In this document: one piece after another, positions 1-64,000 of the stretch
Layout: each line of letters opens with the position of its first letter
Numbering within the stretch: position 1 is the stretch's first letter
DNA from: Pseudomonas sp. W4I3
Lineage (GTDB): Bacteria; Pseudomonadota; Gammaproteobacteria; Pseudomonadales; Pseudomonadaceae
Assembly (NCBI RefSeq): GCF_030816195.1
Contig: NZ_JAUSXS010000001.1
Location: forward strand, 124,001 to 188,000
DNA: 64,000 nt
Direction of reading: 5' to 3'
The notes under the pieces: model-generated
What the model saw: only the letters and a program-made list of their open reading frames with translations
What the model was told of the DNA's origin: nothing
The model's database searches: none
Position numbers and translations under genes: made by a program

Positions 1-716
1 CCGGCCGTCACTACACCGACGCGCTTGGCGCCGATAAAGCCTTTGTTGGTTTCCACGCCGATGCACACGCCGTTTTCCTTACGGAAGCCGATCACCTCGG
101 TCTGCTGGATCAAGTCCACGCCCAGTGCATCAGCCGCGCGAGCAAAGCCCCAGGCCACGGCATCGTGACGGGCCACGCCGCCGCGACGTTGCACGGTGGC
201 GCCGAGTACCGGGTAGCGCGTGTTTTTCGAGCAGTCCAGGTAGGGAATTTCGTCGGCCACCTGCTTGGCGTTGAGCAGCTCGCCGTCCACGCCGTTGAGG
301 CGGTTGGCGCTGACGCGGCGCTCGGAGTCGCGGATGTCCTGCAGGGTGTGGCACAGGTTGTACACGCCGCGCTGGGAGAACATCACGTTGTAGTTCAGGT
401 CCTGGGACAGACCTTCCCAGAGTTTCATCGCGTGTTCGTACAGGTGCGCCGACTCGTCCCACAGGTAGTTGGAACGCACGATGGTGGTGTTGCGCGCCGT
501 GTTACCGCCGCCCAGCCAGCCTTTCTCGACCACGGCCACGTTGGTGATGCCGTGCTCCTTGGCCAGGTAGTAGGCGGTCGCCAGACCATGCCCGCCGCCG
601 CCGACGATCACCACGTCGTAGACCTTTTTCGGGGTCGGCGTGCGCCACATCTTCTGCCAGTTTTCGTGATGGCTGAGGGAGTGCTTGAAGAGGCCGAAGC
701 CTGAGTAGCGTTGCAT
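1..716 (-). CDS. soxB: Sarcosine oxidase beta subunit, N-terminal part (runs off the window)
   Basis: This is the catalytic FAD-bearing subunit of heterotetrameric sarcosine oxidase, which demethylates sarcosine to glycine with formation of hydrogen peroxide and 5,10-methylene-tetrahydrofolate. The visible N-terminus starts [20 protein letters not shown] and carries a dinucleotide-binding stretch, [17 protein letters not shown], near residue 35, as expected for SoxB. The start is the ATG at 716, 22 bp downstream of the glyA stop on the same strand, so glyA-soxB is probably one operon, as in other pseudomonads. The C-terminal part lies beyond base 1. Family assignment is confident; it rests on recalled similarity, not a search. 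Confidence 0.93.
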
Positions 717-738
717 AGTCATTACTCCAAAACCGCGC

Positions 739-1992
<1,254 letters not shown>

Positions 1993-2135
1993 CGCGTCTC
2001 TCCCAGCCTTTCGTATTGTTGAGGCCCGTGCAGGGCCCTTTGATGCGATGGTAGGGCTGGCGCGGGCAGGTCAAATGCCTGCGGACGCCACGCAAAGGTG
2101 CGTTTACGACATAGCAGCAACAACACAGAACTAAA

Positions 2136-2225
2136 TGTGGGAGGGGGCTTGCTCCCGATGGCGGTGTGTCAGCTTGCACAGGCTGTGACTGACACACCGC
2201 CATCGGGAGCAAGCCCCCTCCCACA
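2136..2225. repeat. REPIN (inverted pair of GI-type REP)
   Basis: Two inverted copies of the GTGGGAGGGGGCTTGC core flank about 45 bp, and the whole unit can fold into one long hairpin. It lies between the promoter side of glyA and the 3' end of the TraX-like gene. Confidence 0.9.
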
Positions 2226-2229
2226 GGGG

Positions 2230-2958
2230 TTAGGCGCTGATCTGACGGACAAATAGCAGTAGGAGGAAGTGCAGCGGATAAAGCGCATACGCCCAGCGGC
2301 GCATGGCCGGCGGCGAGACGTGTTTGGCGTGTCGCAACAAGACCAATCCGGCCAATGGCGCAATCAGGCAGGCCACCAGCCCCGTCAGCGCCACGATTGA
2401 GCCGCTGCTGAGCAAAATCTGCCATTGATTGGCAGCCACGCAGACCAAACCCGGCAAAACGCTGAGATACCAAGGTCGGCTGAATACCAGCAGCATCGCC
2501 ATCGGCAGCAATACACCAAAAAAACCGAACATCAGGTGCGTGGAAAATACAGCGCCTATGGTGAGGGCAACCAGCGCCAATCCTCGATCCAAAAGCGCTT
2601 TCTGCTGCCATCCTCGCGCAACCAGCAATCCCAGCGCCAAGGTCGGCAACACGTTCAACGTATCGGCATCCTCGATGAACAGTCGGTAAGGCACTTCGCT
2701 GATCACGCTGAACAGCAGCAACCACCCCAGGTAACGCCACTGCCCGGTCACGCCCACATTACGGACCCGATGCAGATTCGCCGCGATCGCCAGGCAAAAC
2801 CACGGGAACGCCAGGCGCCCCGGCACATACAGACCATCCAGGCTCAACCCCACATAGCGCAGGTGGTCCAGCACCATGCTCAATAGCGCCAGCCATTTGA
2901 GTAGGTCCAAAGCGCCATCTCGGACACGTCCGACAGGCAGGGTGTGAGTAGCGTGCAT
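2230..2958 (-). CDS. TraX-family integral membrane protein
   Basis: The protein is about 242 residues with multiple hydrophobic segments. Near its N-terminus it has DLLKWLALLSMVLDHLRYV, typical of the TraX family. TraX is known as an F-pilin N-acetylase, but chromosomal relatives are mostly uncharacterised acyltransferase-like membrane proteins, so no substrate is assigned. I prefer the ATG at 2958 (MHATHTLP), which has a GGGGAA stretch just upstream, over the in-frame ATG at 2979. It is divergent from ltaE, and about 90 bp between them must hold both promoters. A homologue sits next to glyA in Pseudomonas aeruginosa, so this is a conserved neighbour and not a sign of conjugation. Confidence 0.8.
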   Translation of the reverse strand: MHATHTLPVGRVRDGALDLLKWLALLSMVLDHLRYVGLSLDGLYVPGRLAFPWFCLAIAANLHRVRNVGVTGQWRYLGWLLLFSVISEVPYRLFIEDADTLNVLPTLALGLLVARGWQQKALLDRGLALVALTIGAVFSTHLMFGFFGVLLPMAMLLVFSRPWYLSVLPGLVCVAANQWQILLSSGSIVALTGLVACLIAPLAGLVLLRHAKHVSPPAMRRWAYALYPLHFLLLLFVRQISA

Positions 2959-3048
2959 AATTCCCCAACGACTTTGCATTTACAGTGCGTGCGCCCCCCT
3001 CCCAATCTTGGTTAAAGTGCGCACCAACATCGACCACAGGAATGGGCC

Positions 3049-4089
3049 ATGACTGACAAGAGCCAACAATTCGCCAGCGACAACTATTCCGGCATCTGCC
3101 CGGAAGCCTGGGCCGCCATGGAACAAGCCAACCAGGGCCATCAACGCGCCTACGGCGATGATGAGTGGACCCACCGCGCAGCCGACGGTTTCCGCAACCT
3201 GTTTGAAACCGATTGCGAAGTGTTCTTCGCCTTCAACGGTACCGCAGCCAACTCCCTGGCGCTGTCCTCGCTGTGCCAGAGCTACCATAGCGTGATTTGC
3301 TCGGAAACCGCCCACGTCGAGACCGACGAATGCGGCGCGCCGGAATTTTTCTCCAACGGCTCCAAGCTACTCACCGCACGCACCGAAAACGGCAAGCTGA
3401 CCCCGGAATCGATCCGCGAAATCGCGCTCAAGCGCCAGGATATCCACTACCCGAAACCGCGCGTGGTCACCCTCACCCAGGCCACCGAGGTCGGCAGCGT
3501 CTACACCCCGGAAGAAATCCGCGCCATCAGCGCCACCTGCAAAGAGCTGGGCCTGAACCTGCACATGGACGGCGCACGCTTCTCCAACGCCTGCGCGTTC
3601 CTCGGCTGCTCGCCAGCCGACCTGACCTGGAAAGCCGGTGTGGACGTGCTGTGCTTTGGCGGCACCAAGAACGGCATGGCCGTGGGTGAAGCGATCCTGT
3701 TCTTCAACCACAAGCTCGCCGAAGACTTCGACTATCGCTGCAAACAGGCCGGCCAGCTGGCGTCCAAGATGCGCTTCCTCTCCGCCCCGTGGGTGGGCCT
3801 GCTGGAAAACGACGCCTGGCTCAAGCATGCCCGCCACGCCAACCACTGCGCGCAATTGCTCAGCAGCCTGGTAGCGGACATTCCCGGCGTGGAATTGATG
3901 TTCCCGGTGCAGGCCAATGGCGTGTTCCTGCAACTGTCGGAACCTGCTATCGCAGCACTGACAGCCAAGGGCTGGCGCTTCTACACCTTCATCGGCAAAG
4001 GCGGCGCGCGTTTCATGTGTGCGTGGGATACCGAGGAAGAGCGTGTAAGAGAATTGGCGGCGGATATCAGGGAAGTGATGAACGCCTGA
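3049..4089 (+). CDS. ltaE: Low-specificity L-threonine aldolase
   Basis: This PLP enzyme of 346 residues cleaves L-threonine and L-allo-threonine to glycine and acetaldehyde. The PLP lysine is in CFGGTKNGMAVGE (K207), and LHMDGARFSNA supplies the conserved Asp-Gly-Ala-Arg motif. The start ATG at 3049 has AGGAA seven bases upstream. Its position between glyA and gbcAB links it to glycine metabolism, either supplying glycine or removing threonine, as in P. aeruginosa where ltaA lies in the same place. The gene is intact. Confidence 0.95.
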   Translation: MTDKSQQFASDNYSGICPEAWAAMEQANQGHQRAYGDDEWTHRAADGFRNLFETDCEVFFAFNGTAANSLALSSLCQSYHSVICSETAHVETDECGAPEFFSNGSKLLTARTENGKLTPESIREIALKRQDIHYPKPRVVTLTQATEVGSVYTPEEIRAISATCKELGLNLHMDGARFSNACAFLGCSPADLTWKAGVDVLCFGGTKNGMAVGEAILFFNHKLAEDFDYRCKQAGQLASKMRFLSAPWVGLLENDAWLKHARHANHCAQLLSSLVADIPGVELMFPVQANGVFLQLSEPAIAALTAKGWRFYTFIGKGGARFMCAWDTEEERVRELAADIREVMNA

Positions 4090-4186
4090 AGTAGAAATCA
4101 GACCAGCCCGTGCTGGCCGTTTGCCGAGTCTGTTTTTTGATATTTCTGACAGCAGCGCGCTGCGATTTCATTGTCTAGCCTCTTGG

Positions 4187-4254
4187 AACCCGGAAGGAAA
4201 ACGCAGCGATATCTGCCACCTTTCGGGTTTATGACCTGCCGAATGTTCGGCTGG
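4187..4254 (+). promoter_or_regulatory. Structured leader with two hairpins upstream of a small gene
   Basis: AACCCGGAAGG at 4187-4197 pairs with CCTTTCGGGTT at 4219-4229 with one G-T pair. A second stem, GCCGAA/TTCGGC, follows at about 4238-4251. The transcript side is rich in GGA (4185, 4192, 4196, 4252, 4270), the core recognised by RsmA/CsrA proteins. Role as a regulated leader is inference. Confidence 0.35.
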
Positions 4255-4282
4255 AAATACCTATCTAATGGAGAGCTTAATC

Positions 4283-4483
4283 ATGGAATATCAAAGCAAC
4301 GGCAACACGCTTCAAGGCGACGACACCATTAGCACCACGGTGATCGACTGGGACGAGTTCAGAAAACACGCCAAAGTCGGCGACACCATCCGCGAGCCAT
4401 CCAGGACGTTGAGGATCTACGACAAAGTCTATGAACTGACAGCTTCAGGCCAGCATTTCGTCGTACACATCTACGCCCAGTAA
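4283..4483 (+). CDS. Small conserved-looking protein of unknown function
   Basis: This acidic protein of about 66 residues starts MEYQSNGNTLQGDD and ends GQHFVVHIYAQ, with a central DWDEFRKHAKVGDTI segment. It has no signal peptide or membrane segment and I do not recognise the family. The ATG at 4283 is chosen over the in-frame ATG at 4268 because GGAG lies nine bases before the second, while the first has no ribosome-binding site. It stands alone between ltaE and the 3' end of gbcB, behind a leader with two hairpins, so it is probably transcribed separately. Confidence 0.6.
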   Translation: MEYQSNGNTLQGDDTISTTVIDWDEFRKHAKVGDTIREPSRTLRIYDKVYELTASGQHFVVHIYAQ

Positions 4484-4493
4484 CCCACGCTGA

Positions 4494-4543
4494 TCATTCC
4501 CACGCTCCGCGTGGGAATGCCTCCCGTGACGCTCCGCGTCACC
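4494..4543. repeat. Pair of short palindromes, ATTCCCACGCTCCGCGTGGG type
   Basis: Perfect hairpins at 4495-4518 (CATTCCCACG/CGTGGGAATG) and 4527-4543 (GTGACGC/GCGTCAC) lie between two convergent genes and could end transcription of both. A related, decayed element lies at 57527-57590. Confidence 0.6.
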
Positions 4544-4553
4544 CACGCTCGAT

Positions 4554-5654
4554 TCAAAACTCGATGCGCACGTCGCCCTTCGGCACGCTGCAGCACGACA
4601 GGATGTAACCCTCGGCTTCGTCCTCTTCGGTAATCCCGCCGTTGTGTTCCATCTCGACTTCCCCGCCCAGCTTCATCACTTTGCATGTGCCGCAGATGCC
4701 CATGCCGCATGCCTTGGGGATCAACAGCCCCAGCTTGGCCGCCGCCGCATGCACAGTTTCGCCCGGTGCCACGCGGATGCTCTTGCCCGAGGCAATGAAT
4801 TCCACCTGGTGCAGGTCCGCCAGATCGACCTCGGGGGCGTCGGCGGCTTGTTCGGCTTGCTCCACAGCGTCGGCGCGCGCTTCCGGCGGTGTCGCGCCGA
4901 AGGATTCTTCGTGATAACGCGCCATATCGAAGCCGGCGGCTTCCAGCAGGCGCTTGACCGCGCTCATGTAAGGCGTCGGGCCGCAGCAGAACACTTCGCG
5001 CTCGAGGAAATCCGGCACCATCAGTTCCAGCATCTTGTGGTTCAGGTACCCGCGATAGCCGGCCCAGGGTTCGCCCAGGCCATGTTTTTCGCAGATCAGG
5101 TGCAAGCTGAAGTTGTCGATCCGCGACGCCATGTGCTCCAGCTCACGGTGGTAGATGATGTCCTTGGGCGAGCGGGCGCTGTGAACGAACGTCATGTCGA
5201 CATTGGCGTTGGTGTCGTAGAACCAGCGCGCCATGGACATCACTGGCGTGATCCCCACACCACCGCTCAGGTACAGCACTTTGGGGCTTGGGAAGTCCAT
5301 CGCGTTGAACAGCCCGACCGGCCCGTGTACCGCCAGCTCCTGGCCTTCATGCAGCGTGTCATGCAGCCAGTTGGAAACACGCCCGCCCGGCACGCGCTTG
5401 ATGGTCACCGAGAAGCTATACGGCACCGACGGCGAACTGGAGATGGTGTAGGAGCGCATGATCGGCTGGCCGTCGATCTCCAGCTCAAGGGTGACAAACT
5501 GCCCAGGCTTGAAGAAGAACAGGATCGGCTGGTCGGCCATGAAACAGAAGGTGCGCACGTCCCAGGTTTCCTGGATGACTTTGACGCAACGGACGATGTG
5601 CCGACCATTGGCCCAGGTCTGGGTGGTTACCGGGTTCAGGAAGCTGTTGGACAT
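4554..5654 (-). CDS. gbcB: Glycine betaine monooxygenase, reductase component
   Basis: GbcB feeds electrons from NAD(P)H to the Rieske oxygenase GbcA, which removes one methyl of glycine betaine to give dimethylglycine and formaldehyde. It has an FAD-binding ferredoxin-reductase domain (MRSYTISSSP near residue 75), an NAD-binding domain (YLSGGVGITPVMSMARW) and a C-terminal plant-type [2Fe-2S] domain (GMGICGTCKVMK and a later Cys pair). The ATG at 5654 with GGAG six bases upstream is preferred to the GTG at 5666, giving 366 residues. It is divergent from gbcA across 283 bp, which in P. aeruginosa is a GbdR-controlled intergenic region. Confidence 0.94.
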   Translation of the reverse strand: MSNSFLNPVTTQTWANGRHIVRCVKVIQETWDVRTFCFMADQPILFFFKPGQFVTLELEIDGQPIMRSYTISSSPSVPYSFSVTIKRVPGGRVSNWLHDTLHEGQELAVHGPVGLFNAMDFPSPKVLYLSGGVGITPVMSMARWFYDTNANVDMTFVHSARSPKDIIYHRELEHMASRIDNFSLHLICEKHGLGEPWAGYRGYLNHKMLELMVPDFLEREVFCCGPTPYMSAVKRLLEAAGFDMARYHEESFGATPPEARADAVEQAEQAADAPEVDLADLHQVEFIASGKSIRVAPGETVHAAAAKLGLLIPKACGMGICGTCKVMKLGGEVEMEHNGGITEEDEAEGYILSCCSVPKGDVRIEF

Positions 5655-5728
5655 ACTGTTCTCCACCGCCGAGGCTCGGCCTTATGGTGGCGATTCTGCG
5701 TAACGCGAGAATCCGCCATTTACCTATC

Positions 5729-5754
5729 TGCGACATTCACATACTTACCGCGAC
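5729..5754. promoter_or_regulatory. Possible activator site between gbcB and gbcA
   Basis: TGCGAC at 5729-5734 and CGCGAC at 5749-5754 form a direct repeat two helical turns apart, followed by a C-rich run. The arrangement resembles the cbcX upstream repeat (28952-28993). GbdR is known to activate gbcAB in P. aeruginosa. Assigning this exact site to it is inference, and spacing differs by one base from the cbcX site. Confidence 0.3.
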
Positions 5755-5937
5755 CAGCCCCCAACGACAGGGGGTTGCGCGTCGGGATCAGATTGGGCCA
5801 TGTCGCCCATGGATAAGGTTCGACACAACGCCGGGCCCACACTCGCTCCCAACGAAGACACTTTCTTTACGCCTTGCACAGCACCAACCGTAGCCACTAT
5901 TCGCCGGCCACACAGAATGGCCCTGAGGACATACACG

Positions 5938-7233
5938 ATGGACGTCACCGCAACCTTGAGCTTGGGCGATCCGCTGGAACCCGCACGCAAGGCCACCGCG
6001 CAGATGCTGCAAGAGCGCGAGCGCACCTTTTCGCTGCCGCAGCCGTTTTACTCTGATGAGCGGCTGTTCGATATCGACATGCAGGAGATCTTCCAGAAAG
6101 AGTGGTTGATCGCCGGCATGACCTGCGAAATCCCCACCAAGGGCAACTACCTCACCCTGCAAGTGGGCAAGAACCCGATCATCGTGATCCGTGGCGCCGA
6201 CGGTGTGGTGCATGCGTTTCACAACGTGTGCCGCCACCGTGGCTCGCGCTTGTGCACCAGCGAAAAGGGCAAGGTCGCCAAGCTGGTTTGCCACTACCAC
6301 CAATGGACCTACGAGCTGGACGGTCGCCTGCTGTTCGCCGGCACCGAGATGGGCGCCGACTTCGACATGAAGCAGTACGGCCTCAAGCCCGTGAACGTGA
6401 AGACCGCAGGTGGCTACATCTTCATCAGCCTGGCCGAAAACCCACCGGCCATCGATGACTTCCTGTCGACCCTGAACCATTACATGGAACCCTACGACAT
6501 GGAGAACACCAAGGTGGCGATTCAAACCACCTTGTTTGAAAAGGCCAACTGGAAGCTGGTGCTGGAAAACAACCGCGAGTGCTACCACTGCAACGCGTCG
6601 CACCCGGAACTGCTCAAAACCCTGCTGGAATGGGACGACGTCACCGACCCGCGCGCCGACCAGGCGTTCAAGGACCACGTCGCCGCTTCCGCCGCCGCCT
6701 GGGACGCCGAGAAGATCCCTTATGCGCACGCCAGCTTCGGCCTGCGTAACCGTATCGTGCGCATGCCGTTGCTCAAGGGCACCGTGTCGATGACCCTCGA
6801 CGGCAAACAGGGTTGCGCCAAGTTGATGGGCCGCATCAAGAACCCCGACCTTGGTTCGATGCGTATCCTGCATCTGCCCCATTCATGGAACCACTGCATG
6901 GGCGATCACATCATCGTGTTCACCGTGTGGCCGATCAGCGCCCAGGAAACCATGGTCACCACCAAGTGGATCGTGCACAAGGACGCCGTGGAAGGCGTGG
7001 ACTACGACGTCGACCGCATGCGCCAGGTGTGGGACGCCACCAACGACCAGGACCGTCGCCTGGCCGAAGAAAACCAGCGCGGCATCAACTCCACCGCTTA
7101 CCAGCCAGGCCCGTACTCCAAGACCTATGAGTTCGGTGTGGTGAACTTTGTGGACTGGTACAGCGAGCGCCTGTTGAACAACCTTGGGGCAGCGCCTGCG
7201 CCCTACCTTAAGGGCGTGGCCGCACACGAATAA
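5938..7233 (+). CDS. gbcA: Glycine betaine monooxygenase, Rieske oxygenase component
   Basis: This 431-residue aromatic-ring-hydroxylase-type oxygenase performs the first demethylation of glycine betaine. The Rieske [2Fe-2S] ligands are Cys98, His100, Cys118 and His121 (CRHRGSRLC ... CHYHQW). The mononuclear iron domain follows, with NNRECYHCNASHPEL supplying the histidine pair. The ATG at 5938 has GAGGA ten bases upstream and gives the usual family length; the long in-frame extension back to 5800 would cover the promoter and is rejected. Induction by betaine or dimethylglycine through GbdR is expected from P. aeruginosa. Confidence 0.95.
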   Translation: MDVTATLSLGDPLEPARKATAQMLQERERTFSLPQPFYSDERLFDIDMQEIFQKEWLIAGMTCEIPTKGNYLTLQVGKNPIIVIRGADGVVHAFHNVCRHRGSRLCTSEKGKVAKLVCHYHQWTYELDGRLLFAGTEMGADFDMKQYGLKPVNVKTAGGYIFISLAENPPAIDDFLSTLNHYMEPYDMENTKVAIQTTLFEKANWKLVLENNRECYHCNASHPELLKTLLEWDDVTDPRADQAFKDHVAASAAAWDAEKIPYAHASFGLRNRIVRMPLLKGTVSMTLDGKQGCAKLMGRIKNPDLGSMRILHLPHSWNHCMGDHIIVFTVWPISAQETMVTTKWIVHKDAVEGVDYDVDRMRQVWDATNDQDRRLAEENQRGINSTAYQPGPYSKTYEFGVVNFVDWYSERLLNNLGAAPAPYLKGVAAHE

Positions 7234-7254
7234 CTGACACGCCGTAGATCGAAA

Positions 7255-7344
7255 TGTGGGAGGGGGCTTGCTCCCGATAGGGATGGATCAGCTTGCACAT
7301 GCATTGGCTGATACTCCGCTATCGGGAGCAAGCCCCCTCCCACA
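7255..7344. repeat. REPIN (GI type)
   Basis: Inverted GTGGGAGGGGGCTTGC cores lie immediately downstream of gbcA. Confidence 0.9.
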
Positions 7345-7425
7345 CTTGTACCAGGCGCTGAACACTATTTGATCAACTCTCACGCGGACCGCTAAAAGTC
7401 GGCCCTCCAGCCTTTACCCAACAAC

Positions 7426-7975
7426 TTATCCACAAAGACACCCACAGCAATTGTGGGCAAGTACCGGCCCCCTTCAAAATTAAACCAGGAAAATCCGTGA
7501 CTTATTCAGGCTAATGGGTTTAACAGGTCCCTGGTCGTTTTTTGATCAAACAACTGAAAGCCACGGATTACTTGGCCTGTAGCACTACGCGAACACCTTA
7601 TCCACAGAAGCACCAACAGACTTTGGGGGCAACTTTGTCCACAGTGTGGAAAACCACGGCAAACCTGCATATATCGGGGTATTCAGCCTTTTTCAGGGTC
7701 GTAAATCGATGATTGATCAGATTTTGACCACACCGATGATAGGCTTTGTTTATAAGGCCTGTAGCCGACAGCGAACATCTTATCCACAGAAGCGCCAACA
7801 GACTTTGGGGGCAACTCTCAAATGGATCTAGCGCCGTAACCATCGGAAAACCCTTTGAAAAAGCAGATTCAGGCTGGTCATTCTCCATCCAGACGGCTAT
7901 TGGCCTTACTTCACGCGGTCTGTGGACAACCATAAACACCTTATCCACAGGCACACGCACAGCATTTGTGGACAG
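7426..7975 (+). repeat. Array of four DnaA-box pairs, about 172-bp period
   Basis: TTATCCACA, the consensus DnaA box, occurs at 7426, 7598, 7780 and 7941. Each copy is followed after exactly nine bases by a 17-bp segment of the form ACAG(C/A)NTTTGKGGRCAA, in which TGTGG(A/G)CA is an inverted near-box. The 35-bp units are thus 7426-7460, 7598-7632, 7780-7814 and 7941-7975, with start spacings of 172, 182 and 161 bp. Extra near-boxes are TTGTCCACA at 7635-7643, the reverse form TGTGGAAAA at 7645-7653, and TGTGGACAA at 7921-7929. Between units the sequence is more degenerate but recurring words (ATTCAGGCT, TGGAAAACC, GATCA) suggest an old tandem duplication. No convincing gene lies in 7345-8106. 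A DnaA-titrating or regulatory role is inference. Confidence 0.75.
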
Positions 7976-8106
7976 TCGATCATTTCCCCCAGCCGGCGCA
8001 AGAAATCACTCCTCTTCAAAGTTCATCTACACTTACTTTTGCAGTTTTATCCAATGGCCCAGGTTAGTGCAGAAGTCCTTGGCGCAAGAATGGGAGGGCA
8101 ACGGCA

Positions 8107-8367
8107 ATGTGGCAGGGTAAAACCAGCCATCAATGCGCCGAATGTTTAACGCTGATTGAATTACTTCTGACGTTGGCTTTGACCGCCATGTTTTCGACAG
8201 TTGCTTATCCGCTGACGTCGTTGATGAGTAAATGTGCCCGGAAAATCCGCCCGCAACGCTCGTTGCGGGAAACACGTCGCGTCCTCTATGCCTCGCAGCA
8301 GTTCGTAAGCCCAGCATGGGCGTATTCACAATGCGCGTACCGCATGCCCTCCAAACAACACACTTGA
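8107..8367 (+). pseudogene. Type IV prepilin-like remnant (FimT/GspH-like N-terminus)
   Basis: The reading frame of 86 codons contains CLTLIELLLTLALTAMFSTV, resembling the hydrophobic N-terminal helix of prepilins (consensus GFTLIELL). The residue before the TLIEL is Leu in a CL pair instead of the usual Gly-Phe, so the prepilin peptidase site is lost or weakened. A following segment, LRETRRVLYASQQFV, resembles the helix of FimT-type minor pilins. After that the frame ends early at 8365, far short of the roughly 150-170 residues expected, and I could not follow it convincingly in another frame to 8557. I treat it as a decayed gene; a short real protein is not excluded. Confidence 0.45.
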
Positions 8368-8557
8368 GCAACCTGATTTTTCCAGGACAAGGCAGTTAAC
8401 CAGAGTGGAAGTTTTCTGTGGGTCCCGGACAGAGACACTCTACAACCGCATAACGCCCATGGGAGGGCGGCTGACTCATTGAGCACCGTTGCACATCACA
8501 CATCGGTCGTTCCAGCAGTTCGGAACTTGTCTATCTGAATTGAAGGTGAGCTAGAAC

Positions 8558-10096
8558 ATGAACAATCTACAGCGACATATACGCAACTTGGTCAAGTGGA
8601 TGTTGGCCGCGGCGTGCCTGCTGCCCGCTCTGGTGTGGGGGCACGGCGCAGTCGACACACCGGTTGCAAGACAAGTGAAATGCCAGAAAGACGGTGGCTA
8701 TTGGAGTTCACAAGATGGCTCTTCCATAAAGGACAAAGGCTGCAAAGGCGCCGCATTGGTGTTTCAAACACCTGACCAATGGGCCTACCAATTTCAACAA
8801 TGGAATGAAGTTGCCCACTTGATCAAGGCACCGGGTTATAACGATCTGGAGACTGTCAGGCGCGAAGTTCCGGATGGCCAACTGTGTTCGGCGGGAGACG
8901 ACAAGAAAGACGGTCTGAACCGGGTCTCAGCGGACTGGTATCGGACCGACGTCATTCCCAAACAGGGAAAAATGGACGTTCGGATCATCGGTACTGCACC
9001 GCATGTGCCCAGCTTCGCCAGGGTGTTTCTCACAAAACCGGGCTTTGATCCGACTACCGCACCACTGACCTGGGATAAGTTGACACTTATCCACACCGAA
9101 CAGTTGACGGTCGCCAGGCAGGACTGGGGCAGTCGTCCTCCGGCCATTTCCGGCGCCACAGGTTTTTTCGAGTTCCAAGTGCCTGTGCCTCCGAAACAAT
9201 CAGGCAAAGCGACTCTGTTTGTGCAGTGGCAACGTATCGATCCGGCGGGGGAAGGGTTCTATAACTGCAGCGATATCAACATCGTCGGCGCCTCGATTCC
9301 GGAGGAGTGGTACGAACTGGGTCAATTCATAGACCCTGTCATGAGCGACCTCAAAGCCGGTGACAACGTCCATTTCCGAGTTCTGGATAATTCCCCGGAA
9401 GCCAAGGAGGTGATCGATATCACCTTGCCCATCACCGCAAGCAATCTGGACGCTAATACCTGGGGCAAACAACTCAGTGACCGGATCAACCCCGCCATAG
9501 CCAAAGTTGGCGAGAAAAGCGGTAGCAGTATCGTGTTCAACCCAACCCAACCTGGCGCCAATGCTGTTTATGCACTCCAAAAAGGCTACAGCCAAGCGAT
9601 GGCGATTGTTCGAGGAGAGCATCCTGGCCCTGTGAATCCTGCACCTCCGGTAGCCCGGATTACTGGCCCGACAGCACTCGGATCAGGGCAAGCCTTTACA
9701 TTTTCCGGCGTCGCCTCATCGGGCAGCAACGGCCGCTTGCTGTACGAATGGGTTGTTCCAGGGATGGGACTGCCGAAGAACGAACCGACCGTCAGCGGCC
9801 ATGCCGAACAGGTAACCCAGGCGACCGCCTTCAAAGCAATCCTGAGCGTTCGCGACCAGCAAAACGGCAAGACTCATGAAGCGGCGTTCGACTTTACCGT
9901 CACGCCAGGAAGCGGTGGCGATTACCCGGCCTACGTTGAGGGCACTCATTACAAGGCGGGCGATATCGTGACCAACAACGACAAAAACTATAAGTGCAAG
10001 CCTGCGCCCTACACCAGCTGGTGTGCGGGAGCTGCCTGGGCTTACGCCCCTGGCACAGGATCGGACTGGGCTCAAGCATGGGACACGGTTCCATGA
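8558..10096 (+). CDS. AA10 lytic polysaccharide monooxygenase with C-terminal chitin-binding module
   Basis: This secreted copper enzyme of 512 residues would oxidatively cleave chitin or a similar polysaccharide. A signal peptide ends at Gly28, so His29 (HGAVDTPVAR) becomes the mature N-terminus and first copper ligand. His149 in GTAPHVPSFARVFLTKPGFD is the second histidine-brace ligand, and GEGFYNCSDINIV near residue 237 is the usual end of the AA10 core. A linker domain, a PKD-like domain (about 360-450) and a CBM5/12-like module with YVEGTHYKAGDIV and several Trp follow. The start ATG has AGGTGAG upstream. It is convergent with etfB and separates gbcA from the etf/dgc genes, an insertion relative to P. 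aeruginosa order. TTATCCACA at 9087 lies inside the gene. Confidence 0.88.
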   Translation: MNNLQRHIRNLVKWMLAAACLLPALVWGHGAVDTPVARQVKCQKDGGYWSSQDGSSIKDKGCKGAALVFQTPDQWAYQFQQWNEVAHLIKAPGYNDLETVRREVPDGQLCSAGDDKKDGLNRVSADWYRTDVIPKQGKMDVRIIGTAPHVPSFARVFLTKPGFDPTTAPLTWDKLTLIHTEQLTVARQDWGSRPPAISGATGFFEFQVPVPPKQSGKATLFVQWQRIDPAGEGFYNCSDINIVGASIPEEWYELGQFIDPVMSDLKAGDNVHFRVLDNSPEAKEVIDITLPITASNLDANTWGKQLSDRINPAIAKVGEKSGSSIVFNPTQPGANAVYALQKGYSQAMAIVRGEHPGPVNPAPPVARITGPTALGSGQAFTFSGVASSGSNGRLLYEWVVPGMGLPKNEPTVSGHAEQVTQATAFKAILSVRDQQNGKTHEAAFDFTVTPGSGGDYPAYVEGTHYKAGDIVTNNDKNYKCKPAPYTSWCAGAAWAYAPGTGSDWAQAWDTVP

Positions 10097-10176
10097 ACCA
10101 CCTGAGTAACCATTCGGGTCAGCGTCCAGAAAGCGAACTGCCAACCCCTCATGTCACGGCCTGAAGAAAATCAGAT

Positions 10177-10198
10177 GTGGGAGCAGGCCTGCTCCCAC
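10177..10198. terminator. 22-bp perfect palindrome between convergent genes
   Basis: GTGGGAGCAGG and its exact complement lie between the LPMO and etfB stops. It has the look of a half-REP and could end transcription from both sides, though no long T-run follows. Confidence 0.55.
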
Positions 10199-10223
10199 AC
10201 TGTGGACGTGCGGTGGTTCTAAG

Positions 10224-10994
10224 TCAGCGCACCACCCCCTCCTCCACCAACAACTTGAGAATCACCTGAGCGCCCTCTTCAGCGCTCAGGCCCTTGAGCA
10301 CCTGCCCGCCGCCGCCACTGGCCTTGGCCGTAGCGGCTTTCATGCGGTCGGCGCCGCTCTTGGCCTTGATCACCTTGAGGCGCTTGGGCCGGGGCTTGGC
10401 CGGTTGCAACAGCGCGCCTGTGAATAGCTCATCCTGTTCGATCTCGACTTCGTGAGCGGCAAGCTCGCCACGCTGCGCCGGCCCATAGGCGCTCTGCCGA
10501 GGCTTGGGTGCCGCGTTATCCACCGTCGCCAGGAACGGCAGGCGTACCTTCAGGCGCCGGCGCTGGCCGCGTGGCAACGCCTGCAGTACATGGGCCACAC
10601 CGGCGTCGATGGACTCAACTTGAGCCAGCCCCACAATCAGCGGCCAGCCCAACTGCTCGGCCAACAGGAACGGCAACATCCCCGAACCTTCGCCGGTTTC
10701 CGCCTGGCTGCCGGTAAGCACCACCTGGGCGCCGGCGTCGCGCAGATACTCACTCAACGCCGGCAACGCATCGGCACCGGCCGGCTGTTCCAGCACGTGC
10801 AGTTGCGGCAAGCCCATGCCCAGGTAGCTGCGCAGAGTCGGCTCGTGGATGTCGCCCGCGTGCAACACCTGCAACTTATCCCCAGCCATCCGCAGGCCCA
10901 GTTCGACGGCGCGCGCGTCTTGTTCGGCGCGGCGCGGGCGCCCGGAAGTGGGGTGGGCGCCGACGGATACCAGGCTGATTACATTGCTTGTCAT
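10224..10994 (-). CDS. etfB: Electron transfer flavoprotein beta subunit of the dimethylglycine pathway
   Basis: This ETF small subunit of 256 residues probably accepts electrons during dimethylglycine oxidation together with EtfA. The frame shows the beta-type fold (SLVSVGAHPTSGRPRRAEQD at the N-terminus, VVLTGSQAETGEGSGMLPFLLAEQLGWPLIVGL in the middle) with a basic Lys/Arg-rich C-terminal segment. ATG 10994 is preferred because AGGGA lies seven bases upstream; it starts 11 bp after the etfA stop, so translation is probably coupled. It is the last gene of the dgcB-etfA-etfB operon. A paralogous housekeeping etfAB for fatty acid oxidation is expected elsewhere. Confidence 0.88.
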   Translation of the reverse strand: MTSNVISLVSVGAHPTSGRPRRAEQDARAVELGLRMAGDKLQVLHAGDIHEPTLRSYLGMGLPQLHVLEQPAGADALPALSEYLRDAGAQVVLTGSQAETGEGSGMLPFLLAEQLGWPLIVGLAQVESIDAGVAHVLQALPRGQRRRLKVRLPFLATVDNAAPKPRQSAYGPAQRGELAAHEVEIEQDELFTGALLQPAKPRPKRLKVIKAKSGADRMKAATAKASGGGGQVLKGLSAEEGAQVILKLLVEEGVVR

Positions 10995-11004
10995 GGTCAT
11001 ATCC

Positions 11005-12225
11005 CTAAGCTGCATCGCGCTTGGCGCCGTTGCGGTGGGCCTCGACCGCTGCGATCAAGGCTTGCAGAATCGCGGCGCTTTCGCCGATCACCGACAGGTC
11101 GGCACGCTTGATCATGTCGCAACCCGGGTCGAGGTTGATCGCCACCACCTTGTCGCAGGCACCGATGCCTTGCAGATGCTGGATCGCCCCGGAAATGCCC
11201 ACGGCCACGTACACCCGCGCCGTGACCCAGGTACCGCTGGCGCCGACCTGACGGTCACGCGCCATAAAGCCATCATCCACCGCCACCCGCGAAGCGCCTT
11301 CGGTGGCGCCCAGGGCCGCAGCGGTCTGGTGGAACAGGGCCCAGTCCTTCACGCCGTTGCCGCCGGAGAAAATGAATTCCGCTTCGGCCATGGGAATCGC
11401 TGCCGGGTCCACCGCCACCGCGCCGAGGTCTTCAATACGCGGCAGGCTGCGCGCCAGGGTTGTGGATAACTCCACGGGCAGCGCTTCGTGACGGGTTTCG
11501 CTGACGGGCTCCGCACACTCCACGGCGGCGAGAATCAAGCGTGGCAGAGGCCGCGCCAAGTCTTGCTGGCCCGCACCGGCGCGGCCGATGCACTCCTCGC
11601 CCTTGATCTGCCACACCCGCGTGGCGGGGCGCTCCTTGAGGCTGGCGGCGAAGCGTCGGCCCAGTTCGCCGCCACCGCTGCGGCTGTCGGGCAGCAACCA
11701 ATGGCGAGGGTTGAACTGGTTATCCACAGCGCGCAAGCCTTGTACGCGTTGCTCCGGTGAATAACCTTCGAACTCATGGCCCTCCAGCACCAGCAGGCGA
11801 TCAACGCCGGCTGTCGCAAACGCGCTTTCCTTATGCTCGCCAAATACCACCGCCAGCACGGCACCGTCGCTGCCGGCCAATTGGCGGGCGAGGCCGAGCA
11901 CGTCGCGGTCGTGGCTGCTCAAACGGCCGCCGACCATGTCCGGCACCACGTTGATGTAGAACGCCGGCGCCGTGAGCTGATGCAACGGCAACTGCACTTC
12001 CACTGCGGCGGTACGCTTGGCTGCGCCGCCCTGCTGGGCACCGCTGCGGTCGATACGCTTGATCCCGTTGGGGCCGATAAAACCTACACCGTGCAGGTTT
12101 TTGCGAATGACGCCGTTCGGCCCCATCCAGCTGTGTTGCGCCGGTTGCATGGCCGCGTGCAGCGGGTGCAAGCGGTTACGGGCGATCCATTCGGCGCGGG
12201 GATCGCGGCGGATAATGTCGCTCAT
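11005..12225 (-). CDS. etfA: Electron transfer flavoprotein alpha subunit with N-terminal extension
   Basis: The protein has 406 residues, about 90 more than typical EtfA. The C-terminal FAD domain is clear: RQVGASGTWVTARVYVAVGISGAIQHL followed by INLDPGCDMIKRADLSVIGE. The extra N-terminus (MSDIIRRDPRAEWIARNRLHPLHAAMQ, then WMGPNGVIRKNLHGVGFIGPNG) precedes the normal start of the domain and is rich in Arg and His. The ATG at 12225 shares its A with the dgcB TGA stop, so the two are translationally coupled. The tight link with dgcB suggests this ETF serves the dimethylglycine enzymes and hands electrons to the membrane via DgcB. Confidence 0.9.
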   Translation of the reverse strand: MSDIIRRDPRAEWIARNRLHPLHAAMQPAQHSWMGPNGVIRKNLHGVGFIGPNGIKRIDRSGAQQGGAAKRTAAVEVQLPLHQLTAPAFYINVVPDMVGGRLSSHDRDVLGLARQLAGSDGAVLAVVFGEHKESAFATAGVDRLLVLEGHEFEGYSPEQRVQGLRAVDNQFNPRHWLLPDSRSGGGELGRRFAASLKERPATRVWQIKGEECIGRAGAGQQDLARPLPRLILAAVECAEPVSETRHEALPVELSTTLARSLPRIEDLGAVAVDPAAIPMAEAEFIFSGGNGVKDWALFHQTAAALGATEGASRVAVDDGFMARDRQVGASGTWVTARVYVAVGISGAIQHLQGIGACDKVVAINLDPGCDMIKRADLSVIGESAAILQALIAAVEAHRNGAKRDAA

Positions 12226-14168
12226 CAATGCACCTCCGCAGGTTCACGCTTGTTGGGCGCTTTGGCCGGTGCCGCGTCTTCCAGCAAGGCGTCGGCCACC
12301 AATTCGGCAATGTCTTTGATCAAGGGGCGCGGTTCGACCACGCCTTCGAGCATCGCGGTGCACTGCGGGCAGCCCACTGCCACCAGTTCGGCGCCGGTCT
12401 CGCGGATGTCGTCCATGCGCATGTCGGGGATGCGCTGCTTGCCCGGAATGTCGGTGATCGGCGCGCCGCCACCGCCGCCGCAGCAGCGCGAACGGAAGCC
12501 CGAACGTTGCATTTCCTTGACCTCGATACCCAGCGCCCGCAGCACTTGGCGCGGTGCTTCGTATTCGCCGTTGTAACGGCCCAGGTAGCACGGGTCGTGA
12601 TAGGTCACACTGTTGCCTTTGTGCTGGCCCAGGTTCAGCGCGCCCTCGCCGATCAGTTCGGCCATGAAGGTGCTGTGGTGCTGCACGAGGTAGTTGCCGT
12701 TGAAGGCGCCGTACTCGTTTTTCAGTACATGGAAACTGTGCGGGTCACAGGTGACGATGCGCTTGAAGCTGTACTTGGCCAGGGTCTGGATATTGCGCGA
12801 GGCCAGCAACTGAAAGGTCGCTTCATCGCCCAGGCGGCGTGCCACGTCACCGCTGTCGCGCTCTTCCAGGCCCAGCACGGCGAAGTCGACCCCGGCCGCC
12901 TTGAGCACTTTGACGAACGCGCGCAGGGTGCGTTGGTTGCGCATGTCGAAGGCGCCGTCGCCAACCCAGAACAGCACCTCGGCACTGCCTTTTTCGCTGA
13001 GCAGCGGCAGGTTCAAATCCGCCGCCCAGTTCAACCGGCCGCCCGGTGCGAAGCCGCCAGGGTTGTCGGTGGCGATCAGGTTTTCCAGAACTTCGGCGCC
13101 CTTGTTCGGCGTGGCGCCTTTTTCCAGGGTGAGGTGGCGGCGCATGTCGATGATGGCATCCACATGCTCGATCATCATCGGGCACTCTTCCACGCAGGCG
13201 CGGCAGGTGGTGCATGACCACAGCGTCTCGGCGTCCACCAGGCCATTGACGATCGGCTGGTGCGGGTTGCCGCTGTGTTCGCCTATCGGTTTACCTGGAT
13301 AGGGGCTGCCGGCGAACTTGGCATCGGTGCCACCGGCCAGGCCGACCACCATGTCCTGGATCAGCTTTTTCGGGTTCAGCGGCTGGCCGGCGGCGAACGC
13401 CGGGCACGCGGCTTCGCACTTGCCGCACTGCACGCACGCGTCGAAACCGAGCAGTTGGTTCCAGGTGAAGTCCTTGGGTTTCTCAACGCCCAACGGCGCG
13501 GTTTTATCGCTGAGGTCCAGCGGCTTCAACCCGGTGGAACGGCCGCCGCCGAAGCGTTCGGCACGGCGGTGCCAGGCCAGGTGCAGGGCACCGGCGAAGG
13601 CGTGTTTCATCGGCCCGCCCCAGGTCATGCCGAAGAACATTTCGGACACGCCCCACAGCACGCCCACACTCAGCAACGCGGCCAGCAGCCAGCCACCGAA
13701 GTCAGCGGGCAGGATCCCCGCCACCGGCAGTGTCACCAGGAAGAAGCTCACCGAGAACGCCATCAGGCTTTTCGGCAGGCGCATCCACGGCCCCTTGGAC
13801 AGGCGCGAAGGTGGGTTGCGGCGGCGCAGGTACATGAAGATGGCACCGACAAACATCAGCGCCGAAGCCAGCAGCAAGGCGTAGCCGAGGATGCGGTTGT
13901 GCAGGCCGAAACCGTGCACCAGCACCGCCAGCAGCGCCGACAGCACAAAGCCCAGGGCCGTGGCGACGTGGGTATTGGCGATGTATTTGTCGCGGGCGAC
14001 CACGTGGTGCAAGTCGACCATGTAGCGCTTGGGCATGGCCAACAGGCCGCCGAGCAGGTCGACTTTGGCGGCGCGGCCACGGCGCCACATGTTCGCCCGG
14101 CGCAGGGCGCCGAGGACGGCAAGGCCCAGGGCGGCAAACAAAAGAATAGGCAGCAAGGTGTTCAACAT
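12225..14168 (-). CDS. dgcB: DgcB, membrane iron-sulfur protein of dimethylglycine catabolism
   Basis: The 647-residue protein has an N-terminal membrane domain with several helices in the first 190 residues. Two ferredoxin-type cluster motifs (CVQCGKCEAACP and CTTCRACVEECP) and a C-terminal heterodisulfide-reductase-type cysteine-rich region (CCGGGGGAP) follow. This architecture resembles fused HdrE/HdrD-like or ETF:quinone oxidoreductase-type proteins. DgcB is required for growth on dimethylglycine in P. aeruginosa. The likely role is passing electrons from DgcA and EtfAB to quinone; that is inference. The ATG at 14168 has GGAG seven bases upstream. It heads the dgcB-etfA-etfB operon. Confidence 0.9.
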   Translation of the reverse strand: MLNTLLPILLFAALGLAVLGALRRANMWRRGRAAKVDLLGGLLAMPKRYMVDLHHVVARDKYIANTHVATALGFVLSALLAVLVHGFGLHNRILGYALLLASALMFVGAIFMYLRRRNPPSRLSKGPWMRLPKSLMAFSVSFFLVTLPVAGILPADFGGWLLAALLSVGVLWGVSEMFFGMTWGGPMKHAFAGALHLAWHRRAERFGGGRSTGLKPLDLSDKTAPLGVEKPKDFTWNQLLGFDACVQCGKCEAACPAFAAGQPLNPKKLIQDMVVGLAGGTDAKFAGSPYPGKPIGEHSGNPHQPIVNGLVDAETLWSCTTCRACVEECPMMIEHVDAIIDMRRHLTLEKGATPNKGAEVLENLIATDNPGGFAPGGRLNWAADLNLPLLSEKGSAEVLFWVGDGAFDMRNQRTLRAFVKVLKAAGVDFAVLGLEERDSGDVARRLGDEATFQLLASRNIQTLAKYSFKRIVTCDPHSFHVLKNEYGAFNGNYLVQHHSTFMAELIGEGALNLGQHKGNSVTYHDPCYLGRYNGEYEAPRQVLRALGIEVKEMQRSGFRSRCCGGGGGAPITDIPGKQRIPDMRMDDIRETGAELVAVGCPQCTAMLEGVVEPRPLIKDIAELVADALLEDAAPAKAPNKREPAEVH

Positions 14169-14199
14169 GGTGAAGCTCCCACAGACCACACAAAACTAA

Positions 14200-14288
14200 T
14201 GTGGGAGGGGGCTTGCCCCCGATAGCGGTGGGTCAGCTACAGCTGTATCAACTGACACTCCGCCATCGGGGGCAAGCCCCCTCCCACA
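14200..14288. repeat. REPIN (GI type) between dgcA and dgcB
   Basis: Inverted GTGGGAGGGGGCTTGC cores lie in the 136-bp gap between dgcA and dgcB and may reduce read-through between them. Confidence 0.9.
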
Positions 14289-14304
14289 TTTGAACCCAGT
14301 CGGC

Positions 14305-16365
14305 TTAGAAATCCTTGCAAAGGCGCAGGGCGTCATAGATCGCAGCGTGGGTATTGCGCTGGGCCACACAGTCACCGATGCGGAACAGCAAGTACCCCTC
14401 GCCCGCTTCGCTCAGGCACGGCTGCGGCTTGATCGCGAACAGGGCTTCGACGTCAATCTGGCCCTTGTTGCGCGAACCTTCCTTGAGCCCGTAATAGATC
14501 GCCTCGTCCGGGCGCACGCCGTTCTCCACCACCACCTGGTCGACCACGCGCTCTTCCTTGGCCCCGGTGTATTCGTTCTCCAGTACCGCCACCAGCTTGT
14601 CGCCCTCGCGGTAGACCTTTTCCAGCATCATGTCGCCGGTCATGATCACTTCCTTGGGGTACATGCTGCGGTAGTAGGTCGGGAACGACGTACCGCCGAT
14701 GGCCACGCCCGGCTTGATGTCATCGGTGACGATTTCCACCTGGCTGCCTTTGTCGGCCAGGAAGTCCGCCACCGACATGCCGGTGAATTCGCAAATGGTG
14801 TCGTACACCAGCACGTTCTTGCCCGGCGCAACCTTGCCGTCGAGCACGTCCCAACTGCTCACCACCAAGCCTTCGGCAGCGCCCCAGTGTTCGTTCTGCT
14901 CAATGAACGGATGCCCGCCGACCGCCAGCACCACCACGTCCGGGCGCAGGTCGAGGATGGTGTCGGCGTCGGCCGCCACACCCAGGCGCAGGTCGACTTT
15001 CAAGCGTGCCAGCTCCAGCTGGAACCAGCGGGTGATACCGGCGATCTGGTCGCGCTGCGGCGCTTTGGACGCCGTGGTGATCTGCCCACCGATAAACTCT
15101 TTCTTTTCGAACAGGGTCACATCGTGCCCCCGTTCGGCGGCGACGCGCGCAGCCTCCATACCGGCCGGGCCCGCCCCCACGACCACCACTTTGCGCCTGG
15201 GCCCGGTGGATTTTTCGATAATGTGCGGCACACCCATGTATTCACGGGAGGTCGCGGCGTTCTGAATGCACAGCACATCCAGGCCCTGGTACTGGCGGTC
15301 GATGCAGTAGTTGGCGCCGACGCACTGTTTGATCTGGTCGATCTGGCCCATCTTGATCTTGGCGATCAGGTGCGGGTCGGCGATGTGCGCACGGGTCATG
15401 CCGACCATGTCCACATAGCCGCCTTCCAGAATGCGCGTGGCCTGGTTCGGGTCCTTGATGTTCTGCGCGTGCAGCACCGGGACTTTCACCACTTCCTTGA
15501 TACCGGCCGCCAGGTGCAGGAACGGCTCCGGCGGGTAACTCATGTTCGGGATTACGTTGGCCAGGGTGTTATGTGTATCGCAACCCGAACCCACCACGCC
15601 GATGAAGTCGAGCATGCCGGTGTCGTCGTAGTATTTGGCGATCTGCTTCATGTCCTCGTGGGACAGGCCGTCCGGGTGGAACTCGTCGCCGCACAGGCGC
15701 ATGCCCACGCAGAAGTCGTCGCCCACTTCGGCGCGCACCGCCTTGAGCACTTCCAGGCCGAACTTCATGCGGCCTTCGAAGGTGCCGCCCCATTCATCGG
15801 TACGCTTGTTGACGCGCGGGCTCCAGAACTGGTCGATCATGTGCTGGTGCACGGCGGACAACTCCACACCGTCCAGGCCACCGGCCTTGGCGCGCTTGGC
15901 GGCGCTGGCATAGTTGCCGATCACACGCCAGATTTCTTCCGGCTCGATGGTCTTGCAGGTGGCGCGATGCACCGGCTCACGCACGCCGGACGGCGACATC
16001 AGGGTCGGCCAGTTGAAGCCGTCCCAACGCGAGCGACGGCCCATGTGGGTAATCTGGATCATGATCTTGGCGCCATGCTTGTGCATGGCGTCGGCCAGGT
16101 TCTGGAAGTGCGGGATGATGCGGTCGGTGGACAGGTTCACCGAACTCCACCATTCCTGGGGGCTGTCGATGGCCACCACCGAGGAGCCGCCGCAGATGGC
16201 CAGGCCGATACCGCCCTTGGCTTTCTCTTCGTAATACTTCACGTAGCGGTCGGTGGTCATGCCGCCGTCGGTGGCGTACACCTCGGCGTGGGCGGTACTG
16301 AGCACGCGGTTGCGGATGGTCAGTTTGCCGATCTGGATCGGCGCAAACATTGCTTCGAAAGCCAT
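14305..16365 (-). CDS. dgcA: DgcA, dimethylglycine-oxidising flavoprotein
   Basis: This 686-residue old-yellow-enzyme/dienoyl-CoA-reductase type flavoprotein is related to trimethylamine dehydrogenase. An N-terminal FMN barrel (MFAPIQIGKLTIRNRVLSTA) is followed by a cysteine cluster around residue 340 (CVGANYCIDRQYQGLDVLC) for a [4Fe-4S] centre. A C-terminal FAD/NAD domain contains VVVGAGPAGMEAARVAAERG. In P. aeruginosa dgcA is needed to demethylate dimethylglycine to sarcosine. It is third in a run of same-strand genes after the M19-like and DUF5943-like genes, with 15 bp between it and the preceding stop. Confidence 0.94.
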   Translation of the reverse strand: MAFEAMFAPIQIGKLTIRNRVLSTAHAEVYATDGGMTTDRYVKYYEEKAKGGIGLAICGGSSVVAIDSPQEWWSSVNLSTDRIIPHFQNLADAMHKHGAKIMIQITHMGRRSRWDGFNWPTLMSPSGVREPVHRATCKTIEPEEIWRVIGNYASAAKRAKAGGLDGVELSAVHQHMIDQFWSPRVNKRTDEWGGTFEGRMKFGLEVLKAVRAEVGDDFCVGMRLCGDEFHPDGLSHEDMKQIAKYYDDTGMLDFIGVVGSGCDTHNTLANVIPNMSYPPEPFLHLAAGIKEVVKVPVLHAQNIKDPNQATRILEGGYVDMVGMTRAHIADPHLIAKIKMGQIDQIKQCVGANYCIDRQYQGLDVLCIQNAATSREYMGVPHIIEKSTGPRRKVVVVGAGPAGMEAARVAAERGHDVTLFEKKEFIGGQITTASKAPQRDQIAGITRWFQLELARLKVDLRLGVAADADTILDLRPDVVVLAVGGHPFIEQNEHWGAAEGLVVSSWDVLDGKVAPGKNVLVYDTICEFTGMSVADFLADKGSQVEIVTDDIKPGVAIGGTSFPTYYRSMYPKEVIMTGDMMLEKVYREGDKLVAVLENEYTGAKEERVVDQVVVENGVRPDEAIYYGLKEGSRNKGQIDVEALFAIKPQPCLSEAGEGYLLFRIGDCVAQRNTHAAIYDALRLCKDF

Positions 16366-16380
16366 GGCACGGTCCTCGGC

Positions 16381-16911
16381 TTACAACGGTTTGACGGTGA
16401 ACAGGCCATCGTCGTGGCCCTCTTCGGAGCCTCCGTAGACTTGTTCGGCCACAGTGCGAATCTGGCTGCCACGCGCTTGAAGGATCTGGTCCATCGCGCC
16501 GGCAAACCAGCCGGTGAACATGTAGTCCACCTTGCGCCCGACCTTGCCGTACACGTAGACAAAGGCCGAATGTTCCAGCTTGACGCTGGCGGTGCCTTTG
16601 TCGAGGTCGATGTCCTGGATCTTGAACAGGCCCCAGCCGCGTTGCGACAAGCGTTTCATGTAGTGCTCGAACACTGCGACGCCTTCCAGGCCATGGCATT
16701 CGGCTTCTTTTTCACACCAGTGCCAGGCGGACTTGTAGCCGGCCTTGTAGAGGATCTCGGCGTAGGCCTCGGCGCCCAGCACTTCTTCGATGCCCATGTG
16801 GTTGTTGACGAAGAAATGGCGGGGCACGTACAGCATGGGCAGGGCGTCGGAGGTCCAGACACCGGTTTCGCTGTCGACTTCGATTGGCAATTGCGGGGCG
16901 ATCTTGGCCAT
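16381..16911 (-). CDS. Conserved dgcA-neighbour protein (DUF5943-like)
   Basis: This soluble protein of 176 residues has no signal peptide. Central features are YKAGYKSAWHWCEKEAECHGLEG and a C-terminal FTGWFAGAMDQILQARGSQIRTVAEQVYGG. The overall layout recalls the V4R (4-vinyl reductase) small-ligand-binding fold, but the similarity is by eye only. Its place immediately upstream of dgcA (15-bp gap) and downstream of the M19-like gene is conserved in P. aeruginosa, where the homologue lies in the same dimethylglycine gene run, so a role in that pathway is likely though unknown. The domain name DUF5943 is from memory. Confidence 0.7.
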   Translation of the reverse strand: MAKIAPQLPIEVDSETGVWTSDALPMLYVPRHFFVNNHMGIEEVLGAEAYAEILYKAGYKSAWHWCEKEAECHGLEGVAVFEHYMKRLSQRGWGLFKIQDIDLDKGTASVKLEHSAFVYVYGKVGRKVDYMFTGWFAGAMDQILQARGSQIRTVAEQVYGGSEEGHDDGLFTVKPL

Positions 16912-16963
16912 GGAAACTTAACTCCAGAAAAATTCGTTGTGGTGTTGCCGGTAGGTGTCTGGC

Positions 16964-17941
<978 letters not shown>

Positions 17942-18159
17942 CAGGCGTCCCCTTATTGGCGATTCATGCGCCGAATCGTCTGCCGGCGCTTTGGGGCCAG
18001 CATATGCCCAGGGGCCGACGGAGCCGGGTGCAAAAACGACAGGGGAATTGCCGAAAGCGTCAATCCGCGACAAAGCCTGTGTGGACATGCCTGACTGGCG
18101 GCTGTTCTTTGTCTGACGCTTGAGCCAGAATTCGGCATCACCTGATATGAGACGGCGCA

Positions 18160-18561
18160 ATGAAATCGATTTTCCTGGCTTTGGCACTCATCGCAACCGG
18201 CGTCCACGCGGCCGAAGACACCGACAACACGCCGTGCGACGGCATCGAGAACGACCAGCAAACCCTGGAATGCGCCACCTACAACAAAACCACCGCCGAG
18301 CAATTGCTCAAGGATAACTACCAGGGGTTGCTCGAACGCATGGGTTCAACCTATGCCAGCGACAAGACCAAGCTGGCGGACATTACCGCCCGTCTGAAGG
18401 ATGCTCAGCAGAAGTGGGAAAAACTGCGTGACGCCGACTGCGCGGTAGACACCTTCCCGGCCGTGACCGGCACCAAGGCCTATGCGATTGCGCAGAATGA
18501 TTGCCTGGCGCGGATGAGCGATGAGCGGTCGGAGTTTTTGGAGTCGATTGGGCAGGAATAG
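18160..18561 (+). CDS. Exported LprI-like (DUF1311) protein
   Basis: This small protein of 133 residues has a clear signal peptide (MKSIFLALALIATGVHA). Four cysteines follow in the mature part (CDGIEN, ECATYN, DCAVD, NDCLARM), fitting the disulfide pattern of the LprI/DUF1311 family. Members of this family include lysozyme inhibitors in mycobacteria; here function is unproven. It is divergent from the M19-like gene, with about 220 bp between them. Confidence 0.75.
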   Translation: MKSIFLALALIATGVHAAEDTDNTPCDGIENDQQTLECATYNKTTAEQLLKDNYQGLLERMGSTYASDKTKLADITARLKDAQQKWEKLRDADCAVDTFPAVTGTKAYAIAQNDCLARMSDERSEFLESIGQE

Positions 18562-18608
18562 CCTACCTATTCAACGCTACTACTGACTATTTTTTAAATG
18601 GACTTTGC

Positions 18609-19397
18609 ATGAAACTTACGCCGTCAGAATGGCTAAAAAGAATAGATTTTCTAATAAATAAAGAAGTGACCTCGGACCCCGACAGGGGGTGGAACGAAGA
18701 CATCATCACCTACAAAATACTGAACAGCCTTACCAAGCGTTTGAAAAAAGTAACGATCACGTCTCCTGCCCCTCAAAACATCGCATGGGACCTTTATAAA
18801 TTTATCGGAAAGAACTTTGAAACCAAGTATGGCGATATTGCCATACTTGTGAAGTTCACATTTCCAAACGGCGCGGAAAAAGAGGGTGTCGCTTTTCTTG
18901 AAGCCAAGCGTCTCTATGCGCAATCTAATAGCTTCAAAGCGCTCAGCTTTGAACAACTGCAGCTCCAACTTGCAAATACCCATGCCCACCGGACATTGTT
19001 GTATGTTGACCACGCCAGTTCGCGCCACGCCACCAACTTAGAACTACAGTACTGCAGCACTTTCCAGCAAGACGCACTCAGCGAAGGCCGCGCATTGACT
19101 GTGCTCTCAGAAACTACTGTTTCTCTTGAGGATAAAAACCTAACGCTCTTAGATCATTCATTGCCTCTATCTTATATTTTGACAACGCGCTACTTCAAAG
19201 GAATGGAGCTCGATTACGACCCCGATACGGTTCGTAGTACGAAAGGTTTTATAAACGATAAAAGTGGCGTGAAGTTTCTACTGGTGACGCACATCACCTA
19301 CGACCTGACTCTTGAGCCGGAACCTGAAAAAATAAAAATCGGTCGCCAGTACAAACTCACCAGCCGGGTTCCAGACGACCCCATGCCGGCATTTTAA
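18609..19397 (+). CDS. AT-rich orphan gene with a PD-(D/E)XK nuclease-like motif
   Basis: The protein has 262 residues, and the gene is clearly more AT-rich than its neighbours, with codons such as AAA, ATA and TTT frequent. Within it, KYGDIAILVKF followed about 15 residues later by GVAFLEAKRLY fits Asp...Glu-x-Lys spacing of PD-(D/E)XK phosphodiesterases. An N-terminal NEDIITYKILNSL helix precedes it. No DNA-binding or methylase domain is visible, so a complete restriction system is not present. The ATG at 18609 is the first in frame. Low GC and lack of a recognised family suggest horizontal arrival. Nuclease function is inference from one motif. Confidence 0.55.
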   Translation: MKLTPSEWLKRIDFLINKEVTSDPDRGWNEDIITYKILNSLTKRLKKVTITSPAPQNIAWDLYKFIGKNFETKYGDIAILVKFTFPNGAEKEGVAFLEAKRLYAQSNSFKALSFEQLQLQLANTHAHRTLLYVDHASSRHATNLELQYCSTFQQDALSEGRALTVLSETTVSLEDKNLTLLDHSLPLSYILTTRYFKGMELDYDPDTVRSTKGFINDKSGVKFLLVTHITYDLTLEPEPEKIKIGRQYKLTSRVPDDPMPAF

Positions 19398-19445
19398 ATA
19401 AAACATCATAACGTCACTTTCCGCCTGACACCCCTGAGTATTCAT

Positions 19446-19862
19446 ATGACTTTCTGCGGCATCGAAATCAAAGGCAGCGAAGCCATCATCGCCGTCGCTT
19501 CCCTGGACAACCAGGCACTGACCCACGTCGCCCTGGCCACCAAGAAAATCGCCCTCGAAGACGACGACGAAGCCGCCAACGTCAAAGCCTTCGCCGCCCA
19601 GGTGAAGGCCTTCGTGCAGGCAAACGCCATCACCCGTATCGCGATCAAGAAGCGCAGTAAGAAAGGTGAGTTCGCCGGGGGCCCGACGACGTTCAAGATC
19701 GAAGGCATATTCCAGTTGCTGGAAGGGGTTGAAGTGACACTGCTGTCGCCGCAAACCCTCAATGCGCAGAACAAAAAGCACAACTTCGAACTGCCGGCGA
19801 CGCTGAACAAGTATCAGCATGAAGCCTATAAGGCCGCGTGTTCAGCCCTGCTGAAAAAATAA
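19446..19862 (+). CDS. DUF3010-like protein
   Basis: This 138-residue protein starts MTFCGIEIKGSEAIIAVAS, a beta-hairpin opening like RNase H/RuvC-fold proteins, where the first strand carries a catalytic acidic residue. Further acidic and basic stretches follow (LEDDDEAANVK, IKKRSKKGEFAGG). I place it in DUF3010 by recall; function unknown. It lies 48 bp downstream of the AT-rich nuclease-like gene on the same strand, but its base composition is normal for the chromosome, so the two need not have arrived together. Confidence 0.65.
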   Translation: MTFCGIEIKGSEAIIAVASLDNQALTHVALATKKIALEDDDEAANVKAFAAQVKAFVQANAITRIAIKKRSKKGEFAGGPTTFKIEGIFQLLEGVEVTLLSPQTLNAQNKKHNFELPATLNKYQHEAYKAACSALLKK

Positions 19863-19880
19863 GCCACACCAAAAACCCAC

Positions 19881-19969
19881 TGTGGGAGGGGGCTTGCTCC
19901 CGATAGCGATGGGTCAGACAAAGCTGTATCAACTGACTGCCCGTCATCGGGAGCAAGCCCCCTCCCACA
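19881..19969. repeat. REPIN (GI type)
   Basis: Inverted GTGGGAGGGGGCTTGC cores lie between the convergent DUF3010-like gene and cdhR. Confidence 0.9.
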
Positions 19970-20006
19970 TTTGATCCGTGTGCGTTGGAACTGTGGCTGA
20001 AAAACA

Positions 20007-20951
20007 TCAAACCACCTCTCGTCGCCGGTCTTCCCTGGGGCACTTGGCAAACCGCGCGCGATAGCTGCGGGTGAAATACGACGGTGACTCAAACCCGCAC
20101 GCAATGCTCACTTCCAGCACGCTCATGTCGCTCTGGCGCAGCAATTGCCGGGCTTTTTCCAGGCGCAGGCCGAGGTAGAAGTTGCTCGGTGTGTCGTTCA
20201 AATGCAGGCGGAACAAGCGCTCCAGCTGGCGCCGCGTGACCTTGATCGCTTCGGCCAGGGCCAGGGTGCTCAGGGGCGGCTCGGTGTGTTGCTCCATCTC
20301 GCCGATCACTTGCACCAGCTTCTTGTTGCTGATGCCGTAGCGCGTGGCGATCTGCATGCGCTGGTGGTCTTTGCGCGGGCGGATGCGGCCCAGCACGAAC
20401 TGTTCGGAGACCTGCACCGCCAGGTCCGGGCCGTGGGCCTGGGCGATCAGGTCGAGCATCAGGTCGATGGACGCGGTGCCGCCGGCGCAGGTGATACGTC
20501 GGCGGTCGATCTCGAACAGTTCCTGGGTGACGCTCAGGTGCGGATACGACTCCTTGAACGCATCGATGGCTTCCCAGTGCAGGGTCAGGCGGTGGCCGTC
20601 GAGCAGGCCCGCTTCGGCCAGCACGCAGGCGCCGGTGTCGATGGCGCCAAGGGTCACGCCGTCGTGGTCGAGGCGGCGCAGCCAGTGTTCCAGCGCGGGC
20701 GTGGCGAACTGCAGAGGCTCGAAGCCAGCCACCACCAGCAGGGTCGCACCTTTGTTCAGCGACTCCAGCGCGGCGTCGGCATTCACCGACATCCCGTTGC
20801 TCGCCAATACCGCACCGCCATCGGCGCTCAAGACGTGCCAGCGGTACAACTCGCCACGAAAGCGGTTGGCCACCCGCAGCGGCTCCAGCGCGGAAATAAA
20901 GCCGATGGCCGAGAACCCCGGCATCAGTAAAAAGTAGAAATCCTGGGACAT
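20007..20951 (-). CDS. cdhR: Carnitine catabolism transcriptional activator CdhR
   Basis: This GATase1-like AraC-family regulator has 314 residues. An N-terminal DJ-1/PfpI domain (FYFLLMPGFSAIGFISALEPLRVANRF) lacks proteolytic function in this class and binds ligand. The C-terminal AraC/XylS domain reads VTRRQLERLFRLHLNDTPSNFYLGLRLEKARQLL then VSIACGFESPSYFTRSYRARF. The ATG at 20951 is the start. It is divergent from caiX, as in P. aeruginosa, where CdhR senses carnitine and activates caiX-cdhCAB. A 21-bp-spaced direct repeat in the shared promoter region (21021-21055) is its likely operator. Confidence 0.92.
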   Translation of the reverse strand: MSQDFYFLLMPGFSAIGFISALEPLRVANRFRGELYRWHVLSADGGAVLASNGMSVNADAALESLNKGATLLVVAGFEPLQFATPALEHWLRRLDHDGVTLGAIDTGACVLAEAGLLDGHRLTLHWEAIDAFKESYPHLSVTQELFEIDRRRITCAGGTASIDLMLDLIAQAHGPDLAVQVSEQFVLGRIRPRKDHQRMQIATRYGISNKKLVQVIGEMEQHTEPPLSTLALAEAIKVTRRQLERLFRLHLNDTPSNFYLGLRLEKARQLLRQSDMSVLEVSIACGFESPSYFTRSYRARFAKCPREDRRREVV

Positions 20952-21020
20952 GGTGGCGCTCTCGTCGGGCGGGCAGCGTGGCACTGTGATACTCCCGTTC
21001 ATGGGCGGATTCAAGGGGCA

Positions 21021-21055
21021 GGTCGCTGCAGTGCAAAAGCTGGTCGCCGTTGTGC
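21021..21055 (+). promoter_or_regulatory. Direct-repeat operator candidate for CdhR
   Basis: GGTCGCTGCAGTGC at 21021-21034 and GGTCGCCGTTGTGC at 21042-21055 share GGTCGC-N4-GTGC with a 21-bp period, two helical turns, typical of AraC-type activator sites. It lies 87 bp before caiX in the cdhR-caiX gap. Binding by CdhR is inference. Confidence 0.6.
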
Positions 21056-21141
21056 GCTTTACCGGCCTCCAAGCTGCGTAACGTGATGCCACGGTGCACA
21101 AAGACACCGGCCCACAATAACGACCTGCCGAGGGATTCACC

Positions 21142-22086
21142 ATGAACCGACTGATCAGCCGCAGCGTGCTTGCACTCAGCGTCAGCGCTATTTTGAGCGC
21201 CCCCGTCATGGCAGCGGATGCCGCTTCCTGCCAGAACGTGCGCCTGGGCGTGGTGAACTGGACCGACGTAATCGCCACCAGTGCCATGACCCAAGTGTTG
21301 CTCGACGGCCTCGGCTACAAGACCAAACAGACCAGCGCCTCCCAGCAGATCATCTTTGCCGGCATTCGCGACCAGCGCCTGGACCTGTTCCTGGGCTACT
21401 GGAACCCGCTGATGACTCAGACCATCACGCCGTTCGTCGATGCCAAGCAAGTCAAGGTGCTCGACCAACCGAGCCTGGAAGACGCCCGCGCCACCCTCGC
21501 CGTGCCGACTTACCTGGCGGACAAGGGCCTGAAAAGCTTTGCCGATATCGCCCGGTTCGAAAAAGAGCTCGGCGGCAAGATCTACGGCATCGAGCCGGGT
21601 TCGGGCGCCAATACCCAGATCAAGGCGATGATCGCCAAGAACCAGTTCGGCCTGGGCAAGTTCCAGCTGGTCGAATCCAGCGAAGCCGGCATGCTCGCCG
21701 CCGTGGATCGCGCCGTGCGTCGTAAGGAAGCCGTGGTGTTCTTCGGCTGGGCGCCGCACCCGATGAACGTCAACGTGGCGATGACTTACCTCAGCGGCAG
21801 TGACGATGCCCTGGGCCCGAATGAAGGCCGCGCAACGGTGTGGACCGTCACCTCGCCGACCTATGCCGAGCAGTGCCCCAACGTGCACAAGCTGCTGACC
21901 AACCTGACCTTCACCGCCGCCGACGAAAGCCGAATGATGCAGCCGTTGCTCGATCACAAGGATGCCCTTGAGTCCGCCAGGCAGTGGCTCAAGGACCATC
22001 CGCAAGACCAGGCGCGCTGGCTGGAAGGCGTCACCACCTTCGACGGCAAGCCGGCTGCGGCCAACCTTCAACTAAGCAAGCAATAA
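21142..22086 (+). CDS. caiX: Carnitine-specific periplasmic binding protein CaiX
   Basis: This ProX/OpuAC-type quaternary-amine binding protein of 314 residues has a signal peptide ending around VMAADA. The mature part starts CQNVRLGVVNWTDVIATSAMTQVLLDGLGYKT and is clearly homologous to CbcX at 29135. Known binding-pocket aromatics are represented by LGYWNP and FFGWAPHPMN. CaiX delivers carnitine to the CbcWV transporter core encoded about 9 kb away, as shown in P. aeruginosa. The start ATG has CCGAGGGA upstream. It is the first gene of the CdhR-regulated operon. Confidence 0.93.
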   Translation: MNRLISRSVLALSVSAILSAPVMAADAASCQNVRLGVVNWTDVIATSAMTQVLLDGLGYKTKQTSASQQIIFAGIRDQRLDLFLGYWNPLMTQTITPFVDAKQVKVLDQPSLEDARATLAVPTYLADKGLKSFADIARFEKELGGKIYGIEPGSGANTQIKAMIAKNQFGLGKFQLVESSEAGMLAAVDRAVRRKEAVVFFGWAPHPMNVNVAMTYLSGSDDALGPNEGRATVWTVTSPTYAEQCPNVHKLLTNLTFTAADESRMMQPLLDHKDALESARQWLKDHPQDQARWLEGVTTFDGKPAAANLQLSKQ

Positions 22087-22159
22087 CCTGATTTGAACCA
22101 CCGTTTCGCGCTCGCTCCGACCGCGAACGGCACCCTCACGCCTGTAAGGAACCTGCCCC

Positions 22160-23047
22160 ATGAACCACGACGTCATCATCACCTGCGCACTCACCGGTGC
22201 TGGCGACACGACCGCCAGAAGCCCACATGTGCCGGTCACTCCCAAGCAGATCGCGGCCGCCGCCGTGGAAGCCGCCAAGGCCGGTGCAACCGTGGTGCAC
22301 TGCCATGTGCGTGACCCGCACACCGGCAAGTTCAGCCGTGACGTGGCGCTGTACCGCGAAGTGATGGAGCGCATCCGCGAGGCCGACATCGACATCATCG
22401 TCAACCTCACTGCGGGCATGGGCGGCGACCTGGAGATCGGCGCCGACGAGAACCCGATGGAATTTGGTCCCAACACCGACCTGGTCGGCCCGCTGACGCG
22501 GCTGGCCCACGTCGAGGAACTGTTGCCGGAAATCTGCACCCTCGATTGCGGCACCCTGAACTTCGGCGATGGCGACACCATTTACGTGTCTACCCCCGCG
22601 CAATTGCGCGCCGGTGCCAAGCGTATCCAGGAGCTGGGCGTAAAGGCCGAGCTGGAGATTTTCGACACCGGCCATCTGTGGTTCGCCAAACAGATGATCA
22701 AGGAAGGCCTGCTCGACAACCCGCTGTTTCAGCTGTGCCTGGGCATCCCGTGGGGCGCACCGGCCGACACCACCACCATGAAAGCCATGGTCGACAACCT
22801 GCCCGCCGACGCGGTGTGGGCCGGCTTCGGTATCGGCCGCATGCAGATGCCGATGGCCGCACAGGCGGTGCTGCTGGGCGGCAACGTGCGGGTCGGCCTG
22901 GAAGACAACTTGTGGCTGGACAAAGGCGTGCTCGCCACCAACGGCCAACTGGTGGAGCGCGCCAGTGAAATCCTCAGCCGCCTGGGGGCGCGGGTCATGA
23001 CCCCGGCGGAAGGCCGAATCAAGATGGGCCTCAAAAAACGCGGCTAA
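22160..23047 (+). CDS. cdhC: CdhC, dehydrocarnitine cleavage enzyme (BKACE family)
   Basis: This 295-residue zinc-dependent beta-keto acid cleavage enzyme converts 3-dehydrocarnitine plus acetyl-CoA to betainyl-CoA and acetoacetate. The N-terminal [17 protein letters not shown] and [18 protein letters not shown] (metal-binding His pair) are typical of the BKACE/DUF849 family, as is [16 protein letters not shown]. The start ATG at 22160 follows GTAAGGAAC. It lies 73 bp after caiX and is cotranscribed with cdhA. Confidence 0.93.
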
Positions 23048-23072
23048 CTCCCCGCTGAAACCGGATCAAAAA

Positions 23073-23100
23073 TGTGGGAGGGGGCAAGCCCCCTCCCACA
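23073..23100. repeat. Single REP hairpin between cdhC and cdhA
   Basis: A 28-bp palindrome with TGTGGGAGGGGGC and its complement around an AA loop lies inside an operon, where it may act as a transcript stabiliser or partial attenuator. Confidence 0.85.
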
Positions 23101-23131
23101 TAGGTTCATCACATTATTCAGGAATGTTGCC

Positions 23132-24097
23132 ATGAGCTTTATCACTGAGATCAAAACCTTCGCCGCCTTGGGCAGTGGCGTCATCGGCAGCGGCTGGGTG
23201 TCCCGCGCCCTCGCCCATGGCCTGGACGTAGTGGCCTGGGACCCGGCGCCCGGTGCCGAAGCCGCGCTGCGCAAACGTGTGGCCAATGCCTGGGGCGCCC
23301 TGGAGCAACAAGGCCTGGCGCCCGGCGCGTCCCAAAACCGCCTGCGCTTTGTGGCCACCCTCGAAGAATGCGTGAAAGACGCCGACTTCATTCAGGAAAG
23401 CGCGCCCGAACGCCTGGAGCTGAAACTGGATTTGCACAGCAAGATCAGCGCCGCAGCCAAGCCGAACGCGTTGATTGGTTCGAGCACGTCGGGCCTGTTG
23501 CCGAGCGAGTTCTATGAGGGCTCGACCCACCCCGAGCGCTGCGTCGTCGGTCACCCGTTCAACCCGGTTTACCTGCTGCCGCTGGTGGAAGTGGTCGGCG
23601 GCAAGCACACCGCGCCTGAGGCGATCCAGGCGGCGATCAAGGTCTACGAATCACTGGGCATGCGCCCGTTGCATGTGCGCAAGGAAGTCCCCGGTTTTAT
23701 CGCCGACCGCCTGCTCGAAGCCCTATGGCGCGAGGCGTTGCACCTGGTTAACGATGGCGTGGCGACCACCGGCGAAATCGACGATGCCATTCGCTTCGGC
23801 GCGGGGCTGCGCTGGTCGTTCATGGGCACCTTCCTCACCTACACCCTGGCCGGCGGCGATGCGGGCATGCGTCACTTCATGGCGCAGTTCGGCCCGGCGT
23901 TGCAGTTGCCCTGGACCTACCTGCCGGCACCGGAACTGACCGACAAACTGATTGACGATGTGGTCGACGGCACGAGCGATCAACTCGGCAACCACAGCAT
24001 TGCGGCGCTGGAGCGCTATCGTGATGATTGCCTGCTGGCGGTGCTGGAGGCGGTGAAAATCACCAAGGCCAAACACGGCATGAACTTCGCCGATTAA
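23132..24097 (+). CDS. cdhA: L-carnitine 3-dehydrogenase
   Basis: This 321-residue NAD-dependent enzyme of the 3-hydroxyacyl-CoA dehydrogenase family oxidises carnitine to 3-dehydrocarnitine. The Rossmann motif [21 protein letters not shown] (residues 9-29), catalytic-type [17 protein letters not shown] and [22 protein letters not shown] are typical. The ATG at 23132 is preferred because the upstream in-frame extension back to 23072 is REP sequence. Confidence 0.93.
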
Positions 24098-24103
24098 TTA
24101 AAG

Positions 24104-24191
24104 GTGGGAGGGGGCTTGCTCCCGATAGCGGTGGATCAGCCACCCAACTGTCAACTGACACATTGCTATCGGGAGCAAGCCCCCTCCCACA
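24104..24191. repeat. REPIN (GI type) between cdhA and cdhB
   Basis: Inverted GTGGGAGGGGGCTTGC cores fill most of the 115-bp gap. Confidence 0.9.
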
Positions 24192-24212
24192 TTTTTGACC
24201 GAGTAGACATCC

Positions 24213-24704
24213 ATGCCTGCATTGAAAACCTACACCACCAAAATCCAACCGGACTGGGTGGACTATAACGGCCACCTGCGCGACGCGTTCTACCTGCTGA
24301 TCTTCAGCTACGCCACCGACGCGCTGATGGACATACTGGGCCTGGACAGCGACAACCGCGAAGCCAGCGGCCACTCGCTGTTCACCCTGGAGCTGCACTT
24401 GAACTACCTGCACGAAGTGAAGCTGGGGGCCGAGGTGCAAGTCCGTACCCAACTGATCGCCCACGACGCCAAGCGCCTGCACCTCTATCACAGCCTGCAC
24501 CTGGTGGGCGGTGACGAGGCGCTGGCGGGTAACGAACAGATGCTGCTGCATGTCGATCTGGCCGGACCGCATGCAACGCCGTTCACTGAAATCACGCTGG
24601 AAAGACTGACGGCCATCCGTGCGCAACAGGCCGAGCTGCCGCCCCCCGCCCTGCTCGGCCGTGTCATCGGTTTGCCCACAAAAAAAGCCCCGATCCAGCC
24701 GTGA
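24213..24704 (+). CDS. cdhB: Betainyl-CoA thioesterase (hotdog fold)
   Basis: This 163-residue 4-hydroxybenzoyl-CoA-thioesterase-like protein hydrolyses betainyl-CoA to glycine betaine, closing the carnitine branch. PDWVDYNGHLRDAFYLLIF near residue 13 carries the conserved Asp/Asn of the hotdog active site. It lies after cdhA across a REPIN. Its last codons form one arm of a strong hairpin (24687-24716), so stop codon and terminator overlap. Confidence 0.9.
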   Translation: MPALKTYTTKIQPDWVDYNGHLRDAFYLLIFSYATDALMDILGLDSDNREASGHSLFTLELHLNYLHEVKLGAEVQVRTQLIAHDAKRLHLYHSLHLVGGDEALAGNEQMLLHVDLAGPHATPFTEITLERLTAIRAQQAELPPPALLGRVIGLPTKKAPIQP

Positions 24705-24716
24705 CGGGATCGGGGC
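24687..24716. terminator. Hairpin terminator overlapping the cdhB stop
   Basis: GCCCCGATCC at 24687-24696 pairs perfectly with 24707-24716. A run of seven A precedes it at 24680-24686, so on the minus strand it has a full T-run and would stop antisense transcripts. On the plus strand only a weak T-stretch follows. Confidence 0.75.
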
Positions 24717-24928
24717 AGAGTGCTTTGTTTGAGCCGTGCGTCCCGAGGGTGACCAAACCGTCAAGCCGTGTGCCTGGGTTCAGTGTGCCGGGAAGCGCCG
24801 GGTGTGCATGGCCCGAAAACGACACCCTCATAGCCATCCGAGGCATCCATGCATTCGGCCCTTGCCGACTGCTTGGGCGGCTACCAGAATCGACGTCGAA
24901 CCCCGCTCTTCTCACCAGGATAAACGCC

Positions 24929-25192
24929 ATGATGCATGCGGATTTGATTGACCAGGATGACCTGCTGGGCCAGTTGCGCTCGTTGGGTTTCGAAGTGTCC
25001 AGTGGTGCCAGTGCCGAGCAGGCATGCGAGTGCGCGGTACGCGGTTTGAGCGAGGCACGCGCCAAGGCGCTCAAGGGCATGGTTGAGCAGATGTACGGCG
25101 GCAGCGCGACGATTTTGCCGGCGGTGCGTCAGGCAATCGATAAGCAGTTGTTGCCGGCGTTGATGCAGTTCAGGCAGAACTCTGGCGCCTGA
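24929..25192 (+). CDS. Small conserved hypothetical protein
   Basis: The protein of 87 residues starts MMHADLIDQDDLLGQLRSLGFEV and is helical in appearance. KALKGMVEQMYGGSATILPAVRQAIDKQLLPAL makes up the C-terminal half. It has no signal peptide or known motif. The ATG at 24929 has AGGA nine bases upstream; longer frames would read through the cdhB terminator. It lies between cdhB and gbdR (convergent with gbdR). Confidence 0.65.
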   Translation: MMHADLIDQDDLLGQLRSLGFEVSSGASAEQACECAVRGLSEARAKALKGMVEQMYGGSATILPAVRQAIDKQLLPALMQFRQNSGA

Positions 25193-25200
25193 CAGAACGC

Positions 25201-25266
25201 CATCGGGGGCAAGCCCCCTCCCACCTTTGGAATGCGTTCCCCTGTGGGAGGGGGCTTGCCCCCGAT
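25201..25266. repeat. REP pair (GI type, head-to-head order)
   Basis: Reverse and forward GTGGGAGGGGGCTTGC cores are only about 20 bp apart and lie between convergent genes. Confidence 0.88.
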
Positions 25267-25280
25267 GCAGGCGACGCGGT

Positions 25281-26384
25281 CTAAAGCCTTACACTGGCAA
25301 ATGTCGACTCATTGCGCGCCTGACTCAACGCCGACATCGGCCCCGCCAGCGGTGACAATGTCAGTGCCTGCGGAATCGGCATCATCGCCACCTGCTGGGT
25401 GGTGTTGGAACCCACGCGCTCATCGCGCGGTGGAATGCCGAAGTATTCGCGGTAGCACTTGGAGAAATGCGGCGTGGACACAAACCCGCACACCGACGCC
25501 ACTTCGATGATCGACATCGGCGTCTGCTTGAGCAATTGCCGTGCGCGAATCAGGCGTAACTTGAGGTAATAGCGCGACGGCGAGCAGTGCAGGTATTTCT
25601 GGAACAGCCGCTCCAGTTGGCGACGCGACACGGCGACGTAGACCGCCAATTCGTCGAGGTCGATGGGCTCTTCAAGGTTGGCTTCCATCAGCGCAACGAT
25701 TTCCTGCAGCTTCGGCTGGTTGGTGCCAAGCATGTGCTTGAGCGGCACGCGCTGGTGATCCTGTTCGTTGCGGATGCGTTCGTACACGAACATCTCGGAG
25801 ATGGCTGCCGACAATTCACGGCCGTGGTCGCGGCTGATCAGGTGCAGCATCATGTCCAACGGCGCGGTGCCGCCGGAGCTGGTAAAGCGGTTACGGTCGA
25901 GGGTGAACAGGCGTGTGCTCATGGCCACGCGGGGGAAAGCTTCCTGCATCGACGCCAGGCATTCCCAGTGCACGCTGCAATCGAAACCATCAAGCAAGCC
26001 CGCGCAGGCCAGCGCCCAACTGCCGGTGCAAACCGCACCGAGACGGCGCGATTGGCGCGCCTGGCTCTGCAGCCATGACACATGTTCGCGGGTGACGGTG
26101 CGCTGGATGCCCACGCCACCGCACACGATGACCGTATCCAGGGCCGGAGCCTTGTGCATGGCCGCATCGGGGGTGATCTGCAGGCCGTCGCTGGCCCATA
26201 CCTGGTTGCCGTCGACACTCAGGGTTGTCCAGCGATACAGCTCGCGGCCGGACAGTTGGTTGGCCATGCGCAGGGGTTCCACGGCCGACGCCAGGGAAAT
26301 CAGCGTGAAATTGTCCAGCAGCAAAAAGCCGATGGATTGAGGCGCACGGTTCTGGGGTTGGGCCCCTGAGTTGAACGACGTCAT
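25281..26384 (-). CDS. gbdR: Glycine betaine/dimethylglycine-responsive activator GbdR
   Basis: This 367-residue GATase1-like AraC-family regulator has an N-terminal DJ-1/PfpI-type domain (IGFLLLDNFTLISLASAVEPLRMANQL). The C-terminal HTH domain reads VSRRQLERLFQKYLHCSPSRYYLKLRLIRARQLL then VASVCGFVSTPHFSKCYREYF. In P. aeruginosa GbdR senses betaine and dimethylglycine and activates gbcAB, dgc, sox, cbcXWV and plc genes. A C-terminal tail of about 45 residues extends beyond the HTH, as in known GbdR. The likely targets in this window are gbcA, cbcX and the dgc/sox operons. Confidence 0.94.
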   Translation of the reverse strand: MTSFNSGAQPQNRAPQSIGFLLLDNFTLISLASAVEPLRMANQLSGRELYRWTTLSVDGNQVWASDGLQITPDAAMHKAPALDTVIVCGGVGIQRTVTREHVSWLQSQARQSRRLGAVCTGSWALACAGLLDGFDCSVHWECLASMQEAFPRVAMSTRLFTLDRNRFTSSGGTAPLDMMLHLISRDHGRELSAAISEMFVYERIRNEQDHQRVPLKHMLGTNQPKLQEIVALMEANLEEPIDLDELAVYVAVSRRQLERLFQKYLHCSPSRYYLKLRLIRARQLLKQTPMSIIEVASVCGFVSTPHFSKCYREYFGIPPRDERVGSNTTQQVAMMPIPQALTLSPLAGPMSALSQARNESTFASVRL

Positions 26385-26811
26385 CGCAGTATCTCCTCAC
26401 ACAAAGCGGGTGATGGCCTCAGGCGAGGCTCTTGTTATTGCGCTCGTCTCCTGCGAAGGAGAGAGGCTTTGAATTGATAGAGCAAATGCCATGCCTAAAA
26501 TTGAATGCCCGTCCAACAACTCCTAAAAACGACGTTTTGACGCGTCTATATAAGCCCGCCCGGGAAGTGTGGGATATAAGCGAAAAGGATGTAGGAACGT
26601 ATCCCCGCAAGGCGCGTGAGCAGATCGGTAGCACTTGTGGGAAGGCGCTTTGAGGGCATCAGGAAAGTCTGTCACCACAAGCACGGGTAGCAGGTGAACA
26701 GGCCCAAATCGTTTGCAACCTACTTATCTGTTTGCGACGCGCTAAAAGGTGGCGCTTTTGGCTGTGGTGTTCACTTTATGAGCAGTGCCAGATGAAGTGG
26801 CGCTATCGGGG
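26385..26811. other. Intergenic region upstream of gbdR
   Basis: No gene is supported in these 427 bp. A direct repeat, TGCAAC at 26714 and TGCGAC at 26733, resembles the CGAC-containing repeats near cbcX and gbcA and may be regulatory, but spacing differs (19 bp). Base 26802-26811 (GCTATCGGGG) is repeated exactly at 27251-27260, flanking the next element. Confidence 0.4.
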
Positions 26812-27250
26812 CATAGGTATCTACACAACTTTGTAACAGCCTACGGTAACCACGATGCGAAGCGAGCCGCTCTTGATCTTGATTTTAGGCGCCCCGTTAA
26901 ACCACGCTGGCCGCAAATCACTGTCGGATTACAGGCACACCGAGCGTGAGCGAGGTGCCGAGTGGTGGGGCAAACGCCCTTTGGTTACTTTGGGGCTTTT
27001 CCAAAGTGACCCGCCGTAAGGGCGGAACCCCAAGCCGCCGTTACCGCAGCAACGGATATGTACGCGCTCTGATCCAACATCCTAGTCGGCTGTCAGGCCG
27101 CCATCGGGAGCAAGTCGAACCGTCGCACCGCCCCTCCCACATTTGGATCGCGCGGCATCAATCAGATAGCTATAGGCCGCCAGGTCGCCACGGCAGCAAG
27201 CTCCCTCGCCACAGGTTCAGGGCTACGCCAAAGTTGTGTAGATACCTATG
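26812..27250 (-). mobile_element. Dispersed non-coding element, copy 1, with 22-bp terminal inverted repeats
   Basis: The 439-bp segment begins CATAGGTATCTACACAACTT and ends with the exact 22-bp reverse complement at 27229-27250. Bases 26812 to about 27108 match copy 2 (38771-39156) in reverse orientation, but copy 1 lacks an internal block of about 88 bp. The rest (27110-27228) holds broken REP-like pieces. The element is flanked by 10-bp direct repeats GCTATCGGGG. It encodes no transposase. Its readable frame (VTRRKGGTPSRRYRSNGYV) is a by-product seen as a spurious small protein in many Pseudomonas annotations (recalled). Confidence 0.65.
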
Positions 27251-27327
27251 GCTATCGGGGGCAAGCCCCCTCCCACATTTTGATCGGTGTATACATCTCA
27301 ACTGTGGGAGGGGGCTTGCTCCCGATG
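27251..27327. repeat. REP pair (GI type) at the element edge
   Basis: Reverse-orientation core at 27251-27276 and forward core at 27303-27327 lie just upstream of the sdaB stop. Confidence 0.85.
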
Positions 27328-27341
27328 CAGGCGACTCGGTT

Positions 27342-28718
27342 TCAGCACTCAACCGCACTCACCGCCAACCCGCCCCGCGATGTCTCTTTGTACTTGTCAT
27401 GCATATCCGCGCCGGTATCGCGCATGGTGCGGATCACCCGGTCCAGGGAGATAAAGTGCTGGCCGTCGCCACGCAAGGCCATCTGCGCGGCGTTGATCGC
27501 CTTGACCGCCGCAATCGCATTGCGCTCGATACACGGCACTTGCACCAGGCCGCCCACCGGGTCGCAGGTCAGGCCGAGGTTATGTTCCAGGCCGATTTCC
27601 GCGGCGTTGCACAACTGCTCCGGCGTGGCGCCGAGAATCTCGGCCAGGCCCGCTGCGGCCATGGCGCAGGCGGAACCGACTTCGCCCTGGCAACCGACTT
27701 CGGCACCGGAGATCGAGGCGTTCTTTTTGCACAGAATGCCCACCGCCGCCGCGCCGAGCAGGTAGTCGACCACGTTGGCCTCCGTCACCTCTTCACTGAA
27801 TTTCATGAAGTAGTGCAGCACGGCCGGAATGATCCCCGCTGCGCCATTGGTGGGCGCCGTGACCATACGCCCGCCGGCGGCGTTTTCTTCATTGACCGCC
27901 AGGGCGAACAGGTTCACCCACTCCATGGCGCTCAAGGTCGAGCCGATTACATTGGGTTTGTTCAGTTCCTGCAAGCTGCGGTGCAACTTGGCGGCGCGAC
28001 GGCGCACGTTCAAGCCGCCAGGCAGGATGCCTTCGTGCTTGAGGCCTTGCTCTACACATGCCTGCATGGCGCGCCAGAGCTTCATCAAGCCACTGCGGAT
28101 TTCCTCTTCGGAGCGCCACACCTTCTCATTGGCCAGCATCAGTTCGGCGACGCGCAGATTGTGGGTCTTGCACAGCTGCAGCAGCTCCACGGCGCTGGAA
28201 AAATCATACGGCAGCTCGGTGCGGTCCATGTCCGCCACGCCGCTCTGGGCCTGGGCTTCATCCACCACAAAACCGCCACCCACCGAGTAGTAGGTGTCGC
28301 GGTGCAACTCGCCGTCATCACCAAACACCACCAGGGTCATGGCATTGGGATGGAATGGCAGGTTTTCATCGAGCAGGCGCATGTCCCGTGACCATACGAA
28401 CGGCACCGGCAAGCGACCGTCGAGCAGCAAGGTGTCGGTTTCGCGCAGTGTGTGGATGCGCACACCAATCTGCGACGGGTCGATGGCGTCCGGCCACTCA
28501 CCCATCAAGCCCATGATGGTGGCGGTGTCGCTGCCATGGCCAATGCCGGTGGCCGACAAGGAGCCGTAGAGTTGCACTTCGACACGCCGCACCTGTTCGA
28601 ACAGGTCACGTTCGCGCAAGTTCTGGACGAACAACGCCGCGGCGCGCATGGGCCCCACGGTGTGGGAACTGGAGGGTCCGATGCCAATCTTGAACAGGTC
28701 GAAAACGCTGATAGCCAT
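27342..28718 (-). CDS. sdaB: L-serine ammonia-lyase (iron-sulfur type)
   Basis: This 458-residue [4Fe-4S] enzyme deaminates L-serine to pyruvate, letting serine made by GlyA from betaine-derived glycine enter central metabolism. The N-terminal [15 protein letters not shown] motif and cluster-related cysteines ([39 protein letters not shown]) are intact. It is divergent from cbcX, with a 416-bp gap. In P. aeruginosa sdaB is likewise between gbdR and cbcXWV. Confidence 0.95.
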
Positions 28719-28951
28719 GAACGTGAAACTCCTCGATAAGCGCGGCCAGGCTTGAACGAGGTGCTACGCTCAGATCGCCCAGATGGCGGCATCATCCAGC
28801 TTTTACCCGCCGTCACGGCGTCTCACACCGACGCAACCATGCTCAGCAGCGTCGCTCACGTGCGTTCGCCTGTTTTGGCCGTTTTTAACGGTGCAGATGA
28901 GTGAAAACAGCCGTTTGGCCGTGGTAAAAACCTGTAAGCGACGTCACCGAC

Positions 28952-28993
28952 ACTGGATGCGACCCTCCCTGTACTGGATACGACGCCCCCTGT
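28952..28993 (+). promoter_or_regulatory. Tandem 21-bp repeat upstream of cbcX, likely GbdR site
   Basis: Two adjacent 21-bp units, 28952-28972 and 28973-28993, share ACTGGAT(G/A)CGACNC and CCCTGT, differing at four positions or fewer. A two-turn period is typical of AraC-family activators. GbdR is known to activate cbcXWV in P. aeruginosa; assignment to this sequence is inference. The rest of the sdaB-cbcX gap (28719-29134) holds no gene. Confidence 0.6.
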
Positions 28994-29134
28994 AGGCGTC
29001 AGATTTTCACTGGTACATGATCAGTCTCGACTCGTTTGCAAGGCACCGTGCCAGAGCTGTCCAACGCACGCTCCAATAGCAGCACTTATAAAGCGCGGCG
29101 AATGCCGCCAGAAAAAACACAGGAGTCTACCCCG

Positions 29135-30082
29135 ATGAAAGGTTCACCCTCGTTGTTGTTGGCCGCCATGCTGAGTCTGCCCGTCATGGCGCACGCCGCA
29201 GAACCGGAACAGTGCAAGACCGTCAACTTCTCCGATGTCGGCTGGACCGACATCACCGTCACTACCGCGACCACCAGCGAAATCCTCAAGGGCCTGGGCT
29301 ACAAGCCGCGCACCACGATGATTTCGGTGCCGGTGACCTACAAGTCGTTGGCTGACGGCAAGAACATGGACATTTTCCTCGGCAACTGGATGCCGACCAT
29401 GGAAAACGACATCAAGCAGTACCGCGATGCCGGCACCGTGGAAACCGTACGCGCCAACCTGGAGAACGCCAAGTACACCCTGGCGGTGCCCGAAGCGCTG
29501 TATGAAAAAGGCCTGAAAGACTTCGCCGACATCGCCAAATTCAAGGATGAGCTGGGCGGCAAGATCTACGGCATCGAGCCGGGTAACGACGGCAACCGCA
29601 CCATCCAGACGCTGATCGACAAAGATGCCTTTGGCCTCAAGGCCGCCGGTTTCAAAGTGGTCGAGTCCAGCGAAGCCGGCATGCTTTCCCAGGTCGAACG
29701 CGCCACCAAGCGCGGGCAGGCCATCGTGTTCCTCGGCTGGGAACCGCACCCGATGAACACCCGTTTCAAGATGAAATACCTGACCGGGGGTGATGATTCG
29801 TTCGGCCCCAACTACGGCCAGGCCACCATCTACACCAACACCCGCAAGGGCTACACCCAGGAATGCAGCAACGTGGGCCAGTTGCTGAAAAACCTGGTGT
29901 TCACGCTGAACATGGAAAGCACCCTGATGGGCAACGTCCTGGACGACAAAATGAAGCCCGATGCTGCCGCCAAGGCCTGGCTGCAGAAGAACCCGCAAGT
30001 GCTCGACACCTGGCTCGCCGGTGTCACCACCGTTGATGGCCAACCAGGTCTCGAAGCCGTTAAAGCCTACCTCGCCAAATAG
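29135..30082 (+). CDS. cbcX: Choline/betaine periplasmic binding protein CbcX
   Basis: This 315-residue OpuAC/ProX-type protein has a signal peptide (MKGSPSLLLAAMLSLPVMAHA). The mature part, EQCKTVNFSDVGWTDITVTTATTSEILKGLGYKP, parallels CaiX. FLGNWMPTMEND and FLGWEPHPMNTRF carry the aromatic cage positions. The ATG at 29135 has AGGAG nine bases upstream. It is the first gene of cbcXWV, which imports choline and also serves CaiX for carnitine and other binding proteins for betaine. Confidence 0.93.
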   Translation: MKGSPSLLLAAMLSLPVMAHAAEPEQCKTVNFSDVGWTDITVTTATTSEILKGLGYKPRTTMISVPVTYKSLADGKNMDIFLGNWMPTMENDIKQYRDAGTVETVRANLENAKYTLAVPEALYEKGLKDFADIAKFKDELGGKIYGIEPGNDGNRTIQTLIDKDAFGLKAAGFKVVESSEAGMLSQVERATKRGQAIVFLGWEPHPMNTRFKMKYLTGGDDSFGPNYGQATIYTNTRKGYTQECSNVGQLLKNLVFTLNMESTLMGNVLDDKMKPDAAAKAWLQKNPQVLDTWLAGVTTVDGQPGLEAVKAYLAK

Positions 30083-30151
30083 CACCCGCTGACCCCGGGG
30101 CGGTGCGCTGCCCCGGGATGTTTCCCTCTTCGCATGTGGACATTCACTACC

Positions 30152-30997
30152 ATGCTGACTGAACAGAAAATCCCACTAGGCCAGTACATCGCTGCCTTCG
30201 TCGACTGGTTGACCCAACATGGCGCCAACTATTTCGACGCGATCGCATCGACACTGGAAACGATGATCCACGGCGTGACGTTTGCGCTGACCTGGTTCAA
30301 TCCACTGGCATTGATCGGTCTGATTGCGCTGCTGGCTCACTTTATCCAACGCAAGTGGGGACTGACTGTCTTTGTCATCGCCTCCTTCCTGCTGATCCTC
30401 AACCTGGGGTACTGGCAGGAAACCATGGAAACCCTCGCGCAGGTGCTGTTCGCCACCCTGGTCTGCGTGGTCATCGGCGTGCCGCTGGGCATTGTTGCCG
30501 CGCACAAGCCGATGTTCTACACCATGATGCGGCCGGTACTCGATCTGATGCAGACCGTGCCGACCTTCGTCTACCTCATCCCTACCCTGACCCTCTTCGG
30601 GCTGGGTGTGGTGCCCGGCCTGATTTCAACGGTGGTGTTCGCGATTGCCGCGCCGATCCGCCTGACCTACCTGGGTATCCGCGATGTACCGCAAGAGTTG
30701 ATGGACGCCGGCAAGGCCTTCGGCTGCTCGCGCCGCCAGTTGCTCTCGCGCATTGAACTGCCCCACGCCATGCCGAGCATTGCCGCCGGTATCACTCAAT
30801 GCATCATGCTGTCACTGTCGATGGTGGTGATCGCGGCGCTGGTGGGCGCCGATGGCCTCGGCAAGCCGGTGGTCAACGCACTGAACACCGCCGACATCGC
30901 CCTGGGCTTTGAAGCGGGCCTGGCGATCGTGTTGCTGGCCATCATGCTCGACCGTATCTGCAAACAACCTGACGCTAAAGTAGGGGGTGATGCATGA
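30152..30997 (+). CDS. cbcW: Quaternary amine ABC transporter permease CbcW
   Basis: This 281-residue inner-membrane permease of the ProW/OpuAB type has several hydrophobic segments. The EAA-like loop YLGIRDVPQELMDAGKAFGCSRRQLLSRIELPHAMPSI (about 175-212) contacts the ATPase. The start at 30152 is preferred over the in-frame ATG at 30134, neither having a strong ribosome-binding site. Its stop overlaps the cbcV start by four bases (ATGA). Confidence 0.93.
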   Translation: MLTEQKIPLGQYIAAFVDWLTQHGANYFDAIASTLETMIHGVTFALTWFNPLALIGLIALLAHFIQRKWGLTVFVIASFLLILNLGYWQETMETLAQVLFATLVCVVIGVPLGIVAAHKPMFYTMMRPVLDLMQTVPTFVYLIPTLTLFGLGVVPGLISTVVFAIAAPIRLTYLGIRDVPQELMDAGKAFGCSRRQLLSRIELPHAMPSIAAGITQCIMLSLSMVVIAALVGADGLGKPVVNALNTADIALGFEAGLAIVLLAIMLDRICKQPDAKVGGDA

Positions 30998-32172
30998 GCA
31001 TTATCCGATTCGACAATGTCGACGTGATCTTCTCCAAAGACCCACGCGAAGCGCTCAAGCTGCTGGACCAGGGCATGAGCCGTAACGAAATACTGAAGAA
31101 GACCGGGCAGATTGTCGGCGTTGAAAAAGCCAGCCTGGATATCGAGAAAGGCGAGATCTGTGTGCTGATGGGCCTGTCGGGCTCCGGTAAATCCAGCCTG
31201 CTGCGCTGCATCAACGGCCTCAACACCGTCAGCCGTGGGCAGTTGTTCGTGGAACATGAAGGCCGCCAGATCGACATTGCGTCCTGCACGCCTGCCGAGC
31301 TGAAGATGATGCGCACCAAACGCATCGCCATGGTGTTCCAGAAGTTCGCCCTGATGCCCTGGCTGACGGTGCGCGAGAACATCAGCTTCGGCCTGGAAAT
31401 GCAGGGCCGCCCGGAGAAGGAGCGACGCACCCTGGTCGACGAAAAGCTCGAGCTGGTGGGCCTGAGCCAATGGCGCAACAAGAAGCCCGACGAGCTGTCC
31501 GGCGGCATGCAACAGCGTGTGGGCCTGGCCCGTGCGTTGGCGATGGACGCCGACATCCTGCTGATGGACGAACCCTTCTCCGCACTCGACCCGCTGATTC
31601 GCCAGGGTCTGCAAGATGAATTGCTGGAGCTGCAGCGCAAGCTGAGCAAGACCATCGTGTTCGTCAGCCACGACCTCGACGAAGCCCTCAAGCTCGGCAG
31701 CCGCATCGCGATCATGAAAGACGGCAAGATCATCCAGTACAGCGTGCCGGAAGAGATCGTGCTGAACCCGGCGGACGACTATGTGCGCACCTTCGTCGCC
31801 CACACCAACCCGCTGAACGTGCTGTGCGGCCGTAGCCTGATGCGCACGCTGGATAACTGCAAACGTGTGAACGGTTCGGTATGCCTGGACCCCGGCGGCG
31901 ACTCCTGGCTGGACCTGGCCGAAGGCAACACCATCCAGGGCGCACGCCAGAATGGCGTAGCCATGAGCCTGCAGAACTGGGCGCCAGGGCAAGCGGTGGA
32001 AGGCCTGGGCCGAGTGCCGACGCTGGTGGACTCCAATATCGGCATGCGTGATGCGCTGCAGATTCGCTACCAGACCGGGAACAAGCTGGTGCTGCACGAC
32101 AACAACAAGGTGGTGGGGATACTGGGCGACAGTGAGCTCTACCATGCCCTCTTGGGCAAAAACCTGGGCTGA
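30994..32172 (+). CDS. cbcV: Quaternary amine ABC transporter ATP-binding protein CbcV
   Basis: This 392-residue ATPase has Walker A in GLSGSGKSSLLRC, signature LSGGMQQRVGLARALA, Walker B ILLMDEPFSALD and switch His in VFVSHDLDEAL. The N-terminal 50 residues precede the core as in ProV/OpuAA. A C-terminal segment of about 100 residues is probably a divergent regulatory domain. It overlaps cbcW, so translation is coupled. Confidence 0.94.
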   Translation: MSIIRFDNVDVIFSKDPREALKLLDQGMSRNEILKKTGQIVGVEKASLDIEKGEICVLMGLSGSGKSSLLRCINGLNTVSRGQLFVEHEGRQIDIASCTPAELKMMRTKRIAMVFQKFALMPWLTVRENISFGLEMQGRPEKERRTLVDEKLELVGLSQWRNKKPDELSGGMQQRVGLARALAMDADILLMDEPFSALDPLIRQGLQDELLELQRKLSKTIVFVSHDLDEALKLGSRIAIMKDGKIIQYSVPEEIVLNPADDYVRTFVAHTNPLNVLCGRSLMRTLDNCKRVNGSVCLDPGGDSWLDLAEGNTIQGARQNGVAMSLQNWAPGQAVEGLGRVPTLVDSNIGMRDALQIRYQTGNKLVLHDNNKVVGILGDSELYHALLGKNLG

Positions 32173-32218
32173 CAGACACTGCATGACCAATGAGAGCAGG
32201 GGGCTTGCCCTAATGTCG

Positions 32219-32318
32219 CTGTAGGAGCGAGCTTGCTCGCGAAAAACGTCTAGGCAACGCGTTCATTCTGGATAAACGCGGTGGCGCTGAGTTCTTCGCG
32301 AGCAAGCTCGCTCCTACA
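32219..32318. repeat. REPIN of a second class (GTAGGAGCGAGCTTGCTCGCGA)
   Basis: Inverted cores GTAGGAGCGAGCTTGC and complement flank about 55 bp. Two halves of a GI element border it (about 32196-32213 and 32333-32350), so this copy seems to have inserted into or replaced the middle of an older REPIN. The same class recurs at 61894-61993. Confidence 0.8.
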
Positions 32319-32366
32319 AAAAGCCTTAAGGCTTGCCCCCTCCCACATTTAAAGCATTGCCCGGCT

Positions 32367-34358
32367 TCAGCTGTAAACCCGGCCAAGGAGTTGGCGATGG
32401 CTTTCAAACTGATCGAGCACATCGCGGGTGATCTGCTCCTGGGCGAAACCCATCAGGTCGTATTCCTGTGGCCCGTTGTGCAGGTATACCTCGGCGCGGT
32501 AGTAGCGGGTGCGTTCTTCTTCGGGTATGTCGCTGGGCGCCGAAGAATAGGCGTCCAGGCTGACTTCGTAGACGAACGGGTTGCCCTCTTCCATCTCGAT
32601 CCGCACACCGATGCAGCGCTTGGATTTGCCCAGCAAGGTCTGCACATGCAACCCCTGCTCGCGCAGCGCTGTCGCGGCTTCTTCCAGTGCCGGCGTTACG
32701 TGCTTGTCCATAAAGCGTTGCACGGTGGCCTGGCTCGGTTGCAGGTCGAGCGCGGTCAAACGTTCGCTGAACCCGCGACGCCCACGTTCAGCCAACTGCG
32801 CCTGCTCTTGTTCGATGGCCACATCCTGGCGCATGGCCTTGTGCAAACCGAACATGAAGAAGATCAGCACCACCGAGAACGGCAGCCCCGCCAGCACCAC
32901 CATGGTTTGCATGGCTTCGAAGTTGCCGGCGAACAGCAGGCCGATGGTCACCAGGGTGATCACCGCCGACCAGAAGATCCGCAGCCAGTGCGGCGCATCT
33001 TCGTCCACATTGCCGCCTTTGCAGGAAAGGTTGGCCATCATCACCGCGCCGGAATCCGCCGGCGTCAGGAACAGCACGAAGCCCACAAAGATCGACACAC
33101 CAATGACGATTTTCGACGCTGGGTAATGTTCCAGCAGCTGGTAGATGGCCATGGACGGCTGTTCCAGCGCGGTCTTGCCCAGCTCCACTGCACCATGGTT
33201 GAGCACCAGGTCCAGCGCCGAGTTACCGAAGATCGACAACCATGCCAGGGTGAAGCCCAGCGGGATCAGCAGCACGCCAGCGACCAGCTCACGCACGGTG
33301 CGGCCACGGGAAATACGCGCAATGAACATGCCCACGAATGGCGCCCAGGAAATCCACCAGGCCCAGTAGAACAGGGTCCACAGGCCCATCCAGCGCTCGG
33401 TTTTGGCAGCGTCGCCTTCATAGACATACAGGTCAAAGGTTTTCAGCACGATGCCGTTGAGGTAGTCACCGGTGTTCTGCACCAGGCCATTGAGCAGGTG
33501 CAGGGTGGGGCCGAACAGCAGCACGAAGATCAGCAAACCGCTGAACAACACAATGTTGAGGTTGGACAGGCGGCGAATACCGTTCTCCACGCCCGACACC
33601 GCAGCGATGGTCGCCACCGTGCTCATCACGATGATCACGATCAACAGGTTGGTATTGCTGTGCTCCATGCCGAACAGGTTTTCCAACCCGGACGACACTT
33701 GCATCGAACCAATCCCCAGGTTGGTCACCAGGCCGAGCAGGGTCACGAACATGCCGAAACCGTCCACCGCATGGCCGGCCGCGCCCTTGACCCAACGCTC
33801 GCCCACCAGCGGGTACAGCGCCGAACGCAAAGCCAGCGGCTGGTTGTGGCGATACGCGAAGTACGCCACGGCCAGGCCGACCAGCGCATAGATCGCCCAG
33901 CCATGCAGGCCCCAGTGCAGAAAAGTCAGTTGCAGCGCCTGACGTGCCGCGCTGTTGCTGGCAGCCGCGCCTTCGGGCGGGTTGAAGTAGTGGTCCAGGG
34001 GCTCGGAGGCGCCGAAGTACAACAGCGAGATGCCGATGCCCGACGAGAACAGCATGCCGGCCCAGGCGCCGTAGCTGAAGTCCGGGGTGTCGTCCTTGCT
34101 GCCCAGTTTCAGCTTGCCGTAGGACGAAAATGCCAGGCCGACCACAAACACCAGGTAGGCGGCGATCACCACCATGTAGTACCAGCCGAAGCTTTTCGAC
34201 AGCCAGGCCTGGGCGACGCCGAGCATGCGCCCGGCCTCCTGCGGGGCGATGATCAGGATGGCGGTCAACAACAGAATCAGCGCGGTGGAGGTGTAGAACA
34301 CCCAACCGTTGACCCGTACCTTTTCCGGCGGGGTCTTTATAAGAGAGGCAGAACTCAT
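32367..34358 (-). CDS. betT: Choline transporter, BCCT family
   Basis: This 663-residue, 12-helix sodium- or proton-coupled carrier has the BCCT signature region WTLFYWAWWISWAPFVGMFIARISRGRT (about residue 320-350). A long cytoplasmic C-terminal tail from about residue 510 resembles the osmosensing tail of BetT. The ATG at 34358 gives the usual length and follows GGAG by ten bases. It is divergent from betIBA; the 333-bp gap holds the BetI palindrome. Confidence 0.93.
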   Translation of the reverse strand: MSSASLIKTPPEKVRVNGWVFYTSTALILLLTAILIIAPQEAGRMLGVAQAWLSKSFGWYYMVVIAAYLVFVVGLAFSSYGKLKLGSKDDTPDFSYGAWAGMLFSSGIGISLLYFGASEPLDHYFNPPEGAAASNSAARQALQLTFLHWGLHGWAIYALVGLAVAYFAYRHNQPLALRSALYPLVGERWVKGAAGHAVDGFGMFVTLLGLVTNLGIGSMQVSSGLENLFGMEHSNTNLLIVIIVMSTVATIAAVSGVENGIRRLSNLNIVLFSGLLIFVLLFGPTLHLLNGLVQNTGDYLNGIVLKTFDLYVYEGDAAKTERWMGLWTLFYWAWWISWAPFVGMFIARISRGRTVRELVAGVLLIPLGFTLAWLSIFGNSALDLVLNHGAVELGKTALEQPSMAIYQLLEHYPASKIVIGVSIFVGFVLFLTPADSGAVMMANLSCKGGNVDEDAPHWLRIFWSAVITLVTIGLLFAGNFEAMQTMVVLAGLPFSVVLIFFMFGLHKAMRQDVAIEQEQAQLAERGRRGFSERLTALDLQPSQATVQRFMDKHVTPALEEAATALREQGLHVQTLLGKSKRCIGVRIEMEEGNPFVYEVSLDAYSSAPSDIPEEERTRYYRAEVYLHNGPQEYDLMGFAQEQITRDVLDQFESHRQLLGRVYS

Positions 34359-34601
34359 GGCGCAGATGCTCCGGGCAGTGCGAGAGAGAAACACAAGGCA
34401 ACGGTTATCCCGGGACATCGATTTTTCGGCAGTCGACGGACGGGTGTTATAAAGACACCCCGAAAATTCTTGAACCCGCCCAAGCGTCGGGCAGGCCCTG
34501 ATACAGCCGGTTTCAAGGGTTTTTGCAGGTGTCGAATGTCGCGGCTCTCAGGTAGGAAACATCTGTAGGCAGCGACCATTTGTCGCAGATCTTATTCTTT
34601 G

Positions 34602-34621
34602 TTGATTGAACGTTCAATCAA
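34602..34621. promoter_or_regulatory. BetI operator, 20-bp perfect palindrome
   Basis: TTGATTGAACGTTCAATCAA lies between betT and betI, 71 bp upstream of betI. It matches the form of TetR-family BetI operators, so BetI probably represses both divergent promoters and is released by choline or betaine aldehyde. Confidence 0.85.
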
Positions 34622-34691
34622 AACAAAATAGACTGGCCCTCAAGCCGACGGACGTGGATCGCCTGTCGGCAGGCCAAAGGAGAGGTGCTAC

Positions 34692-35285
34692 ATGCCCAAG
34701 GTCGGTATGCAACCCATACGCCGCCAGCAATTGATCGAAGCCACATTGACGGCTATCGATCAGGTCGGGATGGGGGATGCCAGCATTGCGCTGATCGCCC
34801 GTCTGGCGGGTGTCTCGAACGGCATCATCAGTCACTACTTTCAGGACAAGAACGGCCTGATCGCAGCGACCATGCGTTACCTGATGAACGCGCTGATCGA
34901 GAACGTCCAGGAACGCCGGCGTGCCCTGAACGATGACAGCCCACGGGCGCATCTTCGGGTGATCATCGAAGGCAACTTCGACGCCAGCCAGGTCAACGGC
35001 CCGGCAATGAAAACCTGGCTGGCCTTTTGGGCCACCAGCATGCACCACCCGTCATTGCACAGGTTGCAGCGGATCAACGATCAACGTCTGTATTCCAACC
35101 TGTGCTGCCAGTTCCGCCGAGTGCTGCCGCTGCCGCACGCACGCAAAGCAGCCAGAGGCCTGGCGGCCCTGATCGACGGTTTGTGGTTGCGCGGCGCCCT
35201 GTCGGGAGACGCTTTCGACACGGAGCAGGCGCAACGGATCGCTTACGAATACATGGATTTCCAATTGGCCAAGCAGGTGAGTTAG
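34692..35285 (+). CDS. betI: TetR-family repressor BetI
   Basis: The 197-residue repressor has its HTH in [28 protein letters not shown] (about 30-57) and [12 protein letters not shown] in the ligand domain, as in other BetI proteins. The start ATG has AGGAGAGG seven bases upstream. It is followed by betB after 61 bp and betA; the three form the choline oxidation operon. Confidence 0.96.
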
Positions 35286-35346
35286 AGCACCTATAACCGC
35301 TCAACTCCCGAACCGTGCCAACCACTTATGCACTTGCGAGGACTTT

Positions 35347-36819
35347 ATGGCCCGTTTCGAACTGCAAAAACTCTACATTGACGGCGGCTACAGCGACGCT
35401 GGCAGCGATGCCACCTTCGAAGCCATCAACCCGGCTAACGGTGAAGTTCTCGCCCAAGTGCAACGCGCAACGAAAGAAGACGTTGAGCGTGCCGTAGTCA
35501 GCGCCGAGAAAGGCCAGAAAATCTGGGCCGCGATGACCGCCATGGAGCGTTCGCGCATCCTGCGTCGCGCCGTCGACATCCTGCGCGAGCGCAACGATGA
35601 GCTGGCCGCCCTGGAAACCCTGGACACCGGCAAAGCTTTCTCCGAAACCAAATACGTCGACATCGTCACTGGCGCCGACGTGCTGGAATACTACGCCGGC
35701 CTGGTGCCCGCCATCGAAGGCGAGCAGATTCCGCTGCGCGACACTTCCTTCGTCTACACCCGCCGCGAGCCGCTGGGCGTGGTGGCCGGTATCGGCGCGT
35801 GGAACTACCCGATCCAGATCGCCCTGTGGAAATCCGCACCGGCCCTGGCCGCCGGTAACGCGATGATCTTCAAGCCAAGCGAAGTCACCTCGCTGACCAC
35901 CTTGAAACTGGCCGAGATCTACACCCAAGCCGGCGTTCCGGCTGGCGTGTTCAACGTGCTGACCGGCAGCGGCCGTGAAGTCGGCACCTGGCTGACCGAG
36001 CATCCGCGCATCGAGAAAATCTCGTTCACCGGCGGCACCGACACCGGCAAGAAAGTCATGGCCAGTGCTTCGAGCTCATCGCTCAAAGACGTGACCATGG
36101 AACTTGGCGGCAAATCTCCGCTGATCATCTTCGACGACGCCGACCTCGACCGCGCCGCCGACACCGCGATGATGGCCAACTTCTACAGCTCCGGCCAGGT
36201 CTGCACCAACGGCACTCGCGTGTTCGTGCCCAAGCACCTGCAGGCGGCGTTCGAAGCCAAGATCGTCGAGCGCGTTGCTCGCATCCGCATCGGCAACCCG
36301 GAAGACGAAAACACCAACTTCGGCCCGCTGGTCAGCTTCGCCCACATGGAAAGCGTGCTGGGCTACATCGCCAAAGGTAAAGAGCAAGGCGCGCGCCTGC
36401 TGTGCGGCGGCGACCGCTTGACCGACGGCGACTTCGCCAAAGGCGCTTTCGTGGCACCGACCGTTTTCACCGACTGCACCGACGACATGGTCATCGTGCG
36501 TGAAGAAATCTTCGGCCCGGTGATGAGCATCCTCACCTACGAAACCGAAGAAGAAGTGATCCGCCGCGCCAACGACACCGACTTCGGTCTGGCTGCCGGC
36601 CTGGTCACCAAGGACCTGAACCGCGCCCACCGCGTGATTCATCAGCTGGAAGCGGGTATCTGCTGGATCAACGCCTGGGGCGAATCCGACGCCAAGATGC
36701 CGGTCGGTGGCTACAAGCAATCCGGTGTGGGCCGTGAGAACGGCATCAGCTCGCTGAACAACTTCACGCGCATCAAATCGGTACAGGTCGAGCTGGGCGA
36801 TTACGCCTCGGTGTTCTAA
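35347..36819 (+). CDS. betB: Betaine aldehyde dehydrogenase
   Basis: This 490-residue NAD(P)-dependent enzyme oxidises betaine aldehyde to glycine betaine. The catalytic Glu is in TMELGGKSP, the catalytic Cys in [14 protein letters not shown], and the coenzyme site in [12 protein letters not shown]. It also shows [18 protein letters not shown], typical of BetB. Start ATG follows GAGGAC. Confidence 0.97.
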
Positions 36820-36849
36820 GAACCCGAGCCTTGTATTGCCTTTGAGGCC

Positions 36850-36942
36850 GCTATCGGGGGCAAGCCCCCTCCCACACTGACTGTGTTCACAAGTTTAGAT
36901 GTGTAAATACAGTCGAATGTGGGAGGGGGCTCGCCCCCGATG
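36850..36942. repeat. REP pair between betB and betA
   Basis: GI-type cores in inverted order sit inside the betIBA operon; the second copy has a TCGCCC variant at its tip. Confidence 0.88.
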
Positions 36943-36979
36943 AGGCCCGACCTGACTAGACTTCAAAGAGGGTACATTC

Positions 36980-38686
36980 ATGTCCCAAGAATACGATTAC
37001 ATCATTGTGGGTGCCGGCTCCGCCGGTAACACCCTGGCGACCCGTCTGACCGAAGACGAAGGCGTCACCGTCCTGTTGCTGGAAGCCGGTGGCCCGGACT
37101 ACCGCCTCGACTTCCGTACCCAGATGCCGGCCGCCCTGGCGTTCCCGCTGCAAGGCCGTCGCTACAACTGGGCCTACGAAACCGACCCTGAGCCACACAT
37201 GGACGGGCGCCGGATGGAATGCGGTCGCGGCAAGGGCCTGGGTGGTTCTTCGCTGATCAACGGCATGTGCTACATCCGCGGCAACGCCATGGACTACGAC
37301 AACTGGTCGAAGCTGCCAGGCCTTGAAGACTGGACCTACCTGGACTGCCTGCCGTACTTCCGCAAGGCCGAAACCCGTGACATCGGCCCCAACGATTGGC
37401 ACGGCGGCGATGGCCCGGTCAGCGTGACCACGCCCAAGGCAGGCAACAACCCGCTGTTCCACGCCATGGTTGAAGCCGGCGTGCAGGCCGGTTACCCGCG
37501 TACCGAAGACTTGAACGGCTACCAGCAGGAAGGCTTCGGCCCGATGGACCGTACCGTCACGCCCAACGGCCGTCGCGCCAGCACCGCGCGCGGTTACCTG
37601 GACACCGCCAAGAAGCGTTCGACCCTGACCATCGTCACCCACGCCCTCACCGACAAAGTGTTGTTCGAAGGCAAGCGTGCGGTCGGCGTGCGTTACCTGA
37701 TAGGCGCCGCTGAAGAGCGCGTTGAAGCCCGTGCGCGCAAGGAAGTGCTGGTGTGCAGCGGTGCAATCGCTTCGCCGCAGCTGCTGCAACGCTCCGGCGT
37801 CGGCCCGGCCAAACTGCTGGAAAGCCTCGATATTCCGGTCGTCCACGACCTGCCAGGCGTCGGTGAAAACCTGCAGGACCACCTTGAGCTGTACCTGCAG
37901 TACGCCTGCACGCAGCCGGTGTCGCTGTACCCCTCGCTGCTCTGGTACAACCAGCCGGCGATTGGCGCCGAGTGGCTGTTCAACGGCACCGGGATCGGCG
38001 CCAGCAACCAGTTCGAAGCGGGCGGCTTCATCCGTACCCGTGAAGAGTTCGAATGGCCGAACATCCAGTACCACTTCCTGCCCGTAGCGATTAACTACAA
38101 CGGCAGCAATGGCGTGAAAGAACACGGTTTCCAGGCCCACATGGGCTCCATGCGTTCGCCGAGCCGTGGCCGCATCCAATTGAAGTCGAAGAACCCACGG
38201 GACTACCCGAGCATCCTCTTCAACTACATGGCCACCGAGCAGGACTGGCAGGAATTTCGCGACGGCATCCGCCTGACCCGTGAAATCATGCAGCAGCCGG
38301 CGCTGGACCCGTACCGTGGCCGCGAAATCAGCCCAGGTATCGAAGTGCAAACCGACGAACAGCTCGACACGTTCATCCGCGAACACGCCGAGACCGCGTT
38401 CCACCCGTCCTGCTCGTGCAAGATGGGCACCGACGAGATGGCGGTGGTGGATGGCGAAGGCCGCGTGCACGGCATGCAGGGTCTGCGTGTGGTCGATGCG
38501 TCGATCATGCCGATCATCACCACCGGCAACCTGAACGCGCCAACGATCATGATCGCCGAGAAAATCGCCGACAAGATCCGTGGGCGCAAGCCGCTGCCGC
38601 GCAGCACCGCCGACTACTACGTGGCCGGCGATGCGCCGGTGCGTGGCAAGCCGTTGCGTGAAGTGGGCCCGCTGCGCAATAACTGA
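36980..38686 (+). CDS. betA: Choline dehydrogenase
   Basis: This 568-residue GMC-family flavoprotein, membrane-associated, oxidises choline to betaine aldehyde. The FAD motif [19 protein letters not shown] is at residues 8-26, GMC signature 1 in [15 protein letters not shown], and active-site His in [13 protein letters not shown]. Start ATG follows AGAGGG. It is the last gene of betIBA. Confidence 0.97.
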
Positions 38687-38691
38687 TACAC

Positions 38692-38766
38692 CGCTATCGG
38701 GGCAAGCCCCCTCCCACACTTTGATCTGTGAATACAGTCAAATGTGGGAGGGGGCTTGCTCCCGAT
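38692..38766. repeat. REP pair (GI type) after betA
   Basis: Inverted cores lie directly beside the left edge of the dispersed element copy 2. Confidence 0.88.
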
Positions 38767-38770
38767 GGCG

Positions 38771-39156
38771 GCCTTACAGCCGACCATGGTGTTGGATCAG
38801 AGCGAGTACATATCCGTTGCTGCGGTAACGGCGGCTTAGGGTTCCGCCCTTACGGCGGGTCACTTTTGGAAAAGAGCCCCAAAAGTAACCAAAAGGGCTC
38901 CTGCCCCACCACTCGGCACCTCGCTCACGCTCGGTGTGCCCGTAATCCGACATTGATTTGGAGGGCCGCCGCCACGCGCCATCCATGGCGCGGGGGGCGG
39001 CTAAACCGGCATCCCTGCCGGTTTACCCTCCAAATCACTATCGAATTCCGGCCAGCGTGGTTTAACGGGGCGCCTAAGAGCAAGATCAAGGTCAAAAGCG
39101 GCTCGCTTCGCATCGTGGTTACCGCAGGCTGCTACAAAGTTGTGTAGATACCTATG
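38771..39156 (+). mobile_element. Dispersed non-coding element, copy 2, with cloverleaf-like insert
   Basis: This 386-bp copy matches copy 1 in reverse orientation and ends with the same 22-bp terminus at 39135-39156. Inside, 38955-38965 (GATTTGGAGGG) pairs with 39026-39036, enclosing two further perfect hairpins, CGCGCCAT/ATGGCGCG at 38975-38992 and AAACCGGCA/TGCCGGTTT at 39003-39024. This three-stem module is absent in copy 1. No protein coding is supported. Confidence 0.65.
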
Positions 39157-39261
39157 CCCCGATGAGGCCCCAACAAACACCACACACCTCCTTGATCGCT
39201 CCCCAGCCCGGGCCTACTCTGTTGGCCTGCCCTGCGCTGAGCCGCCCACAAGGAAGGCCCC

Positions 39262-40704
39262 ATGTTCGAACACCACGCCACGCTCAAGAAACACTTCAGT
39301 GCCCTGCGCACCACCGCCCCATTCTTCTCCCTGCGCTACGTACGCGAATCCGGCCGTTACCTGTCTGTACGCAAGAACGTCGCCGAACCGCCCCACCTGA
39401 GCCACGACGAAGGCGCCATGCTCACCGTGCGTGTCAACGGCGTGGAAGCCTACGCCGCCACCAACGATATTTCTCTGGCCGGCCTGCAAGCCGCCCTCGA
39501 ACGCGCCGAACAACAGGCCCGGCGGATCAAGCCCCACGCCCTGCTCGACCTGCACGAGCAAGCGGTCTCCAGTGACGTGGCCGATTACCTGTCCCCCAAT
39601 CTCGACCAGCCCTTTCCGTCCCTGAGCGACTGCTACCAACTGCTCGGCGATGAGTCGGCTGCGGTGCCCAGGGATGAGCGCCTGGTGAGCTGGGACGTCA
39701 GCCTCGGCCAGACCACGGTCGAACAGATCTACCTCAACAGTGCCGGCGCCCAATTGCGCCAGGCCCAGCGTTTTGTGTTCCCCGGCGTCAATGTCACCGC
39801 CTTCGATGGCAACGACAGCCAGACCCGCACCCTCGGTGGCAGCAACTTCGGCCAGCAAGGCGGGTTTGACGTGATCAGCCGCTTCGGCCTGATCGGCGCC
39901 GCGCCGCGGGTGGCCGACGAGGCCCTGCAACTGCTGCTCGCACCCAACACGCCCCAGGGGCCGCGTGACCTGCTGCTGATGCCCGACCAGATGATCCTGC
40001 AGATCCACGAGTCCATCGGCCACCCGCTGGAGCTGGACCGCATCCTCGGCGACGAGCGTAACTACGCCGGTACCAGCTTTGTGAAGGCCAGCGATTTCGG
40101 CCACCTGCAGTATGGCTCCAAGCTGCTCAACGTGACGTTCGACCCGGACATTCCCGAACAGCTCGCCAGCTACAGCCACGACGACGACGGCACCCGCGCC
40201 AGCAAGCAGTTCCTGATCCGCGAAGGGTTGCTGCTCAAGCCGTTGGGCGGCGCGTTGTCGCAATTTCGCGCGGGGCTGGGAGGCGTGGCCAACAGCCGGG
40301 CCAGCAGCTGGAACCGCCCGCCGATCGACCGCATGGCCAACCTCAACATTGAGGCCGGCGACCAGAGCCTGGCGCAGCTGATCGGCGGTATCGAGCACGG
40401 CATCCTGATGTCGACCAACCGCTCCTGGTCCATCGATGACGCGCGCAACAAATTCCAGTTCGGCTGCGAATGGGGCCAACTGATCGAAAACGGCGAGCTC
40501 AAAGGCGTAGTGAAGAACCCCAACTACCGCGCCATTTCCGCGCAGTTCTGGCGCAAGCTCAGCGCGGTCGGCGACGCCAGCACCTTCAAGGTGCTGGGCA
40601 CGCCGAACTGCGGCAAAGGCGAACCCAACCAGGTGATCCGCGTCGGCCATGCATCGCCGGCGTGTGTGTTCAGTAACGTCGACGTATTTGGGGGAGATGC
40701 CTGA
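39262..40704 (+). CDS. TldD-like metalloprotease subunit (divergent paralogue)
   Basis: The 480-residue protein of the TldD/PmbA family has the metal motif HESIGH at 249-254 and a Cys in TPNCGKGEP (C450), matching the HExxxH...C pattern of active TldD. The pattern EAYAATNDISLAGLQAALERAEQQA in the N-terminal part also fits. It is not the canonical TldD by my reading of the surroundings (no yhdP/rng/mreB-type neighbours), so this is a second pair. It overlaps the TldE-like gene by one base (TGATG). TldD/E degrade unfolded peptides and process ribosomal natural-product precursors; no precursor is seen here. Confidence 0.78.
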   Translation: MFEHHATLKKHFSALRTTAPFFSLRYVRESGRYLSVRKNVAEPPHLSHDEGAMLTVRVNGVEAYAATNDISLAGLQAALERAEQQARRIKPHALLDLHEQAVSSDVADYLSPNLDQPFPSLSDCYQLLGDESAAVPRDERLVSWDVSLGQTTVEQIYLNSAGAQLRQAQRFVFPGVNVTAFDGNDSQTRTLGGSNFGQQGGFDVISRFGLIGAAPRVADEALQLLLAPNTPQGPRDLLLMPDQMILQIHESIGHPLELDRILGDERNYAGTSFVKASDFGHLQYGSKLLNVTFDPDIPEQLASYSHDDDGTRASKQFLIREGLLLKPLGGALSQFRAGLGGVANSRASSWNRPPIDRMANLNIEAGDQSLAQLIGGIEHGILMSTNRSWSIDDARNKFQFGCEWGQLIENGELKGVVKNPNYRAISAQFWRKLSAVGDASTFKVLGTPNCGKGEPNQVIRVGHASPACVFSNVDVFGGDA

Positions 40705-42020
40705 TGAACAACTTCAAGGCACTGGTGGACTGGCTCAAGCAGGCCGTTACCGATCAGGAACAATTTCACCTGGGCTACGCGGACGAAGCGTCCGAGTTCG
40801 TGCGCTTCAACCACGCCCAGGTCCGCCAGGCCGGCCAGGTGCAACAGGCCAGCCTCAACCTCAAGTTGATCAACGCCGGCCGCCATGCCGACCTTGGCAT
40901 CACCCTGGCCGGTGACCCGCAGCTGGACCGTGATCGCCTCGCCGCAGGCCTGCAACAGTTGCGTGAAACCTTGCCGTTGCTGCCACCGGACCCTTACCTA
41001 CTGCTCAACCACACCGCCTGGCAAAGCCATAACGAACAACTGCGGCCACTGCCAGAATTGACCCAGGTGTTGCAGGACATCAGCCAGGCCGCAGAAAGCG
41101 TGGACCTGGTCGGCTTTTATGCCGCAGGCCCGATCAGCCGCGGCTTTGCCAGTTCCGACGGGGCGTTCGGCTGGCACCAGGCCAATAGTTTCAACTTCGA
41201 TTTCAGCCTGTTCCATGCCAATGGCGAAGCGGTCAAGGCCAGCTATGCCGGGCACACCTGGGACAGTGCCGAGTTCGCCCGGCGCGTCCAGCAGGCGCGC
41301 GACCAGCTTGAGTTCCTCGGCCGACCGTTGCACCCGCTGGCGCCCGGACAGTACCGCGCCTACCTCGCTCCGGCGGCGCTGGAAGAGATCATCAGCATCA
41401 TCACTTGGGGCGGTTTTTCCGCGCAGGCCATCGCCAGCAAAGGCAGCTCGCTGCAACGCCTGTATGCCGGTGAACACCACCTGAGCCCGCTGGTGACGGT
41501 GAACGAACAGATCAGTGGCTCGCTGAGCCAGGCATTTTCCACCGAAGGCTACCCGCGCAGCGACGTCAGGTTGATCAACGCCGGCAAGGCCGACGGCCAA
41601 CTGGTCAACTCGCGCAGCGCCGCCGAATATGGCCTGAGCGCCAACGGCGCCAGCGGCGACGAGTCCCCCAGCGCCCTGCAAATGGCCGCCGGCAACCTGG
41701 CCCAGGCCGACATTCTCAAGCAGTTGGGCACCGGGCTGTACATCAGTAACCTGTGGTACCTGAACTACTCCGACCTGCCGGCGGCGCGCCTGACCGGCAT
41801 GACCCGCTTCGCCACGTTCTGGGTGGAAGACGGCGAAATCAAGGCACCGGTCAGCACCATGCGCTTTGATGACAGCGTGTACAGCCTGCTCGGTTCGCAG
41901 CTGGAAGCGTTGACGGCGGAACGGGAGTTGTTGCTGTCGGCCAGTACCTACGGTCAACGCAACACCGCGTCCAACCTGCTGCCTGGCGCACTGGTCAAAC
42001 GCCTGACGCTGACTTTGTAA
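40704..42020 (+). CDS. TldE/PmbA-like inactive partner subunit
   Basis: The 438-residue TldE-type protein lacks an HExxxH motif, as usual for the partner that forms the heterodimer with TldD. GFYAAGPISRGFASSDGAFGWHQANSFNFDFSLF and the C-terminal SNLWYLNYSDLPAARLTGMTRFATFWVEDGEI are typical. The ATG shares one base with the TldD-like stop, so the pair is translationally coupled. A REP hairpin follows. Confidence 0.78.
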   Translation: MNNFKALVDWLKQAVTDQEQFHLGYADEASEFVRFNHAQVRQAGQVQQASLNLKLINAGRHADLGITLAGDPQLDRDRLAAGLQQLRETLPLLPPDPYLLLNHTAWQSHNEQLRPLPELTQVLQDISQAAESVDLVGFYAAGPISRGFASSDGAFGWHQANSFNFDFSLFHANGEAVKASYAGHTWDSAEFARRVQQARDQLEFLGRPLHPLAPGQYRAYLAPAALEEIISIITWGGFSAQAIASKGSSLQRLYAGEHHLSPLVTVNEQISGSLSQAFSTEGYPRSDVRLINAGKADGQLVNSRSAAEYGLSANGASGDESPSALQMAAGNLAQADILKQLGTGLYISNLWYLNYSDLPAARLTGMTRFATFWVEDGEIKAPVSTMRFDDSVYSLLGSQLEALTAERELLLSASTYGQRNTASNLLPGALVKRLTLTL

Positions 42021-42036
42021 ACCAAGAAAATTCCCT

Positions 42037-42065
42037 GTGGGAGGGGGCAAGCCCCCCTCCCACAT
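42037..42065. repeat. Single REP hairpin after the TldE-like gene
   Basis: TGTGGGAGGGGGC and complement around a short loop could serve as a terminator. Confidence 0.8.
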
Positions 42066-42203
42066 CGTCTTGTGTTGATTTCGGACACTTTGCTAAGCCC
42101 CTTCCTACCGTTCAATCCCATACTCCGTGCAGCCTGTTGTCTCCTGCAATAAACCCCGTTATAAAAGCTAATGGCATACCGCCACGCCACAGGGAGTGCT
42201 GCG

Positions 42204-43058
42204 ATGAACCAAGGAAGTTTCGTCCTACAGAAGCTGTACAAACACTACAACGTCCACGTAGAACGACTGGGCAACGACCCGCGCAGAAAAACCGTGCTGA
42301 TGGTCAACGGGGCCCTCTCCACCACGCGCTCTTTTGCCCGCACCAGCAAATGCCTGGCCGAGCATTTCAATGTACTGCTGTTCGACCTGCCCTTCTCCGG
42401 CTATTCCCGCGAGCACAACACCGACCTCGAGCTGGTAACCAAGGATGACGAAGTGCAGATGTTGCGAGCGCTGGTGGAGCGTTTTGCAGTCAACCATCTG
42501 GTCTCGGCCTCGTGGGGGGGCATCTCCACGCTGCTGACCCTGGCCCATAATCCGCCGTCCATTGAAAGCTCGGTGGTGATGGCCTTGGCGCCCAACCTCA
42601 ACCCAGCGATGCTTGAGTATGTAGAGCGCGTACGCGTGTTGATCGAAGCCGATGACAAATCCGCCGTCGGTGATCTGCTCAATGAAACGGTCGGCAAATA
42701 CCTGTCGCCGCGACTCAAGCGCAACAACCACCGCCACCTGTCAAACATGGCCACCACCGAGTATCGCCAGGCGCGCTTTCATATCCATCAGGTGCTGGCG
42801 CTGGGTGACGGCAATTACTTGCCGGCGCTCAAGCAGATTGATACGCCGGTGCACTTTCTCAACGGTGCGCTGGACGAATACACCCCCGCCGCCGATGCGC
42901 GACTGTTCAGCCACTACGTGGGGCGCAGCAGCTTCGCCGTAGCCGAACACACCGGCCATTTACTCGACCTGGAATCGCGCGAGGCAGCGCTGGCGGTGCA
43001 TCGCGCCTTGCTGGATTTTTTGATTGGCGAGCACGCTGCATTGTCGGATTTAGACTAA
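42204..43058 (+). CDS. rhlA: RhlA-type 3-(3-hydroxyalkanoyloxy)alkanoate synthase homologue
   Basis: The alpha/beta-hydrolase-fold protein of 284 residues resembles RhlA more than PhaG by recall: [33 protein letters not shown] and [13 protein letters not shown] are near-identical to RhlA segments. The triad positions Ser103, Asp224 and His252 are offset by one from those of P. aeruginosa RhlA. RhlA couples two 3-hydroxyacyl chains into HAA lipids used as surfactants. No rhlB or rhlC glycosyltransferase and no rhlRI genes are nearby, so the product is probably free HAA. The ATG at 42204 follows AGGGAG. A frameshifted MFS gene lies 71 bp downstream on the same strand. Confidence 0.8.
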
Positions 43059-43129
43059 CCGCCAGTGGGAAAAGGGGCGACGAATGGCGCATAATCGGCG
43101 ACACATAGCCAGCTAACAAAAGGGTTCCC

Positions 43130-44558
43130 ATGCCGAATCGTGCCCCTCTCGACGCCAAGACCGCCCGCTGGCTACCCTGGGTGGTAGCGATTGCCTTCTT
43201 CATGCAGTCGCTGGACGGGACGATCCTCAACACGGCGCTGCCGGCCATGGCCCGGGACCTGGCGGAAAACCCGCTGCGCATGCAGGGCGTGGTGATCGCC
43301 TACATGCTCACCGTCGCCTTGCTCATTCCGGCATCGGGCTGGATCGCCGACCGCTTCGGCACCAAGAAAATCTTCTTTGGCGCCATCCTGCTGTTCAGCA
43401 TCGGGTCGTTGCTGTGCGCCCTGTCCAGCAGCCTGAGCATGCTGATTGGCGCGCGGGTGATCCAAGGCCTGGGCGGGGCGCTGATGCTGCCGGTCGGGGC
43501 GCCTGGTGGTGCTGCGCGCCTATCCCCGGTCGGAGCTGGTACGGATCATGGGTTTCATCACAATCCCCGGCCTGCTCGGCCCGTTGCTCGGCCCGACCAT
43601 GGGCGGCTGGATGGTGCAATACCTGACCTGGCACTGGATCTTCCTGATCAACCTGCCGGTGGGCATGATCGGCTGCTATGCCGTGTGGAAGTTCATCCCC
43701 GACCTGCGCGGCAGTGAGCGCACGCGCTTCGATGGCCTGGGTTTTGTGCTGTTCGGCGCGGCAATGGTGCTGATCACCATCGCCATGGAGGGCCTGGGCG
43801 AACTGCACTTGCCGCACCTGCGGGTGATGTTGCTGCTGTTCGGTGGCCTGGCGTGCCTGGCGGCGTACTGGCTGCGTGCCGGGCATGTCGATAACCCGCT
43901 GTTCTCGCCGGTACTGTTCAAGACCCGCACCTTTGCCGTGGGCATCCTCGGCAACCTGTTCGCGCGCCTGGGCAGCGGCGCCCTGCCGTTTCTGGTGCCG
44001 TTGTTGTTGCAGGTGGCGCTGGGTTATTCGCCCTCGGAAGCCGGCATGAGCATGCTGCCGCTCGCGGCGGCGGCGATGTTTGCCAAGTCCATCGCCCGAC
44101 CCTTGATCGAGCGCCTGGGTTATCGGGTGGTGCTCACCGGCAACACCCTGGCCCTGGGCGCCATGCTGGCGAGCATGGGCCTGGTCAGCGAACAGACGCC
44201 CTACCCCGTGCTGCTGGGCATGCTCGCGGTGCTGGGCGCGATCAATTCCCTGCAATTTACCGCGATGAACACCGTGACGCTGATCGACCTCGACGACGCC
44301 CAGGCCAGCAGCGGCAACAGTCTGCTGTCGGTGGTGGCGCAACTGTCCCTGAGCCTGGGCGTGGCGTGCGCCGGTGCGCTGCTCGGCGGGTTTACCGCCG
44401 AAGCTGGCAACGATGGGGTCAACACGGTGCTGGGCGCGTTCCAGCTGACGTTCCTCACGGTAGGCATCATGGCCATGCTGGCGGCGGCGATCTTCCTGCA
44501 ACTGTCGCCAAAAGACGGCAAACGGGTGGTCAGCCGCGAGCACGATCTGGAGCATTAA
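43130..44558 (+). pseudogene. MFS exporter (MdtD/DHA2-like), frameshifted
   Basis: The first frame gives [21 protein letters not shown] and continues through ALMLPVG near 43495. The homologous continuation [19 protein letters not shown] and the rest of the transporter to 44558 lie in the +1 frame. Removing one G from the GGGG run at 43496-43499 restores a single 475-residue frame with the 14-helix layout of DHA2-type drug exporters and LPVGMIGCY loops. Either the gene is recently inactivated or the base is a sequencing error. The rest shows no further damage, so the lesion is young or artefactual. It may be cotranscribed with the RhlA-type gene. Confidence 0.8.
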
Positions 44559-44640
44559 CCGGCGGCTCGTCTAGAACTTGCGGGGAAAATCCCACGAGAC
44601 TGGTACACTGCGCGACATTTTGTTTTGCAGAGCCAGTCCC

Positions 44641-46026
44641 GTGACCACCATCGCCACCGCTTTTAATACTTTGCCCCTGTCCGCCGCCATGCTGGCTAAC
44701 CTCGACTCGCTGGGTTATGTCGAGATGACGCAGATCCAGGCGCAGAGCTTGCCGGTGATCCTCAAGGGACTGGACCTGATCGCCCAGGCCAAGACCGGCA
44801 GCGGCAAGACCGCGGCCTTCGGTATTGGCCTGCTGAACCCGATCAACCCGCGCTACTTCGGCTGCCAGGCCCTGGTGATGTGCCCGACGCGCGAGCTGGC
44901 CGACCAGGTGGCCAAGGAAATCCGTCGCCTGGCCCGCGCCGAAGACAACATCAAGGTGCTGACCCTGTGCGGCGGCGTGTCCCTCGGCCCGCAGATCGCT
45001 TCCCTTGAGCACGGCGCCCATGTGATCGTCGGCACCCCGGGCCGTATCCAGCAGCACCTGCGCAAGGGCTCGCTGGTACTGGACGGTTTGAACACGCTGA
45101 TCCTCGATGAAGCCGACCGCATGCTCGACATGGGCTTCTACGACGCCATCGAAGACATCATCAGCAAGACCCCGCCACGCCGCCAGACCCTGCTGTTCTC
45201 GGCCACCTACCCGGTGAGCATCAAGCAGCTGGCCTCCAAGTTCATGCGCGCGCCGCAACAGGTAAAGGCCGAAGCCTTCCACTCCGACGACCAGATCGAG
45301 CAGCGTTTCTACGAGATCTCGCCGGAAGAGCGCATGGACGCCGTGACCAAGGTGCTGGCGCACTTCCGTCCGGCGTCGTGCGTGGCGTTCTGCTTTACCA
45401 AGCAGCAAGTGCAGGAAACCGTGGATCACCTGACCGCCAAGGGCATTTCCGCCGTTGGCCTGCATGGCGACCTGGAACAGCGCGACCGTGACCAGGTGCT
45501 GGCCATGTTCGCCAACCGCAGCACCTCGGTGCTGGTGGCCACCGACGTGGCCGCCCGTGGCCTGGACATCGACGCGCTGGACATGGTGATCAACGTCGAA
45601 CTGGCCCGCGACTCGGAAATCCATATCCACCGTGTGGGCCGTACCGGTCGCGCGGGTGAGACCGGCATCGCCATCAGCCTGGTGGCGCCGTCCGAAGCGC
45701 ACCGTGCCCAAGCCATCGAGCAACTGCAGAAGTCGCCGTTGAACTGGGACCAGTTGGACAACCTCAAGCCCCAGGGCGGCGGTCCGCTGCTGCCGCAGAT
45801 GAGCACCCTGTGCATTGCCGCCGGGCGCAAAGACAAAGTCCGCCCAGGCGACATTCTTGGCGCGCTGACAGGTGACGCTGGTATCCCTGGGGCCCAGGTC
45901 GGCAAGATCGCGATCTTCGACTTCCAGGCATTCGTCGCCGTGGAGCGCGGGATCGCCAAGCAGGCGTTGCAGCGCTTGAACGACGGCAAGATCAAGGGCC
46001 GTTCGTTGCGCGTGCGGATCCTGTAA
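44641..46026 (+). CDS. dbpA: ATP-dependent RNA helicase DbpA
   Basis: This 461-residue DEAD-box helicase is specific for 23S rRNA hairpin 92 and acts in 50S assembly. Motifs in order: AKTGSGKT (I), PTRELADQ (Ia), DEAD, SAT (III) and HRVGRTGRAG (VI). The C-terminal DbpA RNA-binding domain spans about 385-461. A GTG start at 44641 is chosen because it gives MTTIATAFNTLPL, the usual N-terminus, and the upstream sequence reads as leader. Confidence 0.94.
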   Translation: MTTIATAFNTLPLSAAMLANLDSLGYVEMTQIQAQSLPVILKGLDLIAQAKTGSGKTAAFGIGLLNPINPRYFGCQALVMCPTRELADQVAKEIRRLARAEDNIKVLTLCGGVSLGPQIASLEHGAHVIVGTPGRIQQHLRKGSLVLDGLNTLILDEADRMLDMGFYDAIEDIISKTPPRRQTLLFSATYPVSIKQLASKFMRAPQQVKAEAFHSDDQIEQRFYEISPEERMDAVTKVLAHFRPASCVAFCFTKQQVQETVDHLTAKGISAVGLHGDLEQRDRDQVLAMFANRSTSVLVATDVAARGLDIDALDMVINVELARDSEIHIHRVGRTGRAGETGIAISLVAPSEAHRAQAIEQLQKSPLNWDQLDNLKPQGGGPLLPQMSTLCIAAGRKDKVRPGDILGALTGDAGIPGAQVGKIAIFDFQAFVAVERGIAKQALQRLNDGKIKGRSLRVRIL

Positions 46027-46054
46027 CACGATCTGCGCACCAATAGAGATCCAA

Positions 46055-46142
46055 TGTGGGAGGGGGCTTGCCCCCGATGGCGGCCTGCCAGTTGGACTAT
46101 TTCTGACTGACACACCGCAATCGGGGGCAAGCCCCCTCCCAC
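46055..46142. repeat. REPIN (GI type)
   Basis: Inverted cores lie between dbpA and the YhiN-type gene. Confidence 0.9.
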
Positions 46143-46187
46143 ATTTGACTGTATTTCAATTCAGAATTTTTGTATGAGGACACTGTT

Positions 46188-47366
46188 TTGCGCTCGACCG
46201 ACGTTGTGATCATTGGCGCTGGCGCCGCAGGCTTGATGTGCGCACTCACCGCCGCCGGGCGTGGGCGCGAGGTGATGCTGATCGACCATGCGAACAAGGC
46301 CGGCAAAAAGATCCTGATGTCCGGTGGCGGGCGCTGCAACTTCACCAATATGTACACCGAGCCGGCCAACTTCCTTTCGCACAACGCGCACTTCTGCAAG
46401 TCGGCCCTGGCGCGCTATACCCAGTGGGATTTCATCGGGCTGGTGGCCAAGCACGGCGTGCCGTACCACGAAAAGAAACTTGGCCAGTTGTTCTGCGATA
46501 ACAAGTCCAGCGACATCCTCGGCATGCTGCTCGATGAGTGCATCCAGACCGGCGTGAGCCTGCACCTGGACACCTCCATCCAGGAAATCGCCAAACACGA
46601 CAACGGCTACCAGTTGCAGACCACCCTGGGCGAACTGCGCTGCGAATCCTTGGTAATCGCCACGGGCGGCTTGTCGATCCCGACCCTGGGCGCCACCGGT
46701 TTCGGTTATCAGGTGGCCAGGCAGTTCGGCCATGAACTGCTGCCGACCCGCGCGGGCCTGGTGCCGTTCACCATCACCGATCAGCTCAAGGACTTGTGCG
46801 GCGAGCTGTCCGGCACCTCGGTGGATTGCCTGGTCAGCTGCAACGGCCAGAGCTTTCGCGAGAACATCCTGTTTACCCATCGCGGCCTGAGCGGGCCGGC
46901 GATCCTGCAGATTTCCTCCTACTGGCAACCCGGCGACACGCTGGAAATCAACCTGCTGCCCGACCACGACGCCCACACCTGGCTGCAACAGCAACAGGCC
47001 GAGCGCCCCAACAGCGAGCTGAAAACCCTGCTGGGCGAGATTTTCACCAAGAAGATGGCCAATCTGCTGGCGGACACCTGGTTCGCGTCCAAGCCGATGA
47101 AGCAGTACACCCATGCCGAAATCGCCGACATCGCTTCGATGCTAGGCAGCTGGCAACTGGTGCCGGCGGGCACGGAGGGCTATCGCACCGCCGAGGTGAC
47201 CCTGGGCGGCGTGGATACGCGCGAAGTGTCTTCCAAGACCATGGAATCGCTGAAAAGCCCTGGGCTGTACTTTATCGGTGAAGTGCTGGATGTGACCGGG
47301 CACTTGGGTGGGTTCAATTTCCAGTGGGCCTGGGCGTCAGGCTACGCGGCAGCGCAGTACGTCTGA
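46188..47366 (+). CDS. YhiN/HI0933-family flavoprotein
   Basis: The 392-residue NAD(P)/FAD-dependent oxidoreductase-like protein starts with DVVIIGAGAAGLMCALTAAGRG (dinucleotide site), followed by KKILMSGGGRCNFTN, the family signature. GEVLDVTGHLGGFNFQWAWASGYAAAQ closes the FAD domain. Substrate is unknown; some relatives handle tRNA or porphyrin-like molecules but nothing here says so. The TTG at 46188 is chosen because GAGG lies eight bases upstream; other starts are out of frame or lack a site. Confidence 0.85.
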   Translation: MRSTDVVIIGAGAAGLMCALTAAGRGREVMLIDHANKAGKKILMSGGGRCNFTNMYTEPANFLSHNAHFCKSALARYTQWDFIGLVAKHGVPYHEKKLGQLFCDNKSSDILGMLLDECIQTGVSLHLDTSIQEIAKHDNGYQLQTTLGELRCESLVIATGGLSIPTLGATGFGYQVARQFGHELLPTRAGLVPFTITDQLKDLCGELSGTSVDCLVSCNGQSFRENILFTHRGLSGPAILQISSYWQPGDTLEINLLPDHDAHTWLQQQQAERPNSELKTLLGEIFTKKMANLLADTWFASKPMKQYTHAEIADIASMLGSWQLVPAGTEGYRTAEVTLGGVDTREVSSKTMESLKSPGLYFIGEVLDVTGHLGGFNFQWAWASGYAAAQYV

Positions 47367-47389
47367 CTCAAGCATGTACTCGGTCAAAA

Positions 47390-47478
47390 TGTGGGAGGGG
47401 GCTTGCCCCCGATGGCGGTGGATCAGCCAATATATCTTTGACTGACATACCGCTATCGGGGGCAAGCCCCCTCCCACA
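47390..47478. repeat. REPIN (GI type)
   Basis: Inverted cores lie downstream of the YhiN-type gene. Confidence 0.9.
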
Positions 47479-47604
47479 TTGACTGCATTCCACATTAAGA
47501 ATGCTGTGGCAGAATAATTTCGCGCATCGATGTGATCACCACCCTTGCCGTGGCGTCCTTGATAGCTCAATTTAGCGACACCGTCCCGGAAGACTCCAGA
47601 CTTC

Positions 47605-49788
47605 ATGTCATCGACCTCGTTCAAGCAGTCCCTGCGACGCCTGTGGGCACTGGATAAATTCAGCTACAGCATTCGGGTATTCATCGCCCTTACCGGCAGC
47701 ATGGCGTTGTGCTGGTATCAGGATGAAATGACGTTGTTGATTCCGCTGTTCCTGGGGATTATCGCCAGCGCCCTGGCCGAGACCGATGACAGTTGGCAAG
47801 GCCGTCTCAACGCCCTGGCGGTGACGTTGGTGTGCTTCAGCATTGCCGCGCTGTCGGTGGAACTGCTGTTCCCTTACCCCTGGATTTTCGCGGTCTCCCT
47901 GGCCCTGGCCACGTTCGGCCTGACCATGCTCGGCGCGCTCGGCGAACGCTATGGCGCGATTGCCTCGGCCACCTTGATCCTGTCGGTCTATACCATGATC
48001 GGCGTGGACCAGCGCGGTGGCGCCGTCAGTGACTTCTGGCACGAACCGCTGCTGCTGGTGGCGGGCGCGGCATGGTACGGCGTGCTTTCGGTGCTGTGGC
48101 AGGCACTGTTTTCCAACCAGCCGGTGCAACAGAGCCTGGCGCGCTTGTTCCGCGAGCTGGGGCGTTATCTCAAGCTCAAGTCATCGCTGTTCGAGCCGAT
48201 TCGCCAGTTGGACGTAGAAGCGCGGCGCCTGGAACTGGCCCAGCAGAATGGCCGCGTGGTCGCCGCCCTGAACGCCGCCAAGGAAATCATCCTGCATCGC
48301 GTGGGCAATGGCCGACCGGGCTCCAAGGTCAGCCGTTACCTGAAACTGTACTTCCTGGCCCAGGACATCCACGAACGCGCCAGTTCGTCCCACTACCCGT
48401 ATAACGCCCTGGCCGAGGCCTTCTTCCACAGCGACGTGCTGTTTCGCTGCCAACGCCTGCTGCGCCAGCAAGGCAAGGCCTGCCAGACCCTGGCCGAGTC
48501 GATCCAGCTGCGCCAGCCGTTCATTTATGACGACAGCTTCGCCGAAGCCCTCGGCGACTTGAACGCTTCCCTGGAACACCTGCGCATCCAGAGCAACCCG
48601 GCCTGGCGCGGCCTGCTGCGCTCGTTGCGCGCCCTGGCCGCCAACTTGTCCACCCTCGACCGGTTGCTGGGCGACGCCAGCAACCCCGACGCCCTGGCCG
48701 ACGCCACCGACAGCAACCTGCTGGACCGCGCCCCACGCAACCTCAAGGAAATGTGGACGCGCCTGCGCACCCAGCTCACGCCCACCTCGCTGCTGTTTCG
48801 CCACGCCTTGCGCCTGTCTCTGGCGCTGACCGTGGGCTACGCCACCCTGCATGCCATCCACGCTTCCCAGGGCTACTGGATCATCCTCACCACGCTCTTT
48901 GTTTGCCAACCGAACTATGGTGCGACGCGCCGCAAGCTCGGCCAGCGGATCATCGGCACCGCCATCGGCCTGACGGTGGCATGGGCGCTATTCGATCTGT
49001 TTCCAAGCCCGGTGGTGCAGTCGATGTTCGCCATCGCCGCTGGCCTGGTGTTCTTTATCAACCGCACCACCCGCTACACCCTGGCCACGGCGGCGATCAC
49101 CTTGATGGTGCTGTTCTGCTTCAACCAGGTGGGCGATGGTTACGGGCTGTTCCTGCCACGTCTGTTCGATACCCTGCTTGGTAGCCTGATCGCGGGCCTG
49201 GCGGTGTTCCTGTTCCTGCCTGACTGGCAAGGTCGGCGCCTGAACAAGGTGCTGGCCAACACCCTGACCTGCAACAGCATCTACCTGCGCCAGATCATGC
49301 AGCAGTACGCCGCTGGCAAGAGCGACGACCTGGCCTACCGCCTGGCCCGGCGCAACGCGCATAACGCCGATGCGGCGCTGTCCACCACCCTGGCGAATAT
49401 GCTGATGGAGCCTGGGCATTTCCGTAAGGAGGCGGATGTGGGCTTCCGGTTCCTGGTGTTGTCGCACACCCTGCTCAGCTATTTGTCGGGCCTTGGCGCG
49501 CACCGCGACACCCAGCTACCGGCCGAAGTGCGTGAGCAGTTGATCGAAGAAGCGGGCAACAGCCTGGCGGCGAGTATCGATGAAATCGCCACGGGTCTTG
49601 CCAACAAGCAGCCGATTGCGATCCAGAGTGATGACGAGGAAGCCCTGGCGGCGCAGCTTGAGCAGATGCCGGATGAGATCGATGAAGGCCAGCGGCTGGT
49701 GCAAACGCAATTGGCGTTGATCTGTCGGCAGTTGGGGCCATTGCGGACGTTGGCGGCGCATCTGATCAAGGATACCGGTGCGGCTTAG
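47605..49788 (+). CDS. YccS-type FUSC-family inner-membrane protein
   Basis: The 727-residue protein has two membrane blocks, each with about five to six helices (about 25-165 and 400-520). A soluble middle domain separates them and a cytoplasmic C-terminal domain of about 200 residues follows. This is the YccS/FUSC layout, related to aromatic-acid exporters and plant aluminium-activated transporters. SQGYWIILTTLFVCQPNYGATRRKLGQRIIGT is the family signature. Substrate is unknown. It stands alone. Confidence 0.88.
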   Translation: MSSTSFKQSLRRLWALDKFSYSIRVFIALTGSMALCWYQDEMTLLIPLFLGIIASALAETDDSWQGRLNALAVTLVCFSIAALSVELLFPYPWIFAVSLALATFGLTMLGALGERYGAIASATLILSVYTMIGVDQRGGAVSDFWHEPLLLVAGAAWYGVLSVLWQALFSNQPVQQSLARLFRELGRYLKLKSSLFEPIRQLDVEARRLELAQQNGRVVAALNAAKEIILHRVGNGRPGSKVSRYLKLYFLAQDIHERASSSHYPYNALAEAFFHSDVLFRCQRLLRQQGKACQTLAESIQLRQPFIYDDSFAEALGDLNASLEHLRIQSNPAWRGLLRSLRALAANLSTLDRLLGDASNPDALADATDSNLLDRAPRNLKEMWTRLRTQLTPTSLLFRHALRLSLALTVGYATLHAIHASQGYWIILTTLFVCQPNYGATRRKLGQRIIGTAIGLTVAWALFDLFPSPVVQSMFAIAAGLVFFINRTTRYTLATAAITLMVLFCFNQVGDGYGLFLPRLFDTLLGSLIAGLAVFLFLPDWQGRRLNKVLANTLTCNSIYLRQIMQQYAAGKSDDLAYRLARRNAHNADAALSTTLANMLMEPGHFRKEADVGFRFLVLSHTLLSYLSGLGAHRDTQLPAEVREQLIEEAGNSLAASIDEIATGLANKQPIAIQSDDEEALAAQLEQMPDEIDEGQRLVQTQLALICRQLGPLRTLAAHLIKDTGAA

Positions 49789-49791
49789 GCC

Positions 49792-49858
49792 GCTATCGAG
49801 GGCAAGCCCCCTCCCACATTGATCGCATTCCAATGTGGGAGGGGGCTTGCTCCCGATG
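49792..49858. repeat. REP pair (GI type)
   Basis: Two cores in inverted order lie between convergent genes. Confidence 0.85.
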
Positions 49859-49873
49859 AGGCCCACAAGAGCA

Positions 49874-50611
49874 CTACATCCCATGCGCCTTGAGCAATTT
49901 CGCATAACTGCCATCCGCTTTCATCCCGGCGATCTCCCGATCAAAGTCGGCAACGATCTGCGCATGTTCCGGGTTTTTCAGGCTGACCAGGATATGCAGG
50001 CTGTTCTCGCTCAGCGGCTTGCCCAGAAACTCCACGGCATTGCGCACCCTGGGCGACTCTCGCGCCAGGTAGTAGCGCGCCACGTATTCATCCTCCAGCG
50101 TCAGCCGCACCCGCTTCGCCACCAGCATACGCACGGCCATGGCGAAGTTATGCACCGGGACTTTCTGTAACTGCGCATCCTGGTCGAACGCCGTCGAATA
50201 GGCATAACCGCGCACCACGGCGATGCTTTCATCCTGCAGCTGTTCCAGCGCCTGAAAATCGATAGCGTCGTCGCGACGCTTGATAAAGCGCACACGGTTG
50301 ACCAAATACTGCGCGGAAAACTGGCCCAGCTGTGTGCGCGCGTCGTCGTACCAGGCGTTGACCAGCACATCGTAGTGACCGTCCCCCACGCCCTTCAGCG
50401 CCCGCGCCCAAGGCACTTGCTCAAAATCGCTGGCGTACCCCGCCCGAGCCAGCGCGGTGCTGACGATATCCGTGGCCAGCCCGCCGTTGACCAAGGTGAT
50501 ATCGGTAAACGGTGGCCAGCCATCCGCGACCAGACGCAAACGCTGCGCCCATACCGGTTGAGCCAGCAACAACACTGCAATCAAAGCAACGGCACGAGCA
50601 TATCGCGGCAT
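49874..50611 (-). CDS. Periplasmic solute-binding protein (SBP family 3)
   Basis: The protein has 245 residues with signal peptide MPRYARAVALIAVLLLAQPVWA. The mature part starts QRLRLVADGWPPFTDI, the usual opening of amino-acid-type binding proteins, and the two-lobe pattern continues with DVLVNAWYDDAR. No permease or ATPase is adjacent, so it may be an orphan receptor or serve a distant transporter. The ATG at 50611 is preferred over longer frames without a signal sequence. Confidence 0.82.
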   Translation of the reverse strand: MPRYARAVALIAVLLLAQPVWAQRLRLVADGWPPFTDITLVNGGLATDIVSTALARAGYASDFEQVPWARALKGVGDGHYDVLVNAWYDDARTQLGQFSAQYLVNRVRFIKRRDDAIDFQALEQLQDESIAVVRGYAYSTAFDQDAQLQKVPVHNFAMAVRMLVAKRVRLTLEDEYVARYYLARESPRVRNAVEFLGKPLSENSLHILVSLKNPEHAQIVADFDREIAGMKADGSYAKLLKAHGM

Positions 50612-50809
50612 GCTTAAATTCCTTGGCGGCAGGCGATGGCCTGATAACAGTAGCTCATCAATGAGCCTGCATTGCTTATTACACAAAGAAGTCAGGCGCG
50701 CATGCACTCAATGATGGCAAATTGACGCCATTCACAAATTTTCCGGTTTTAGACAGCGGCGCCCGTCGCGCTTACTATCCCTGACAAGCCTTAAACAAGA
50801 GCGCACATC

Positions 50810-51262
50810 ATGACGGTTGATTGGGTCTGCAAACACCACGACGACTTGGGCAAGGATCAGCTTTACGCCCTCCTGCGCCTGCGCGGCGAGGTGTTCGTCG
50901 TTGAACAGAAATGCGTTTACCAGGACATTGACGGGCAAGACCTGTCAGGCGATACCCACCACTTGATGGCCTGGCAAGACAATGAACTGGTGGCCTACCT
51001 GCGCCTGCTGGACCCGGAGTCACAGGGCGGCGATGTGGTGATCGGCCGGGTGATCGTCGCGCCATCGGCGCGCGGCACCGGCTTGGGACACCTGATGATG
51101 GAAGAGACCCTCAGGCAGATCGAGAAGATCTGGCCCGACACACCGATTTTTCTGTCGGCCCAGGCGCACTTGCAGGGATATTACGGGCGATATGGATTTG
51201 TAGTGGCCGGAGAGGAATACCTGGAAGACGATATTCCGCATATTGGTATGCGGCGGGCTTGA
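50810..51262 (+). CDS. elaA: ElaA-family GNAT N-acetyltransferase
   Basis: This 150-residue protein starts MTVDWVCKHHDDL, with LRLRGEVFVVEQKCVYQDIDGQD typical of ElaA. The acetyl-CoA motif is VIVAPSARGTGLGHLMM. The acceptor is unknown. Start ATG is clear from the family alignment recalled. It is followed by a REP pair. Confidence 0.88.
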   Translation: MTVDWVCKHHDDLGKDQLYALLRLRGEVFVVEQKCVYQDIDGQDLSGDTHHLMAWQDNELVAYLRLLDPESQGGDVVIGRVIVAPSARGTGLGHLMMEETLRQIEKIWPDTPIFLSAQAHLQGYYGRYGFVVAGEEYLEDDIPHIGMRRA

Positions 51263-51268
51263 GGGCCT

Positions 51269-51342
51269 CATCGGGGGCAAGCCCCCTCCCACACTGTTGA
51301 TTTGTGAACACCGTCAAATGTGGGAGGGGGCTTGCCCCCGAT
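51269..51342. repeat. REP pair (GI type)
   Basis: Two cores in inverted order lie between elaA and the convergent winged-helix gene. Confidence 0.88.
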
Positions 51343-51367
51343 GGCGCCAGTCCAGCCAGCCCCTGCC

Positions 51368-51664
51368 TCAGGGATAACCCAACACCTGCTTGATCGCCGC
51401 AAGATTCGCCTCGATCCACCGCCGGTCAATCGCGCCCCAATCACGAATCCGATAACGCCCGGCATGGTTGCGCGCACCGTCTTGCTGCTCGAACTCACAT
51501 AGGATATCCAGGTCGGCCAATGCCGCAATGGTGTCCTGCGCCGTGCGCCGGGGCATGCCGGTGGCATCGGTCAACGCCGGGACGCTGCTGGCCAGCCCGC
51601 TGTCGATCAAGTAGGCCACATACAGGCGGCGGTAAAAGCTGCTCTTGGTTTTGCTCACATCCAT
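51368..51664 (-). CDS. Small winged-helix DNA-binding protein
   Basis: This 98-residue protein starts MDVSKTKSSFYRRLYVAYLID. ALTDATGMPRRTAQDTIAALADLDILCEFEQ is a clear helix-turn-helix with wing, and no second domain follows. ATG 51664 is taken instead of a TTG six bases earlier. It lies 17 bp downstream of the YgjP-type gene on the same strand, so the pair is probably cotranscribed. Confidence 0.75.
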   Translation of the reverse strand: MDVSKTKSSFYRRLYVAYLIDSGLASSVPALTDATGMPRRTAQDTIAALADLDILCEFEQQDGARNHAGRYRIRDWGAIDRRWIEANLAAIKQVLGYP

Positions 51665-51681
51665 GGTCAATCGCCTTGTGA

Positions 51682-52182
51682 TTAGGGCTTGCCCTGCAAA
51701 TCGCGCCAGGTGAGGTACACCCGCAGGTCGAATTCCACCTGATGGTAGCCCGGCATCATGTGTTCGCAGAGTTTATAGAACGCCTTGTTGTGGTCCGATT
51801 CCTTGAAGTGCGCCAGCTCGTGCACCACGATCATGCGCAAAAACTCCGGGGCGGCTTCCTTGAACAGCGCGGCGATGCGGATCTCTTTCTTGGACTTGAG
51901 ATTGCCGCCCTGCACCCGCGAAATCGTGGTGTGCAAACCCAGCGCGCGGTGGGTCAGGTCCAGGCGGTTATCGAACAGCACCTTGTCGATCGACGGCGCA
52001 TTGCGCAGGTGCTCCTGCTTCAGGGCCAGGGCGTAGCTGTACAGCGCCTTGTCGCTCTGCACGGCGTGCCGTTCGGGATAGCGCTGCTCCAGGTAGGCGC
52101 CCAACTGGTCCTTGGCGATCAGTTGGCGCACTTGCTCCTGAAGCGCAGCGGGATAAGCCTGGAGGTATTTCAACGCGGTCAT
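51682..52182 (-). CDS. YgjP-type zinc metallopeptidase-like protein
   Basis: This 166-residue protein has the gluzincin motif HELAHFKESDH near residue 121, followed by CEHMMPGY, as in the YgjP/WLM family. It is shorter than many relatives (about 165-240). It probably acts in the cytosol, as no signal peptide is seen. It lies 42 bp from the GGDEF/EAL gene stop. Confidence 0.82.
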   Translation of the reverse strand: MTALKYLQAYPAALQEQVRQLIAKDQLGAYLEQRYPERHAVQSDKALYSYALALKQEHLRNAPSIDKVLFDNRLDLTHRALGLHTTISRVQGGNLKSKKEIRIAALFKEAAPEFLRMIVVHELAHFKESDHNKAFYKLCEHMMPGYHQVEFDLRVYLTWRDLQGKP

Positions 52183-52224
52183 GGGATCTGCAACGTGGCT
52201 CGAACGGGCGCCAGTGTAGCGAAT

Positions 52225-54327
52225 TCACAGCGCGTGAGGGTGCGACCAACCGACCACGTCCTCGGCCATCAGCGGTGCCGCCGCCCAGGCGCCCTGGATA
52301 AACGCGCAACCATTGGCCTTGAGCCACTGCGCCTGTTCAAAGGTTTGCACGCCCTCCGCGATCACCAGCACACCAAAATGCCCGCACAGTTCGATGATGC
52401 TGCGTGCCATCGCGGCATCCCGTGGCGAGCCTGGCAGGCGGGCCACCAACTGTGGATCAAGCTTGAGCGTGTCGAACGCCAGGTCGCGCAAATGGGCAAG
52501 GGAACAGCGACCGCAGCCAAAGTCATCCAGGGCGATACGCACTCCAAGTTCGCGCAGCAGCTTCAGTTGCTTGACCGATTCCTCAAGATTGCTCATCAGG
52601 CAATCTTCACCGATTTCCACTTCCAATTGCCGCCCCTGCAACCCGTGTCGTTCGAGTACGTCGCGCAGTTGGCTGGCCAGGTTAGGCATATTGAACTGGC
52701 TGCTGCTCAGGCTCACGCTCAGCACCAGCTCGTCATCGAAAGCCGCCTGCCAGGCCTGGCGCTGGGCAGCGACCTGCTGATAAATCCAGGAGCTTAACTG
52801 GTTGATCAACCGCGCCTCTTCCAGCAACGGCAGAAACAAACCCGGCGGCACGTCGCCAACGCTCGGATGCTGCCAGCGCAGCAGCGCCTCGACGCCGCGC
52901 AGGCGTCCATCCTCCAGCGACACCTGAGGCTGGTACACCAGGGTGAACTCCTTGTTCTGAATCGCGCTGCGCACGCTGTCTTCCAGCATCAGGCGTGAGC
53001 GGGCGCGACCGTTCATTTCCTGGTCGTAATAGCGATACTGCTGACGGCCAGCGCGCTTGGCTTCGTACATGGCGATGTCCGCCGCGCGCAGCAGGCCGTT
53101 GAGGTCCGAGCCACAGTCCGGGAAGGTCGCAATACCGATGCTGGCCCCCAGCATCACCTCCAAACCGTCGACCTGCTGGCACACAGACACCCGTTCGATC
53201 AGTTTTTCCGCGATCTTCGCCGCTTGCTCCGGAAACTCCAACTCCAGCAATGCGGTGAACTCATCCCCACCCATGCGCCCCAGCACGTCGTACGAACGCA
53301 AACACGCCTGCATCTGCTCAGACACCCAGCGCAGCACGCGATCACCGGCGTCGTGGCCCAAGGTGTCGTTGACGCGCTTGAAGCCATCCAGATCCAGGTA
53401 CAGCAACACCAGCGACTGCTCATTACGCTCGCTGCGCAACAACATGTTCTCCACGGTCTGGTGGAAGCCGCGGCGATTCAGCAGCCCGGTCAACGGATCG
53501 GTCACCGCCTGGAACTCCAGCTGCTGGTGCAAATGACGCACCTCGGACATGTCCAGCACCGTCACCACCATTGCCTTCTGCTCGGCTGGCAGGGGCGCGC
53601 AGGACAACGCCACCGGCACCTGCTGACCGCGACTTGAGCGCAAAATGGCGTCGTGCAAACGCCATGTTTCACCTTTTCGATAGGCCTCATACATCGGAAA
53701 TCCCAACCAGGCCGGCACATGGGGCTTTTGCAGGAAGCTCAGGAAACTCTCGCCCTGCAGCTCCGCCATCGTGGCATTGAGCAGCCTTGAAATAGCCGGG
53801 TTGGCGTACTCAATCACGCTGCCCTCGCCCACCACCAGGATGCCTTCGGCCGCGTTGTCCAACACCGACGCATTGAAGGCCCGGGCGAGCTCCAGGTCAT
53901 GGCTCAGCCGTTGCAGGGCGCGGCGATTACGCTGGTGCTCCAGCAGCGCCTGCACTTTGGGCCTGAGGATATGCGGGTCGAAGGGCTTGAACAGATAGTC
54001 GATGGCACCGCTGGCATAGCCTTTGAGCACAGCGTCGGACGACTGCGCATCGGCCGTGAGAAAAATGATCGGCGTCATGCTCGTACGCTGGCTCCCGCGC
54101 ATCAGGCGTGCCACCTCGAAGCCATCCATACCGGGCATCCGCACGTCCAGCAACACCAGGTCGACGTCGTGAACCAGCAACAGTTCCAGGGCTTCCAGGC
54201 CGGAAGCGGCGGTGATGACGCGCCAGTCTTCACGCTGCAACACTGCACACAGGCTGACGAGGTTTTCCGGGTAGTCGTCGACCACCAGGAGAACTGAACC
54301 GTCGCCGAGGTTTGGAGCGCAATCCAT
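52225..54327 (-). CDS. REC-PAS-GGDEF-EAL response regulator with degenerate EAL
   Basis: This 700-residue protein has a receiver domain (residues 11-130, phosphorylation Asp in LVLLDVRMPG), a PAS domain (about 150-265), GGDEF (about 290-440) and EAL (about 450-690). The GGDEF motif is intact (GRMGGDEF) and is preceded five residues earlier by RSYD, the RxxD inhibitory site, so cyclic-di-GMP synthesis with feedback is likely. In the EAL domain the metal Asn reads SLSSSQF, and AEGVE has become AEGVQ, while DDFG, LKLD and EAL are kept. Phosphodiesterase activity is therefore doubtful. No histidine kinase is adjacent. Confidence 0.88.
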   Translation of the reverse strand: MDCAPNLGDGSVLLVVDDYPENLVSLCAVLQREDWRVITAASGLEALELLLVHDVDLVLLDVRMPGMDGFEVARLMRGSQRTSMTPIIFLTADAQSSDAVLKGYASGAIDYLFKPFDPHILRPKVQALLEHQRNRRALQRLSHDLELARAFNASVLDNAAEGILVVGEGSVIEYANPAISRLLNATMAELQGESFLSFLQKPHVPAWLGFPMYEAYRKGETWRLHDAILRSSRGQQVPVALSCAPLPAEQKAMVVTVLDMSEVRHLHQQLEFQAVTDPLTGLLNRRGFHQTVENMLLRSERNEQSLVLLYLDLDGFKRVNDTLGHDAGDRVLRWVSEQMQACLRSYDVLGRMGGDEFTALLELEFPEQAAKIAEKLIERVSVCQQVDGLEVMLGASIGIATFPDCGSDLNGLLRAADIAMYEAKRAGRQQYRYYDQEMNGRARSRLMLEDSVRSAIQNKEFTLVYQPQVSLEDGRLRGVEALLRWQHPSVGDVPPGLFLPLLEEARLINQLSSWIYQQVAAQRQAWQAAFDDELVLSVSLSSSQFNMPNLASQLRDVLERHGLQGRQLEVEIGEDCLMSNLEESVKQLKLLRELGVRIALDDFGCGRCSLAHLRDLAFDTLKLDPQLVARLPGSPRDAAMARSIIELCGHFGVLVIAEGVQTFEQAQWLKANGCAFIQGAWAAAPLMAEDVVGWSHPHAL

Positions 54328-54639
54328 GCTACGTCTCTTCCTTAAGGAACTGCACCGGTCACTTCGGGTACTCAAAACCGGACAAATAATGAGGCTTCAC
54401 TCTAGCCCCGGTTATAAAAAAGCAGAAGTAACCTAGATGCCATCATTGCGCCAAAGCCTGGGAAGCCGACTAACGGTCAGGCTCTGCAGCCCCCGCCCCA
54501 CGGGCAATATGGCTTTTTGGCATTCTTCTGACGCCAATAAATTGCCAACCAGTATTTAACAATTTGGTTAACACCACCTATAAAGAACCTGTGCAGCCCT
54601 CGGGCTAAAGCTTTCACCCCTCGCCATAAGGCCAACACC

Positions 54640-55305
54640 ATGATCGACCTTTCCACCTGGAACCTGAGCATTCCGGTCGGCTCCCCGCCCACGACCATCG
54701 AAACCCCCAAGCTGCTCAGCGGCTTCAATGACCAGTATTTCCAGGCCGAAGGCAGCGATGTGCAGTTCTGGACACCCGTGACCGGCACCCGCACCGAAAA
54801 CGCCATCTACCCGCGCAGCGAATTGCGCGAAACTTACGCCGACGGACGCCTGCGCAACTGGACCTACCCCGAAGCCGACAACTTCCTGCGCGCCACCTTG
54901 ACGGTCCACCAAGTGCCCTCCAGCGGCAAGATCGTGATCGGCCAGATCCACGCCTACGACAGCCAGAAACCGCTGATCAAGCTGGAATACCAATTCAAGG
55001 AGAAAACCCAGACCGGCAACATCGTCGCCAAAGTACGCATGCGCCCGGACGAATCCGAGAGCCAGGTGATCACCGTCGCCTCCAACGTGCCGCTGGAGAA
55101 GAGCTTCACCTATGTGATCAACCTCAACAAAGCCGGGCTACTGAGCGTGTATGCCGCAGACCGAGAGTGGAACGAACGCATCGGCGCGGCATGGGCCGAC
55201 AAGCCGCTGTATTTCAAGGCGGGGGTGTATGTGCAGGACAACAGCGGGGACAGCAAGGAAGGCGCACGGGTGACGTTTGCGAAGCTGGATATTGATCACG
55301 AGTAA
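54640..55305 (+). CDS. PL7-family alginate lyase
   Basis: This 221-residue beta-jelly-roll lyase shows all three signatures: YPRSELRE (the R-x-E-x-R motif), IGQIHAYDS (Q-I-H) and YFKAGVYVQDN. No signal peptide is visible, as with the short PL7 enzymes of pseudomonads. The ATG at 54640 follows a weak AAGGCC site. The 312-bp gap before it holds no gene. A fragment of this gene recurs at 55957-56011, marking a past duplication. Confidence 0.88.
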   Translation: MIDLSTWNLSIPVGSPPTTIETPKLLSGFNDQYFQAEGSDVQFWTPVTGTRTENAIYPRSELRETYADGRLRNWTYPEADNFLRATLTVHQVPSSGKIVIGQIHAYDSQKPLIKLEYQFKEKTQTGNIVAKVRMRPDESESQVITVASNVPLEKSFTYVINLNKAGLLSVYAADREWNERIGAAWADKPLYFKAGVYVQDNSGDSKEGARVTFAKLDIDHE

Positions 55306-55373
55306 AATCGTGAGTAGGCAAGTTCCGATGAATGCCAGGACCGCTCCCACGCCTTGAACCCACGCAGTCCACC

Positions 55374-55462
55374 TGTGGGAGGGGGCTTGCTCCCGATAGC
55401 GGTGGGTCAGTTGCCCAAGTTGTAGCTGATACACCGCAATCGGGAGCAAGCCCCCTCCCACA
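55374..55462. repeat. REPIN (GI type) after the alginate lyase
   Basis: Inverted cores lie 69 bp downstream of the lyase stop. Confidence 0.9.
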
Positions 55463-55599
55463 TTTTGAGCGTGCAGCGAAAATACGACCCGATATGCTTG
55501 CCGACGGTCGTCTTTGTTAAGGCGGCTGTGTGTGGGAGGCCTTCGGGTCTGCCGGGGCTTAACTCCTCGGTCTGCGAACCCGCGTAAAGCTGCCACCCC

Positions 55600-55864
55600 G
55601 TCGCTTCTATCCCTGCGCCGAAACCACCACTGACTACCCCATGCTGTTGTCGACAGCGACGCCCCTCTGCTCAATCTCCACGCCTGCCTGCGCGAGCGCC
55701 TCTACGCCGCCCTCGAGCATCTCAACCTGATTGCCTGCTCCAGCCTGCCGGATTTTGCCGAGCGCGACCTGAACAATGTGGCCAATACCGCACGCATTCT
55801 GGTGCAGGACGTAAGTGATGTGTTCCGAGTCATAGAGCACCGTGGTTTCGACACAACTCACTGA
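55600..55864 (+). pseudogene. Decayed small gene, copy A
   Basis: A frame reading VVDSDAPLLNLHACLRERLY, continuing through LEHLNLIACSSLPDFAERDL and ending at the TGA at 55862, covers about 72 residues. Upstream coding (ETTTDYPML) is in a different frame, one base off at about 55645, and no start codon remains. The same sequence recurs as copy B at 57200-57519. The family is not recognised. Confidence 0.6.
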
Positions 55865-55880
55865 TCATTCCCACGAGCAC

Positions 55881-55956
55881 GAAAAAGCCCGTATCGCTGC
55901 GGGCTTCTTTTTAAACGCTTTAGGTTTAGCTCACCTTAGTGCTCAACTCACTTTCA
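55881..55956. terminator. Duplicated terminator plus fba 3'-end fragment
   Basis: AAGCCCG/CGGGCTT around GTATCGCTG at 55885-55907 with flanking A- and T-runs is nearly identical to the fba terminator at 57593-57623. It is followed (55913-55956) by sequence matching the last 20 codons of fba. Confidence 0.75.
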
Positions 55957-56011
55957 ACCAGGTGCCTTCCGGTGGCCAGATCCACGCCTACGACAGCTAG
56001 AAACCGCTGAC
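55957..56011 (+). pseudogene. Fragment of the PL7 alginate lyase gene
   Basis: CCAGGTGCCTTCCGGTGGCC and the following CAGATCCACGCCTACGACAG match 54908-54978 except for an internal deletion of about 12 bp and a stop in place of Gln. It is joined directly to the fba fragment. Confidence 0.75.
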
Positions 56012-56622
56012 TTCCAATGACCGCATCTTCTGGGCCATGCCAAGTTTGGTTTTGAATCTCTAAGGACAAATAAGCAAGTGAAAAACTTAGGTTTTCAATT
56101 TCTTCGGTGACCGCACCTCTTATTTCGAAATTAATAATGCGCACGACCTTGCAAATGCATCCTCAAGAGAAATATTTATTAAGTACCCAAGAAGTGTTTT
56201 GTAATACTATAATTTTTTTGCCTATGATAATTTTTTTACACATGGAGTAACAACTGAAAAATCGGCTCCGTAATAGACATTGTAGAAAGAAACGTGCCGT
56301 ATTTATCCGACGCCAGTGACGTCTGATAAACACCCACGCTACTTTAGATAAATAGTTCAACACTTGACAGAACAATATTCCCGCAAAAAAATCGAATAAA
56401 CAGTCAACTTTATTAAAACAAACCTTAATTTAAAACAGTCCTTAGCAAATACATACGCTCCCGTCGCTATAGAAAAAATCGCGCTAATGCTATTCCAAAA
56501 AACGATATAAAACTGTCAAAAGTAACAGAGCCCTAAAACAAAATCGTTTGATAAAATTTTTTACGGCGACGAAAGGAGTATTCCACGAAAGCCGCACTCA
56601 ACTTTCACTTGGGAAAAATATC
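56012..56622. other. AT-rich segment without a recognised gene
   Basis: About 600 bp are much lower in GC than the chromosome, with runs such as TATTTATTAAG and TTTTTTT. I see no supported gene, promoter or repeat. A frame on the minus strand at 56163-56375 has 70 codons but no ribosome-binding site. Confidence 0.4.
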
Positions 56623-56979
56623 ATGGCCAACCACGAACCCGCACTTGAAGCTAGCTACAAGTTCACAACTGATAGCCTAAATCAATACTCGATAAGGATT
56701 ACGTTTGCTGATTACGATACAGGAAAAATTGAAGGAACCCTGGAACATGGCGGTTTTCCTTTTATATCAGCAAGCTTCCATAGAGAACGTGCACCCTCCA
56801 CGAAATCCTCTTTGACCTTTAGAGTAAATTACGACCTATGGGATAGTGGAAAAGAGGATTTAACAGAACGGACCGGAACACTAAACCTTACCGCCGACGA
56901 TCGCTCCTACAACAATCTTTATGGCACATTGACAGAGGACGGAGGCACACCAATAGAAGTAACCCTTTCAAAGCGGTAG
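56623..56979 (+). CDS. AT-rich orphan gene, beta-rich protein
   Basis: This 118-residue protein starts MANHEPALEASYKFTTDSLN. Alternating polar/hydrophobic strands (YSIRITFADYDTGKIEGTLE, SLTFRVNYDLWD, GTLTEDGGTPIEVTLSKR) suggest a small beta-sandwich or barrel. No signal peptide or membrane segment is seen, and I do not recognise the family. The ATG at 56623 is the first credible start; upstream frame extension would need a TTG with no site. Codon use differs from neighbours, which points to horizontal origin. It lies between the two copies of the decayed gene. Confidence 0.55.
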   Translation: MANHEPALEASYKFTTDSLNQYSIRITFADYDTGKIEGTLEHGGFPFISASFHRERAPSTKSSLTFRVNYDLWDSGKEDLTERTGTLNLTADDRSYNNLYGTLTEDGGTPIEVTLSKR

Positions 56980-57199
56980 CTTTGATGTTGATAAGAGTGT
57001 AGCCAAGCATCATGAATACAACGATGAGCGCTTCGGCGCCCGTCACCCGTTTTATAATGGCTGCGTGCGGGAGTCTTCGCGTCTGCGGGGCTCGTCGTAT
57101 CCTTTGTTTGCGCCCCACATACGACTATCACCTAATTCGTTTCGCAGCGAATAGTGGAGCCCTTTGCAGATACGAGGAATACTTTCCATCCCCATCCCC

Positions 57200-57519
57200 T
57201 AACAACTACCACCCCGCCGCTCCAGCCCCTGCACGGAAACCGCCACCGACTACCCCGTGTTGTTAGTCGACAGAGACGCCCCTCTGCCCGATCTCCACGC
57301 CGACCTGGGCGAGCGCCTCAACGCCGCCCTTGAACACTCAAACTGATGGCCTGTTCCAGCCTGTCGGATTTTATCGAGCGCGACCTGAACAACGTGGCCA
57401 ATACCGCACGCATTCTGGTGCAGAACTTGAGTGATGTGTTCCGAGTGATTGAACACCGTGGTTTCGACAAACCCATTGATCATCCCGTGACGCTTTACGC
57501 CATCTCGCGCAAGGCTTGA
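57200..57519 (+). pseudogene. Decayed small gene, copy B
   Basis: TDYPVLLVDRDAPLPDLHAD and continuation end in a stop at 57344. The downstream homologous part (MACSSLSDFIERDL and on to FDKPIDHPVTLYAISRKA) lies in another frame and ends at 57517. A small deletion around 57340 separates them. It matches copy A over about 260 bp. Confidence 0.6.
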
Positions 57520-57526
57520 AACCGTT

Positions 57527-57590
57527 AGCGATAGCGGGACGCGGAGCGTCCCAGGCGGCATTCCCACGCAGAGCGTAGGAACGATCGCTC
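57527..57590. repeat. Decayed ATTCCCACG-type palindromes
   Basis: CGGGACGCGGAGCGTCCC and GGCATTCCCACGCAGAGCGT resemble the element at 4494-4543 with mismatches. Confidence 0.5.
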
Positions 57591-57592
57591 AC

Positions 57593-57623
57593 GAAAAAGC
57601 CCGCATTGCTGCGGGCTTCTTTT
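57593..57623. terminator. fba terminator (bidirectional)
   Basis: AAGCCCGCA/TGCGGGCTT with A-run before and T-run after lies 15 bp from the fba stop. It would act in both directions. Confidence 0.88.
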
Positions 57624-57637
57624 TAAACGCTTTAGGC

Positions 57638-58702
57638 TCAGTTGACCTTTGCGTTCAACTCACCTTTCAAATACCGCTGATACATCGCTTCCAACGAGAT
57701 CGGCTTGATCTTCGAAGCATTACCGGCAGTACCAAACGCTTCATAACGTGCAATACATACATCACGCATCGCGGTCACGGTGGCGCCGAAGAACTTGCGC
57801 GGATCGAACTCGCTCGGGTTGGTGGCCATCAGGCGACGCATCGCACCGGTGGAGGCCAGGCGCAGGTCGGTGTCGATGTTGACCTTGCGCACGCCGTGCT
57901 TGATGCCTTCGACGATTTCTTCAACCGGTACGCCGTAGGTTTCTTTGATGTCGCCGCCGTACTGGTTGATGATCGCCAGCCATTCCTGCGGTACCGAGGA
58001 AGAACCGTGCATCACCAGGTGGGTATTGGGGATGCGTTTGTGGATTTCCTTGATGCGGTCGATGGCCAGCACGTCACCGGTCGGTGGCTTGGTGAACTTG
58101 TAGGCGCCGTGGCTGGTGCCGATGGCGATGGCCAGGGCGTCCACTTGGGTCTTCTTGACGAAGTCGGCGGCTTCTTCCGGGTCGGTCAGCATCTGGCTGT
58201 GATCCAGAACGCCTTCGGCGCCGATGCCGTCTTCTTCGCCAGCCATGCCGGTTTCCAGGGAGCCCAGGCAGCCCAGTTCGCCTTCAACCGACACGCCGCA
58301 GGCGTGGGCCATGGCTACGGTTTGCTGGGTAACACGTACGTTGTATTCGTAGTCAGTCGGGGTCTTGCCGTCTTCGCCGAGGGAGCCGTCCATCATTACC
58401 GAGCTGAAGCCCAGCTGAATGGAGCGCTGGCACACGTCAGGGCTGGTGCCGTGGTCCTGGTGCATGCACACCGGGATGTGCGGGAATTCTTCGATGGCCG
58501 CGAGGATCAGGTGACGCAGGAACGGCGCGCCGGCGTATTTGCGGGCACCGGCCGACGCCTGGACGATCACTGGGGAGTCGGTCTTGTCAGCGGCTTCCAT
58601 GATGGCGCGCATCTGCTCAAGGTTGTTGACGTTAAAGGCTGGGACGCCGTAGCCGAACTCGGCTGCGTGGTCCAGCATTTGACGCATGCTGATAAGTGCC
58701 AT
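57638..58702 (-). CDS. fba: Fructose-1,6-bisphosphate aldolase, class II
   Basis: This 354-residue zinc enzyme of the Calvin/class IIB type has metal-site segments [16 protein letters not shown] and [13 protein letters not shown], and [14 protein letters not shown] between. It is the first of the glycolytic genes read on this strand (tktA, epd, pgk, then fba downstream). Three REP or lipoprotein insertions separate it from pgk. The gene is intact. Confidence 0.97.
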
Positions 58703-58858
58703 TGTGTTGTCTCTCCCGGTCGAGGGTCGTTAATCGTGCAAGCCTGCCGTAGCGGCGGCTGCTATTCAAGTTATTGCAGATCAAGGGGTTGAGCCTTGTG
58801 CTGCTGAATCGTTATTGCTGATGTAGGCGACTCAAATTCCAAGTTGAAACCGAATCAA

Positions 58859-58947
58859 TGTGGGAGGGGACTTGCCCCCGATAGCAGTCATCCTGACACC
58901 TATGTGCCGGCTGACCCACTGCAATCGGGGGCAAGCCCCCTCCCACA
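58859..58947. repeat. REPIN (GI type) upstream of fba
   Basis: Inverted cores lie between the fba start and the MliC-like stop; the first core has one A for G change (GGGGACTTGC). Confidence 0.88.
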
Positions 58948-58972
58948 TTTGGATCTCATCTCATGACAGATC

Positions 58973-59305
58973 TCAGTTGGCCTTACAGCCACGCCCGATC
59001 AAATCATCCGTGGCCGTCCAGTAAATCAGGCCTTCCTCGCCTTTTGTGTGAAACGCCAATTGGTCGTTGGCATACAGCACACCCGAAGCGGCAACGTCCT
59101 GTTTAAGGCGATAAACCTGGTCCGAGCCGCCAAGGCGCACATCCACTTCAGTGCGGGCCGCATTGGCAAAGCGCCAGTTGACCTCGGCCTTGCTGTCGCA
59201 GGTCCAGGTGGTCCATTTACCTTCCGGCTCTGCCTTGTCGAACATGTTCATGCTGCTGCAACCGGCCAACAAGGCCAGTGCTGCCAGGGCGATAACGCCT
59301 TTCAT
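58973..59305 (-). CDS. MliC-family lipoprotein (lysozyme inhibitor-like)
   Basis: This 110-residue lipoprotein has lipobox LLAGCSS (Cys16) and mature segments WTTWTCDSKAEVNWRF and FHTKGEEGLIYWTATDD, fitting MliC/PliC-type C-type-lysozyme inhibitors. The ATG at 59305 has GAGG seven bases upstream. It lies with a second small lipoprotein in the fba-pgk interval. Confidence 0.78.
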   Translation of the reverse strand: MKGVIALAALALLAGCSSMNMFDKAEPEGKWTTWTCDSKAEVNWRFANAARTEVDVRLGGSDQVYRLKQDVAASGVLYANDQLAFHTKGEEGLIYWTATDDLIGRGCKAN

Positions 59306-59365
59306 TGCCAATCCTCGCAGGGCGACCTCGGGCCGCCGTTGCTGTGGGTTAGTGGATCAGACCCG

Positions 59366-59593
59366 TCAAGGGCAACCCTGTTCCTGACCGTTGGGCGCGG
59401 AGTCGTATTTCTCCAGCCGTTCGTTGCCAATGCGCTTGTTGATCACGGGCATGGTCTCGGCTTGCCAGTCAGCCTGGTAGCAGCTTTTTTTCAGCGGCGC
59501 CGAAGCTTTATCCGCCTCGGGCGCCGCTTTCGGCGTGCTGCCGCAGCCGGCCAGCAGGCCCACTGCAATCACCAGTGCCAACGACTTGATCAT
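59366..59593 (-). CDS. Small lipoprotein of unknown function
   Basis: The protein of 75 residues has lipobox LLAGCGS. The mature part includes APLKKSCYQADWQAETMPV and ends GQEQGCP, with two further cysteines that could pair. It begins 31 bp after pgk ends on the same strand, so it is likely cotranscribed with pgk. Confidence 0.7.
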   Translation of the reverse strand: MIKSLALVIAVGLLAGCGSTPKAAPEADKASAPLKKSCYQADWQAETMPVINKRIGNERLEKYDSAPNGQEQGCP

Positions 59594-59624
59594 GGGATGC
59601 TCCTTTTTCCTGATCACGCGCGCC

Positions 59625-60788
59625 TTAACCTTTGGCTCGGGTTTCCAGCACTTCCACGGCCGGCAGTACCTTGCCCTCGACGAATTCGAGGAACGCACCG
59701 CCACCGGTAGAAATGTAGGAGATCTGGTCAGCAACGCCATATTTATCGATAGCCGCCAGGGTGTCGCCGCCGCCGGCGATGGAGAACGCCGAGCTTTCGG
59801 CGATGGCTTTGGCCAGCACTTTTGTACCGTTGCCGAACTGGTCGAACTCGAATACGCCGACCGGACCGTTCCACAGGATGGTCTGCGAAGCTTTCAGCAG
59901 CTCAGCGAAGTTGGCCGCGGTTTGCGGGCCGATATCCAGAATCATGTCGTCGGCGGCCACGTCAGCGATGAGCTTGACGGTGGCTGCGGCGCTTTCCGCG
60001 AATTCCTTGGCAACGACCACGTCCACCGGCAAGGGCACGCTGACTTTGGCGGCGATGGCGCGGGCGGTGTCGAGCAGGTCCGGCTCGTACAGGGACTTGC
60101 CCACCGGGTGGCCGGCTGCAGCCAGGAAGGTGTTGGCAATGCCGCCGCCAACGATCAACTGGTTGCAAATCTGGCTCAGGCTGTTGAGTACGTCCAGCTT
60201 GGTGGAAACCTTGGAACCGGCCACGATGGCCGCCATCGGTTGTGCCGGAGCGCCCAGGGCCTTGCCCAGTGCATCCAGCTCAGCCGCCAGCAGCGGACCG
60301 GCAGCGGCAACCTTGGCGAACTTGGCCACGCCATGGGTCGAGGCTTCGGCGCGGTGGGCGGTGCCAAAGGCGTCCATGACGAACACGTCGCACAGCGCAG
60401 CGTATTGCTGGGCCAGTTCGTCGCTGTTCTTCTTCTCGCCCTTGTTGAAGCGCACGTTTTCGAACAGCACGATGTCGCCGGCTTTCACCTCGACGCCGCC
60501 CAGGTAGTCAGCCACCAACGGCACTTCGCGGCCCAAGGCCTTGCTCAGGTATTCGGCCACCGGCTTGAGGCTGTTTTCAGCGGAGAACTCGCCTTCGGTC
60601 GGGCGACCCAGGTGGGAGCAGACCATCACGGCCGCGCCTTTTTCCAGGGCCAGCTTGATGGTCGGCAGCGAGGCCAGGATTCGCGCATCGCTGGTGACAA
60701 CACCGTCCTTGACTGGGACGTTGAGGTCTTCGCGAATCAGTACGCGCTTACCTTGCAGATCGAGGTCGGACATCTTCAACACGGTCAT
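59625..60788 (-). CDS. pgk: Phosphoglycerate kinase
   Basis: This 387-residue two-domain kinase interconverts 1,3-bisphosphoglycerate and 3-phosphoglycerate. [15 protein letters not shown] (N-terminus) and [15 protein letters not shown], with C-terminal [19 protein letters not shown] and [14 protein letters not shown], are all present. ATG 60788 gives [14 protein letters not shown]. It lies 17 bp after epd. Confidence 0.97.
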
Positions 60789-60805
60789 GGGTCGCAGTTC
60801 CTGAA

Positions 60806-61861
60806 TTACTGTTGAGGTTGTTTTGAAGCCACTTGCAGATAGTGTTCTGCAACGTCGAGCATTCGGTTGGCAAAGCCCCATTCGTTGTCGAACCAGGCCA
60901 GGATGTTCACCAGCCTCGGGCCGGAAACGCGGGTCTGGCTGGCATCGACAATTGCCGAATGCGGGTCATGGTTGAAATCGCAACTGGCGTGGGGCAATTC
61001 GGTGTAGGCCAGCAAGCCTTTGAGCGGGCCGCTGGTGGCAGCGTCGCGCAGGATCCGGTTGACCTCCACGGCATCGGTGTCGCTCACGGTTTGCATGGTG
61101 ATGTCCAGACAGGACACGTTCACCGTCGGCACCCGTACCGCTTTGGCCTGGATTCGCCCGGCAAGTTCCGGCAGCAGGCGTTCGATGCCCCGCGCCAGAC
61201 CGGTGGACACCGGAATTACTGACTGGAACGCCGAGCGCGTGCGGCGCAGGTCTTCGTGATGATAGGCGTCGATCACCGGCTGGTCGTTCATGGCCGAGTG
61301 AATCGTGGTGATCGATACGTAGTCCAGGCCGATTGCCTGATCCAGCAGGCGCAACAGCGGCACGCTGCAGTTGGTGGTGCAGGAGGCATTGGACACCAGC
61401 AGCTCGTCGCCGGTCAGGCAATCCTGATTGATGCCATAGACGATGGTGGCGTCGACATCCGCCTCGCTGGCCATCGGCTGGGAAAACAGCACACGCGGCG
61501 CGCCGGCGTCGAGAAAACGCAGGCCATCGGCACGGGTGTTATAGACACCGGAACATTCCAGCACCAGGTCGACGCCCAGTGCTTTCCAGTCGATGCCTTC
61601 TGGGGTGGCACTGCGCAAGACTTGCACGCAGTTGCCTTTAATATGCAGACAATCGCCTTCGACCCGCACTTCGCCGGGGAAACGGCCGTGGGTGGAGTCA
61701 AAACGTGTCAGGTACTCGATGCTGGCCATGTCCGCCAGATCGTTGATCGCAACAATTTCAAACCCGGCCGCCGCCCCTCGCTCGAACAGGGCACGCAAGA
61801 CGCAACGACCAATGCGGCCGTAGCCGTTGAGTGCAACTTTGTAGCGACGCGGTTGGGGCAT
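60806..61861 (-). CDS. epd: Erythrose-4-phosphate dehydrogenase
   Basis: This 351-residue GAPDH-family protein starts the PLP (vitamin B6) branch from erythrose 4-phosphate. NAD motif is [17 protein letters not shown], catalytic Cys in [21 protein letters not shown] and C-terminal [14 protein letters not shown]. Epd, not GapA, fits the tkt-epd-pgk-fba order of Pseudomonas. ATG 61861 follows the promoter side of a REPIN. Confidence 0.93.
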
Positions 61862-61893
61862 GGGGTTCTCGCAGTAGGGGCGACACAAACCAC

Positions 61894-61993
61894 TGTAGGA
61901 GCGAGCTTGCTCGCGAAGAACTTGAGAGCGCCGCGTTAAACCAGAAACGCTGCGTTATCGTTAACGATCTTCGCGAGCAAGCTCGCTCCTACA
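61894..61993. repeat. REPIN of the second class (GTAGGAGCGAGCTTGC)
   Basis: Inverted cores flank about 55 bp between tktA and epd. It is of the same class as 32219-32318. Confidence 0.85.
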
Positions 61994-62030
61994 GTAGAGG
62001 CGGTGGTCAGTGGGCCACCGCGTTAACGCC

Positions 62031-64000
62031 TTAGTCTTCCAGCAGCTCTTCAGCCTGGCCCAGGATGTTTTCCAGGGTGAAACCGAACTCTTCGAACAAG
62101 GCTGGCGCCGGCGCCGACTCACCGTAGGTGGTCATGCCGATCACGCGGCCTTCCAGGCCTACGTACTTGTACCAGTAGTCGGCGTGGGCCGCTTCGATGG
62201 CGATACGCGCGCTGACCTGCAACGGCAATACCGATTGCTTGTAACCGGCGTCCTGGGCTTCGAACACGCTGGTGCACGGCATGGACACAACGCGCACGTT
62301 GCGGCCTTGCTCGGTCAGCTTGTCGTAGGCCTGAACGGTCAGGCCCACTTCGGAACCGGTGGAGATCAGGATCAGCTCCGGCTCGCCGATGCAGTCCTTG
62401 AGCACGTAGCCGCCACGGCTGATGTCGGCGATCTGCGCGTCGGTACGCACCTGGTGCTGCAGGTTCTGACGCGAGAAGATCAGCGCCGAAGGGCCGTCCT
62501 TGCGCTCGATAGCGTGCTTCCAGGCCACGGCGGATTCCACCGCGTCGGCAGGGCGCCAGCAATCCAGGTTCGGCGTGGTACGCAGGCTGGTCAGTTGCTC
62601 GACCGGCTGGTGCGTCGGGCCGTCTTCGCCCAGGCCGATGGAGTCGTGGGTGTAGACATGGATCACGCGCTTCTTCATCAGCGCCGCCATACGTACCGCG
62701 TTACGTGCATATTCCATGAACATCAGGAAGGTCGCGCCGTAAGGCACCAGGCCGCCGTGCAGGGACACGCCGTTCATGATGGCGCTCATGCCGAACTCGC
62801 GCACGCCGTAGTACATGTAGTTGCCGCTGGCGTCTTCCGCCGACACGCCTTTGCAGCCTTTCCACAGGGTCAGGTTGGAACCGGCCAGGTCAGCCGAACC
62901 GCCAAGGAACTCAGGCAGCAATGGGCCGAAGGCGTTCAGGGTGTTCTGGCTGGCTTTGCGGCTGGCGATGGTCTCGCCCTTGGCCGCGACTTCGGCGATA
63001 TAGGCCGAGGCTTTTTCCGAGAAATCGGCAGGCAGGTCACCGGCCAGACGACGCACCAGCTCGTTGGCCAGCTCAGGGAATTCGGCGGAATAGGCAGCGA
63101 AGCGCTGGTCCCACTCGGACTCGGCAGCCAGGCCTTTTTCCTTGGCGTCCCACTCGGCGTAGATGTCAGCCGGGATTTCGAACGGGCCGTGGTTCCACTT
63201 CAGCGCTTCGCGGGTCAGGGCGATTTCCGCATCACCCAGTGGGGCGCCGTGGCAGTCTTCCTTGCCTTGCTTGTTCGGCGAGCCGAAGCCGATGGTGGTC
63301 TTGCAGCAGATCAGGGTCGGCTGTGCGCTCTTGCGCGCGGTGTCGATGGCGATCTTGATCTCTTCCGGATCGTGGCCGTCGACGTTGCGGATCACCTGCC
63401 AGTTGTAGGCTTCGAAACGCTTGGGGGTGTCATCGGTGAACCAGCCTTCGACTTCGCCGTCGATGGAGATGCCGTTGTCATCGTAGAAGGCAATCAGCTT
63501 GCCCAGGCCCAGGGTGCCGGCCAGGGAGGCGACTTCGTGGGAAATGCCTTCCATCATGCAGCCATCGCCCAGGAAGACGTAGGTGTGGTGGTCGACGATG
63601 TCGTGGCCAGGGCGGTTGAACTGCGCGCCCAGGACTTTTTCAGCCAGCGCGAAGCCAACGGCGTTGGCCAGGCCTTGGCCCAGGGGACCGGTGGTGGTCT
63701 CGACGCCTGGGGTGTAGCCGAATTCCGGGTGGCCCGGGGTGCGGCTGTGCAACTGGCGGAAGCTCTTGAGGTCATCGATGGTGACGTCGTAGCCAGACAG
63801 GTGCAGCAGCGAATAGATCAGCATCGAGCCGTGGCCGTTGGACAGCACGAAGCGGTCACGGTCGGCGAACGACGGGTTGCTCGGGTTGTGCTTCAGGTAA
63901 TCACGCCAAAGTACCTCGGCGATATCCGCCATGCCCATCGGGGCACCGGGATGGCCGCTGTTGGCTTTTTGCACGGCATCCATGCTGAGGGCACGAATGG
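62031..64000 (-). CDS. tktA: Transketolase (N-terminus beyond the window)
   Basis: Visible residues, about 656, start [22 protein letters not shown] and end [20 protein letters not shown]. The thiamine-diphosphate motif [18 protein letters not shown] and the later pyrimidine domain ([29 protein letters not shown]) are intact. The missing part is only the first few residues. It is the head of tktA-epd-pgk-fba. Confidence 0.97.

Follow-up and report, generated by a model that had tools for sequence, protein, structure and literature searches.

A TwoAYGGAY RNA module in a dispersed, MITE-like intergenic element of Pseudomonas sp. W4I3

A cloverleaf-like insert in one of two copies of a dispersed element in Pseudomonas sp. 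W4I3 is a TwoAYGGAY RNA. It is encoded on the minus strand of the window (the whole stretch of 64,000 nucleotides that was analysed, contig NZ_JAUSXS010000001.1, positions 124,001 to 188,000) and consists of a long outer stem around two hairpins with GGA loops. The module belongs, as a standard component, to a larger structured intergenic element in which it is accompanied by a 3′ hairpin. Most copies in this genome lie in a non-autonomous, MITE-like transposon with inverted ends of about 22 bp and 10-bp duplications in REP sequences. The best reading of the sequence data is that read-through transcripts would contain the module and that it would trap RsmA at two sites.

Using Rfam cmscan on the whole window, we found that the minus strand of the insert matches TwoAYGGAY (RF01731) with an E-value of 3.1e-06 and a score above the curated gathering cut-off; hairpins with AYGGAY-like loops lie within an outer stem. 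The minus strand of 38940-39050 was predicted to fold into a three-way junction at -75 kcal/mol, compared with -42.2 kcal/mol (sd 3.7) for 200 dinucleotide shuffles (z -8.9). This is the structure that the initial annotation had described. Its outer arms (38955-38965 and 39026-39036) and its two perfect hairpins (38975-38992 and 39003-39024) are exactly where it had put them; the true outer stem is longer than it had seen, pairing about 39026-39046 with 38945-38965 in the fold. Its call of a structured nucleic acid is borne out by the family match, the fold and many compensatory changes. No tRNA or tmRNA was detected in the window, and such an identity was rejected. On the minus strand the loop sequences are CAGGGAUG and CAUGGAUG. 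The RsmA/CsrA binding consensus has the core CANGGANG, with which both agree, and each displays its GGA in a loop with C-G closure. The loop of hairpin 2 is AUGGAU, and that of hairpin 1, AGGGAU, deviates from strict AYGGAY. The parts of the module and its 3′ scaffold are as follows.

38934..39057, minus strand: TwoAYGGAY RNA module, the cloverleaf (cmscan, 54.7 bits against a gathering score of 43)
39026..39046, minus strand: outer stem, 5′ arm of the RNA (fold and covariation)
38945..38965, minus strand: outer stem, 3′ arm of the RNA (fold and covariation)
39003..39024, minus strand: hairpin 1, loop AGGGAU at 39011-39016, of the CANGGANG type (fold)
38975..38992, minus strand: hairpin 2, loop AUGGAU at 38981-38986, of the CANGGANG type (fold); stem longer than the 18 bases first noted
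38858..38890, minus strand: 3′ scaffold hairpin GGTTACTTTTGG...CCAAAAGTGACC (alignment; G.U/A.C count; similar hairpin in other genera)
38843..38859, minus strand: small hairpin CCGCC-GTAA-GGGCGG adjoining the 3′ hairpin (alignment; plus-strand pattern scan)

Elsewhere in the window, at 55515-55600 on the plus strand, lies a C4 antisense RNA (RF01695, 59 bits), a family from prophage immunity regions.

To follow the outer stem across the genus, we took 128 non-redundant modules from Pseudomonas loci; to be included, a module had to have a GGA in each loop and Watson-Crick pairing at 8 or more of 12 outer positions. Nearly all have loops of the form CA(N)GGA(N)G, in which N varies and GGA was a requirement of the search. 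The covariation and mismatch sets left out 28 loci from other genera (L121-L148). With 10 of 18 outer pairs required, 63 distinct stems passed in a single fixed register, and 79 if four registers were allowed. Because MAFFT, when aligning the 63 modules, introduced single-base gaps that offset one another within the right arm of some sequences, covariation was scored by script in a gap-free fixed register. For each of the 18 pairs of the outer stem, one or more sequences carried a change at both partners (a single sequence in two of the pairs), compared with a mean of 14 and a maximum of 17 in column shuffles and 8-12 in slid registers. Cells were paired in 93.4% of cases; shuffling columns lowered this to 67.4% (at most 70.5%), and sliding the register to 24-46%. 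Numbers of this kind are inflated by related sequences, but between classes the outer arms are almost wholly different (for example, GATTTGGGGGG/CCCCCCAAATC and GAATCCGTGGG/CCCACGGATTC). The outer stem is thus supported by covariation, as expected of a TwoAYGGAY RNA.

The mismatches were informative about the strand. On a given strand, mutation of a G-C or A-T pair gives G.U or A.C with equal chance. G.U is tolerated on the strand of a functional RNA, and the same change appears as A.C on the opposite strand. In a register fixed beforehand, the outer stems contained 68 G.U and 2 A.C mismatches. Since 28 of the 68 G.U sit in one column, we counted mismatches once per sequence context and obtained 19 G.U and 2 A.C (two-sided binomial, 2e-4). 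The fixed-register mismatches also included 56 G.A versus 8 C.U. Choosing the register for each sequence by Watson-Crick score gave 80 G.U and 3 A.C. The 3′ scaffold hairpin had 23 G.U and 2 A.C in 32 distinct arms, largely in two shared columns. We interpret the excess of G.U over A.C as a constraint on the RNA of the GGA strand; it points to selection acting on that RNA. The same asymmetry speaks against constraint solely at the level of DNA, by a cruciform or otherwise.

A DNA search with the whole element, followed by alignment, gave at least 32 copies in the 6.05-Mb genome (one contig). This is a lower bound, since 40 of 54 first-look candidates were scored and single ends (e.g. at 4272852) were left out. 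The copies comprised 24 near-full elements, five more distant ones with the module, two module-free ones and one fragment. Carrying the module, as 29 of the 32 do, is therefore the usual state. A genome-wide search yielded 29 RF01731 matches, one to one with these 29 copies and all over the cut-off; among 14 control genomes, one had a match, below the cut-off. The 29 modules, gathered by the whole-element query and so independently of their loops, all keep GGA in both loops. Many of these copies, however, differ little from one another and are presumably of recent origin, and loops still intact in them say little about selection.

Both inverted ends, starting CATAGGTATCTACACAAC, were found in 14 of the 32 copies, and these two-ended elements span 439-536 bp. 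Ten copies had one recognisable end; the ends of the remainder were damaged or absent, and the five distant copies and the fragment had none that we could recognise. The 10-bp target duplications of the 14 two-ended copies were perfect in 11 cases, had one mismatch in two and six mismatches in one; they consist of flanking REP sequence, e.g. GCTATCGGGG or CCCCGATAGC. A simple codon model called no coding gene inside any of the 32 copies. In a relative (G004), the gaps corresponding to both window copies hold REPs without the element, showing that both window copies are insertions. The element thus combines terminal inverted repeats, target duplications with empty sites, and short length without a coding gene, the features of a MITE. 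The insert thus sits in a mobile element, and to that extent the initial annotation is supported. The two window copies are laid out as follows.

38775..39156, minus strand: copy 2 of the element, one terminal inverted repeat left and the other end fused to a REP; one of the 24 near-full copies; empty site in G004
39135..39156, minus strand: terminal inverted repeat CATAGGTATCTACACAACTTTG (sequence comparison)
39157..39166, no strand assigned: remaining half of a presumed 10-bp target duplication (CCCCGATGAG) in a REP
38700..38765, no strand assigned: REP pair adjoining copy 2, presumed insertion target (element-free REP pair at this place in G004)
26812..27250, plus strand: copy 1, complete element with both inverted repeats, without the module
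26802..26811, no strand assigned: 10-bp target duplication GCTATCGGGG, left of copy 1
27251..27260, no strand assigned: 10-bp target duplication GCTATCGGGG, right of copy 1 (single copy at the G004 empty site)

In copy 2 the internal REP seems to have joined with the REP of the target, as would result from recombination between the two. Other genomes contain module-free elements of 94-277 bp whose ends are of this kind; in G143 and G067, elements with such ends (487 and 549 bp) do include the module. The moving unit therefore appears to be the MITE-like repeat, with the RNA element as cargo in some lineages. Ends with at most one mismatch were present in 17 of 149 genus genomes. The repeat is presumably moved by a transposase that acts on these ends; we found none on examining elements with such ends in other genomes. 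A candidate autonomous transposon in G052, its ends 4.8 kb apart, proved to be two separate short elements around ordinary genes. Residence on plasmids or phages was likewise rejected, as one plasmid and three phage records gave partial matches (E 1e-5), none covering 80% of the element. The record "Pseudomonas phage SC_10_H1H2H8_2017" contains 199 bp (MT121968.1:5283-5481) that are 92.6% identical to the element and could be host DNA. Elements were often seen as inverted pairs of about 780-850 bp with their 3′ ends outward (L179, L181-L185, L195 and L196); in L195 and L196, both in the W4I3 genome, the outward 3′ ends lie 3-21 bp from predicted gene ends.

The module is widely distributed. 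RF01731 was detected at E 0.001 in 95 of the 149 genus genomes, 83 of them over the cut-off; at most the best 17 candidates were scored per genome, so that copy numbers per genome are lower bounds. Across the class it was detected in 18 of 274 genomes, W4I3 included, and was over the cut-off in 14. Neither survey gave a match in 14 control genomes. An exact 27-base piece of the element was found in at least 116 stretches, from many species of the P. fluorescens group and P. viridiflava. Among the 28 loci from other genera (17 genomes), 14 have a hairpin with 10-bp arms, followed by CGC, within 200 bases downstream of the module, compared with 4 of 400 control segments. The module and its 3′ hairpin thus look like an old unit.

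The scaffold also occurs around other interiors. Sequences starting GGGCA(C/T)(A/G)CCGAG were used to build a 3′ scaffold profile, which matched loci of G016 and G011 as well (E down to 2e-29 among the fetched loci), two genomes without an RF01731 match in the genus survey. We counted 161 scaffold matches, with 4 near a locus end dropped. The loop pattern was fitted by 135 and not by 26, among them L006, whose GGA loop is longer, L168, which has lost one GGA, and several partial or non-element matches. In L168 (G005) the loop of hairpin 1 is AAGCAT, and hairpin 2 keeps its GGA. A second interior, predicted to form a four-way junction of two hairpins and an irregular third stem within the outer stem, was present in 11 sequences from four genomes. 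Its loci (L181, L182, L167 and L255 in G016; L170 and L256 in G011; L169 in G002; L194 and L253 in G005) mostly contain CATCGAGAGGAGGTGCAGCGAAGCAAACCGTAGGCGATG or a close variant. A third interior, in two sequences (L171 in G007, and L173), is a predicted four-way junction without the GGA hairpin pair. In L209 (G031), a scaffold copy has lost hairpin 2, so that hairpin 1 now caps the outer stem in a single long hairpin. Four loci with alternative interiors, three of them of the second kind, were searched against Rfam and had no match above a gathering score at these interiors. The second interior, as modelled, is possibly an undescribed RNA family. Because sampling favoured TwoAYGGAY loci, these counts cannot be read as interior frequencies. 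The same scaffold around unrelated interiors echoes the idea of a unit put forward in the initial annotation, and the interior may have been exchanged over evolutionary time while the paired outer arms were kept. Since some relatives have scaffolds whose interiors lack the pair of GGA hairpins, the scaffold can persist without that pair.

We then considered what the module might do. The W4I3 genome has three CsrA homologues and an RsmZ gene. RsmZ is an RsmA-binding sRNA and belongs to the same Rfam clan (CL00106) as TwoAYGGAY. As expected of a decoy, CANGGANG-like GGA sites are present in both hairpin loops of all 29 modules of this genome. CsrA was found in 18 of 18 RF01731-bearing genomes and in 3 of 14 controls; being confined, within the class, to genomes with RF01731, the comparison is uninformative. 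In the available part of a 2014 paper, CsrA binding was predicted for TwoAYGGAY from motif matches, and this is the one published proposal for its function that we found (PMC4333381). With tens of copies per genome in soil Pseudomonas, and signs of selection on the RNA strand, that proposal becomes testable in Gac/Rsm laboratory strains. Read-through transcription from a neighbouring gene would make an RNA copy of the element, and its two loops would bind one RsmA/RsmE (CsrA) dimer. Each copy would then be a small decoy or a local control site in a 3′-UTR. A trap of this kind is supported by the RF01731 match, the covariation, the G.U/A.C asymmetry, the conserved GGA loops, the shared clan with RsmZ and the CsrA homologues. 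Against it stand the lack of a sigma-70-like promoter and of orientation bias (see below), the GGA lost in L168 and the interiors without GGA. On balance, we think it rather probable that the module is an RNA that would bind RsmA and has been dispersed as a passenger of a mobile repeat.

The gene context bears on whether copies are expressed. By simple codon model genes, 18 of the 32 copies lie tail-tail, 14 tail-head and none head-head. No sigma-70-like promoter was found in 38690-39270 in a scan for sigma-70-like sites only. In nine of the 32 copies, neither flanking gene is transcribed in the direction of the GGA strand, which is antisense to both. In tail-head gaps, where orientation is informative, five copies had the same and nine the opposite orientation; there is no bias, and orientation was rejected as evidence of expression. 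The antisense copies and the absence of bias imply that many copies may be silent.

An RNA without any host function would fit part of this picture. The module would then be a passenger only, its pairing kept since the mobile element needs a structured RNA or DNA for its spread. The module does move with the MITE-like element, its scaffold has interiors that vary between genomes, and the distribution over gaps is as if copies persisted where they are least harmful. We nevertheless regard this explanation as rather unlikely: the presence of the module with a similar 3′ hairpin in other genera (14 of 28 loci versus 4 of 400 segments) suggests that it is older than the MITE, and the conserved GGA loops fit a protein ligand.

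The proximity to gene 3′ ends, with 0 of 32 copies between diverging genes, could also be accounted for by a bidirectional terminator or a structure that protects 3′ ends, the GGA loops being incidental. The hairpins are strong, and there are two weak terminator-like sites versus 0.5 in shuffles. Terminators, however, require neither conserved GGA loops nor a conserved three-way junction, and variation among the compared modules is lower in the loops than in the outer stem (GGA having been required in the loop set). A role of this type appears improbable.

Copy 1, which lies in the opposite orientation to copy 2, lacks the insert, as the initial annotation had observed. There is a single join in copy 1, close to the position 26911 given for it, but it does not fall between the outer arms, as the 3′ arm is still there.

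26913..26914, plus strand: deletion junction in copy 1 (86 bp missing versus the paralogue L017; CAA common at the join)

The paralogue closest to copy 1, L017, has the module; identity between the two is 97% to the left of it and 99% to the right. The second module-free copy (4284617-4284888) lacks 103 bp relative to its paralogue L023, with GCCCC common at the join. The left end points of the two deletions differ, and the right (3′) arm of the outer stem is kept in both; the fragment L030 starts within the module and keeps only the 3′ side. With one outer arm kept in both module-free copies, the module was not excised as a unit. Copy 1 lost it by deletion between short repeats at the palindrome, probably through replication slippage, and the module-free copies are most simply explained as separate deletions by slippage at a long palindrome. 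The suggestion that the module itself is mobile or leaves at the outer inverted repeat is therefore not supported: 29 of 32 copies keep it, and in place of identical, clean joins there are two different ones with microhomology. An alignment of copies had been proposed as the check, with gradual decay and a want of compensatory changes and of clean presence or absence counting against the idea. Compensatory changes proved plentiful, so the outcome that was to refute the idea was seen only in part. The window copies (one with the module, one without) and the loss of hairpin 2 from the still paired outer stem of L209 might bring to mind a DNA cassette, removed at the outer inverted repeat through excision or recombination. 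Such a cassette is largely refuted and highly improbable given losses that differ in size and left end, repeats at the joins, a retained 3′ arm and a G.U/A.C asymmetry unexpected for a DNA hairpin.

Returning to the RsmA trap, a broader and more doubtful extension is that Pseudomonas and other gamma-proteobacteria contain a superfamily of dispersed RNA scaffolds with exchangeable interiors, one of them a MITE-spread two-site RsmA trap that would act as a distributed sponge tunable by copy number. The scaffold would be the freely varying, covarying outer stem plus the 3′ hairpin, and the RsmA trap would be present at tens of loci. If this were true, transposition itself would shift the set point of the Gac/Rsm network. 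Our data also suggest that some of the so far unexplained intergenic repeats in these genomes are regulatory RNA that transposition has spread.

Among the matches listed in our literature searches (titles and starts of abstracts, few subscription journals), none linked TwoAYGGAY or CsrA/RsmA with repeats, MITEs or transposable elements, which is weak evidence of novelty. What we describe is a known RNA family in a setting that we did not find described: mobile, in many copies, with signs of strand-specific selection and on a scaffold that takes other interiors. The 2010 paper that lists TwoAYGGAY is reportedly by Weinberg et al. In the parts of the sources available, the family is listed as a candidate from human gut, gamma-proteobacteria and Clostridiales (PMC2864571) and is also named in PMC11701678. 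Our module resembles it in its two hairpins, long stem, GGA loops and score over the curated cut-off. Relative to the available portion of the published description, the copy number in Pseudomonas, the carriage by a REP-targeting repeat and the 3′ scaffold are additions.

RsmX, RsmY, RsmZ, CsrB and CsrC are decoys encoded by dedicated genes with their own promoters. The module shares GGA-loop hairpins with them, as far as the accessible part of PMC4333381 describes these RNAs. It differs in that it occurs in many dispersed copies with two sites each and had no promoter that we could find. The element is short and non-coding, with inverted ends and many copies, like the REPINs and MITEs of Pseudomonas. 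The ends of REPINs are REPs themselves, whereas our element inserts into REPs and carries a conserved RNA.

The 2009 paper on intergenic repeats of P. fluorescens is said to be by Silby et al. Its available part describes, in strain SBW25, R200 (320 bp, 47 copies), together with R178 (101 bp, with internal 11-bp inverted repeats) and R26 (352 bp), and reports that the repeats of P. fluorescens favour gene tails (PMC2718517). No RNA function is given there for these repeats (PMC2718517). Our element is similar to them in size and number, and its gene-tail bias agrees with theirs; R200, R178 or R26 may be the same element.
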